A stretch of DNA of 49,652 nucleotides, taken from Methanobacteriota archaeon (lineage in GTDB: Archaea > Thermoplasmatota > Poseidoniia > Poseidoniales > Poseidoniaceae). Under the pieces are notes generated by a model that made no database searches, was not told the origin of the DNA, and was given only the letters and a program-made list of their open reading frames with translations. The first letter of the stretch is position 1. Every line of letters begins with the position of its first letter. A program made the position numbers and the translations under genes. Below, one piece after another: positions 1-49,652 of the stretch. The stretch spans positions 25,447 to 75,098 of the forward strand of contig PBKJ01000009.1 of the NCBI GenBank assembly GCA_002722135.1. Direction: 5' to 3'.

Positions 1-224
1 TCGACCTAGGCCGTCACACCATGGGGAAAATCCGCACCAACCTCGGGTGGGCGTTCGGATACAACGTGGTGGGCATTCCGTTGGCTATGGGCCTCCTCTA
101 CCCGTGGACTGGATGGCTGCTTCCCCCGGCCTTTGCGGCGGCGGCGATGAGCCTCTCAAGTCTCAGCGTGGTGGCGAACAGCCTGACGTTGCGGTGGTGG
201 TCGCCGCGCCGTTGGGAGAATTGA
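1..224 (+). CDS. copA: Copper-transporting P1B-type ATPase, C-terminal end (partial)
   Basis: This frame is already open at the left edge, so only the last ~74 residues are present. They match the last two membrane helices of heavy-metal P-type ATPases: a kinase-like [18 protein letters not shown] stretch, then a second helix ending in [17 protein letters not shown], which in the CopA/CopB family contains the metal-site Met and Ser residues of TM8. By family the protein pumps Cu(I) (or a similar soft metal) across the membrane using ATP. The next gene, 26 bp downstream on the same strand, is a one-domain copper chaperone, which supports copper as substrate. The ATP-binding and actuator domains lie outside the window. 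Confidence 0.9.
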
Positions 225-250
225 AAACCCCGGGCCTTGGTCGGTTTACC

Positions 251-457
251 ATGTCCATGCTTGACCTCAATATCACCGGCATGACCTGCGGATGCTGCTC
301 TGGCCGTGTGAAGCGTGCGCTCGAAGCCCTGCCAGAAGTCCAAGCCGCGCACGTGGACCACGACCGTGGCCGAGCCACGGTTGCTCTTGAATCGAACGCA
401 AACCCGCGGATCCTCATCGAGGCCGTCGAGGCCGTGGGCTTCGGTTGTTCGCCCTGA
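251..457 (+). CDS. copZ: Heavy-metal-associated (HMA) domain copper chaperone
   Basis: A 68-residue protein that is a single HMA ferredoxin-like domain. The metal motif GMTCGCC has Cys13 and Cys16, and the C-terminal EAVEAVGFG is typical of CopZ and of the N-terminal domains of CopA. The ATG at 251 is chosen because it places the domain at the N-terminus; upstream in-frame sequence overlaps the ATPase gene and looks non-coding. The role is probably to hand Cu(I) to the ATPase encoded just upstream, as in two-gene copper export operons. The extra Cys15 between the two motif cysteines is slightly unusual. Confidence 0.9.
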   Translation: MSMLDLNITGMTCGCCSGRVKRALEALPEVQAAHVDHDRGRATVALESNANPRILIEAVEAVGFGCSP

Positions 458-460
458 GGT

Positions 461-793
461 TCAGCCCATCACCCGCTTAAGCCGGGCTTCCAAGCGTGGC
501 AGGCCTGCACCGGCCCACTGCTTCAGGACCTCGCCGTCGCGCATGAGGACGTTCATGGGGAGCATATCCACCTCTGCGACCCAAGGATGGGCCATCTTGA
601 AGCGGGCAAGACCGGGTCGGTCCAGCATGATTTTGACGACATCGACCTCAGGATGAGTGTGTTCCCAATCTGACAGTTCATCTGCCCATTCTGTGCACGC
701 TTGACAGGTGGTTTTCCCGAGGATGAGAAAGGCCGGGCCAGAACCCAGCGCATCCGACCATGTCTTGGCGTCGAGTTCCTTGATCTCGACCAC
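461..793 (-). CDS. Thioredoxin-like protein with CxxC motif
   Basis: A 110-residue protein with a thioredoxin-like pattern: a hydrophobic strand (AFLILGK), then TTCQACTEW with Cys30 and Cys33, then a second conserved block HPWVAEVDMLP (69-79) ending in the place of the usual cis-proline. Family knowledge suggests thiol-disulfide exchange in the cytoplasm, as no signal peptide is seen. It lies 11 bp downstream of the peroxiredoxin gene on the same strand, so it may be that enzyme's reductant; this is inference. It is a diverged paralogue of the protein at 17661-17978, with similar spacing from the CxxC to the HP..D.LP block. Its gene ends 3 bp from the convergent copper chaperone. Confidence 0.75.
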   Translation of the reverse strand: MVEIKELDAKTWSDALGSGPAFLILGKTTCQACTEWADELSDWEHTHPEVDVVKIMLDRPGLARFKMAHPWVAEVDMLPMNVLMRDGEVLKQWAGAGLPRLEARLKRVMG

Positions 794-804
794 GAACGGT
801 CACC

Positions 805-1329
805 TCAAGCAGCGTAGTCGTCGCCCTTCTTCCAGTTCGCGCCACACAGGCCGCCGGCCATGGTGGCCTGGGCCGTACGTAGAACCTCCGCAGGGCTGCG
901 GCCAGCGTCCATGTTGTTGATGCTGTACATCTGCACAAGGCCGTCGCTGTCGACGAGGACGCAGCCGCGGTAGCTGCAACCAAGGCCGTCGTTCATCATG
1001 CCAAAGGCGCGGCTGAGGGCGTGGGTGGTGTCGGCGAGCACGGGGTGCGTAACGCCTTCTGGGAAGGTCTCGGCATCCTTGAACCAAGCCTTGTGGCTGT
1101 GGTAGGAATCGAGTGAGCAACCCATGACCGTGATGCCGTCGTCGGCGAAATCATCCTGAAGCGCTTCGAAGCCCACGATTTCTGTGGGGCAAATGAAGGT
1201 GAAGTCAAACGGGTACCAGTAAATCAGGTACCAGCCGTCTTGGTCGCTGCTGCTGATGGTCTTCTTTTCGCCGTTGACGTAGGCCGTGGCGGTCCATTCG
1301 GGGGCGGGCTTGCCGATCATGTTGTCCAT
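805..1329 (-). CDS. 2-Cys peroxiredoxin (AhpC/Prx1 type)
   Basis: A thiol peroxidase that reduces hydrogen peroxide and organic hydroperoxides. The peroxidatic site is FDFTFICPTEI (Cys47), followed by SLDSYHSHKAW, the usual AhpC/Prx1 companion block, and a resolving cysteine near the C-terminus in GLCGANW (Cys162), so it is a typical 2-Cys enzyme. The start at 1329 gives MDNMIGKPAPEW, the normal family N-terminus; an ATG at 1371 or the open frame up to 1422 would add an unlikely Pro/Ala-rich leader. No Shine-Dalgarno motif is visible before either start. It sits just downstream of tRNA-Leu and is followed by the thioredoxin-like gene. Confidence 0.9.
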   Translation of the reverse strand: MDNMIGKPAPEWTATAYVNGEKKTISSSDQDGWYLIYWYPFDFTFICPTEIVGFEALQDDFADDGITVMGCSLDSYHSHKAWFKDAETFPEGVTHPVLADTTHALSRAFGMMNDGLGCSYRGCVLVDSDGLVQMYSINNMDAGRSPAEVLRTAQATMAGGLCGANWKKGDDYAA

Positions 1330-1437
1330 GGGGGGTGGAAGGGCACGGGGCTCTTGAATCCTTGTTGCCATTGGGGTCGCATTGATTGGCGAGGCGTAAG
1401 CCGTCTTTCTCAACGTGAACAACGCCGGGCGGAATCA

Positions 1438-1524
1438 TGGTGCAGGGGGCAGGATTCGAACCTGCGAACCGTTGAGGAATGGGACCTAAACCCACCGCCG
1501 TTGACCAAGCTGGGCGACCCCTGC
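1438..1524 (-). tRNA. tRNA-Leu (anticodon UAG), CCA encoded
   Basis: On the minus strand the sequence folds as a class II tRNA. The acceptor arm is GCAGGGG/CCCCTGC, the anticodon stem GTGGG/CCCAT carries loop TTTAGGT (anticodon TAG, reading CUA), there is an enlarged variable arm, and the T arm is GCAGG-TTCGAAT-CCTGC. The discriminator is A, and the genome encodes the 3' CCA (TGG at 1438-1440 on the plus strand). The mature body is 1441-1524. It lies between the DUF3592 membrane protein and the peroxiredoxin, both on the same strand. Confidence 0.93.
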
Positions 1525-1552
1525 GTGGTAGGCTGCGCGTGCGCCTCCCTCA

Positions 1553-2404
1553 TCAAGATGAGCCCCCGCCACCGCCGGAGCCGGATATGGCCGAGCGGGC
1601 GGACGATTGGAGCAGGTAGAGGAGGACCAACGAGACCCCTTGGAAGGGCAGCATGAACACCAAGACCCACATGTAGCGAAGCGCCAAACCCGTCTCGAGC
1701 ACGGTCTCGTTGATGTCGTCAGGATGGTGGTACACGGTCACGTCTGAACCGGCAGGGTAACGGTCAAGCATCTTCGATGCAAGACGCGAGGAAGCGTAGC
1801 AGTCCTCCATCTTGGAAAGCTCTTCACCGGACAAGAGGTTCCCGTAGCCGTAACTGTAGCGCACCTTGACGCAATAACTTGTGCTGCACCCTTCCTCGTC
1901 ACAACTCACCTCTTCACTCACCCAGCTGCGGTCCATCGTTCCGGGCGTCTCCTCCCAGTTCCGGGTGCTGTGCTGTTCGGCCAGGTCACCCGTGATGACC
2001 ACGGTGGCCACCGCGGTACCTCCAATCCAAAACACGGAGAAAAACAGGAGAAAGAACATGCCGGTGATCGTCGCTCCGAGCTCATCTTCCTCCTGATCAA
2101 ACGCTTCCTCAGGCACATCGACGGAAGGTGCCCGTTCAGCATCCGCCTCCGTGTTCTCTGCCACGGGCGCGGCGGGAAGGATGCCCAAGGACACCGGCTC
2201 TGGTGCTGCCTCTTTGGGCTGAACGGAGACGGGCTCCGGAGGCGTCACCTGCTCGGGCGAATCGACGGACTCCCAGAAGGGCGTGGAGGCATCCGAGGGT
2301 GTCACGCTCCCACTTCCATGGCTCGACCTTTGAATGGTCCGCCGAATGTCCTTCTGTTCACCGCATAGAAGGCCTGATACACGAGCCTTCGCTCCCTCGG
2401 ACAT
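1553..2404 (-). CDS. DUF3592-like membrane protein
   Basis: About 283 residues: a Pro/Glu-rich N-terminal region of roughly 110 residues, a first membrane helix (GMFFLLFFSVFWIGGTAVA), an extracytoplasmic domain with cysteine pairs (SCDEEGCSTSYC) and the block YPAGSDVTVYHHPDD, then a second helix (MWVLVFMLPFQGVSLVLLYLL) and a Gly/Ser tail. The YPAG..V.VYY.P block followed by a final helix is characteristic of DUF3592. Function is unknown. The start is uncertain: the ATG at 2404 shares its CATG with the start codon of the divergent ABC gene, and a GTG further inside the frame is possible. Confidence 0.7.
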   Translation of the reverse strand: MSEGAKARVSGLLCGEQKDIRRTIQRSSHGSGSVTPSDASTPFWESVDSPEQVTPPEPVSVQPKEAAPEPVSLGILPAAPVAENTEADAERAPSVDVPEEAFDQEEDELGATITGMFFLLFFSVFWIGGTAVATVVITGDLAEQHSTRNWEETPGTMDRSWVSEEVSCDEEGCSTSYCVKVRYSYGYGNLLSGEELSKMEDCYASSRLASKMLDRYPAGSDVTVYHHPDDINETVLETGLALRYMWVLVFMLPFQGVSLVLLYLLQSSARSAISGSGGGGGSS

Positions 2405-3434
2405 GGCTGAGAACTTCACGTCTCCGCTGATTGAACTCCGCGGCGTTCGTCGTGTCTACGCCTCCGCAGGTGAAACCGTCGCAGCCCTCGACGGTATCGA
2501 CTTGGACCTCAAACAAGGCGAAGTGGTGGTGATGCTGCTTGGCCCCTCAGGGTCTGGGAAAACCACCCTCCTGAACGTGCTCTCAGCCATGGACAGTCCG
2601 ACGGAAGGGACCTATCGTTTCCTTGGCGAGGACGTGCCCACGGCTCCAGATGCGCTGGAAACAACGCGCTTTGGCCTCTCCATGCCCCACCCTCTGCTTC
2701 AGCCGCTGGTCTGGCCGGTCGAAGTCGCGGTTCGTCTGGTGCAGGCCACGGTCCGAGCCCCGAGTCGCACGATGGCCTCACGCCGCCGTGCGAAGGCGCT
2801 TGAGGCGCAGGCTTCCTTCCGACGGCGCAACATCGGGTACGTCTTCCAACAGTACAACCTGCTTGGCGACCTCACGGTGCTCGAGAACGTGATGCTCGCC
2901 CAAGAAATCGCTGGAGCGCGCGACCGCGCTCACGCGATGGACATGATCAGCAGGGTTGGCCTCGAAGGCCTGCACGACCGTTTTCCCTCCGAATTGTCCG
3001 GCGGACAGCAGCAGCGCGTGGCCATCGCCCGGAGTCTGGCCAAGAAGGCACAGTTGCTGCTGGGTGACGAGCCGACTGGAAACCTCGACAGCGAGACGAC
3101 ACAGCAGGTCATGGACGTCTTGCTGGGCATCTGCCGAAAGGAGCAGGTTACCGCGGTCATCGTGACCCACGACGAGAGCCTCACCCAGCACGCCACGCGC
3201 GTGCTTCGCCTCGACTCTGGGCGCCTGCAAAGCGACGAGCGAGGTGCCGCTGGGACCATCGTCGGCAAAGGCAAGGCGGCGGTGAAGGACGCCCTCGACA
3301 CCGCTGAGGAGGTGGTCGACACCGTGCGCCGACCGGTTGAAGCCGCCATCCACGGCGGACTGGCGACCGCAAAGGCCCTGACCGGGGTCGCCAAGGACAT
3401 TGCCGAGGCTGCTCGACCAAAGCGAAAGGAGTGA
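2403..3434 (+). CDS. ABC transporter ATP-binding protein (MacB/LolD-like) with an insertion
   Basis: The 343-residue ATPase subunit of an FtsX-type ABC exporter. Visible motifs are Walker A GPSGSGKTT (47-55), Q-loop VFQQYNLL (147-154), signature LSGGQQQRVAIARSLA (198-213), Walker B LLLGDEP (218-224) and H-loop His256. Two features are odd. Between the first beta region and the Q-loop there are about 50 extra residues (roughly 84-138) containing a hydrophobic Trp/Pro/Val stretch and a basic run (SRTMASRRRAK). After residue ~275 there is a ~65-residue tail, rich in Ala and Lys and likely amphipathic. The permease gene begins 6 bp downstream. By family the pair moves lipids, lipoproteins or peptides mechanically rather than importing nutrients. 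Confidence 0.9.
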   Translation: MAENFTSPLIELRGVRRVYASAGETVAALDGIDLDLKQGEVVVMLLGPSGSGKTTLLNVLSAMDSPTEGTYRFLGEDVPTAPDALETTRFGLSMPHPLLQPLVWPVEVAVRLVQATVRAPSRTMASRRRAKALEAQASFRRRNIGYVFQQYNLLGDLTVLENVMLAQEIAGARDRAHAMDMISRVGLEGLHDRFPSELSGGQQQRVAIARSLAKKAQLLLGDEPTGNLDSETTQQVMDVLLGICRKEQVTAVIVTHDESLTQHATRVLRLDSGRLQSDERGAAGTIVGKGKAAVKDALDTAEEVVDTVRRPVEAAIHGGLATAKALTGVAKDIAEAARPKRKE

Positions 3435-3440
3435 CCGCCC

Positions 3441-5933
3441 ATGCGTCTGCAGCTTCGTCGCCTTGCCCGTCATTGGGCACGAAACCGTGTGGTGACGGGC
3501 GTTTTCCTGCTGCTGCTCATCCTGGCGAGTTCGGTCTCCGTGATGTTCGCCGAGCACATTCGAAACGCGGACGAGGTCTACGCCGAGTACTACGACGTGA
3601 CCAACCTTGGGGACCTGTTCGCAACAGGGCCAGATGGATTCACCTACGAGGCAGCGGCGCTGGAACGCGCGTGCGCTTCGACACCCGACACGGCTGGGCT
3701 CGCGATCGCGGCCTGTGAATCACGCATGGTGATTCGCGGTGAATACGCCCACTCTGAGGCGCAACGCACCTTCCTGGCCGAAGCCAAAGGATGCAGTTCC
3801 TTGGCGGCTTGCGACGATGACGTCCTCACCACAGCCACACTTGTTGTGCACGGCATGGAGGTGACCGATGACGGCCTCGGCCGCATCAACCGTCCCTACG
3901 TCGCGGAAGGGTGGGGCCGCCACGCCGAGGGTCCGAACGAGGTGGTGCTGGATCACGTCGTCAAGGAAGAAACTGGCGTGGACCTCGGAGACAGCGTGAC
4001 CTTGGTGCTCAACGGCACCTCGGTCGAGTTTGACGTCGTCGGCTTTGCCAGCCAACCTGATCATGCGTATTACGTCCCTTCAGCCGACGTGCTGGTTCCC
4101 GTTCCTGGCAGCCTCGTCGCTGCCTATGTGAACCGAACCGCGCTGTTGGAACATCTGGGTGAGGGCCCCGAGGTCCGCAACCGGCTGTTGGTGGACGTGG
4201 AAGGGACACCGGCCTACGACTTCCCCGAAACGCCGGAACGCGAAGGCGAGGCCTTAGCGGATCTGGCCGAGGCCTTGGCCGCCTCCCTCGAATCGGAAGG
4301 GTTGACCACGATGCGGGTCGGCGACCGAACGACGCTCTTCGGGGTGGAATTCCTCCGGATTGACCTCGAAGGCAATCGAACGATGCAACCGGTCATGCTG
4401 GGCATGTTGGTCAGCGTGTCCGCCCTCGTGCTGGCGGTTTCGCTGGAACGCCTGGTGCGCCGTCAACGCCGCGAAATCGCCGTGCTTCGCTCCCTTGGAA
4501 CCCCAAGCCGCACCTTGCTCGTGGCCTATTTGCTTCCACCTGTGGTCATGGGATTGCTGGCCAGCCTTGCAGGCGTGGCGCTCGGCACGCAACTGACGGA
4601 AGCCTTCACGCCGTACTACTTCTCCATCGTCGGCAGCGTGCCGGTCATCGACGTCATCCACGATCCTGCCGTCTGGGCGACCACGGTGGTGAGCGTGATG
4701 GCCATCGTGGTCATCTTCACGCTCTGGCCGGCGTGGTCTGCGGTCCGCATGTCGCCGTTGGAGGTCGATCGACGCGACGCGGGAGAGCGGCCCGGTGTGT
4801 TGGTGCACTGGCTGAGTTCCTCCTTGCCCTCCTCGCTTGCCCTTGGTGCGCGGGCGATGTTCCGTCATCCGCTCCGCTTGACCGTGACCGTCATCGGGCT
4901 TGGCTTGGCCATGATCCTCTCAAGCGGATTCGCGTTGCTCGTCACGTCGATGGAAGGCGCCTTCATTGAAGCCCAAGACGCTGACACCTGGCAGTACGCC
5001 ATTGCCTACAACCCGTTCGACGCCGAGCCGGTCGAGACATGGCTCGACAGCGAGGGTGCTGGATGGGACACCGAACGCGCCCTCACCGTTCCCGAGGTCA
5101 ACGCCACGGGCGACACGCGCGCGATGACGCTGCATGCTCGGACGGCGTTCGGCACCGACGAGGCCGATGCGATGCACCTCACGCGCCTCGTCGAAGGACG
5201 CTTGCCGGTCGCCGGTGCTGAGGTCCCCGAAGCGCTGGTGGACGTCGGTGCGGCCACGCTGCTCGAGTGGTCCGTGGGCGACCGGGTCGACGTGCTGGTG
5301 GGCGTGACGACCCTCGAGGTGGAGATCGTCGGCATCGCCGACGAATTCGAGCGCAGCCTGTGGACGCATCACGAGGACGTGGCCGAACCCATCGGCATGG
5401 ACGGCCTCTACAACATGGTGATGCTGCGCTCGGACGACGCAGGCCTCGCCGCACCGTCTGGCATCGCCGGCGCTGCGGTGCTGGACCAGCAGGCCATTCG
5501 CGACGGCTTTGAGGAGGGGTGGGAACAGCAGTCTCAGATCCTCAGCGTCTTCATCGGCGTTGGGCTGCTCATCGCCGGCGTCATTCTGCTCAACACCCTC
5601 ATCATCAACCTGACCGAACACGACGCGGAATACGCCACCTTGCGCATTCTTGGTGCTTCCACGCCCCGAATGGGCGCCATCCTCACCGCGGAGCACGTCA
5701 TCATCGGCGCTCTGGCCGCTTTGTCGGGCAGCCTCTTCTCCGTGTGGGCGGCAAACGCCATGATGGTCTCCTTTTCCACGTGGTCGTTTTTCTTCGCACT
5801 CGACCTTGACCTGTCCGTCGTCGTCAACTATGCCCTCATCCTGTTCTTCGCCGCCCAGGCGATGACGCTGGTCGGATTGAGGCGGCTCCGCCACATGGAT
5901 TTGGTCGAGCGTTCGAAGAGCTTCGGACAGTGA
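3441..5933 (+). CDS. FtsX-like ABC transporter permease (two FtsX domains)
   Basis: An 830-residue membrane protein with the MacB/LolC/E layout: an N-terminal helix (VFLLLLILASSVSVMFA, ~18-34), a large extracytoplasmic domain, a first FtsX domain of three helices starting near MQPVMLGMLVSVSALVLAV (~315-335), then a second N-terminal-like helix (~475-495), a second soluble domain, and a final three-helix FtsX block (~695-820). The EIAVLRSLGTPSRTLL and EYATLRILGASTPRMG segments are the repeated coupling-helix regions that dock to the ATPase. The Shine-Dalgarno GGAGTGA includes the stop codon of the ATPase gene, so translation is probably coupled. The substrate cannot be read from the sequence. 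Confidence 0.9.
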   Translation: MRLQLRRLARHWARNRVVTGVFLLLLILASSVSVMFAEHIRNADEVYAEYYDVTNLGDLFATGPDGFTYEAAALERACASTPDTAGLAIAACESRMVIRGEYAHSEAQRTFLAEAKGCSSLAACDDDVLTTATLVVHGMEVTDDGLGRINRPYVAEGWGRHAEGPNEVVLDHVVKEETGVDLGDSVTLVLNGTSVEFDVVGFASQPDHAYYVPSADVLVPVPGSLVAAYVNRTALLEHLGEGPEVRNRLLVDVEGTPAYDFPETPEREGEALADLAEALAASLESEGLTTMRVGDRTTLFGVEFLRIDLEGNRTMQPVMLGMLVSVSALVLAVSLERLVRRQRREIAVLRSLGTPSRTLLVAYLLPPVVMGLLASLAGVALGTQLTEAFTPYYFSIVGSVPVIDVIHDPAVWATTVVSVMAIVVIFTLWPAWSAVRMSPLEVDRRDAGERPGVLVHWLSSSLPSSLALGARAMFRHPLRLTVTVIGLGLAMILSSGFALLVTSMEGAFIEAQDADTWQYAIAYNPFDAEPVETWLDSEGAGWDTERALTVPEVNATGDTRAMTLHARTAFGTDEADAMHLTRLVEGRLPVAGAEVPEALVDVGAATLLEWSVGDRVDVLVGVTTLEVEIVGIADEFERSLWTHHEDVAEPIGMDGLYNMVMLRSDDAGLAAPSGIAGAAVLDQQAIRDGFEEGWEQQSQILSVFIGVGLLIAGVILLNTLIINLTEHDAEYATLRILGASTPRMGAILTAEHVIIGALAALSGSLFSVWAANAMMVSFSTWSFFFALDLDLSVVVNYALILFFAAQAMTLVGLRRLRHMDLVERSKSFGQ

Positions 5934-5964
5934 AGCCTCCCGCGCTCCAAAGACAGGGCTTGAT

Positions 5965-8900
5965 ATGCCGACCCGAGGAGAACGTAACGTGGATGAAGCG
6001 GGGCTGCATCGTCTGCCGGCCCACATCGTGGGTCAGGCCAACCGCCTCCACCTCGTGATGCTGGTGCTGACCTTGCTCATGGTGCCGGGCGCCCTACGGG
6101 CGTTGGAACCCATTGACATGGAAGCCTACGACATGGAATCACCCGAGTTGAACGCCCAGACCACCATCGACGAGACCTTCGCCTCCTCCGAAGTCATCGT
6201 CGCCTTCCTCGTCACGGTACGGGATCCGGTTCACATCGACCTCGAAGAGAACGTGCCACGAGCGAGCACATCGGACGGGCAACCTGACAGCACCACTTTC
6301 CCGCAGGTCACGGAGATCATCGAGAGCGGGGAGCCATGGGGCGGCATTGACGCTCCCGCTGGCGGCATCCTCAACCTCACGCTCCTGCGCGAAATCGACG
6401 CCAAGGCGGACCTCATCCGGAACCATCCGATCAACACCACGCTGAAGCCGTTGGTCAACGACGTCACCGGCGCGCAAACCGATGGCGTGATGACGCTGCC
6501 CGACATCTTCCGCGCCTTCATGGCCAACGAATCCATCCTCACCCGCCCTTCGAAGGACGCCTTCGGAAACGACGTGCCCCCCGCCACCGATTGGAGCGAT
6601 TGCGGCGAGTTGGAATGCTTGGTGTTCGACGACGTCAACCTCACCCAAGATCACATTGACCTTGCAAGCCAACGTTTGGTCGAAGCCAGCGACAACACCT
6701 TCCTGCGCTGGTTGTCCTTGGACCGCGGCTTCCGGGCCGACATGAACGCGGTCAGCAGCGGGCCCATTGGCGGGACGCTCCTCGGTGACGGAACGTGGTC
6801 AAGCGATTTGGTCGGCCAAGGCCGCTGGTCCGCAAGCGCCTCGTGGCTGCTCATTCAACTCGACCGCGGCGAGATGACCGAAGCCGGTTGGACGATGTCC
6901 TGGAAGGACGCGGCACAGGAAACCTCGCTGCGCATGACCGACGAAGGGCTGGTCATCGGTGGTTTCCGGCTGGCCGAAGGCGAATTGGTGCTGCACCCTC
7001 CAAACTACGACGAAGCCACCTGCACCGCCATGGTCGAGGAAGGCAGGGGTCCTTGCTCTGTGGAATGGAGCGTGATGGAACTCGAAGGCATGCTGCGCCA
7101 GCACGACCAGCACAGCATCAGCCTGCAGGTCGGGCAGGGCGTCAACGTCGAAGTCAACCGTGAGCTCCAGGCCAGTGCGGGCCTGATCGCGCTGATGGGC
7201 CTCGCCATCGCGGTGCTGCTCTTCGTCTCCTTGCGTCGTCCTTCAGACGTGGCCATCGTCATGGTGGCCCTCGGTGGAGCCCTGCTGTGGATGCAGGGCC
7301 TGATCGGCCACTTGGTCACGGTCACGGAGTGGCTTGGGTTTTCCTTCATCGCCCGCTCGCAATTTTCCAACCTGCTTCCCATCCTCGTGATGGCGCTGGG
7401 CATCGACGACAGCCTCCACGCGCTCCATCGGTACAAGGAGGAACGCGGCCTCGGGCGAAGCCCGGAAGAGGCGACGCAAATCACGGTGCGCCGCGTCGGC
7501 CGCGCCATTCTGCTGACCTCACTGACCACCACCGCTGCCTTCGCCGCGAACCTCTTCTCCGACATCGCTGCCCTGCGCTCCTTCGGCGTGGAGGCGGCGT
7601 GCGGTATCTTCGCCGCCTTCCTGCTGACCGGGATCTGGGCGCCCGTGCTCAGGATGAGCGTGGACCAATGGCTCGAGGCACGTGGACGCTCGACGGCTCC
7701 GGTCAAGAAAGAACAGCACGTGCCGCGCCTCACGGTGGTGCCGGTCAAGAGCGGACAATGGAAACATGCGCTGGTCATCGCCGTGCTCGCCCTGCTGCTC
7801 ACCGTGCCCGCTGCGGTGGGCATGGCCCGCTTGGAAGGCGATTTCGCAGTGGAAGACTTCCTCGATGCCGAGTCAGATTTCGCCTCTGGCGTGAACTTGG
7901 TCAACGAGCGCTTCTCGGACGAGGGTGAGCCGGCGATGCTTCTGCTGGAAGGCGACGTCCTCGACCCGGCGGTCTTCGCGGGCATCGAAGCCTTCCGTCA
8001 GGCCCTCGACGAGACGCCTGACGACGTCCCTGACAAGGTCACACGCACACCAGACGGGTCGATCGACATCCTCGCCCTGGACGAAATGGTCAACCTGGCG
8101 ATCTTCTCCATGCTGGAAGACCCTGCGCCCTTCGAAGCCGCAGGATTGGATCTTGAGGCCGACGACTACGGCATCGGATGCAACCGCGTCGGGGCAGCGC
8201 AATTGCCGGACCTTGAGGACCGTGATTGCCTGGCCTTCTTCTACGGCTTCCTGTCCCTGAACGGCGTGCCGGGGACGTCGTCCATTCCGGCCATCCCCAC
8301 CAGCATCGTTGCGCTCTACATCACGCCCGAAGTTCCGCTGAACGCCAGCGCCCCGTGGTTGGATGAAAACGGCGCACCGGCCGAATACGACGTGATGCTC
8401 ATCCGCTTCGGCATCACGCGCCCGGAACATTTCCCTAGCCTCAAGGAAGGCTTGGAAGAGATTTGGCGTGACCTTTCGGTCTTCACCAACCTGTCTTCAG
8501 GAACCTACGAAGCTCCAGGTGAGGCCACCGAAGACGAGCCCCTGACTTGGGTCATGCTGACCGGCCGGCCCATCATCCGCTACTCGGCCAGCACCGCCAT
8601 GCAGGACGAAATGCAATCCTCACTGCTGCTGGGCACGCTCTTCGTGTTCGTCACACTGACCATTGGTTTGCGCTCTCCTGCTCAAGCCGCCATGTCCCTA
8701 GGGCCGATCCTGGTGGTGGTGGTGTGGCTGTACGGCCTGATGCATCTGGCAGGAGCCAGCCTCAACATCGTCACCGTCACCATCGCCACCATCTCCCTGG
8801 GCGTTGGCATCGATTACTGCATTCACGTCACGGAACGGTATCGCGAGTCGCGGAACGAAGGTGCATCGCACAACGCAGCGCTGCACGCTGTGGGCGGCGC

Positions 8901-9105
8901 CTGTGGTGCGGCGCTGGTCGGCTCAGCAGCCTCCGACATCGCCGGTTTCGCGGTCATCGCGACCTCGCCGATGGGGCTGTTCGCAAGCTTCGGCACCTTC
9001 TCCGCCACGATGATCGCGCTCTCCCTCATCGCCAGCCTGGTGCTCACGACCGCGGGCCTCGGGTTGTTGCACGGCCCGAACGAGGAATCCGCGCCGAGCG
9101 ATTGA
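5965..9105 (+). CDS. RND-superfamily exporter (MMPL/SSD type)
   Basis: A 1046-residue membrane protein with an internal duplication typical of RND exporters: one N-terminal helix, a large extracytoplasmic domain of ~350 residues, six helices (~405-590), a second helix and soluble domain, and a last set of helices (~880-1035). The proton-relay region appears twice in diverged form: GIDDSLHALHRY (near 479) and GVGIDYCIHVTERY (near 944), each with the family's conserved acidic residues in TM4. The gene lies 31 bp after the FtsX permease on the same strand, so an ABC exporter and an RND exporter appear to form one operon. The cargo is probably lipid or hydrophobic material (inference). Confidence 0.88.
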   Translation: MPTRGERNVDEAGLHRLPAHIVGQANRLHLVMLVLTLLMVPGALRALEPIDMEAYDMESPELNAQTTIDETFASSEVIVAFLVTVRDPVHIDLEENVPRASTSDGQPDSTTFPQVTEIIESGEPWGGIDAPAGGILNLTLLREIDAKADLIRNHPINTTLKPLVNDVTGAQTDGVMTLPDIFRAFMANESILTRPSKDAFGNDVPPATDWSDCGELECLVFDDVNLTQDHIDLASQRLVEASDNTFLRWLSLDRGFRADMNAVSSGPIGGTLLGDGTWSSDLVGQGRWSASASWLLIQLDRGEMTEAGWTMSWKDAAQETSLRMTDEGLVIGGFRLAEGELVLHPPNYDEATCTAMVEEGRGPCSVEWSVMELEGMLRQHDQHSISLQVGQGVNVEVNRELQASAGLIALMGLAIAVLLFVSLRRPSDVAIVMVALGGALLWMQGLIGHLVTVTEWLGFSFIARSQFSNLLPILVMALGIDDSLHALHRYKEERGLGRSPEEATQITVRRVGRAILLTSLTTTAAFAANLFSDIAALRSFGVEAACGIFAAFLLTGIWAPVLRMSVDQWLEARGRSTAPVKKEQHVPRLTVVPVKSGQWKHALVIAVLALLLTVPAAVGMARLEGDFAVEDFLDAESDFASGVNLVNERFSDEGEPAMLLLEGDVLDPAVFAGIEAFRQALDETPDDVPDKVTRTPDGSIDILALDEMVNLAIFSMLEDPAPFEAAGLDLEADDYGIGCNRVGAAQLPDLEDRDCLAFFYGFLSLNGVPGTSSIPAIPTSIVALYITPEVPLNASAPWLDENGAPAEYDVMLIRFGITRPEHFPSLKEGLEEIWRDLSVFTNLSSGTYEAPGEATEDEPLTWVMLTGRPIIRYSASTAMQDEMQSSLLLGTLFVFVTLTIGLRSPAQAAMSLGPILVVVVWLYGLMHLAGASLNIVTVTIATISLGVGIDYCIHVTERYRESRNEGASHNAALHAVGGACGAALVGSAASDIAGFAVIATSPMGLFASFGTFSATMIALSLIASLVLTTAGLGLLHGPNEESAPSD

Positions 9106-9161
9106 AGAGGAAGGCCACGGCCCACAAAGCGTCAGGCGCAGGGGGAGACCCCCGGTCAGGC

Positions 9162-9166
9162 GGTGA
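9162..9166 (+). promoter_or_regulatory. Shine-Dalgarno GGTGA that sets the pus10 start
   Basis: GGTGA, complementary to the usual archaeal 16S 3' end, lies 5 bases before the ATG at 9172. A GTG inside the motif (9163) is also in frame, but starting there would use the ribosome-binding site itself as the start codon, so the ATG is preferred. Confidence 0.6.
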
Positions 9167-9171
9167 CGACC

Positions 9172-10932
9172 ATGCCGGAAGAACCCAAAGAAGAGGACGA
9201 CTGGACGGCCTACGCCACCGCCGGGTTTGGACAAACGGACTACTCCCTTTGGGACGACGTCAACGTCGAAGAGACCGAATCCACAGACGAGGAAGCGGAC
9301 TTCGACGAAGGCGACGACCTCGACGACGAAATGTGGGAGGAGCCCGAGCAACTGGGCACGCACACCGAGGAGGTCCCCCGCGCACCCAACCCTGCCGGCC
9401 ACAAGCACATGGTCCGTATCGGCTGCTGCGACACGTGTTTGGGACGCTTGGGCGGCAAGCAGCGCTACGACCAGAGCATGGTCGAATCCGGCCGTGAGAT
9501 TCGAGCGGCCGTTGTGGAGCGTGATCCTCACCTTGAGGGCGCACAAGAGCGCGTTGGCCTCTGCCCCTTCTGCGAAGACCTGTTCGACGAGGTTGACTTG
9601 CTGGCCGACTTGATCACCGAAGCCCTGGAAGGCCGGGAAGTCGCCCGCCTGCAGGTGGGTGCGCGCTTCCCGAAGGACCAGATGGAGGAAGAAGACGTCA
9701 TGCGCAAGCGATACGGGGCTGGAGGCTCGGATCCCCTCAAGTCCTCGTTGGTTGGCTTCGTGGCGGACGCGATCAAAACGCGCATGGACGACGTGCGCAT
9801 CGTCACTGAGAATCCCGAGGTTCTCGCCATCATCGACGTCACGACCCTGACCGTGGACCTCGACGTGCGCTCCGTCTACCTGTACGGGCGTTACCGCAAA
9901 CTCGAGCGCGGCGTGCCGCAAACGCGCTGGCCTTGCCGTGCCTGCAAAGGCCGTGGATGCGACCGCTGCGAAGGCACCGGATTGCAGTACGCCACGAGCG
10001 TGCAGCAATTGGTCGCCGACCCGCTTCGCGAGATGCTCGGCGCAGAGGACGATGCCTTCCACGGCATGGGGCGCGAGGACATCGACGTGCGCTGCCTCGG
10101 TCGCGGCCGACCCTTCGTGGTTGAACTGAAATCCCCAATGCGCCGCAGCGTCGATGCCGCGGCGGCCATGGACGCCATCAACGATGCCGCAGCGGGCGCG
10201 GTGGAAGTGACCTCCCTTCGCCCCTCCAGCCGCAAAGAGGTGGTCCGCGTCAAGGACACCGCGGCCGAGAAATCCTACGCGATTCGCTTCCGCCTCGCCC
10301 CCTTGTCCGAAAAGGAGCACGCCAAACTCGTTGCTCCGATGGACCTGACCAAAGAGGACGTGCAAGAACGCGGTGGACGAAAGCGGAAAGGCCGACGAAA
10401 GCGACGTGGCGACCGTGGCGCACCGGCCACCAAGCCAATCCCTGAGCCCGAACCGGAAGTTCCTGTGGTCGATGAGGCCACGCTCCAAGCGATGAAGAAA
10501 GCCGAACTGGTCGAACTGGCCAAGGCTCAGGACCTGTCCGTGTCCGGCACCAAGGCCGACCTCGTCGATCGCCTTCTCGCGGCCGCGCCGGCCGAGGCCG
10601 CCCCGATGGACATGGCCGATGCCGAGGAAATCGAGCAGATCATCCAGGGGCTGCAAGGCGCCATGTTGGCCCAGCGAACGCCGGAGCGCGTTGCGCACCG
10701 CCGGGCGGATTTGGTGCGCCGCAGGAAGGTGCTTGAGACCAGCGAGGCCATCGTCGAAACCATGGACGAGGGCCACACCGAAGTGGAGTTCACCCTGCGC
10801 TGCGAATCGGGCACCTACGTCAAAGAAACCGTGCACGGTGACGGTGGTCGCACCCAACCCTCGGTGGCTGCGCTCATCCGCGCACGCTGCGACGTGCTGT
10901 GGCTTGATGTGGCGGACATCCACGCCGATTGA
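9172..10932 (+). CDS. pus10: tRNA pseudouridine synthase Pus10 with an inserted SAP domain
   Basis: A 586-residue enzyme that, by family, makes pseudouridine 54 and 55 in archaeal tRNAs. It has two CxxC pairs of the zinc-binding N-terminal module (GCCDTC and LCPFC). The conserved WPCRACKGRGCDRCEGTG block follows, then the catalytic-region motif REDIDVRCLGRGRPF (around 301-315, with the conserved Asp in DxDVR), and the C-terminal GTYVKETVHGDGGRTQPS. Two additions stand out: a strongly acidic N-terminal extension of ~70 residues, and about 100 extra residues before the HRRADLVRRRKV block. The latter hold a Lys/Arg-rich linker and a clear SAP-type helix-turn-helix (KKAELVELAKAQDLSVSGTK, near 441-472). 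SAP motifs normally bind nucleic acid. It heads a ribosome and transcription gene cluster. Confidence 0.92.
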   Translation: MPEEPKEEDDWTAYATAGFGQTDYSLWDDVNVEETESTDEEADFDEGDDLDDEMWEEPEQLGTHTEEVPRAPNPAGHKHMVRIGCCDTCLGRLGGKQRYDQSMVESGREIRAAVVERDPHLEGAQERVGLCPFCEDLFDEVDLLADLITEALEGREVARLQVGARFPKDQMEEEDVMRKRYGAGGSDPLKSSLVGFVADAIKTRMDDVRIVTENPEVLAIIDVTTLTVDLDVRSVYLYGRYRKLERGVPQTRWPCRACKGRGCDRCEGTGLQYATSVQQLVADPLREMLGAEDDAFHGMGREDIDVRCLGRGRPFVVELKSPMRRSVDAAAAMDAINDAAAGAVEVTSLRPSSRKEVVRVKDTAAEKSYAIRFRLAPLSEKEHAKLVAPMDLTKEDVQERGGRKRKGRRKRRGDRGAPATKPIPEPEPEVPVVDEATLQAMKKAELVELAKAQDLSVSGTKADLVDRLLAAAPAEAAPMDMADAEEIEQIIQGLQGAMLAQRTPERVAHRRADLVRRRKVLETSEAIVETMDEGHTEVEFTLRCESGTYVKETVHGDGGRTQPSVAALIRARCDVLWLDVADIHAD

Positions 10933-11030
10933 GGTGCTTCGTTCATCCGTTGCGCTTAAATGAGGCACGATGGTCGGCAGGATGCCCTGAAGGCGTTGAC
11001 GCTCTTCACCATGGGCAGGAATTGAGGAAC

Positions 11031-11321
11031 ATGAAGCGCTCACACGGCCTCCGCGTCGGTACCCGCAGCATCCTTCGCCGCCGTCGCAGCGAGCGATCCC
11101 GCATCAACATCTCCCGCGTCATGCACAACTACGCCGAAGGCGACCGTGTGGCCATCGTGCTCGACGGTGGTCAGCAGCGTGGCATGCCCCACCGCCGCTT
11201 CCAAGGCCGCACCGGTTTCATCCAGCGCCGCCAAGGTGCGGCTTGGATCGTTGCCGTCAAGGACGGCAACATGCAGAAGACCGTCATCGCGCGCCCAGAG
11301 CACCTGCGCCCGCTTGAGTGA
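11031..11321 (+). CDS. rpl21e: 50S ribosomal protein L21e
   Basis: A 96-residue protein matching archaeal and eukaryotic L21e along its length: a basic N-terminus (KRSHGLRVGTRSILRRRR), the SH3-like core YAEGDRVAIVLDGGQQRGMPHRR, and FQGRTGFIQRRQGAAWIV, ending in the IARPEHLRPL block. It is a structural component of the large ribosomal subunit. The ATG at 11031 follows GAGGAAC, a short Shine-Dalgarno. Its neighbours rpoF, DUF655 and rsmA in the same order form a known conserved archaeal cluster. The ~98 bp gap before it contains a weak TATA-like TTAAAT at 10956-10961. Confidence 0.96.
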   Translation: MKRSHGLRVGTRSILRRRRSERSRINISRVMHNYAEGDRVAIVLDGGQQRGMPHRRFQGRTGFIQRRQGAAWIVAVKDGNMQKTVIARPEHLRPLE

Positions 11322-11330
11322 GGTGAGACC

Positions 11331-11693
11331 ATGAGCGACGAGGAAACCTACGCTGACTTCGCCACCGTGCGCGACCTTTTGCTCGACGCCGAAAGCCGCC
11401 GAAAGCAACTCACCTACGAGCAGACGGCTGCCCTTCAGCACGCCGAGTGGGCCGCCAGCGACCAGCGCATGGGCTACAAGACCGACCCCAAGGTGTACCA
11501 AGACCTGCTGAACGCCGTCCTCGAAATCGACGTCTTCCAAGGCCACGACGATTTGGCCGCCAAGATCGCTGAACTCCTCCCAGAGACCGAAGATGCCGTG
11601 CGCGCCGTGACCGCGAGCCGCCGCATTTCCGTCTCGGACGGCGACGTCCAGCAGGTGCTGGAACTCGTCGCCCAGCACGTCGGGTTTGAGTGA
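11331..11693 (+). CDS. rpoF: DNA-directed RNA polymerase subunit F (Rpb4 homologue)
   Basis: A 120-residue protein in the normal archaeal RpoF position after L21e. It has the helical Rpb4 fold pattern: a tether helix (DFATVRDLLLDAESRRKQLTYEQ), then a HRDC-like helical part ending in the DVQQVLELVAQH helix. In archaea RpoF pairs with RpoE to form the stalk of RNA polymerase, which binds emerging RNA. The start is fixed by TGAGGTGAGACCATG, in which the Shine-Dalgarno is joined to the L21e stop codon, so expression is probably coupled. Confidence 0.9.
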   Translation: MSDEETYADFATVRDLLLDAESRRKQLTYEQTAALQHAEWAASDQRMGYKTDPKVYQDLLNAVLEIDVFQGHDDLAAKIAELLPETEDAVRAVTASRRISVSDGDVQQVLELVAQHVGFE

Positions 11694-11717
11694 GTCCGCC
11701 CTTGAGGTGAACAACCC

Positions 11718-12491
11718 ATGTCCTCGCCCGGACGAGACCGTCGCGTCAACATCCCAAACCGTCGTGAGAAGGAAACCTCCTCTCCGACCTCATGGAAGGC
11801 TCCCGCTTACGGCCGGCCCCAACCTGCACCCAAGCAAGAGCCGCGTCAGCCTCGGGCCCCTCGCCAGCCTCGTCAGCCCCGAAAGGACGGTGGACGAGGA
11901 CGGCAGCAGCGCCCACGCGCCCCGCAGGGCTTGCCCAAGGACCACCCGCTTCGGGCCTCGGCATGGGCGCGTGTCGTTGAACACGACCTCGGCGAAAGCG
12001 TGCTCGTGGTCGTGACCGAGCACGACGGAACCCTCGGTCGCGTGGCCACGGTGGAGGGCGCTGAATTCCAGGCGGTGGGCGAACGCGTGTACATCGGCGA
12101 CGACCGCAGCAAGCGCACGGTCGTCGAGCGCTTGCTTGGCGTGGCCAAGCTCGAACGCTTGTCCCCGGCCGCGCAAGAGCAGCTTCCACTCGCCATGGCG
12201 GAGTTGGTGAAGGCCAACGCCGCGCACTTCCTGAAGGGCTTCTACAACGTCGCTGGACCGATCAACCGCAAGACGCACGCCTTCCAGTTGCTCAACGGCG
12301 TGGGCCCGAAGAAGGCCGAAGAAATGGTCGAGGCACGACGCTCAAAGGGCGGATTCGCCTCTTTCGAAACCCTCGACGACGCCTGTGGCCTCGACGGTGC
12401 TGGCGCGCTGGCACATCGCTTCTCAGAGGAGATCCTTGACCGGAACCTCCAACCACGGCTTGTCGAGATGCTCCTGCCGGTGAAGGCATGA
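11718..12491 (+). CDS. DUF655 family nucleic-acid-binding protein
   Basis: 257 residues. The N-terminal ~75 are Pro/Arg/Gln-rich and probably disordered. Next come an OB-like region (ESVLVVVTEHDGTLGRVATV), then helices with HFLKGFYNVAGPINRKTHAFQLLNGVGPKKAEEMVEAR, a helix-hairpin-helix element around LNGVGPKKAEEM. This is the DUF655 signature. The family occurs next to rsmA and rpoF in archaea and is thought to bind RNA or DNA, but its role is not established. It overlaps rsmA by four bases (ATGA). The start follows TTGAGGTGAACAACCC, a good Shine-Dalgarno. Confidence 0.88.
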   Translation: MSSPGRDRRVNIPNRREKETSSPTSWKAPAYGRPQPAPKQEPRQPRAPRQPRQPRKDGGRGRQQRPRAPQGLPKDHPLRASAWARVVEHDLGESVLVVVTEHDGTLGRVATVEGAEFQAVGERVYIGDDRSKRTVVERLLGVAKLERLSPAAQEQLPLAMAELVKANAAHFLKGFYNVAGPINRKTHAFQLLNGVGPKKAEEMVEARRSKGGFASFETLDDACGLDGAGALAHRFSEEILDRNLQPRLVEMLLPVKA

Positions 12492-13360
12492 GACGCGCCG
12501 TCGACCTCGTCGCCCGCCTTCAAGCCCGGCAACCCAACGACCGGAGCCTCGGCCAACACTTCCTCATCGACGAGACGCACCTCAACGCCATCGCCACCAT
12601 GGCGGGCGACCTGCACGGACGCACGGTGTTGGAAATTGGACCGGGCCCGGGAACCCTCACGGAACACCTGCTCCGCGCCGGAGCCGTGGTTCATGCGATC
12701 GAAATCGATGCCGTGGCGGTGGACCATCTCCGGACGACCTTTGCCGGAGAGATCGAAGAGCAACAGTTGGTGCTGACCGAAGGGGATGCGCTGGAGGCGA
12801 CGTGGCCGGACAAAATCGATGCCGTTGTCTCGAACATTCCGTACCAAATCTCCTCTCCCCTCATCGATGCGCTCGAAAAGCACAGGCAGCGTCACGGTGC
12901 GCCTGAGGTCGTGGTCCTGCTCGTTCAGGAAGAATTCGCGGAGCGGTTGACCCTCGCCACGCCCGCCGACCGGGGCAGCCTCGGCATCTGCACGGCCCTC
13001 GGATGGGAGGGTGCCATGGAACGTCGCGTTCCGCCGGGGGCCTTCCGACCTCCTCCCGCCGTCATGTCGCGCGTGTGCGTGCTGCGGCCCATCGATCACC
13101 CCGCGGGCGTGGACCATCGCTTGGTCCGACAAACGGTCCATGCCGCGTTCCATCATCGTCGCCGCAAACTGCGCACCTCGTTGCGACGGCCGCCACGCCG
13201 CTTGTCCCGCCTGCCCGGCTGGCACGCTGCACGATGGAAAGCGGCGCTCGCTTCGATGGAGGATGACCCCGTGCTCGATTTACGCCCCGAGGACCTGAGC
13301 GTTGAGGCGTGGTGCGCGTTCTGCCAACGGCTCGGCTCGGCTGAGGTTGAAAACCTCTGA
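12488..13360 (+). CDS. rsmA: 16S rRNA dimethyladenosine transferase RsmA/KsgA (Dim1)
   Basis: A 290-residue SAM-dependent enzyme that dimethylates the two adjacent adenosines in the terminal helix of 16S rRNA late in small-subunit assembly. Motifs are LGQHFLID (21-28), the SAM-binding VLEIGPGPGTLTEHL (47-61), the acidic SAM-ribose region EIDAVAVDHL, and the catalytic motif NIPYQISSPLI (~115-125). The VPPGAFRPPPAVMSRV block is also family-typical. The gene overlaps DUF655 by ATGA. An imperfect terminator-like inverted repeat spans its stop codon. Confidence 0.94.
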   Translation: MRRAVDLVARLQARQPNDRSLGQHFLIDETHLNAIATMAGDLHGRTVLEIGPGPGTLTEHLLRAGAVVHAIEIDAVAVDHLRTTFAGEIEEQQLVLTEGDALEATWPDKIDAVVSNIPYQISSPLIDALEKHRQRHGAPEVVVLLVQEEFAERLTLATPADRGSLGICTALGWEGAMERRVPPGAFRPPPAVMSRVCVLRPIDHPAGVDHRLVRQTVHAAFHHRRRKLRTSLRRPPRRLSRLPGWHAARWKAALASMEDDPVLDLRPEDLSVEAWCAFCQRLGSAEVENL

Positions 13361-13367
13361 ACAGAGG
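13354..13367 (+). terminator. Inverted repeat across the rsmA stop
   Basis: CCTCTG-AA-CAGAGG is a perfect 6-bp inverted repeat straddling the rsmA stop codon. There is no T-rich run after it, so a terminator role is only a possibility; an mRNA-stabilising hairpin is equally likely. Confidence 0.3.
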
Positions 13368-13433
13368 ATGGCTGGTGAGAAGGCACCTTTTCATGGGAGG
13401 GCCTTCACGCATCGCCTGCGCGGAGGGGTTTCT

Positions 13434-14522
13434 ATGGCGAAGAAAGACACCTACCTGGCCCTGCTTCGACGCGGCATTGACGAGACCACGGCCATGCAGT
13501 TGGCCGATGCTGGCCTCAAGATTGGCGATCTCAAGAAGATCGACCAGACCATGCTGGTGGAAAACTACGGCCTCAAGCCTGACATCGCCGACGGCGTCCT
13601 TGAAATCATCAAGGCAGGGCCTCAATCGCACGGCAAAGAGCGCTTCCTCTCCAAGGTCCTGGCTCCTGAACGCAAGCAGGAAAGCAAGATCGAGGAAATC
13701 CGTTTCCAGCGCGAGCGCCGAGACGTGCTCGCGGAACTGGCAGAACAGAAGGAACGCCTCAAAATCGCCAAGGTCGAATCCTTCCGAGCACAGAAGTTGG
13801 TCATGAACCGGCTCGGTAAGACCGTGGAACTCATCGTCAAGCTCGAGGACAACCTCGAGGACGAAACCAAGGACGACCTGAAGGTCAAAATCCGCGACCA
13901 GCTCGAAACCCGTGGGCTTGAAGCAGCCCGCGACCACGAGATGCTCGAACTCGACGGCACACCGCAGGACATCGTCGATTACCGACGCAAGCACGTGCCC
14001 ACCTTGGTGATGCACGCCTGCCCCATCTGCGGCGAAGAAATGGATCCGCGCCAATCCCGCGACGAGGACCGCCCCGACGAGTATGCCCTGATGTGTTGGG
14101 ATTGCGAGACGAGCTTCCAACCCGAACTCATCATCAACGTCATGGCTCGCTTGGACGGAGAAAACCGGATCACGGTTGAGGAAGACCGCCGTCCTCGGAA
14201 CCCGGTCCCACCAAAGCCCGCTCGTATGGACCTCGAGAGCGTGAACCGCTTGATCGAGGCGGACCTCCAATCCACCAACGCCGACGCTGATGCCATGACC
14301 GCACAGGTCGAATCAAGCGCTCTGGTCGGTGGCCTGATGGACATCAACGACTGGATCGACCAAACCATCGCCGCCAAGGGCTACATTCAGGCGCAAGAAG
14401 ACCGTGAGGACTTCATCTTGAGAACCGGCGCAGGTGCGACGAAGTTCAACAAGTGGATGAAGAAGGCCGGCCTGTACTTCAACAAGCAAACCGGCCGCTG
14501 GACGCGGTTCAAGGACCGTTGA
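13434..14522 (+). CDS. Uncharacterised helical protein with a zinc-ribbon-like C4 site
   Basis: 362 residues that I do not recognise as a named family. The N-terminus looks like a helix-hairpin-helix/SAM-type bundle (LLRRGIDETTAMQLADAGLK ... GLKPDIADGVLEIIKAG, 10-62). A long charged, probably coiled-coil, region follows (~66-190). Then come Cys196-x2-Cys199 and Cys221-x2-Cys224, a zinc-ribbon spacing, and a basic C-terminus with several Trp and Lys (KFNKWMKKAGLYFNKQTGRW). The start at 13434 has a strong site (GGAGGGG, 6-7 bases upstream); an in-frame ATG at 13368 would add 22 residues. Its position between rsmA and ferredoxin in an information-processing run suggests a nucleic-acid or ribosome role (inference). 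Confidence 0.85.
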   Translation: MAKKDTYLALLRRGIDETTAMQLADAGLKIGDLKKIDQTMLVENYGLKPDIADGVLEIIKAGPQSHGKERFLSKVLAPERKQESKIEEIRFQRERRDVLAELAEQKERLKIAKVESFRAQKLVMNRLGKTVELIVKLEDNLEDETKDDLKVKIRDQLETRGLEAARDHEMLELDGTPQDIVDYRRKHVPTLVMHACPICGEEMDPRQSRDEDRPDEYALMCWDCETSFQPELIINVMARLDGENRITVEEDRRPRNPVPPKPARMDLESVNRLIEADLQSTNADADAMTAQVESSALVGGLMDINDWIDQTIAAKGYIQAQEDREDFILRTGAGATKFNKWMKKAGLYFNKQTGRWTRFKDR

Positions 14523-14531
14523 GGTGCCCGT

Positions 14532-14822
14532 ATGGGTCCCTTGGTCCGCTTTTTTCGCGGTGCCACCCTGCTTGGGCAAACGCCAACCAACCCCAGCCAA
14601 ACCTTGGTTGAACACGCTCTGGAAGCGGGCTTGAGCTTGCCCACGAATTGCACCTCCGGGACCTGTGGCTCGTGCATGGTGACCTTGTTGGACGGCGTCG
14701 TCGCGCTGCCCAACCCTCTCCCTCCTGGGCTGGACGACTTTCTGGTGGACGAGGGCGCCCGCCTGGGGTGCATCCAACGACCGACCGGCAACGTGGACAT
14801 CGAAATCCGTCCGCCCATCTGA
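14532..14822 (+). CDS. [2Fe-2S] ferredoxin, plant type
   Basis: A 96-residue electron carrier. The cluster ligands are Cys40, Cys45 and Cys48 in NCTSGTCGSCMV and Cys80 in ARLGCIQRP, the standard C-x4-C-x2-C...C pattern of plant/adrenodoxin-type ferredoxins. The fold fits throughout (SQTLVEHALEAGLSLP before the cluster loop). The start codon follows TGAGGTGCCCGT, in which the Shine-Dalgarno is joined to the upstream stop. Its redox partner is not obvious in the window. Confidence 0.9.
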   Translation: MGPLVRFFRGATLLGQTPTNPSQTLVEHALEAGLSLPTNCTSGTCGSCMVTLLDGVVALPNPLPPGLDDFLVDEGARLGCIQRPTGNVDIEIRPPI

Positions 14823-14827
14823 GGTGA
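14823..14827 (+). promoter_or_regulatory. Shine-Dalgarno GGTGA before a GTG start
   Basis: GGTGA immediately follows the ferredoxin stop (TGAGGTGA) and sits 4 bases before the GTG at 14832. It picks out that GTG rather than the overlapping ATG at 14830, whose frame closes after 16 codons. Confidence 0.6.
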
Positions 14828-14831
14828 TCAT

Positions 14832-15005
14832 GTGGCGTGGGGCATCGAAGAGACCCTCCTTCTGGTCCTCAACGTCCTGATCGTGGCCCTGATTGTCTGG
14901 GCCCTTCGGAGGAAGGTCCACCTCAAGTTGGCTGAAGTGGAGGAACGTCATCAGCGCAAGGCAGAACACCGCGCACCGCCTCAAGACGACGAGCCCATGC
15001 GTTGA
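14832..15005 (+). CDS. Small single-helix membrane protein (57 residues)
   Basis: A short gene with a GTG start. After five residues there is one strong membrane helix (TLLLVLNVLIVALIVWALRR, ~8-27), followed by a charged tail rich in Lys, Glu and His (HLKLAEVEERHQRKAEHR). It is held in place by a Shine-Dalgarno attached to the ferredoxin stop and by a TGATG overlap with xseA, so it is almost certainly translated. The predicted topology is N-out/C-in by the positive-inside rule. No known family recognised. It could be an adaptor or anchor for a neighbour, but that is a guess. Confidence 0.75.
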   Translation: MAWGIEETLLLVLNVLIVALIVWALRRKVHLKLAEVEERHQRKAEHRAPPQDDEPMR

Positions 15006-16342
15006 TGAACGCCCGACGAGCATCCGCTCGCATGCTGACCCCGGAGGTGCTCGGAAGCGCCCTTCCAGTGGGTCGCTTCGTCCTCGGCCTCCGGCGTTTG
15101 CTGAACGAAGAACCGACCTTGCAGCACCAAATGTTGCGAGGGGAAATCGCGCGCTGGAGCCGAGCACGTTCCGGTCACGTTTACCTCACGCTGCGCGACG
15201 ACGACGGATCCATCGACGCCGTGATGTGGTCGAGCCGAGCACCGAGGTCAGATTTTGAGGAAGGAGCCGAGGTCGTGGTCATCGGAAGCGTGGACCTGTA
15301 CCCTGCGCGCGGACAGCTCCAACTTCAGGTCACGTCCATCCATGCGGTGGACACCATTGGTGAATTGGAGGCCGAGCGCAGGAAACTCATCGCCGCGCTG
15401 AAGGCCGAGGGCGTGCTCGATCGGCCACGGCGTCCGCTTCCTGCACTGCCTCGCCACGTTGCCATCGTTCTCGGGTCGCAATCCGCGGCCGAGGCCGACG
15501 TGCTGCGCTTGAGTGAGAACCGGTGGCCGGGGCTAAGGCGCACCGTCATCGGCGTGCTCGTTCAGGGCGAAAAGGCTGCAGAGGAACTCGCCCGTGGCCT
15601 GCGGGTCGCGGCACGTCTCGCTGACCCAGTGCACGCGGCAGCCTCTGGCGTACCGCCCGTTGACGTGATCATCGTTGGTCGCGGTGGAGGCTCCACCGAA
15701 GACCTGTGGGCCTTCAACCTGGAGCGGGTGGCTCGAGCCGTGGTCAGCATGCCCGTGCCCGTGGTCTCCGCGGTGGGCCACGAATCCGACGTCTTGGTCA
15801 GCGACCTTGTCGCAGACGTCAGGGCTTCGACCCCGTCCGATGCGGTCGAACGTGTGGTGCCCGTACGCTCAGACTTGGAACAACATCACGATGACCTCGC
15901 GCTGCGCCTGGAAGCGGCGGCCGCCCGGCGCTTTGCCGAAACACGGCAGCATCACCGCCTGCTTCGCCATCGCTTGGCGGGCGCTCCTGTTTCTGGGCTG
16001 ACACGTGCCCGTGATCAACTCGCCGACCTTCGCGCCCGCCTGAACCACACCGTGGATGTGCAGGTGAGCGAGGCAACCGCCACGCTGGTGGGACACCGGC
16101 ATGCGCTTCATCGCGCCACAGAGGCGCATCTGGGTCGGGAGCGCGAGCGGTTGGCAGGGCTCGGCGCTGCGCTTCGGACCACCGATCCTCGTCGGGTGCT
16201 GGAGCGTGGATACGGCATGCTCCAACAGCCGGACGGGGACGTCATCGGTTCGGTCAGCGAGGTGGCGGTGGGCGATGCCCTCTTGGTCCACCTCGCCGAC
16301 GGCACGGTAACCACCGCGGTCGAGGACGTGCACAGGACGTGA
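15005..16342 (+). CDS. xseA: Exodeoxyribonuclease VII large subunit
   Basis: A 445-residue catalytic subunit of exonuclease VII, which degrades single-stranded DNA from both ends. It has the N-terminal OB-fold (GEIARWSRARSGHVYLTLRD), the conserved GRGGGSTEDLWAFN block (~225-238), and SAVGHESDVLVSDLVADVRA with STPSDAVE, all diagnostic of XseA; then a long coiled-coil region and the C-terminal DPRRVLERGYGML block. The start ATG overlaps the small membrane gene's stop as TGATG, and the gene's end overlaps xseB as GTGA. Exonuclease VII is common in bacteria and sporadic in archaea, so this pair was probably acquired laterally at some time. Confidence 0.95.
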   Translation: MNARRASARMLTPEVLGSALPVGRFVLGLRRLLNEEPTLQHQMLRGEIARWSRARSGHVYLTLRDDDGSIDAVMWSSRAPRSDFEEGAEVVVIGSVDLYPARGQLQLQVTSIHAVDTIGELEAERRKLIAALKAEGVLDRPRRPLPALPRHVAIVLGSQSAAEADVLRLSENRWPGLRRTVIGVLVQGEKAAEELARGLRVAARLADPVHAAASGVPPVDVIIVGRGGGSTEDLWAFNLERVARAVVSMPVPVVSAVGHESDVLVSDLVADVRASTPSDAVERVVPVRSDLEQHHDDLALRLEAAAARRFAETRQHHRLLRHRLAGAPVSGLTRARDQLADLRARLNHTVDVQVSEATATLVGHRHALHRATEAHLGRERERLAGLGAALRTTDPRRVLERGYGMLQQPDGDVIGSVSEVAVGDALLVHLADGTVTTAVEDVHRT

Positions 16343-16569
16343 ACACCATGAGTGAAACCCCGAGTTACAGCGAAGCCCTGCAGCGTTTGGAAGCCATCGT
16401 GGCCGAATTGGAGCGTGGCGGCACGGACCTTGAGGCCACGGTGAAGATGTTCGAGGAGGGCAGTGAACTCCTGCGTGCATGCCAGGCGCATCTCGACGAG
16501 GCTGAGGGGCAACTCAAGCGCCTTCGGCTGGCCGAAGCAGAGGCGGAACTTGAGGAGCCAGAGGCATGA
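16339..16569 (+). CDS. xseB: Exodeoxyribonuclease VII small subunit
   Basis: A 76-residue helical-hairpin subunit that binds the coiled coil of XseA. The family pattern is clear: YSEALQRLEAIVAELERGGTDLEATVKMFEEGSELLRACQ, close to the canonical FE..L..LE.IV..LE.G...LEE.L..FE.G. The GTG at 16339 overlaps the xseA stop (GTGA); an ATG nine bases on (16348) is the alternative. An acidic Glu/Ala tail follows the hairpin. It overlaps the next gene as ATGA. Confidence 0.93.
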   Translation: MNTMSETPSYSEALQRLEAIVAELERGGTDLEATVKMFEEGSELLRACQAHLDEAEGQLKRLRLAEAEAELEEPEA

Positions 16570-24779: not shown

Positions 24780-27700
24780 TCAGTCCTCGCTCTTGCGCTT
24801 GACCGCACGGCGCTTCGGCGGCGTGCGACGCTTCGGCGCATCGCCGTCACCGGATGACTTCGAAACCGCACGGCGCTTCTTTGGCGGCGAGCGCTTCTTT
24901 GGCGTCGCTTCCTCGAGTGCGTCCATGAAGCCGTCCTCCTCGTCATCGTCATCGTCGTCCTCTTCTTCGGGTTCTGCGGACTTTCGGCGGCGGCGCTTCT
25001 GCGCAGGCTTGTTGACGGCAAAGGGATCGTCTTCGTCATCGTCGTCGTCCAGGCTCTTGCGCTCGGATTCTGGCTCCTTCTTGGTCTCTGTTCCGGTGAT
25101 GGCGGCCATGTCGAGGTCTTGGGAGGTGCCGATGAACTCGGACATCCAGTCCTCGTCAGCCTCGTCGTCGCCGTCGCCTCGCTTCTTGGCCTTGGGGCTA
25201 CGCATGCTGGTCACGACCACCATGAAGGCGGCGATCATGGTCAACAGCAGCATACCGGCCAGCGCCCAGATGATGACGTAGGGAGGATCGGTGGCCGTTG
25301 GGAACACCTCGACCGGGTCTGGGATGCCCGCCACTTCGTTTTCGTACACACATTGTGTGGTGCCGTCCAACCTGTGGTTGCAGAAATCAACGGTGAACGT
25401 GACGGTCTTCGCGATGATGTTCCCGGCAGCGTCAACGGCTTGCACACCCACAGAGTGCTTTCCGACTTCGAAATTCCCCGCAGGGATGGACATCGACATC
25501 ACCGCTGTCCTGTTGTCGTCCATCCACGTGATTTCCTCGGTGTCGGTCCACGGCAACGACAGGGTGTTGCCGTCGAGGTTGTAGGTGAGCCGATACTGCA
25601 TCCGATCGATGCGAACGTCGTCGGTCGCGCTGGCGGTGACCATGATCTCGTTGCCATAGAGGTACTTCGAGCCGTCGTCTGCAGAAGAGGGTGAGAACAC
25701 CGTGATGCGTGGCGATTGCGCGTCCACGAACCACTGGTTGGTGCTCTCCAACTGGTTTCGGTTCGCGGAGCCGTCCTCGACCGTTACGAAGACGCTGAGG
25801 GCGCCAGGGGCCGTGTTCCCGAGGATGGCGAAGTCAACCGAGAACACCGGGCCCTTGTCCGGGTTGTTCAGGTTGTCTTGCACCATGGTCATGATCGTCG
25901 TGTTGCTGACGATTTCGGTCCCGTCTGCGCTCTTGATGGAAATGGAGGGGGCCGGGGCCGTTCCAATGTCTTGGCTCAAGGAAACGAGCATCGAGTAATC
26001 GCCAGACACCAGGGACGGCGAGGTTTGAGGGGCGCCGTTGCTGTCGATCAGGGTCAACTCGATGTCGGGCGCGAGGGTGTCTTCCAACACCTGCTTCGAA
26101 TTGTCGCCTTCGAAGATCCTTGGGTTGACGTTCCCGTAGGCGTCCTCGCAAATGACCGCATAGTACACCTCGCGGTCAAGGCCGGGCTCAACGGCGGCGT
26201 CGCTGACCAGCGTGATGCCGTTGCCTTCCTCAATCGGCCCGAACATGTACTCCCAGCCGGAATCCTCGGTGATGTTGGAGACCACGCTGTCGGCGAACGG
26301 CTCGCCAAAGTGGCGGTAGATGTAGTACCGTTCACCGACCTCGGTGTCTTCGTTGATCCAGGTGATTCGGGCCAACAACTCGTCGCCGAGCACCTGAACG
26401 GTGGTGATGTCAGGTGAACGAGGGGCTTTGGTGTCCTCATAGACTGGTCCAGCCACGTTTTGCACGAGTGCCGTGGACATGGCGGGACCGGTCAGGTGGC
26501 CGTACAGGGCTTCTGTGGTGACGTAATAGAAGGAGTCATCCCGGTCCAAGCCAGGAGGCACGGTGGCATCGAAGGTGCCCACGCCCTCGTCCACGGTTCC
26601 AAGCCAGGTGATGGTGCCGTTCTCGATGAACTCAGCACCCGTGATGCGGTCGCTGGCGTGCCAGATGTGGTACCGCTCTCCGCTGACGCCAAGTTGGTCA
26701 ACCCACGTGACGCGGGTCGTTCCCTGGCCAAGGTAGGCTGCCTCGACCAAGGTTGGTTCCTTGATCCATTGCGAGAACGCGTCCTCAAACACTGCACCTG
26801 TGCAACTTAGGGTGTTGGTGCTCGGGTCGTAGACGCCGAAGGAGTCCACGGTCACGACGCAGTAGTGCGCCGTGCCGTACCGTCCAGTGGGCAAGGTGTA
26901 GGCAAAGGCCTCAACGCCTTCCTGAACCGTGCCCACCAAGGTCACGTTCGGGTCGTTGATGGTGGTGAAACTGTTGCCGGACATGTAGATGCGATACGAT
27001 TCGCCGACTTCGCCAACGGCGTCCTCCCAGTACACCCAGGTCTTGGCCGTACCGTTGTCCTCGCTGGCCTCAAAGTTCGCATACACGCCCACGGTCGTTG
27101 CGGGTGGCGTGTTGTCCTCAAGGACAGCATTGGTCATCGCGTTGCTGGACAAGAACCGGTGGTCCACGTAGTCCATCCCGGGACCGTTCCAGTTGGGGAG
27201 GAAGTAGGAGACCGCGTAATACGCGGACCGCTGCGTGCCTGGGTCGATGATCAAATCGAGTTGATTGTCGTCCAAACTCAGGTTCGCCACCAGCTGGGCC
27301 TGACCGCTCTGCAGATCTGTGGTGATGGTGGAACGGGTGATGGCCACGTTGTCTGAGCGGTAGACGAGAAGCGTCGCCGCGTCAGGGCCTTCGGTTGGGA
27401 TGACGTCACCGCCGGGCAGGATGTGGAAGGGGGTCCAAGCCAGGGTGGTGGTGGAGGTGGCGCGGTCAAACGATCCCATGAGGTTGAATGGGGTTTGGAC
27501 GGCTTGGGTCGATTCCTGAATGCCCATCACGGTGACCGAGTCGCCGGGGAGGAACATCGCATAGACGGTCCCGTTGCTCATTTGCGTGGTCACGGTGTAG
27601 TTCACCATGGCGTTCTCACCGGGCGGCACAGGGTATTCGACGGTGTGCCCAGGATGGGTCCCGGATGCGCGGCAATTCAGGTAACTCGTACCGCCGCCGC

Positions 27701-28031
27701 CTCCGACGGCGTCAGAGCAGGCTTCGACGGTCGCCACCAAATCTGCTTCGGCAAGCGTGCTGGCGTCGAGGACGCCTTCGTGACGGTAGACCGAGTACGT
27801 GGCGTCCAGCAATTCCGCCACGCGGCTGTCGAAATTATCGATGTTGCTCCACGTGATGGTGGTGACTTCCGTCTGGGGGTCAAACATGGCACTGAGGCCC
27901 TGTGCTTGGTACCAGGACATCTCGTCCACGTTGGGGTCGGCCGCGGCGGTTGGCGTGAACGCCAACAAGGTCGAAGCCAAGAACAACAGGACGAGCCCTG
28001 AAGCCGTTGCGGAACGGTTTTTCACGTGCAT
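24780..28031 (-). CDS. Large surface-anchored protein with fibronectin-like repeats
   Basis: About 1083 residues with a Sec signal peptide (ASGLVLLFLASTLLAFTPTAAA). The ectodomain holds at least four repeats of about 130 residues with the recurring pattern T-x-W-x-[D/N]...GE-x-Y-x-I[Y/W], for example KTWVYWEDAVGEVGESYRIY, RVTWVDQLGVSGERYHIWHA and ARITWINEDTEVGERYYIYR, resembling Fn3 modules. A further Ig-like part follows, then one membrane helix (~913-940) and a ~140-residue cytoplasmic tail of alternating acidic runs and PPKKRR/PPKRR basic motifs. Adhesion or cell-envelope binding is a reasonable guess; no enzymatic motif seen. The start at 28031 follows GGTGGCGAC; ATG 28043 is an alternative. 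Confidence 0.85.
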   Translation of the reverse strand: MHVKNRSATASGLVLLFLASTLLAFTPTAAADPNVDEMSWYQAQGLSAMFDPQTEVTTITWSNIDNFDSRVAELLDATYSVYRHEGVLDASTLAEADLVATVEACSDAVGGGGGTSYLNCRASGTHPGHTVEYPVPPGENAMVNYTVTTQMSNGTVYAMFLPGDSVTVMGIQESTQAVQTPFNLMGSFDRATSTTTLAWTPFHILPGGDVIPTEGPDAATLLVYRSDNVAITRSTITTDLQSGQAQLVANLSLDDNQLDLIIDPGTQRSAYYAVSYFLPNWNGPGMDYVDHRFLSSNAMTNAVLEDNTPPATTVGVYANFEASEDNGTAKTWVYWEDAVGEVGESYRIYMSGNSFTTINDPNVTLVGTVQEGVEAFAYTLPTGRYGTAHYCVVTVDSFGVYDPSTNTLSCTGAVFEDAFSQWIKEPTLVEAAYLGQGTTRVTWVDQLGVSGERYHIWHASDRITGAEFIENGTITWLGTVDEGVGTFDATVPPGLDRDDSFYYVTTEALYGHLTGPAMSTALVQNVAGPVYEDTKAPRSPDITTVQVLGDELLARITWINEDTEVGERYYIYRHFGEPFADSVVSNITEDSGWEYMFGPIEEGNGITLVSDAAVEPGLDREVYYAVICEDAYGNVNPRIFEGDNSKQVLEDTLAPDIELTLIDSNGAPQTSPSLVSGDYSMLVSLSQDIGTAPAPSISIKSADGTEIVSNTTIMTMVQDNLNNPDKGPVFSVDFAILGNTAPGALSVFVTVEDGSANRNQLESTNQWFVDAQSPRITVFSPSSADDGSKYLYGNEIMVTASATDDVRIDRMQYRLTYNLDGNTLSLPWTDTEEITWMDDNRTAVMSMSIPAGNFEVGKHSVGVQAVDAAGNIIAKTVTFTVDFCNHRLDGTTQCVYENEVAGIPDPVEVFPTATDPPYVIIWALAGMLLLTMIAAFMVVVTSMRSPKAKKRGDGDDEADEDWMSEFIGTSQDLDMAAITGTETKKEPESERKSLDDDDDEDDPFAVNKPAQKRRRRKSAEPEEEDDDDDDEEDGFMDALEEATPKKRSPPKKRRAVSKSSGDGDAPKRRTPPKRRAVKRKSED

Positions 28032-28118
28032 GTCGCCACCCATCACTGAAACGTGCCACTCGGTGGTTATGAGGGCTTCTCATTCCTTTACGCGAATCGG
28101 TGCGACCTTGGACCCGGT

Positions 28119-28820
28119 TCATTCGTCCGAAGCACCCGGCTGTGGGAGCGGGTCTTCCGCGTCCATTCGACGCACGTCGCCAGCGGCCTGGCGGAAGCGG
28201 GTCAAGAAGGTCCACACCCCTCCGAGCATGGACACGACGACCATGAGGCTCATCGCCGTGATCGGCACGCCTCCGAGCACGTCCACCGTGCCGAAGATGG
28301 CCGCCTCGAAGGGAATCAAGGCAGCCGTCACGACCAAACTCACCAGGGTCAACACCATTCGGTCGGCTCGGCTAAAGCCTCGGTAATTCCGCAGCCCTGT
28401 GACCGCCTGTGCTTGCGTGCCCATGTAGGAGCCGAGCAGGGTGAACCACGCGGCGGTCCAGCCCAGCGAGGCCTGCCCACAGAACGCTGGGTTGAGCGCA
28501 AGCGCGAGCACCCACACTGCGTCGAGGAGGCGGTCGATCGTGTGGTCCAACATGTCGCCCCAGCGGCTGACTTGACCGCGTGCGCGGGCCACAGCGCCGT
28601 CAAGACCGTCGAGCAGCATGGCGAGGGCCATCAAGGCGGCTCCGCCAAGCAGCATCAGGGCGCCTTGCTGGTCGTTGGTGGCCGTGGCCATGAGATAGGC
28701 GCCGCCGATGCCCGCCGGGAGGGCGGACCACGTCAGCGCATCAACGGAAATGCCGTCAAGCCGACGGATGAGCGGTGGAAGCGCTCGCTCCCAACGGCTG
28801 CGAAATTGTTCCAAGGCCAT
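28119..28820 (-). CDS. CDP-alcohol phosphatidyltransferase family protein
   Basis: About 233 residues, six or so membrane helices, with the family signature DGAVARARGQVSRWGDMLDH...D (D-G-x2-A-R-x8-G-x3-D-x3-D), where the Asp residues bind metal and the CDP-linked lipid. In archaea this family makes archaetidyl-head-group lipids, for instance from CDP-archaeol and inositol phosphate, serine or glycerol phosphate; I cannot tell which. The ATG at 28820 is preceded by GAGGGGTGT, a good site. It follows AK6 and ftsZ on the same strand, a common archaeal neighbourhood. Confidence 0.88.
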   Translation of the reverse strand: MALEQFRSRWERALPPLIRRLDGISVDALTWSALPAGIGGAYLMATATNDQQGALMLLGGAALMALAMLLDGLDGAVARARGQVSRWGDMLDHTIDRLLDAVWVLALALNPAFCGQASLGWTAAWFTLLGSYMGTQAQAVTGLRNYRGFSRADRMVLTLVSLVVTAALIPFEAAIFGTVDVLGGVPITAMSLMVVVSMLGGVWTFLTRFRQAAGDVRRMDAEDPLPQPGASDE

Positions 28821-28877
28821 GACACCCCTCGGACAAGGCGCCACATGAGCGCATCGGTCGACTGGGACCCGCGGACC

Positions 28878-29402
28878 TCAAGACGGAAGGTGCGTCGCGT
28901 CGGCCAACCAATCGATGAGCGCCTCGCTTGAGGCAGCGTATCCCTCGTCCCTCCACGCACAAACGCGCTCGGCCATCGCTTCCGGCGTCATCGACGATGC
29001 GTCCAATTCCAGGATTGGTACGCCGAGCCCAGCGTCCTGTATCTCAGCATGCACGCCACCAAGCAGCTCCCACTCCACGTTGGAGCGAACCTTGCCTGGA
29101 CCGTACCCACGTGCCTCCAGACGGTCGCGCAGGGTTCCGGGAGCGCAGCGCAGCACGACGATGACGTCAGGGTGGAGATGATGGCTCAGATGGCCCTCGA
29201 TGAGCATGTCCGGTGAGAGGCCCTGAACGTGCTGGAGCAGCGCGTCGAGGTCAACCGGGTGTGCACCGTCGCCCTCTTTGGACCCCAATGCACCGCAGGC
29301 TTCGGCAAGGTCACGCACCGCATGGACGAGGAAGGTTGGCGCCAGCAAAGCGGCGAGGGTGGTTTTGCCCGTGCCCGGGGCCCCAGTCAGCGCCACACGC
29401 AC
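28878..29402 (-). CDS. Adenylate kinase 6 / Fap7-like nucleotide kinase
   Basis: 174 residues. P-loop ALTGAPGTGKTTLAALL, then VEG-type block DMLIEGHLSHHLHPDVIVVLRC and the RLEARGYGPGKVRSNVEWE region, all matching the archaeal AK6/Fap7 family, which acts as an AMP kinase/ATPase and is tied to small-subunit rRNA maturation in eukaryotes and archaea. It has a GTG start behind GGGAGGCTC, a strong ribosome site. It lies 57 bp from the phosphatidyltransferase and 19 bp from ftsZ, all co-directional. Confidence 0.88.
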   Translation of the reverse strand: MRVALTGAPGTGKTTLAALLAPTFLVHAVRDLAEACGALGSKEGDGAHPVDLDALLQHVQGLSPDMLIEGHLSHHLHPDVIVVLRCAPGTLRDRLEARGYGPGKVRSNVEWELLGGVHAEIQDAGLGVPILELDASSMTPEAMAERVCAWRDEGYAASSEALIDWLADATHLPS

Positions 29403-29421
29403 GAACGAGCCTCCCGAAACC

Positions 29422-30555
29422 TCAGTTGACGAACTCGATGTTCCGGTGTTTGAGGGCCTTGAGCTGCTGCGTCTCGTTGGAGCCGTGAATCTGATCCGAC
29501 TTGACGCCCGTCAGCACGAGCATGACCCGCAATTCGTCACCGAGCGCATCGTCCACCGCAGCGCCCCAAATGATGCGGGCCGTCGGAGCGACCTGTTGTT
29601 GAATCATCTCAGCACATCGCTCCGCTTCGCCAAGCGTCAGGTCGGGTCCGCCGACCACGTTGATCAACGCACCACGGGCGTCCGAAACGTCGAGGTCCAA
29701 GAGCGGTGAATGAAGCGCTTCCTGCGTCGCCGCTTCCGCACGACCCGGTCCACTGGCAGAGCCAAGGCCGATCATGGCCACGCCATGACCGGATTGGACC
29801 ACCGCGCGAAGATCCTCGAAGTCGAGGTTGACCATGCCGTCAATGGTGAGCAGTTCGGTCACGCCGATGATCGAGCGGACCAGCAGTTCGTCGCCAACGC
29901 GGAAGGCCATCGCCAGAGGGAGGTCGCGTACGTCCTCAATTTCCAGCAGGCGCTCGTTCGGAATGACGATGATCGTGTCGCAGAATTCTCGAAGGCGTTC
30001 AAGCCCCCACTCAGCGTTTTGCTGGCGCAGCTTTCCTTCGGAGTTGAACGGATAGGTCACGACCGCGATGGTCAGCGCGCCTTGCTGCTTGGCAAGCCGA
30101 GCAACATGGCCTGCAGCACCGGTGCCTGAACCACCGCCCATGCCGGCGGTGATGATGGCCAGCTGGGTGTCGCTGGTGATTTGGCGCAGGGCCATCTCGG
30201 ATTCAAGCGCAGCCGCCTCACCTTTGGTTGGGTCTCCACCTGCGCCACGGCCTCGGGCCGTTCGACCGATGAGCACCTTCTGGTCGAGAGAAGACATCAG
30301 CAAAGCCTGTGCGTCGGTGTTGATCGCATAGCCCGTGACGTAGGTGTTTTCGAACAGGCCCTCGTCAAACAAGCGGTTGGCGGCGTTGCATCCCGCACCG
30401 CCGACGCCGTACACGCCAATCCTGGGCTGAAGGGACTCCAGCAAGGATCGAAGTTCCTCGTCCGTGGCGTGCCCTTCCGCAGACGGAGGGGCCTCTACGG
30501 GTGCAACCTGTTCTTCCTCGGTCAATTCCAAGACCCGTTCAATGAGGTGGCGCAT
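29422..30555 (-). CDS. ftsZ: Cell division GTPase FtsZ
   Basis: 377 residues. GTP-binding GVGGAGCNAANRL (50-62), the tubulin signature GGGSGTGAAG (~141-150), RVGDELLVRSIIGVTELLT and the catalytic T7-type region VNLDFEDLRAV (~241-251) are all present, so the protein should polymerise and hydrolyse GTP. A ~43-residue acidic N-terminal extension precedes the core, and the C-terminus is short (ALKHRNIEFVN). It forms the division ring with membrane anchors not seen here. Its start codon lies inside a perfect inverted repeat. Confidence 0.95.
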   Translation of the reverse strand: MRHLIERVLELTEEEQVAPVEAPPSAEGHATDEELRSLLESLQPRIGVYGVGGAGCNAANRLFDEGLFENTYVTGYAINTDAQALLMSSLDQKVLIGRTARGRGAGGDPTKGEAAALESEMALRQITSDTQLAIITAGMGGGSGTGAAGHVARLAKQQGALTIAVVTYPFNSEGKLRQQNAEWGLERLREFCDTIIVIPNERLLEIEDVRDLPLAMAFRVGDELLVRSIIGVTELLTIDGMVNLDFEDLRAVVQSGHGVAMIGLGSASGPGRAEAATQEALHSPLLDLDVSDARGALINVVGGPDLTLGEAERCAEMIQQQVAPTARIIWGAAVDDALGDELRVMLVLTGVKSDQIHGSNETQQLKALKHRNIEFVN

Positions 30556-30566
30556 CAGACTGATGC
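30552..30566. promoter_or_regulatory. Inverted repeat overlapping the ftsZ start codon
   Basis: GCATCAG-A-CTGATGC, a perfect 7-bp inverted repeat with a one-base centre. The ftsZ start codon (30553-30555 on the minus strand) lies inside one arm. As DNA it could be an operator; as RNA a 5-bp GCAUC/GAUGC hairpin would hide the AUG just downstream of the GGAGGA ribosome site. Confidence 0.4.
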
Positions 30567-30643
30567 TCCTCCAAGCATGCTTGAAGGTGCCGCCACGAGG
30601 CCGGCCAAAGGCCGCCCTTTGCAGGGGTGGTGATCAACGCCAG

Positions 30644-31672
30644 TCAGTCACGGAGGCCTTCCTCGGTCACCTGGTAGATGCACTCGCCATCAGGCAGGTT
30701 CGGAGAGTCGACCAAGCGGGCGATCCGACGACCGCCCTTGGCCTTCCTCAGGTAGAGGCGGAAGGTGCTGGCGTGGGCCAGCACGTGGCCACCGACGGGC
30801 TTCGTGGGGTCGCCCCACATGGCGTCAGGCTTGGAGTGGACTTGGTTGGTCACGAGCACGAGCGCGTTGTTCACGTCCGCCGTCTGCTTGAGTTCCTTCA
30901 GGTGGCGGTTGAGCTTCTGCTGCCGCTGGGCGAGCATACCGCGACCGACGTACTCAGCACGGAAGTGGCTGGTCAACGAATCCACGATGATGAGCTTCAC
31001 GTTCATGCCGCGGCTGAGGCGCTTGATCTCGTCCACCAGGAGAATCTGGTGAGCCGAGTTGTAGGCACGGGCCACGTGAATGCGGCTGAGGACCGCGTCC
31101 GGGTCAAGACCCAGTCCGCGCGCCATCTGCGTGATGCGCTCTGGGCGGAAAGTGTCCTCGGTGTCGATGTAGAAGATGTCGCCGTCGAGGCCGCCTTCGG
31201 ACACGGGGAGCGTGCAGTTCACGGCCAATTGGTGACCAATCTGGGTCTTCCCAGAGCCGAATGCACCGTACACTTCGACCAAGGCTTGAGTTTCGAAGCC
31301 GCCGCCGAGCAGGTCGTCGATCGACTGGACCTTGGCGGAGAGCTTGAGCACCTCACGGCGGCGGTCGAGCAGGGCTCCACCGGAGACGAAACCGCCGATG
31401 TTGGCCATCTTCTTGGCGCCGGCGATGATCTTGCTTGCGACCGCCTCACCAAGTTCCGCCTGCTCTGCAAGCTCGGAAGGCGACATCACGGCGATGGCCA
31501 AGAGCTCATCGAAGCCGGCCTCGCGCAGCTTTTCTGCGGTTGCGGGCCCGACCCCAGGGAGGTCTTCGATGCTGACCGTCACCTCGGGTTCCTCCGTCAT
31601 CAGAAGGTCATCTTCCTCGGAGGTGCTTTCATTCTTCGTCTTGCTTGCTGTGCGCTTGGATTTGGTCGCCAT
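30644..31672 (-). CDS. radA: DNA repair and recombination protein RadA
   Basis: 342 residues, the archaeal RecA/Rad51 recombinase that forms filaments on single-stranded DNA and carries out strand exchange. It has a Ser/Thr/Glu-rich N-terminus, the helix-hairpin-helix [18 protein letters not shown] (37-54), Walker [10 protein letters not shown] (136-144), and Walker B KLIIVDSL. The polymerisation and L1/L2 regions ([36 protein letters not shown]) and the C-terminal [20 protein letters not shown] are also in place. GAFGSGKTQ has Ala where most RadA have Glu. Confidence 0.96.
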
Positions 31673-31798
31673 GGGTTCACGTTCCTTGGCGAGAGGGATG
31701 GGCGTCCACCTATGAAGGACCTATGGACCCCAACATGTACGTCAAAGGTGCTCGCTCTGCGCGAGGGCTCCGACGTACCTCGATGGTTCACTTTCAGT

Positions 31799-32611
31799 TC
31801 AGATTTCGTCCACTTCAGACTGTTCGGAGGTGAAGGGCCGAGCGGGGCTCTCTGCCTCGGCGTGAAGCACATCGATGATGCTCGTCACGGTGACTTGCTC
31901 GTCGTCTGTGTCCAACGTGATGCGCAGCACCCAATCAGCGCCGTCCGCTTCGGCCGGCCCGCTGGAACCTTCCCAGGTCTCCTCCTGACCGTCCGCAATC
32001 TGTGCGGTGCCAGTGGCGCGCAACCCGTCGCTGCCGTCAAGCAGTTCCCACGTGGCCGACACCGCACGTCCGAGGATACCTCCTACGTTCCCGATGTTCG
32101 CCACGGTGGACGACACCTCCACCCGTTCCGCGCCTTGTGTGCCGTCGGTCATCACCCTGATGCTGGCGTCGTCAGGGTTGGTGGTTCCCGTGTCCTGCCA
32201 GTCGATGCGAAGATCGATTCGAACGGTGATCTCCTCAGATGCCTCAACTCCGCTTTCGGTGCGGGCACCGTAGGTCAAGGCGTAGAGGCCATGGGTGGCG
32301 TACTCCACCTCGATGCTCGCGGTCTGGTTGGCATCGGTGACGATCTCATCTCGTCCGTCGCCGGGAAGCACGAAGAAGGCCACCAACGGATCATCGGTGG
32401 ACGTCACGCGAGCGAAGTCAAAGGTGAGCGCGACCGATTGGCTGCCGGTTTGTTGTCCGTTTCGCCACGTCTGCTCCACCACGCCGACCGTCTCGTCGTA
32501 GTACACCTTGAGATCGACGACCTCGGCATCGCCTCCGTCATCAGAAGCGCCCGTGCAACCCGCGAGAGAAGCGCTGAGCATCAGAAGGGCCAACAACACG
32601 CCGTTGCGCAT
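31799..32611 (-). CDS. Lipoprotein of unknown function
   Basis: 270 residues. A lipobox signal peptide ends in LAGC (Leu16-Cys19), followed by an Asp/Gly-rich linker, so the protein is probably lipid-anchored on the outer face of the membrane. The rest has a beta-rich look with repeated V-x-V and W motifs and no membrane helix. No family recognised. An inverted repeat followed by a run of T (minus strand) lies about 25-50 bases before the start. Confidence 0.75.
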   Translation of the reverse strand: MRNGVLLALLMLSASLAGCTGASDDGGDAEVVDLKVYYDETVGVVEQTWRNGQQTGSQSVALTFDFARVTSTDDPLVAFFVLPGDGRDEIVTDANQTASIEVEYATHGLYALTYGARTESGVEASEEITVRIDLRIDWQDTGTTNPDDASIRVMTDGTQGAERVEVSSTVANIGNVGGILGRAVSATWELLDGSDGLRATGTAQIADGQEETWEGSSGPAEADGADWVLRITLDTDDEQVTVTSIIDVLHAEAESPARPFTSEQSEVDEI

Positions 32612-32633
32612 GGTAGCATGTGACCGTCAGAGG

Positions 32634-32661
32634 ACAAAAACTGCCCGCTTCCCATGCGGGC
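32634..32661 (-). terminator. Hairpin plus T5 run on the minus strand
   Basis: On the minus strand GCCCGC-ATGGGAA-GCGGGC (32661-32643) is followed by AGTTTTTG. This is the form of an intrinsic terminator. It would end transcripts coming from the helical protein gene at 32796-33536, or act as a leader element of the lipoprotein gene that begins ~23 bases further on. Confidence 0.45.
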
Positions 32662-32716
32662 GAGGCGCGCAACGCGTGGCGGTGGGTTGAAGTGGAGGGG
32701 GTTGTGCCTTCTGCTC

Positions 32717-32794
32717 AGCGAGGTGGGGTAGTCTGGATATCCCGTCGGGCTCATAACCCGGAGATCGATGGTTCAAATCCATCCCTCGCTACCA
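32717..32794 (+). tRNA. Initiator tRNA-Met (anticodon CAU), CCA encoded
   Basis: Cloverleaf with acceptor AGCGAGG/CCTCGCT, D arm TGGGGTAGTCTGGATATCCCG, anticodon stem CGGG-CTCATAA-CCCG containing the three G-C pairs typical of initiator tRNAs, and T arm GATGG-TTCAAAT-CCATC. The first pair is A-T, the archaeal initiator hallmark. The body is 32717-32791, discriminator A, then encoded CCA 32792-32794. It is on the plus strand, 1 base from the stop codon of the convergent gene. Confidence 0.94.
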
Positions 32795-32795
32795 G

Positions 32796-33536
32796 TCAAC
32801 CGTACTCATAGTAGTCGTGCGTGGGCTCCAATGACGCGATTGCGGCCTGCAATTTCGCCTGCGCCTGTGCCTCTCGGCTCCGGAGCCCATCGCCCTCGAT
32901 CTTGATGCGCTCAAGCGCAGCACGTGCACGAGCGTCGTTGCACGTGGAGAGGGCCGCCTCAACGCGCTCGAGGAGGACCGCGGACTCGGGGGCCGTGTTG
33001 GGAACGAGGGACAGGCCGTGCTCTGCCTGCACCACGGGTCCAGCCGCATCCACCGCGTCAGCCAAACGCCGACCAAATCCACCGGCCTCACCCAGCCGTT
33101 CAACGGCTTCAACATGGGCGAGAAGGTGCCCTGGGCGCGTCTTGACCAAACGCTTGAGCGCTTTCCGAGCCGCTCCGGCTCGGCCCAGCGATGCCGCTGC
33201 ACGCAGGGAGCGAAGGTGGTCCTCTGCAGCAGGCGTCAGCCGCTCAAGCAGGGCGGGATCGGCCCGACGCACGGTCCGTTCAAGCGCGCGCCGTTCACGG
33301 TGCAGGCGACGGACTTCTGCCGCACCTTCCTTCGCTTTCCCACGGAGGATCAACACGTCACTGAGCAAGCGGAGCGCCTTGACGAGGTGGACCTGATCGG
33401 TGACCTCGCGTCCGCGCTTGGCCCGAAGTTGGCCGACCAAATCACGGGCCATGACCTCCGTGATCTCCTCGCGCCCGTCGGCAAGGTAGCGCTCGAGTTG
33501 GACGAGAACCTGCCCGGCATCGCCCATTCCAAACAT
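32796..33536 (-). CDS. Helical protein of unknown function
   Basis: 246 residues, no membrane helix or signal peptide. Very rich in Arg, Ala, Leu and Glu, with a long run of amphipathic helices that look like coiled coil or a repeat of helical hairpins (REVTDQVHLVKALRLLSDVL, AAEVRRLHRERRALERTVRR). It ends in an acidic-aromatic THDYYEYG. It might be a tetratricopeptide-like scaffold, but no clear repeats can be defined. The stop codon is one base from the convergent initiator tRNA. Confidence 0.72.
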   Translation of the reverse strand: MFGMGDAGQVLVQLERYLADGREEITEVMARDLVGQLRAKRGREVTDQVHLVKALRLLSDVLILRGKAKEGAAEVRRLHRERRALERTVRRADPALLERLTPAAEDHLRSLRAAASLGRAGAARKALKRLVKTRPGHLLAHVEAVERLGEAGGFGRRLADAVDAAGPVVQAEHGLSLVPNTAPESAVLLERVEAALSTCNDARARAALERIKIEGDGLRSREAQAQAKLQAAIASLEPTHDYYEYG

Positions 33537-33568
33537 GACGCTCGGTCATGACAGGCACGTGGAGGCCA

Positions 33569-34174
33569 TCATTCCTCCCCCGGTTCGCGAAGGCCGACGG
33601 CAAGGAGGGCCAACACGGCCCCCAGCCCAAGCACGGCGATGCCCATGACCGCAGGCGTCAGCGCATCGCTCCGTGGCTCGTTGATCGCGCCTTCATGATC
33701 TGGACCGGTGGACACCACGCTCAGCGTGGCCCAGCGGTCACCGTCCGACGCACCGTTGCCGTTGACCAGGTTGAGGTGCAGGTTGGCGCGGACCGCATCG
33801 TCCGTCGCGTTCGGCGCAATCCACACCGCCGACCAGCCTTCGACAAGCGACGACGGGGCGGTGTGGGTGAGGCCCCTGTCCATGGATTGCATGGTCGCGG
33901 AGCCGTTCTCGAGCAAGGTTCCACCGTCCACCACAAGCCGGAACCCGCCGTTGGCGTCCAGCGGCACGCTGGCGTTGATGTGAATCGGGTAGGCCGTTGC
34001 CGGTTCGTAGACCTCAGGCCAACCATGCAGGTGGATGGCCTCCTCCAGGGAGGGGCCGCCGTGGCACAGGCAACCGTCGTTCCCTTGCTCGCCCACACCG
34101 TTTGGCGAGGCGACGCTGACCGGACCGAGCAGCATGACCGTCACGAGGGCCGCGGTCAGAACACCATGCCGCAT
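33569..34174 (-). CDS. Secreted, membrane-anchored protein with a CxCHGG motif
   Basis: 201 residues: a signal peptide (VLTAALVTVMLLGPVSVAS), a conserved start NDGCLCHGGPSLEEAIHLHG, a beta-rich domain (INASVPLDANGGFRLVVDGG), then a C-terminal helix (PAVMGIAVLGLGAVLALLAVGL). The CxCHG followed by a beta domain resembles Reeler or choice-of-anchor V type extracellular domains, some of which bind metal or haem at a CxxCH; here only one residue separates the cysteines, so haem attachment is unlikely. The ATG at 34174 follows GAGGAGTGACC. Function unknown. Confidence 0.75.
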   Translation of the reverse strand: MRHGVLTAALVTVMLLGPVSVASPNGVGEQGNDGCLCHGGPSLEEAIHLHGWPEVYEPATAYPIHINASVPLDANGGFRLVVDGGTLLENGSATMQSMDRGLTHTAPSSLVEGWSAVWIAPNATDDAVRANLHLNLVNGNGASDGDRWATLSVVSTGPDHEGAINEPRSDALTPAVMGIAVLGLGAVLALLAVGLREPGEE

Positions 34175-34180
34175 GGTCAC

Positions 34181-34198
34181 TCCTCGTGCACACGAGGA
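34181..34198. promoter_or_regulatory. 8-bp inverted repeat in the divergent intergenic region
   Basis: TCCTCGTG-CA-CACGAGGA sits in the 62-bp gap between two divergent genes. Both arms contain a ribosome-binding-like GAGGA read in opposite directions. It may be an operator shared by the two genes or simply two mirrored ribosome sites. Confidence 0.4.
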
Positions 34199-34201
34199 GG
34201 C

Positions 34202-34234
34202 ATGAGGTTGAAACGTATGTCGTCGAACCATTGA
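34202..34234 (+). CDS. Possible 10-residue leader peptide
   Basis: Behind GAGGAGG, the best ribosome site in the gap, an ATG opens a frame of ten codons (MRLKRMSSNH) whose stop ends two bases before the ATG of the next gene. That gene has no ribosome site of its own, so ribosomes finishing the short peptide could restart on it. It could also be chance. Confidence 0.3.
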   Translation: MRLKRMSSNH

Positions 34235-34236
34235 GC

Positions 34237-34848
34237 ATGGACGACGACATCGACGTCTTCGCTGAGTTGGGCGTGACCCCCACCGCCGCACCGGCTGCGG
34301 GTGGCGGAGACGACGACCTGCTCGGACTTCTGGCCGAGGCCCCCTCTGCACCCACAGCAGACCCACTTGCCGCGTTGATGGACGATGACGAGGGCGGCCA
34401 CGAGACGGTTCAAGGCGTCGTTGAGGCGCCCCCGGCCGCCGAACCTGCCCCCGCACCCGAACCGTCACAGCCCGCCCCTGAGGCACAAACGGCGCCGGCC
34501 TTGAGTGAGGAGATGATCGGTCAAGTCGTGGCCTTGTTGGTGCAACGTGGCCTGTCCGTGGACCCGCGCAAGCTCGGTCTGCCCTCTGACGCTGCGTTGG
34601 ACGTGGGTCAGGTCACGGTCGAGCGGGACGATGACCTCGTCGTCGCTCGCGCGGACGTAACGCTGAACGACGCGCCCATGCATCCTTTCGCGGCGGTGCG
34701 CTTGACCGAGGAAGGGCTGTCCTCCCTTTCGCCACCCGATGCCCTGCCCGAAGCGTGGCACCCCATGCACGACGTCCTGGCCACGGCCTTGATGGAAGGC
34801 GCTCAACAACTGGAGCAAGCCTTGGGCCGAGCCTGGGTGCGTCCCTGA
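34237..34848 (+). CDS. Acidic protein with Pro/Ala-rich linker, unknown function
   Basis: 203 residues. The N-terminal half is acidic and low-complexity (MDDDIDVFAELGVTP, then PAPEPSQPAPEAQ). The second half is a folded domain of ~100 residues with two helices and a beta part (LSEEMIGQVVALLVQRGLSV, VTVERDDDLVVARADVTLN). No family recognised. Cytoplasmic by the lack of helices. Its stop codon is part of the TGATCA shared with the convergent OsmC gene. Confidence 0.75.
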   Translation: MDDDIDVFAELGVTPTAAPAAGGGDDDLLGLLAEAPSAPTADPLAALMDDDEGGHETVQGVVEAPPAAEPAPAPEPSQPAPEAQTAPALSEEMIGQVVALLVQRGLSVDPRKLGLPSDAALDVGQVTVERDDDLVVARADVTLNDAPMHPFAAVRLTEEGLSSLSPPDALPEAWHPMHDVLATALMEGAQQLEQALGRAWVRP

Positions 34849-34851
34849 TCA
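34846..34851. other. TGATCA shared-stop palindrome (first of three)
   Basis: The plus-strand gene ends TGA at 34846-34848 and the minus-strand gene ends TGA on 34849-34851, so the two stops form one palindrome with no base between. Confidence 0.9.
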
Positions 34852-35235
34852 AGGCGCGTGGATTTCGGCGGCAAAGGTGATCTCAACATCGGTCCGCAGC
34901 GACGTCGAAGCACTGCAATAGGTGCTGTGGCTCTTCTCGATGAGACGATGAAGCAACTTCTCAGGCACCTCCCCGCGCACGTGGTACACCATGTGGATCT
35001 TCGTAAAATGTCGAGGCGGCTCTGGCCGGCGCTCGGACTCAAGTTCCAGCCACACTTCGGAGAAGGCCCGATCTTTCAGGCCCGTGACGATGTCCGCGAT
35101 GGTGCATGCACCGATGGCTTGGAGCATGACCTGCATCGGGGACGGGCCGTCGTTCCAGTCCATGTCCAATTGATCCTTGGCGGCATTGAAGCACGCCATC
35201 TTGCTGCCCCCGGTCCAATGGACTTCGGCCTTCAT
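34849..35235 (-). CDS. OsmC-family protein
   Basis: 128 residues. The two redox cysteines of OsmC/Ohr proteins are visible, Cys44 (IGACTIADIV) and Cys107 (STYCSAS), and the spacing and the PSPMQVMLQAIGAC helix are typical. These proteins reduce organic hydroperoxides with a thiol cofactor. The start at 35235 is family-like and removes an unrelated ~57-residue extension in the longer open frame. It is divergent from icd over 96 bp that contains a CTTCGCGAAG palindrome. Confidence 0.88.
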   Translation of the reverse strand: MKAEVHWTGGSKMACFNAAKDQLDMDWNDGPSPMQVMLQAIGACTIADIVTGLKDRAFSEVWLELESERRPEPPRHFTKIHMVYHVRGEVPEKLLHRLIEKSHSTYCSASTSLRTDVEITFAAEIHAP

Positions 35236-35265
35236 GCCGTGGCGTGAACGCTGCCCGTCTTGATG

Positions 35266-35275
35266 CTTCGCGAAG
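35266..35275. promoter_or_regulatory. CTTCGCGAAG palindrome between osmC and icd
   Basis: A perfect 10-bp palindrome in the 96-bp divergent intergenic region, 30 bp before the OsmC start and 57 bp before icd. It is a possible operator; short enough to occur by chance in GC-rich DNA. Confidence 0.3.
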
Positions 35276-35331
35276 GCTTGGCGTGAAATGGGTGGGGAGG
35301 GATTCAAGAACAGCCGGCAGGTGGCCCGGTC

Positions 35332-36570
35332 ATGAGCGAAAACCAAGGCTCCCCCATTACCCTCGAAAACGGCGTTCTCTCCGTGCCAGACCGACCCACG
35401 GTTCACTACATCGAAGGCGATGGCATCGGCATTGACATCACCCCGGTGATGATCAACGTCATCGACGCCGCCGTCGAGAAGGCCTACGGCGGCCAGCGGA
35501 GCATTGCATGGTCAGAGGTGCTGGCCGGCGAGAAGGCGTTCAACGCCACCGGTGAGTGGCTCCCAGAAGCGACCCTCGAAGCGATGCGCTCTGGATTGGT
35601 CTCGATCAAGGGCCCGCTGACCGCCCCCGTGGGTGGCGGCATCCGCAGCCTGAACGTCGCCCTCCGTCAGAAGCTCGACCTCTTCGCCTGCGTTCGCCCC
35701 GTGCGGTGGTACGAAGGCACGCCTTCGCCCGTCAAGGCCCCCGGCGACGTGGACATGGTCATCTTCCGTGAGAACAGCGAAGACGTCTACGCCGGCATCG
35801 AATGGGAAGCCGGAAGCGAAGGCGTGGCGAAACTCATCGCCTTCCTTCAGAACGAAATGGGCGTCGACAAGATCCGCTTCCCCAACACCAGCGGCATCGG
35901 CATCAAGCCCATCTCCAGTGAGGGCACGGCCCGAATCGTCCGTGCCGCCCTCCAGTACGCCATCGACAACGACCGAGACAGCCTGACCTTGGTGCACAAG
36001 GGCAACATCATGAAGTTCACAGAAGGCGGATTCCGAGACTGGGGCTACCAGATCGCCAAGGACGAATTTGGCGCCACGGAACTCGACGGTGGGCCATGGT
36101 GCACCTTCACCAACCCCAACACCGGCACCACGATCACGGTCAAGGACGTCATCGCCGATGCCATGCTCCAACAGGTGCTCACCCGCCCGCGGGAGTACGG
36201 TGTTTTGGCGACCATGAACCTCAACGGCGATTACATCTCGGACGCGCTCGCGGCCCAAGTCGGTGGCATTGGCATCGCCCCCGGGGCCAACATCAACTAC
36301 GACACCGGCATTGCCATCTTCGAAGCAACCCACGGCACCGCTCCCAAGTACACCGGCCAAGACAAGGTCAACCCCGGCAGCCTCATCCTCTCAGCAGAAA
36401 TGATGCTGCGCCACATGGGCTGGACCGAGGCTGCCGATCTGGTGGTCAAGGGCATGGAAGGCGCCATTTCGGCCCGCACGGTCACCTACGACTTTGAGCG
36501 ATTGATGGACGATGCGACCCTGCTGTCCTGCAGCGCCTTCGGTGAGGCCATCGTCTCCCACATGGCGTGA
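35332..36570 (+). CDS. icd: Isocitrate dehydrogenase (NADP+)
   Basis: 412 residues converting isocitrate to 2-oxoglutarate with release of CO2 in the TCA cycle. It follows the bacterial E. coli-type enzyme closely: YIEGDGIG, the substrate-binding [38 protein letters not shown], and [17 protein letters not shown] with the Lys-Tyr of NADP specificity, then [10 protein letters not shown] carrying the second set of NADP-binding Tyr and Arg. So NADP is the cofactor. The start follows GGTGGCCCGGTC. A strong inverted repeat follows the stop codon. Confidence 0.95.
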
Positions 36571-36598
36571 GGCAGCACGGGTTCTGAGTCATGGAGCA

Positions 36599-36615
36599 CC
36601 CGCTGAATCAGCGGG
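36599..36615. terminator. 8-bp inverted repeat between convergent icd and PIN gene
   Basis: CCCGCTGA-A-TCAGCGGG, perfect, in the 37-bp convergent gap and including the stop codon of the minus-strand gene. Likely a shared, two-way terminator-like hairpin; no long T run on either side. Confidence 0.45.
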
Positions 36616-39600
36616 CAGACCATTGATTGAGGGTTTGTGCGTTCTTGATGACGCCGAAGCCGAGGTTCTCCAGCAACGAAGGTGCAACGAGGGTGAAGTC
36701 GCTGTCCCTGGTGGCGACCAGCACAGCGCCGAAATCTTCCAGTGGGATCTCTGCCAACCGCATCGCGAGGCACATGATTTCGCGGTCTTCCTTCTCGGGG
36801 TAGATGTCGCGGCTCGAGCCCAAGGAGGTGCGCTGCGGTTGACCGCGCAGTCGTTTCATGGCCGTGACCTCGTCGTACACGTCGCTGTGGCCGGCCAGGA
36901 AGGCGTCGAGCTTGGCCACACGTTCGTCCTCCATGGCCTCTGCATCGTAGCGCTCCTCCCGCTTGGTCCAGGTCTCGAAGGAAATCAGGACCTCGTTGAG
37001 GGCATCCTCAACGTTGGCTTCATCGAGGATGGCTTCGATGTCCTCTGGCGTGGCGAAGGTGTCATGCAGACGGTTTCGCAGCACGTTTCCACCCTTGGCA
37101 ATGGAGGTCAATTCATGCCGGACGGGCTCGGGGAGCATCAGTTGAACCTTCCCGGAGGCACCCAAACGCTCGAGGTGATGGTGCAGGTCGCGGTTGGCGT
37201 CGATGGCCAAACCTGCTCGCATGCTCCGGCCCGTGCGCTGAATCAGGCGGTCGAGGAGCGCGTCCACCAACACGTTGGTGTCCACCAAAATCAGTGGAGC
37301 CAGCTTCAGGTGGCGGAGGTGTCGCCGGTCCGCTACGGCGATGTGATCGCGCTTCATGATGAACAGCGAGCGCATGGAATTCTCGATCTGCCGCTGCTGC
37401 GTCAAGCGGAATTGCTTGGAGGACAGGGCCCGCTCGAGGAACATCAGTCCGGTGAGGGCGTGGTCGTCAGAAGCGCGGCGGGCGAGTTCGTACACCTCTT
37501 CAGGCGTGGGTGAACTGTCCATCAGTTGGGCGTAGCGTTGGTCGTGGTTCCGCCGATGGCTGCGACGCTGGCTCGAGAGGTTCTTGGCCGCCATCACCCG
37601 ACCGATGAAGGGATTCTTTGGCAGAGGGATCGCGTGAGCATCAGGATAGGCGAGGAGGATGTCGAGTTGATCCTCATTGTACCAGATGCGCGTACGCTCT
37701 CTCTCCTCGCCCTCATCGTTCTCTTCGATGACGACTTCTCGTTCTTTGACCGCTTCACGGATGATGTGCGTCGCATCGTCCGTCGCTCCGTTGTGCGCCG
37801 TGTGTGAAACGCGCAAGTACAGCAGGAAGCGTTCGGTCATGGCGGTCCTCAGTGCAGGTTCCTCATTCACCAGGTCGATGGCACGCTTCCATTCACCGGA
37901 AAACGCGTAGTGAATCAACGACTTGCGGTTGAGCGCCACGCGGTGCTCGAAGTCAAAGGCGAATTCGTTGTCCTCTGGCGCATCGACCGCCCCCTGCTGC
38001 TTTGCAGCCCGGCCGTATTCTTGGGCGGCGCGCAAGTGCTGGCCCTCTGAGGAGGCGAGGGCTGCGCGTGCAACCACGCTCCACGGAGAGCGGGGGTCGT
38101 GATCTTGGTACCACGCCACCAACGAGGGCAAGGAGAGGTCGTGGTCGAAGAGCAGCTGGCGGATGGCGTGAATGCGCCGGGTGGGAACGTTGTCCCCCCC
38201 AACCAAGCCGTCAATGAGCGAGACGGTTTTGGCGTTGAAGGTCCCGTTCTGCACCTGCTGGATGGCCGAGTTCAAGCGCAACGTGGCCGTGATGGCGTGT
38301 GCAAGCCCGTCGTCGATGGGGTTCAGGTTGCCTTCACCAAGCGCCTCTTCGAACTCATCGAGCACTTTGGCCTCAACCACCCCATCGCCACCTTCGAGCA
38401 AGGCACGGCGGATTTGTTTGTAGGCCAGAAGGCCCTGCTTGGTGTGCACAATGTCCTGGAACAAATCCTCGGGGGCATCACCGCCCTCGAGCAGTTGAAT
38501 CAAGGAGGCCGTCTTTGGCCCAAACGCAGCAGGAGGTGCGCGTTCATGGAGCAACGGGAGCAACGTTTGCCGGGCAGAGCGCACCCCATGATAGAGGTCG
38601 ATGTCCTTGCGAGCGGCCAACAAATGAGCGCACAAGGTCACCAACCACGGGTGGTGGTCAGCGTGGGCTCCTTCGATCAACAGACGAGAAAGGCGTCGGA
38701 TTTCTTGTCCTTCCAAAAGCACAGGGACGAGGCGTGCGACGTCCTCCTCAGCGAAGACGAATCCGCCGTCCTGAAGGCTCCGGAACGCGGTCATCCGAGG
38801 CAACGTGGGCAAGGCGTCGTGCAAGGCGATGTGCAAACGAGCGGGTGCTTCCATCCGCTCACAGACACCGGCCAACCAGTCCGTGGCTTCCACGGCATCG
38901 ATGCTGACGACAAGGTTGCCCAACGACACCGCGTCAACCTCGCCATCAACGGACAAGGACGTCAAGGATGCGATGGCGTCCGCCTGTTGACCTTCAGAGA
39001 CGAGCGCTCCGAGGTGCCACCAGCGCACACGGTCCACCACGGGACCGGGTGCGGAAGTCCCCTCGAGCAAGGCGAGTCCTTCCTGCAAGGTGCTGGCGTC
39101 AAGGTCCGCGGCCGATTCGTCCGGTTGCATCCACGCCAAGCGTTGGCGCATGCGGTCGAGGGACGTCTCGGTACCGGCAGCCCGACTGGTGTTCCAATCT
39201 GTGACTTCACCCGCCCGGAGGGAGGCCAAATCGCGATGCTTCGCCGCGAGGGTTTCGTCTTCGGCCGCAAGGGCGGCAAGAGAGGCCTCAGGCAGGGGTT
39301 GACCGAGGGATTGGGCCACCACCACGGCCACGGCGCTGAGTGAGCCCTCAAGCTCCAAGAGGGCCGGATCAAGGTTGATGCTTTTCCGCGCCTTCAGTTG
39401 GGGGACGAGGGTGTTGAGGGCGACTTTGGGTGCAGCGTCCACCACCAGGGGTTGAGCCGCGAGCACAAGAGCGAGGAGTTCCTCGCTGTCTTCGCCCGAA
39501 ATATCGGCCAACGCGAGATCCAGAGCGCCGTCGGCGGCCGCCACCTCGCTTGGTTCGGCTTCTGGGAAACCGGACATTTGAGCGAGCACGGGGCATCGGC

Positions 39601-40009
39601 GAGCAACGTCGGCCCACACCGGGTGAACGCCATCGGCCAGGCAGAGGTCGAGGCGCTCTTGCACCGCCGCATCGTGAGCCTCATCCCAAGCGTCTGCGTC
39701 GAGCGTCTTGCGTGCGGTCAGCACCGCGAATCCGAAGGCTGCAGAGAAGGTGTCGTCGTCCAAGACGTCCTCCACGTTCGGCAGGTGGTCCAAGGGGCTT
39801 CCAGAACTCCGACCACCGCGACGGCCACGGCGAGCACGCGCGCCACGGGGGGCGCGAGCAGGGAGAGATGGGCCGTCGTCTTCGTCCTCGTCGGCACCGG
39901 GTGCTTCCACCTCATGCAGGGCGAGAAGCAAGATGCCCTGCCACGGTTTCTGAAGGAGTTTGAACTCGTCTTGCCGGGTGGCCAGAGCCACGCGTTGAGG
40001 TGCCCGCAT
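36608..40009 (-). CDS. Giant protein with a C-terminal PIN nuclease domain
   Basis: 1133 residues. The first ~900 are a string of helices (Leu/Ala/Glu/Arg-rich) with an early acidic and Arg/Gly-rich disordered patch (EDEDDGPS, ARRGRRGGR, ~60-85). The last ~230 form a PIN-like domain: LILVDTNVLVDALLDRL (~905), a conserved acidic DREIMCLAMRLAEIP (~1073) and VLVATRDSDFTLVAPSLLENLGFGV (~1095). This is the acidic tetrad pattern of PIN ribonucleases. PIN proteins usually are ~130 residues. No toxin-antitoxin partner is adjacent. I read it as an RNA-processing or quality-control nuclease with a helical scaffold (inference). Confidence 0.85.
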   Translation of the reverse strand: MRAPQRVALATRQDEFKLLQKPWQGILLLALHEVEAPGADEDEDDGPSLPARAPRGARARRGRRGGRSSGSPLDHLPNVEDVLDDDTFSAAFGFAVLTARKTLDADAWDEAHDAAVQERLDLCLADGVHPVWADVARRCPVLAQMSGFPEAEPSEVAAADGALDLALADISGEDSEELLALVLAAQPLVVDAAPKVALNTLVPQLKARKSINLDPALLELEGSLSAVAVVVAQSLGQPLPEASLAALAAEDETLAAKHRDLASLRAGEVTDWNTSRAAGTETSLDRMRQRLAWMQPDESAADLDASTLQEGLALLEGTSAPGPVVDRVRWWHLGALVSEGQQADAIASLTSLSVDGEVDAVSLGNLVVSIDAVEATDWLAGVCERMEAPARLHIALHDALPTLPRMTAFRSLQDGGFVFAEEDVARLVPVLLEGQEIRRLSRLLIEGAHADHHPWLVTLCAHLLAARKDIDLYHGVRSARQTLLPLLHERAPPAAFGPKTASLIQLLEGGDAPEDLFQDIVHTKQGLLAYKQIRRALLEGGDGVVEAKVLDEFEEALGEGNLNPIDDGLAHAITATLRLNSAIQQVQNGTFNAKTVSLIDGLVGGDNVPTRRIHAIRQLLFDHDLSLPSLVAWYQDHDPRSPWSVVARAALASSEGQHLRAAQEYGRAAKQQGAVDAPEDNEFAFDFEHRVALNRKSLIHYAFSGEWKRAIDLVNEEPALRTAMTERFLLYLRVSHTAHNGATDDATHIIREAVKEREVVIEENDEGEERERTRIWYNEDQLDILLAYPDAHAIPLPKNPFIGRVMAAKNLSSQRRSHRRNHDQRYAQLMDSSPTPEEVYELARRASDDHALTGLMFLERALSSKQFRLTQQRQIENSMRSLFIMKRDHIAVADRRHLRHLKLAPLILVDTNVLVDALLDRLIQRTGRSMRAGLAIDANRDLHHHLERLGASGKVQLMLPEPVRHELTSIAKGGNVLRNRLHDTFATPEDIEAILDEANVEDALNEVLISFETWTKREERYDAEAMEDERVAKLDAFLAGHSDVYDEVTAMKRLRGQPQRTSLGSSRDIYPEKEDREIMCLAMRLAEIPLEDFGAVLVATRDSDFTLVAPSLLENLGFGVIKNAQTLNQWSAR

Positions 40010-40183
40010 CGGGCGACTGAAGCCCGATGAGAGGCAGGTGGCGAGGTACTGTTCTTGCAATCAGACACCCCCCGTGCGAACCGGCAAGGCTCGACGTCTT
40101 TCAATGCGTCGCCGTGCGGCACTTCCTGCCCGTTCCGGAACGAAAGGTCTTGAGGAGGGGCCGCGCCTCCACCACGGAGGGTC

Positions 40184-40654
40184 ATGGAGCCGTTGTCCAC
40201 CGCCCTCCTGTTGGTTCATCCCTTCCTTGCGCTGCTCATCGTGCTGTGGCTCGTTCGCCAACACGGTTGGCGCAAGGGCGGGGGGACGCTCAAAGGAGAA
40301 GCGCGCCGCGAAGCCCTCGCCGAGCACGTGCGAAGCGGCGAGCGCTTGTTGGTCGCCACGGTGGGCCTTGTGCTGGTGGCGGTGCTTGCTCGGGCTGCGG
40401 CAGGCTACATCGAAGAAGGACGAATCACGGCGATGCTGCTGCCGACCAACCTGCACGGGTGGACCGGGCCGCTTGGCTTGTGGGTGTTGTGGACCACGGT
40501 CCGAAACGGACGGCGGGCCTTGGCCGCCATGGAGAACAAGGAGAGCATTGTTGCTCCACGAACCCGTCACGGCCGAGCCGCTGACCTGATGTTGATCCTG
40601 GTTGGAATCCACGCCTTCCTTGGCTTCCTCTACACCTTCGCGGTGCTCTCCTGA
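40184..40654 (+). CDS. Four-helix membrane protein, unknown function
   Basis: 156 residues with about four membrane helices (ALLLVHPFLALLIVLWLV, LLVATVGLVLVAVLARAA, GPLGLWVLWTTV, LILVGIHAFLGFLYTFAVL). His residues in the first and last helices (VHPF, GIHAFLGF) recall cytochrome-b-type or DUF4079 proteins, but I do not claim haem binding. The ATG follows GGAGGGTC, a strong site. The gene is divergent from the PIN gene over 174 bp, the longest gene-free gap in the window, in which I see no clear motif. Confidence 0.75.
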   Translation: MEPLSTALLLVHPFLALLIVLWLVRQHGWRKGGGTLKGEARREALAEHVRSGERLLVATVGLVLVAVLARAAAGYIEEGRITAMLLPTNLHGWTGPLGLWVLWTTVRNGRRALAAMENKESIVAPRTRHGRAADLMLILVGIHAFLGFLYTFAVLS

Positions 40655-40698
40655 CGTTCAGAACATGCCTTGAAAAAGACCAGAGGGCGGCCGAGGCC

Positions 40699-43059
40699 AT
40701 GGAGAGCGGCTCGGACCCGTCCGTCTTCGAACACCGGCCGCTGTACAAGCTTGGTCTGTTCACCCACGATCACGCCAAAATGGTCCTCGCCGTTGGCCTT
40801 CTGTTCACCCTTGGATTGGCCTCGATGATGGTCTTCGTCGAACCGGACTGGGCCGAATCGTTCGGCGAAGGCGACCTGGAATCAAGCGAGGTTTTCCGCG
40901 CCCTCGGTGCTGATTTTGGTGACCCCGAAGCCGAGAACACCGAGACCTTCTACATCCTTGTCCATCATCCCAACGGCGCCCCCGGCGATGCGGCCACCGT
41001 CGCTGCGGTAAACGATGTCCTCGCGGACTTGGAGCAAGACTCCACGGTCCAGGTCGTCCGGGCGTGGGAGGTTGACGAAGCCAACCAAAGCGCCCATGTT
41101 TCCGACGATGGGGCATGGTCGCGGTCCTCGGTGCAAATCACCCAAGGTCGAAGCGAAGCCAAGGCCCTGCTCAAAGAACACTGGAAGGACATGGAGCAGG
41201 CGATTCACGACGCGGGCATGCACCTCGAAGACGATGGCGATGTGACGGTGTACATTGCTGGGCCTCTGGCCACCGACGCGACCTTCGACCTGCGCCTCAA
41301 GGACGACCTGATCAAGGCTGAACTCGGATCGGGCCCCTTGGTGGCCGCTGTGCTGCTCATCGTCTTCGGCTCCCTCGTTGCAGCAGCGCTGCCGCTTGGC
41401 ATCGGTGTGCTCACCGTCGTCAGTGCCTTTGGCGTCACCATCTGGTTGTCCACCCTCGACGGTGCGAACGTCAACAACTTCGCTGGCAACATCATCACGC
41501 TCCTTGGACTCGGCGTCTCGATCGATTATTCCCTCTTCGTGGTCTACCGCTACCGCGAAGAGCAGGCCAACGGTCACGACATCCGCACAGCTCTTGCCGT
41601 GACCTCAGCGACCGCTGGGCGTGCTGTGTTTTACTCCGGCATCACCGTGGCGATTGGCCTGACGGGGCTGCTCTTTTTCGAGAACACTGGCGCGCCTTCT
41701 TTGGGCATCGGGGGCACGCTCGCCGTCACCTTGGCCATGCTCACCTCCGTCATCATGCTCCCCGCTTTCTTGGCTGTGCTCGGGGACAACATCGACCGCT
41801 TCCGTGTGCCCTTTGGCATGAACCAGACCGTCTCTGAGGACGGGTTTTGGGCATGGATCGCCAACGCGGTCATGGCCAAGCCCGTCGCCGTGCTTGTGCC
41901 CATCCTCATCCTTCTGCTCGGTGCAGGTGCGCCCTTCCTCAACGCGGAGTGGGGCGTCACCAGCATCCGCTCCTTGCCACCGGACGACATGTCGCGCAAC
42001 GGTCTTGAGGAGATGGAAGTCGTCTGGGCTGGGACCTCCGACAAATCACTCTTCTTGCACTACCAAGCCGAAGGCCACCCCCTCGACGAAGAGCATCTCC
42101 GACACGTTCACGCCCTGAGCGCGAGTTTGCTCGAACGAGACGACGTCGAGCACGTGTTTGCTCCCGGATTTTTCGATCCGGACTTGAGCGCAGACGATGT
42201 GGTGCAGTTCTGGAATGCGCCCGCAGAATTCCTCAGCCCAGAGCAAACAGGGCAACGTGAAGCCCTGCGTGCCGGATTCATCAGCGCCGACAACGCGTCC
42301 ACCTTCATCCAACTGACCTTGGTGGACGATTGGAACAGCCCTGAAGCCCTTGAGGCCGTTCGTGATCTTCGCGAGCTCCGCGACGAGGGCGCTTGGAACG
42401 CGTTCAACGGTGCGGTTCCGCTGGTTGGCGGACTTGCTGCGTACAACCTAGACGTGGTGGATGCCGTCGCTGAGAACCTGCCGATTTCGATGACCTACAT
42501 CTTCCTGGCCACGTGCTTGATCCTCTTCGTGCAAGTCCGTTCGGTGGTCATCCCACTGAAGGCTGTGGTGATGAACATCCTGAGCGTGACCGCCACCTTT
42601 GGCATGCTTGTCTTCATCTTCCAAGAGGGCGGAATGGGGCTCGACGAGCTCATGAATTTCACACCGGAACCGATTGATCCAACCACACCTGTGATGCTGT
42701 TCTGCATCGTGTTCGGTCTTTCAATGGACTATGAGGTTCTGATGCTGTCCCGCATTCACGAGGAATGGGAGCGCACCGGCGACAACACGCTGGCCGTGGC
42801 CAACGGCCTCCAGAAGACGGGGCGGCTCATCACCGCGGCTGCGGCCATCATGGTCTTGGTGTTCAGCGCGCAAATCTTCGCCTCAGTGGCCATCATCAAG
42901 ATGTTCGGTCTGGGGCTTGCGCTGGCCATCTTCGTTGACGCGACCTTGGTCCGAGCGTTGGTGGTTCCTGCCACGATGCGCCTGATGGGCCCGCTCAACT
43001 GGTGGTCACCAAAGTGGATGGGAGGCGGGTCCACCCCGAGCCTCGATGAGGAAGCGTGA
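40699..43059 (+). CDS. RND-superfamily exporter (MMPL/YdfJ type)
   Basis: 786 residues with the duplicated MMPL layout: a helix at ~32-52, an extracytoplasmic loop, six helices (~195-380), a second helix and loop, and six more helices. The two TM4 motifs are the canonical ones, GLGVSIDYSLFVVYRYREE (Asp276, Tyr277) and VFGLSMDYEVLMLSRIHEEW (Asp677, Tyr678), which carry the proton-relay Asp-Tyr pairs. Shorter and more classically MmpL-like than the RND exporter at 5965-9105. Substrate unknown; lipids or hydrophobic compounds by family. Ends on a shared TGATCA with the convergent gene. Confidence 0.92.
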   Translation: MESGSDPSVFEHRPLYKLGLFTHDHAKMVLAVGLLFTLGLASMMVFVEPDWAESFGEGDLESSEVFRALGADFGDPEAENTETFYILVHHPNGAPGDAATVAAVNDVLADLEQDSTVQVVRAWEVDEANQSAHVSDDGAWSRSSVQITQGRSEAKALLKEHWKDMEQAIHDAGMHLEDDGDVTVYIAGPLATDATFDLRLKDDLIKAELGSGPLVAAVLLIVFGSLVAAALPLGIGVLTVVSAFGVTIWLSTLDGANVNNFAGNIITLLGLGVSIDYSLFVVYRYREEQANGHDIRTALAVTSATAGRAVFYSGITVAIGLTGLLFFENTGAPSLGIGGTLAVTLAMLTSVIMLPAFLAVLGDNIDRFRVPFGMNQTVSEDGFWAWIANAVMAKPVAVLVPILILLLGAGAPFLNAEWGVTSIRSLPPDDMSRNGLEEMEVVWAGTSDKSLFLHYQAEGHPLDEEHLRHVHALSASLLERDDVEHVFAPGFFDPDLSADDVVQFWNAPAEFLSPEQTGQREALRAGFISADNASTFIQLTLVDDWNSPEALEAVRDLRELRDEGAWNAFNGAVPLVGGLAAYNLDVVDAVAENLPISMTYIFLATCLILFVQVRSVVIPLKAVVMNILSVTATFGMLVFIFQEGGMGLDELMNFTPEPIDPTTPVMLFCIVFGLSMDYEVLMLSRIHEEWERTGDNTLAVANGLQKTGRLITAAAAIMVLVFSAQIFASVAIIKMFGLGLALAIFVDATLVRALVVPATMRLMGPLNWWSPKWMGGGSTPSLDEEA

Positions 43060-43062
43060 TCA
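43057..43062. other. TGATCA shared-stop palindrome (second of three)
   Basis: The exporter ends TGA at 43057-43059; the convergent DHH gene ends on 43060-43062. No intergenic base. Confidence 0.9.
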
Positions 43063-44067
43063 CGCCAACTCGGGCAACGTTGCCCAGAGGGCAAGCCACT
43101 GAGCCAGGTTCCGCTCCACGTCTTCCGCCTCGACGGGCCGGTCTTCTGCAGCCCCTGTGGCGTCGATGGCCTGAATCCTGCAACCGCAGGCGTTGGCATG
43201 ACCGCCCCCCGTTTCATCGAGCAGCGTGGCCAGCCGAGAAAGGTCCACCCGCCGACGGCCTTCGTAGAAGGAATTCGCGTAGAAGCTCGCCGACAAGGGC
43301 GGCCGATCGTCGCGTTCCACGGCGCCGTCCACGTGACCGTGGATGACGCAGCACGCATCTGCATCAGCGCCAACGTGAGCGGTCACCAAGTACCCGCTGG
43401 CACGTTGTGGCAATCCCTCCATCCTGCAAATGGCCAGACGATCGACCACGGTGGTCCGTGCGTGGACGGCCTCGAACGCGGCTTGCCGGTCTTGAGCGGC
43501 TGCCGCCAAACGCGTGGCCACTTCGGGGTCCTCGACAAGGGCCCTCTCGTCCGCACCCGACACCAACAAGCCCAGGACATGGTGCATGAATTCAGCCTGT
43601 GAGGTGCCTAGGCACCGCGCAAGCCGCACCAGCGGGCCATCGGCCAGGAACACCTCGCGCTCGATGCCCCCTGAATCGATGGCGTCCACGAAAGGCATCA
43701 GCTTCGCCAGATGCTGAAGATCGCTGAACGGGGCCACGAGGTTGTGGGCCACTCGGGCTGCGGATGGCTCCGCGGCCCAATCCAACCGCCCACCGGCCGC
43801 TTCGAAGGCAGCGGCAGCGTCCTCGTCTGGACGGTTGGTCAAGTGGTGGTCGACGTACCACCCACACGCGGGGTGAAAGGGGAGATCGACGATGACGGTC
43901 CCCCGGTCAATGACGTCGTCAAGGTGCCCGCTTCGCACCAAAGCAGGGTGAGCGAACACCACCTCCGTCCTTGGAAGGGCACGTTGGAGGATGGCAGCGG
44001 CGCAGAGCCCGTCGAGGTCCGCATCCGCCACGATGCGATGAACCTCAGGAAACGGGCCCTGTTCCAT
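43060..44067 (-). CDS. DHH-family phosphoesterase
   Basis: 335 residues. The DHH family metal motifs are visible: DADLDGLCAA (15-24), a DLPFHP block, WYVDHHL (~74-80) and the C-terminal DHHA1 motif GGGHANACGCRI (~292). By family this is a manganese-dependent phosphoesterase acting on oligonucleotides, nucleotides or cyclic dinucleotides; the exact substrate is unclear (RecJ-like, NrnA-like or a linear-dinucleotide hydrolase). The start is taken at 44067; ATG 44094 would add nine residues. It is divergent from the Nudix gene over 80 bp. Confidence 0.85.
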   Translation of the reverse strand: MEQGPFPEVHRIVADADLDGLCAAAILQRALPRTEVVFAHPALVRSGHLDDVIDRGTVIVDLPFHPACGWYVDHHLTNRPDEDAAAAFEAAGGRLDWAAEPSAARVAHNLVAPFSDLQHLAKLMPFVDAIDSGGIEREVFLADGPLVRLARCLGTSQAEFMHHVLGLLVSGADERALVEDPEVATRLAAAAQDRQAAFEAVHARTTVVDRLAICRMEGLPQRASGYLVTAHVGADADACCVIHGHVDGAVERDDRPPLSASFYANSFYEGRRRVDLSRLATLLDETGGGHANACGCRIQAIDATGAAEDRPVEAEDVERNLAQWLALWATLPELA

Positions 44068-44147
44068 GCTCGACCCCGGTGGCCGGGAGGCCATCAACGT
44101 GCCGCGAGGGCAGCAAAGGCCATCAGGACCTCGTGGGTGGACGCTGC

Positions 44148-44558
44148 ATGGAGACCTCATGCGGCGTGGTGTTGGTGAACCTCGGCGCCGTCTTGCTCCT
44201 CCAGTACCCGCAAGGGCACTGGGATTTTCCGAAGGGCCACGTCGAAGCCAGCGATGCTGGACACAAAGGCACCGTGCGACGCGAACTCAAGGAGGAAACT
44301 GGAATCCTCGACATCGCCTTCGTGGAGGGATTCCAGGAGCGCACCACCTACAGCTACACCCACAAGGGCCGTTTGATTGAGAAAGAGGTGCACTGGTACT
44401 TGGCCGAAACCGAGACGCTGGACGTGATGTTGTCCCACGAGCACCGAGGTCACCTCTGGCTTGACTGGGACGCGGCTGCGGATCAATTGACCCACGAGGC
44501 TGGCCTTGGGGTGCTGCTGGCCGCCAAAGCACACATGCAGCGCCTTGGCCGGGATTGA
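44148..44558 (+). CDS. Nudix hydrolase, Ap4A-hydrolase-like
   Basis: 136 residues. A Nudix box is present around GHVEASDAGHKGTVRRELKE and EETGI, with the catalytic helix RRELKEETG intact. It has one more residue than the standard 23-residue box, and Asp or Ala where the first conserved Glu is expected. GHWDFPKGH and the C-terminal LSHEHRGHLWLDWDAA resemble diadenosine tetraphosphate hydrolases (NUDT2 type). It probably hydrolyses a dinucleoside polyphosphate. The start has no clear ribosome site. Confidence 0.85.
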   Translation: METSCGVVLVNLGAVLLLQYPQGHWDFPKGHVEASDAGHKGTVRRELKEETGILDIAFVEGFQERTTYSYTHKGRLIEKEVHWYLAETETLDVMLSHEHRGHLWLDWDAAADQLTHEAGLGVLLAAKAHMQRLGRD

Positions 44559-44561
44559 TCA
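44556..44561. other. TGATCA shared-stop palindrome (third of three)
   Basis: The Nudix gene ends TGA at 44556-44558; the convergent adenosyltransferase ends on 44559-44561. No intergenic base. Confidence 0.9.
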
Positions 44562-45257
44562 CACGTCGGCGACGTCGTCGTCGTGCTGGCGCTGCAGGCG
44601 AAGCATGCCACCGATGCCGTCCTCAGGACCGCGGTGCCCCAGGGGTTTCCACAGGACTTCGTCTTCACCAAGACGTAGGGCGCACCAGCGGCCCATCACA
44701 AAACACCAGTCGGACAGGCGGTTGACGTACACCAGAGCAAGGTTGCGCACAGCGTCGTCGCCTTCGGCTTCACGAAGGCTCACCATGACGCGTTCAAGCC
44801 GCCTGACCGTGACCCTGGCAAGATGGAAATTGGCGAGGAGCGTGGAGCCACCAGGCAGGATGAAACTGGTCAAGGGAGGGAGTTCGACCAGCATCTCGTC
44901 CATCTCTTCGAGCAAAAGGTCAGCGTGCTCTTCGCCGAGGACCTTCATGCCCTCTGGAAGGCCACCGGGAGGTGTCGCCACCTCAGCGCCAAGATCGAAG
45001 ACCTCGCTCTGAAGGCGGTCCAGCGCGGCCAACACCACCTGCCCCGTTCGGCGAACGTTGGACCGCGGACCGCCGTCCTCGTGCCAGCCGTCAAGGGACA
45101 AGGTGGCCGCACGAACCGCTCCGAACGCAGCGTTCACTTCGTCGCAAAGCCCGACCGCCTCCAGACGAAGATTGGCCTTGGAGCGGCGGCTGCCGTCCAC
45201 CAATCCGGTGGTGCCGTCGTCCCCAGTCCCTGTGTGAACGCGGGTGATGCGGACCAT
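44559..45257 (-). CDS. Cob(I)alamin adenosyltransferase (PduO type)
   Basis: 232 residues transferring adenosyl from ATP to cobalamin. Motifs TGTGDDGTTGLVDGSR (ATP binding), AVGLCDEVNAAFG, the SFILPGGSTLLANFHLARVTVRR block and YVNRLSDWCFVMGRW are family hallmarks of PduO/MMAB. The gene product makes coenzyme B12, needed for methylmalonyl-CoA mutase or other mutases not in the window. DUF2203 starts 13 bp further along the minus strand. Confidence 0.92.
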   Translation of the reverse strand: MVRITRVHTGTGDDGTTGLVDGSRRSKANLRLEAVGLCDEVNAAFGAVRAATLSLDGWHEDGGPRSNVRRTGQVVLAALDRLQSEVFDLGAEVATPPGGLPEGMKVLGEEHADLLLEEMDEMLVELPPLTSFILPGGSTLLANFHLARVTVRRLERVMVSLREAEGDDAVRNLALVYVNRLSDWCFVMGRWCALRLGEDEVLWKPLGHRGPEDGIGGMLRLQRQHDDDVADV

Positions 45258-45270
45258 GTGGTACCCTCGC

Positions 45271-45669
45271 TCAGGCCTCTATCAAGGGTTTGCGCGCACT
45301 AAAGCCCTCGGAGACATCATGGTACCACTCGATGTCCTCCTCGCCTTCCTGCCAACCAAAGGCCACCACCCGCGCATCCACGACACCGAACCATTGCAAC
45401 CGACCCGGATCGAGGCTGACCACATGGGTGCCCAAGGATTCCATGTCTGAAACCACCTCTTGCCATTCGCCAATCGTCGTCGCCGTTAGGTCGGCGATTT
45501 CCTTGACGGCGGGGTGCTCGGGAGGCACACCGTCAAGCAGATGCTCGATCTCCTCCGCCAAGGCGTTCACTTCGTCGTGCAAAGCCTGCAAGATGGCGAG
45601 GCTACGACGATGCTTGGGCAGCAAGCTCCTCGCCTCTTCAATCGAGACCAAGAAGGCGTTCCTCGGCAT
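45271..45669 (-). CDS. DUF2203 family protein
   Basis: 132 residues. An N-terminal helix pair (SIEEARSLLPKHRRSLAILQ), then TTIGEWQEVVSDMESLGTHV and the diagnostic DARVVAFGWQEGEEDIEWYHDVSEGF, the DUF2203 signature. Function unknown. The ATG at 45669 is close to a GGAGGGC; an upstream ATG at 45741 would add 24 residues that look unrelated to the family. It lies downstream of a divergent small membrane protein. Confidence 0.78.
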   Translation of the reverse strand: MPRNAFLVSIEEARSLLPKHRRSLAILQALHDEVNALAEEIEHLLDGVPPEHPAVKEIADLTATTIGEWQEVVSDMESLGTHVVSLDPGRLQWFGVVDARVVAFGWQEGEEDIEWYHDVSEGFSARKPLIEA

Positions 45670-45768
45670 GCCCTCCGCCACATGGCACGCCGTGGTCGGG
45701 GGCATTGGCCTGCCCGCAAAGGTGCCTTCATCGATGTTCATGTGGACTCAAAACCCACCGAGGGCCCT

Positions 45769-46044
45769 TCAAGCCATCGTGGCTTCAGCGGTTCGTGCAC
45801 TCGTTTTGCCGCGGTTGAGGCGGCCCACGCCACGGTGAAGCAACCAACCGGCACCCGCAACCCACAGCAGCCCCTCAAGGACAAGGAGCGGGACGTACAA
45901 CGGCCCGAGTCCCTTGAGCATCGTTTGAGCGTCATACGGCAATCCGTAACGGCCCATGTACAGCGATTGGGACAACAGGTTGGCACAAAACCACGCCAAC
46001 AGGGCCATCCACACCCAACGTCCGGCTGAGGCCTTCGGTTTCAT
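45769..46044 (-). CDS. Small two-helix membrane protein
   Basis: 91 residues with two helices (RWVWMALLAWFCANLLSQSL, YVPLLVLEGLLWVAGAGWLL) and a Lys/Arg/Thr-rich C-terminus. No family recognised. A clear TATA box is centred 25 bases upstream of the start codon, so the mRNA is probably leaderless, consistent with the lack of a ribosome site. Confidence 0.75.
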   Translation of the reverse strand: MKPKASAGRWVWMALLAWFCANLLSQSLYMGRYGLPYDAQTMLKGLGPLYVPLLVLEGLLWVAGAGWLLHRGVGRLNRGKTSARTAEATMA

Positions 46045-46063
46045 GTGATGAAATCAGCGTGCT

Positions 46064-46073
46064 CGGATATAAG
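46064..46073 (-). promoter_or_regulatory. TATA box for the 46044 gene
   Basis: On the minus strand CCTTATATCC is centred ~25 bases before the ATG at 46044. This is the spacing expected for an archaeal promoter of a leaderless transcript. It is the best TATA box in the window. Confidence 0.6.
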
Positions 46074-46089
46074 GCACTGTGTTTGTTGC

Positions 46090-46884
46090 TCATGCTTCCT
46101 CGTGGTTTGGCCACCGATCGGCGGCATCCGGCACCACGCGAAGGATGGCCTCTTCCACCGCCTCAATCCACGCTTCGGCCACGGCCGCTTCACCGCCGGA
46201 GGACCGGAGCGATGCATGCCAAGCGCTGGCTTCGTCCGCGTTTCCGAGGGCGGTGTGGATGCGATGGAGGGCGAGGTACGCCATTGGGTTGAGGTGAGGT
46301 TCGTCCGTGGCCCAGCCTCGCTCAAAGCAAGCGATGGCCCCACGCTCACCAGAAAGGGCGCCTCGTTGCAGGGCCACCATCCCGGCTTGGCTCCATGCCA
46401 GCGGCAACTTCCCGATCAACAGGCCTCGAAACACGAGGTACGTCTGACCCACCCCAAGCAAGACCAAGGCGAAGAAATCCACCCATTGCTCGACGGCCGT
46501 CAGGGTTGACCACGTCCGGGCCATCAGGCCACCAATGCCGACGCACAGCAGAAAACCGGAGAGAGGAGCCACGATGACGTCCCGACGGGTGCGAACAATG
46601 TGCGTCAATCCCGCGAGCACCCCGAAGGCTCCCAACACGCACAGCACCGCCAGCAGCCCATCGACACCAAGCGGCCGCGGGGCGGCGGTGCCCATCGCCA
46701 ACAGCGCGCCAACCACCAGCAAGGTGGAGCCGTAACGGAAGGAAGGTTCAGGGAAGGGCTGTTGGCGCGACAAGCGAACCAACACCACCCCAATCAAGAC
46801 CAGGAGCCCCAAGAGGAGCCACACCAAGGTCGCGTCGTCGGAAAAGGGCCCCACAAGCAAACGCAGGGGGGCGTTGGCTTTCAA
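46090..46884 (-). CDS. Membrane protein with helical (TPR-like) C-terminal domain
   Basis: 264 residues: about five membrane helices ([83 protein letters not shown]), then a ~100-residue soluble helical domain resembling a tetratricopeptide pair ([39 protein letters not shown]). It begins with TTG overlapping the rlmH stop (TTGA), so the two are coupled. Function unknown. Confidence 0.78.
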
Positions 46885-47330
46885 GTCCGTTCTTCGCCCT
46901 GCGGCCGGCCACGGTGGTAGGCGGTGCCGCGGTGGATCTCTGTGGCCCGGTAGAGCTGTTCGAGGAGCACCACGCTCGCCAACTCATGGGGCATGGTGAG
47001 GGGTGAAAGCGAGAGACGAGGCGCGTTTGGCTCCGCGCCGTTCCAGCCGTCTGGAGGGCCGACCATGAGGTGAACGTCGTCGCTGGCCAAGGTCCATTGA
47101 CGCACCGTTTCCGCGAAGGCAAGGCTGTCCGGTGCCTCCCCACCCTCGTCGAGCAGCACCCGCGTGGTGCCTTGAGGAGGTGCGGTCAAGTACGCCTCGA
47201 GGGACGTTTTCGATGGATGCACCTCGAGGCGGACGCCGCGCTGACGAAGGCGGGTGGCGTACAGCTCAATGGCGGCAGCCATGGATCGCTCCTTTGGCCG
47301 GCCGTGCACGTGGACGATGATGCGCCCCAT
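46881..47330 (-). CDS. rlmH: 23S rRNA pseudouridine-1915 N3-methyltransferase RlmH (SPOUT)
   Basis: 149 residues with the SPOUT-fold C-terminus: VLLDEGG (58-64), [12 protein letters not shown] (87-98), and [19 protein letters not shown] with [15 protein letters not shown] (107-140), all diagnostic of RlmH. It methylates the pseudouridine at position 1915 in the bacterial 23S rRNA. Its GPPDG in place of GGADG is a mild difference. The ATG at 47330 is the first start that keeps the short N-terminal strand (GRIIVHVHG). The longer open frame upstream is not family-like. Confidence 0.9.
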
Positions 47331-47404
47331 GGACCGTGCAGGAGGCACCTGTGCATGGGTCCTTCGCTGAACAACCTCAAAGGAGGTCGAGCCGAAGACG
47401 AACC

Positions 47405-47740
47405 ATGGGGTGGCGATTTCCTTGGAGCCGTCGCGCTTCAGACCCGGATCCCAATCCACCCCTTCGTCGGGACACGCGGGCGTGGCTTGCGGCCCTGCGG
47501 GAGGTCTGCGAGCGTCATTTCGACCAGCCTCAAGCCGGAAGGATGCGGGTGAGGGAGCTCCAGGTTGAATGGCGCGAGGCCAAGACCGAGGGGGTGTTGG
47601 ACGATGCCGGTCACCTCGGGCTTGAGCGCCGAGCCTATCGCTTGCTCAACGGCGACGATGAAGCGTGGTTGAGGTGGTTGGACGATTTGGGTTTCTGGAA
47701 GCCGGGCTGGAATCCTGACGAAGAGCATGAACAGGCTTGA
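47405..47740 (+). CDS. Small charged protein, unknown function
   Basis: 111 residues, rich in Arg, Trp, Asp and Glu ([37 protein letters not shown]). Likely helical and soluble. No family recognised. The start is taken at 47405; an open frame to 47336 would come within 5 bp of the rlmH start. The gene is divergent from rlmH and is followed by the GST-like gene 25 bp downstream. Confidence 0.6.
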
Positions 47741-47765
47741 TAGCACGCCGGCATCAGCAGGAACC

Positions 47766-48464
47766 ATGGGTGAGCGTCCTACGCTTCACATGCTGTACTC
47801 CTGCCCGTTCTGCTGGAAGGTACGCGGCCTGATTGAACACCTCGACATGGACGTCGAATACGTCCCGGTCAATGGCATGAAAATCCGCAAGGATGTGGCC
47901 TTCGCCGGCGACTGGGGCAAGGTCCCGGTCTTCACCGACGAAAACGGTCAACACGTCGTTGACTCCACGCCCCTCCTGCGCCACATTGACGCGACCTACA
48001 ACGAGGGTCAACTGGCCGCTCGAGGCGATGCTGCTCGCCAAGAGGAGTGGATGACGTGGGTCGACACCCACCTGTCCAAGGCCACGGTTCCCATCCTGTA
48101 CGGCAGCCTTGGTTCCGCGCTGAAGACGACCACACGCATCTCGAAGATTGAGAAATTCGGATTCCTCGCCAAGCGCCTGTACGCGTGGGCCGGCTTCCCC
48201 GTCATGTGGGGCATCATCGCCCGAAAGCGGGTCAAGAAAGACGGGCGCACGCCAAAGAAACTCTGGCACGATCTGCTCGGTGAATTCACCGACGCGTTCG
48301 AAGGTCAACCCTTCTTTGGCGGCGACCATCCCGATTTGGTGGACTTCGCTGCCTTCGGCTACATGCGATCGATTTCCCCCTTCCCGCAGTTCGACCAACT
48401 TCGAGATCACGCGGCCGGGATGGCCTGGTACAACGGAATGAACGGCACGCTCCACGGAGCGTGA
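47766..48464 (+). CDS. Glutaredoxin/GST-like protein, prostaglandin-E-synthase-2-like
   Basis: 232 residues. A glutaredoxin-like N-terminal domain with YSCPFCWKVR (Cys13 and Cys16), VPVF (cis-Pro), the DSTPLLRHID block, then a helical GST-C-like domain (~95-230) ending in LVDFAAFGYMRSISPFPQF. The closest family I know is microsomal prostaglandin E synthase 2 and related bacterial GST-like proteins. It probably reduces disulfides with a small thiol. The ATG at 47766 is after the upstream gene; an earlier ATG at 47727 would overlap it. Confidence 0.85.
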   Translation: MGERPTLHMLYSCPFCWKVRGLIEHLDMDVEYVPVNGMKIRKDVAFAGDWGKVPVFTDENGQHVVDSTPLLRHIDATYNEGQLAARGDAARQEEWMTWVDTHLSKATVPILYGSLGSALKTTTRISKIEKFGFLAKRLYAWAGFPVMWGIIARKRVKKDGRTPKKLWHDLLGEFTDAFEGQPFFGGDHPDLVDFAAFGYMRSISPFPQFDQLRDHAAGMAWYNGMNGTLHGA

Positions 48465-48468
48465 TGGC

Positions 48469-49305
48469 GTGAACGTCGGCCCGCTGACCTTCGTTGAAGT
48501 GGAGGCGGGCACGACCCACGTGGGGGACAACCGCGGAGGGTGGATTCACGCCAGCCAGCGACCAAGGCACGAGGTACGCCTGCCCGCCTTCTACATCCTC
48601 GAATCACCCCTTTCAGCGAACGAGGTCGCAGCGCTCCTCGGTCGTGAGAATTCGGAGCAGAACGACGTCCACGAGGGCGTTGACGCCGCGCTGCTCCAGC
48701 GCATCTGCGCGGCCGTTCGGCCCCTCGTCGATGAGGGCCTCGAAGTTCGACCTCCGAGCTTGGCGGAATGGACCCATGCTCGAGAACGCGGGAGGCTCAC
48801 GCCCCAACAGGGTGCGCTCGAAGTCCTGGCAGACGCCCCCTTCTCCAACCACCGAGGCGCCCCCATGGACGGTCGCCCAAGGGAAGGATCGGGTCATGGA
48901 CCTCTGATGGACCAGTTGGCCTGCATCGAAGTTCATCCTCAGAAAGAAGGGGTCACGGCGACCGCCTCGGTGCCGATGGACCGGCGCCTGCCCGGCACCG
49001 TGCTCCGGCTCGTGCTGAGCCCAACACGCACCTCACCCACGCGTACCGTGCCCAAGCAAGCCGACCGCGCAGCCAACCTTCGCATCGAGGTGCTCAGCAC
49101 CTTGCTCATCGGTGTGGTTCCGTCCTTCCTCATCCCCGTCGTGCGAGGCTTCGGAAGCTACGCGCTGGAAGGATGGGCGAACCTTCTGTTTGGAGGACTG
49201 GTCGCCGGCTTCGTCACAGGAGCCGTGTGGCGACCACGACGACCGACCGTCGCTTGGGACGACGGCGAAGTTCAGTCCGACGTGGAACGTAGCGTTTCCC
49301 AGTAG
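48469..49305 (+). CDS. Formylglycine-generating-enzyme-like protein with C-terminal membrane helices
   Basis: 278 residues. The first ~180 resemble a degenerate FGE-sulfatase domain: GTTHVGDNRGGW, RPRHEVRLPAFYILESPLSA (compare RP.H.V.L..F.I...PVT) and RPPSLAEWTHARERG (compare LPTEAEWE.A.RGG). The active-site cysteine pair and the GG/W-rich core are missing, so catalysis is unlikely. Two helices follow (LSTLLIGVVPSFLIPVV, NLLFGGLVAGFVTGAV). The start is GTG. The last 34 bases overlap the convergent gene. Confidence 0.65.
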   Translation: MNVGPLTFVEVEAGTTHVGDNRGGWIHASQRPRHEVRLPAFYILESPLSANEVAALLGRENSEQNDVHEGVDAALLQRICAAVRPLVDEGLEVRPPSLAEWTHARERGRLTPQQGALEVLADAPFSNHRGAPMDGRPREGSGHGPLMDQLACIEVHPQKEGVTATASVPMDRRLPGTVLRLVLSPTRTSPTRTVPKQADRAANLRIEVLSTLLIGVVPSFLIPVVRGFGSYALEGWANLLFGGLVAGFVTGAVWRPRRPTVAWDDGEVQSDVERSVSQ

Positions 49306-49652
49306 GAATCGCCTCGGCACGCTTCGGCCACGCACAGCGTGGCCATGTTCACGATGTCGCGGACCTCGTCGTTGCGGGCCACAATTTGCACGGGGAACGT
49401 GGTGCCTTCGAGGATGGGTCCGATCATTTCTGCATCGGCCAATTGCTCCAGCAACTTGTACGCAATGTTGGCAGCGGCGAGGTTCGGACACACGAGAACG
49501 TTGGCAGGGCCGTCGAAATTCAAGAAGGGGTATTCCTCCTGGACGAGCGTATCCAGCGCGGTGTCCGCCTGCATTGGGCCGTCGATCTTCAGCGTCGGGT
49601 CCAACTCGCGGGCGGTGGCCACGGCCTCTTCGAGTCGCGTGCTCCGCTGCTC
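49272..49652 (-). CDS. Malic enzyme/phosphotransacetylase C-terminal domain (partial)
   Basis: The frame is open to the right edge, so ~126 residues of the C-terminus are present. DGPMQADTAL, VLVCPNLAAANIAYKLLEQL, MIGPILEGTTFPVQI and DIVNMATLCVAEA match the C-terminal phosphate-acetyltransferase-like domain found in MaeB-type NADP malic enzymes and in Pta. The remainder lies outside the window, so the two cannot be told apart. Confidence 0.85.
   Translation of the reverse strand, partial: EQRSTRLEEAVATARELDPTLKIDGPMQADTALDTLVQEEYPFLNFDGPANVLVCPNLAAANIAYKLLEQLADAEMIGPILEGTTFPVQIVARNDEVRDIVNMATLCVAEACRGDSYWETLRSTSD

Follow-up and report, generated by a model that had tools for sequence, protein, structure and literature searches.

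Genomes of the Poseidoniales encode a large protein, here called the solenoid-PIN protein, in which a predicted alpha-helical solenoid of about 900 residues is followed by a C-terminal domain of the PIN superfamily. On balance, this protein is reasonably likely to be a chromosomal, non-essential endoribonuclease that is passed on vertically and uses its solenoid to choose substrates or partners. It would serve cell maintenance rather than act as a toxin or in defence against viruses. Its gene was analysed in a stretch of 49,652 nucleotides (the window) that belongs to the 1.94 Mb draft genome of a Poseidoniales archaeon, whose relatives with names are Candidatus Poseidoniales and Poseidoniaceae. 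The individual parts, a PIN nuclease and an alpha solenoid, are known; their combination and size lie outside the family libraries searched. Scans of the window protein and of 41 family members with the Pfam, NCBIfam, and PADLOC models found none that covers the protein. The possibility that it would turn out to be a common housekeeping family of known role was thus not borne out in these libraries, which hold no described family for it.

The gene occupies positions 36608 to 40060 of the minus strand, with its stop codon at 36608-36610. Judged by sequence comparison, translation probably starts at the TTG at 40060 and not at the ATG at 40009, because homologues conserve residues upstream of this ATG (MQEQYLATCL); close relatives at loci L003, L005, L066, and L067 carry an ATG at the position of the TTG. 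The predicted product is 1,150 amino acids long, and residues are numbered here according to this form. An earlier note on this DNA described a protein of 1133 residues at 36608-40009. Its open reading frame on the minus strand stands, as the homologues and the substitution rates attest, but its length is replaced by 1,150 residues through the TTG start. The dN/dS ratio over the whole gene is 0.06-0.07 between close relatives, indicating strong purifying selection, and the lowest values fall mostly in both ends of the PIN domain. Full-length homologues occur across one order, with identities to the window protein down to about 24%.

The PIN-superfamily domain spans residues 916-1150 (36611 to 37315, minus strand) and is supported by two alignments (A1 and A2), a profile-profile match to stand-alone PIN proteins, and the predicted fold. 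Five acidic residues (D927, E983, D1092, D1119, and D1121) are invariant in all 41 members, even at identities as low as 24% to the window protein. They form the acidic series of PIN domains, D...E...D...D(xD), which opens with D927-T928-N929, and the predicted helices and strands follow one another as expected for this fold. The motifs VDTNVLVDALL, DREIMCL, and ATRDSDF, from which the earlier note had recognized a C-terminal PIN domain, are all present and contribute D927, D1092, and D1119 with D1121. The recognition is upheld by the invariance of the acidic positions, which that note had treated as one of the points on which its reading could fail, as well as by the profile match described below and the predicted order of strands and helices.

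Within the domain, a mostly helical insertion at residues 991-1085 (36806 to 37090, minus strand) separates the second acidic position from the third. The insertion is evident in the predicted structure and is the least conserved part of the domain. When the family was aligned by hhalign to 24 stand-alone PIN proteins from other Thermoplasmatota, the unmasked profile reached a probability of 57% and matched over the first half only. With the insertion masked, the probability rose to 91-93.5%, with E-values down to 2.3e-7 over 91-108 columns, and the first two acidic motifs as well as the last fell in register with those of the stand-alone proteins. Ten column-shuffled controls gave at most 0.7%, and windows taken from the solenoid at most 0.5%, except for one window that already contained the DTN motif. 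The domain is therefore statistically related to known PIN domains at the level of sequence once the insertion is masked. Single-sequence searches are consistent with this, yielding weak Pfam matches to PIN in 14 of the 41 members and to PIN_12 in ten, and in one genome the PIN_12 match spans all 172 positions (E 8e-4). The full-length window protein has no PIN match in Pfam, and its C-terminal part falls under the Pfam PIN cut-off (14.4 against 23.6 bits). A profile comparison with one single PIN_12 protein found no relation, and phmmer and profile searches of PDB sequences returned chance matches only, none of them a PIN protein. A separate model of the domain is confident (pLDDT 87); among the 50 PDB matches listed by Foldseek for it there is no PIN structure (best E 0.55), perhaps due to the helical insertion, and the PIN topology is read solely from the sequence of strands and helices in the model.

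PIN-like domains may be FEN-type DNA nucleases or inactive, and the PIN-like superfamily includes the FEN/XPG nucleases. A DNA-directed, structure-specific repair nuclease of the FEN-like branch would be in keeping with the presence of RadA a few genes away in the window. RadA, however, lies several genes off and outside the displayed neighbourhood of most loci, and the motifs (VDTN, a single E, D, and T-R-D-S-D-F) align with VapC-type PIN proteins, which makes a repair nuclease a most improbable identity. Little more probable is a scaffold, structural or regulatory, whose PIN-like domain has ceased to cut and acts as a binding module. Such a protein exists in SMG5, a solenoid protein whose inactive PIN domain aids an active partner (PMC12923823). 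An inactive domain would nevertheless be expected to lose some of its catalytic acids, yet all 41 diverged members retain every one of them, and the acid-bearing ends of the domain are among the most conserved parts; we regard this scaffold reading as very unlikely.

The solenoid accounts for residues 1-915 (37316 to 40060, minus strand). An AlphaFold2 model of the whole protein, built with 41 homologues (mean pLDDT 83, pTM 0.63), predicts this region to be almost entirely helical, in agreement with the roughly 900 residues of helices noted from the sequence, and structure prediction of the N-terminal 900 residues, proposed earlier as a check, finds a solenoid of paired helices. The predicted tandem antiparallel helix pairs are of regular length, as in alpha solenoids of the TPR/PPR/HEAT class, and begin every 31-35 residues between residues 339 and 471, a modelled spacing like that of TPR, PPR, or HAT solenoids. 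A beta hairpin is predicted inside the solenoid at residues 772-794, and conservation within the solenoid peaks at residues 701-750 of the 41-member alignment. Foldseek searches with the whole model return superhelical proteins only, including CTR9, PPR10, SKI3, IFT-A, and importins, at low TM-scores; for the predicted model, these matches inform on the class of fold and not on any closer kinship. The same model has no match below 1e-3 among viral structures. Near the N-terminus, a disordered loop at residues 57-86 (39803 to 39892, minus strand; pLDDT below 50) holds a stretch that varies among the aligned members and is often acidic, and after it a basic RR(G)GR core, in which R81 is present in 41 of 41 members and R80 in 40. 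The Arg/Gly-rich patch remarked upon earlier is real, with a conserved core.

Genomic context was compared across the window and 40 further loci. The gene is usually flanked on both sides by genes of the opposite strand, the upstream neighbour being divergent and the downstream neighbour convergent, and because of this arrangement it appears to be transcribed alone. The window and 34 of the 40 further loci have a small membrane protein as the upstream neighbour, which in the window lies at 40184-40654 on the plus strand. It resembles DUF4079 and cytochrome b561 proteins, and is tied to the solenoid-PIN gene by position. Four histidines of this protein (H12, H48, H91, and H129) are invariant across 13 relatives. 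Since these histidines are invariant and members match the DUF4079 and cytochrome b561 models of Pfam, it is probably a b-type haem protein. The downstream gene is isocitrate dehydrogenase or one of a few others, and further neighbours encode DHH-type phosphoesterase-like, NUDIX, cobalamin adenosyltransferase-like, and OsmC proteins. In the window, the DHH-type phosphoesterase-like protein (43063-44160, minus strand) carries the motif DADLDGL and is conserved in the block, this particular member having no Pfam match. An MMPL-family membrane transporter (PF03176; 40699-43059, plus strand in the window) accompanies the PIN gene at close range, in either orientation, at 12 of the 41 loci and lies outside the displayed block elsewhere.

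Nothing resembling an antitoxin or a defence island was found among these neighbours. As the earlier note had stated for this locus, no antitoxin gene is adjacent: the upstream gene is divergent, the downstream gene convergent, and neither is an antitoxin-sized gene in operon position. The wider neighbourhood survey that it proposed shows a lone gene at a fixed place among metabolic genes. A VapBC toxin-antitoxin system is rejected on the size of the protein, 1,150 amino acids, and on the opposite-strand neighbours present on both sides in nearly all loci. Proteins of the VapC-type PIN (PF01850) and PIN_12 (PF16289) families share the acidic motif set and its register, and give the best of the weak Pfam matches, but most VapC-type proteins stand alone, measure about 130 residues, and usually come with an antitoxin, whereas the PIN domain here is fused to a scaffold, is enlarged by an insertion, and lacks an antitoxin. 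The general PIN model (PF01850) finds matches in only one of 14 sampled Poseidoniales genomes, while most other sampled Thermoplasmatota carry one or more. There is therefore no expansion of toxins in the Poseidoniales of which the solenoid-PIN protein would be an obvious leftover, and it and Nob1 may be the main PIN proteins left in these genomes.

A 41-row profile detects the solenoid-PIN protein in 117 of the 128 Poseidoniales genomes of a phylum-wide sample, in both families of the order, and the protein is present in 51 of 59 genomes in a set of near genomes. It is normally encoded in single copy; in a few genomes the gene is split over contigs or frames, or accompanied by a second fragment. 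The same profile matches none of the 262 other sampled Thermoplasmatota genomes, including those of the other order of the same class. Beyond the Thermoplasmatota, the search comprised a close-relative scan of GTDB contigs and the family libraries; within the searches made, the family is specific to Poseidoniales, and a distant relative elsewhere is possible. The literature searched contained no text linking Poseidoniales with a PIN domain. One survey describes 199 protein families as consistently tied to Poseidoniales, and its modules 32 and 71 are protein family modules specific to that order (PMC9258230). The solenoid-PIN family may be one of these 199, listed without a function; neither a PIN domain nor a nuclease is mentioned in the survey's main text.

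Eleven of the 128 Poseidoniales genomes lack a match. Three of these are incomplete, and the other eight belong to two genera (g4 and g14) in which no sampled genome matches. In two g14 genomes the block is intact and the gene is absent, the gap between its usual neighbours being 2 bases at locus L144 and about 50 at L142. Because a single gene is cleanly absent, it is not essential there. Pairwise identities of the solenoid-PIN protein track those of the neighbouring genes (Spearman rho 0.54-0.78), a pattern that vertical inheritance would produce, and the gene keeps a fixed chromosomal place.

These observations bear on antiviral defence, in which the solenoid would sense infection and the PIN domain would degrade RNA so that viral growth stops. 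The layout of a large sensor joined to a nuclease suits such a role, PIN nucleases are known in defence and toxin systems, and the absence from two genera recalls the frequent loss of dispensable defence genes. Against it, the gene is nearly universal in its order, is fixed between metabolic genes, and has identities that track those of its neighbours. PADLOC assigns no family to the window protein and gives one or two stray weak matches among the 41 members, none of them consistent; the neighbours give only weak PADLOC matches, as expected of a NUDIX protein and of a RadA-type ATPase. Neither tblastn searches of phage and plasmid records nor the scanning of viral contigs yielded a solenoid-PIN match. 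Defence is accordingly considered unlikely. The earlier proposal of a large nuclease for RNA quality control or defence, equipped with a scaffold or sensor region, is thereby narrowed: the scaffolded nuclease is retained on the strength of the structural model, the invariant acids, and the profiles, and the defence part is disfavoured in view of vertical inheritance, near order-wide presence, the fixed locus, and the lack of matches in the phage, plasmid, and viral collections.

A role in the maturation of tRNA or rRNA, as a protein-only RNase P (PRORP-like) or a Nob1-like enzyme, could also explain a chromosomal PIN protein joined to helical repeats. PRORP combines helical repeats with a PIN-like metallonuclease in the same order, and PPR10 appears among the generic Foldseek matches; HARP likewise joins a PIN domain to helices. 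The solenoid-PIN protein is, however, far larger than either, matches no family model, and coexists with RNase P RNA (RF00373), which is found in 23 of the 24 genomes tested, both with and without the solenoid-PIN gene. Nob1 (PIN_6, PF17146) is also an archaeal RNA nuclease of the PIN superfamily, but is encoded in the same genomes by a separate gene of about 190 residues. Of 21 genomes, 18 have it, genomes without the solenoid-PIN gene among them, and the genome of the window (G000) has its own 191-amino acid copy. Because RNase P RNA and a separate Nob1 occur irrespective of the gene, the solenoid-PIN protein is neither the main RNase P nor the nuclease of the 16S rRNA 3'-end, and both identities are rejected. 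Some other maturation role is quite unlikely. A precedent for a non-essential archaeal PIN nuclease kept beside an RNA-based RNase P is provided by HARP (PMC8266387).

In architecture, the protein resembles SMG6 (EST1A), the endonuclease of metazoan nonsense-mediated decay, in which TPR-like helices with extended loops come first and a PIN domain containing four acidic residues forms the C-terminus, giving the same order of parts (PMC12923823). No sequence relation to SMG6 was detected in the PDB searches, and no SMG6 chain is among the sequence or fold matches that they listed. The two also differ in construction: the solenoid here extends over about 900 residues, whereas SMG6 has a 14-3-3-like domain plus helical hairpins, and the solenoid-PIN protein is archaeal, carries a large helical insertion in its PIN domain, and is without known partners of the UPF1 type. 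The shared layout was probably reached by convergence. A bolder and rather unlikely extension of this comparison would cast the protein as the archaeal counterpart of SMG6: a surveillance endonuclease complete in itself, whose giant solenoid recruits specific transcripts or ribosome-bound complexes to the PIN site, and an invention of the Poseidoniales independent of the RNA decay machinery common to other archaea.

For the vertically inherited endoribonuclease favoured here, a mechanism can be outlined. By analogy with PIN biology, the acidic pocket formed by D927, E983, D1092, and D1119/D1121 would coordinate metal and cleave single-stranded RNA. The solenoid of about 900 residues and the RR(G)GR loop would hold RNA or a partner protein and so decide the target, and the nuclease would be restrained by its own scaffold instead of an antitoxin. 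Only the layout of the protein suggests this selection of substrates or partners, along with a function in the processing or decay of cellular RNA; RNA processing or quality control would be compatible with such a nuclease.

The Poseidoniales (Marine Group II) are abundant archaea of the surface ocean of which no isolate is in culture, and little work has been done on their RNA metabolism. A probable nuclease that is nearly universal in the order, strongly conserved, and covered by no family model offers a concrete target for the unexplored part of archaeal RNA decay, and its natural losses in two genera provide a ready contrast in the search for its substrates.
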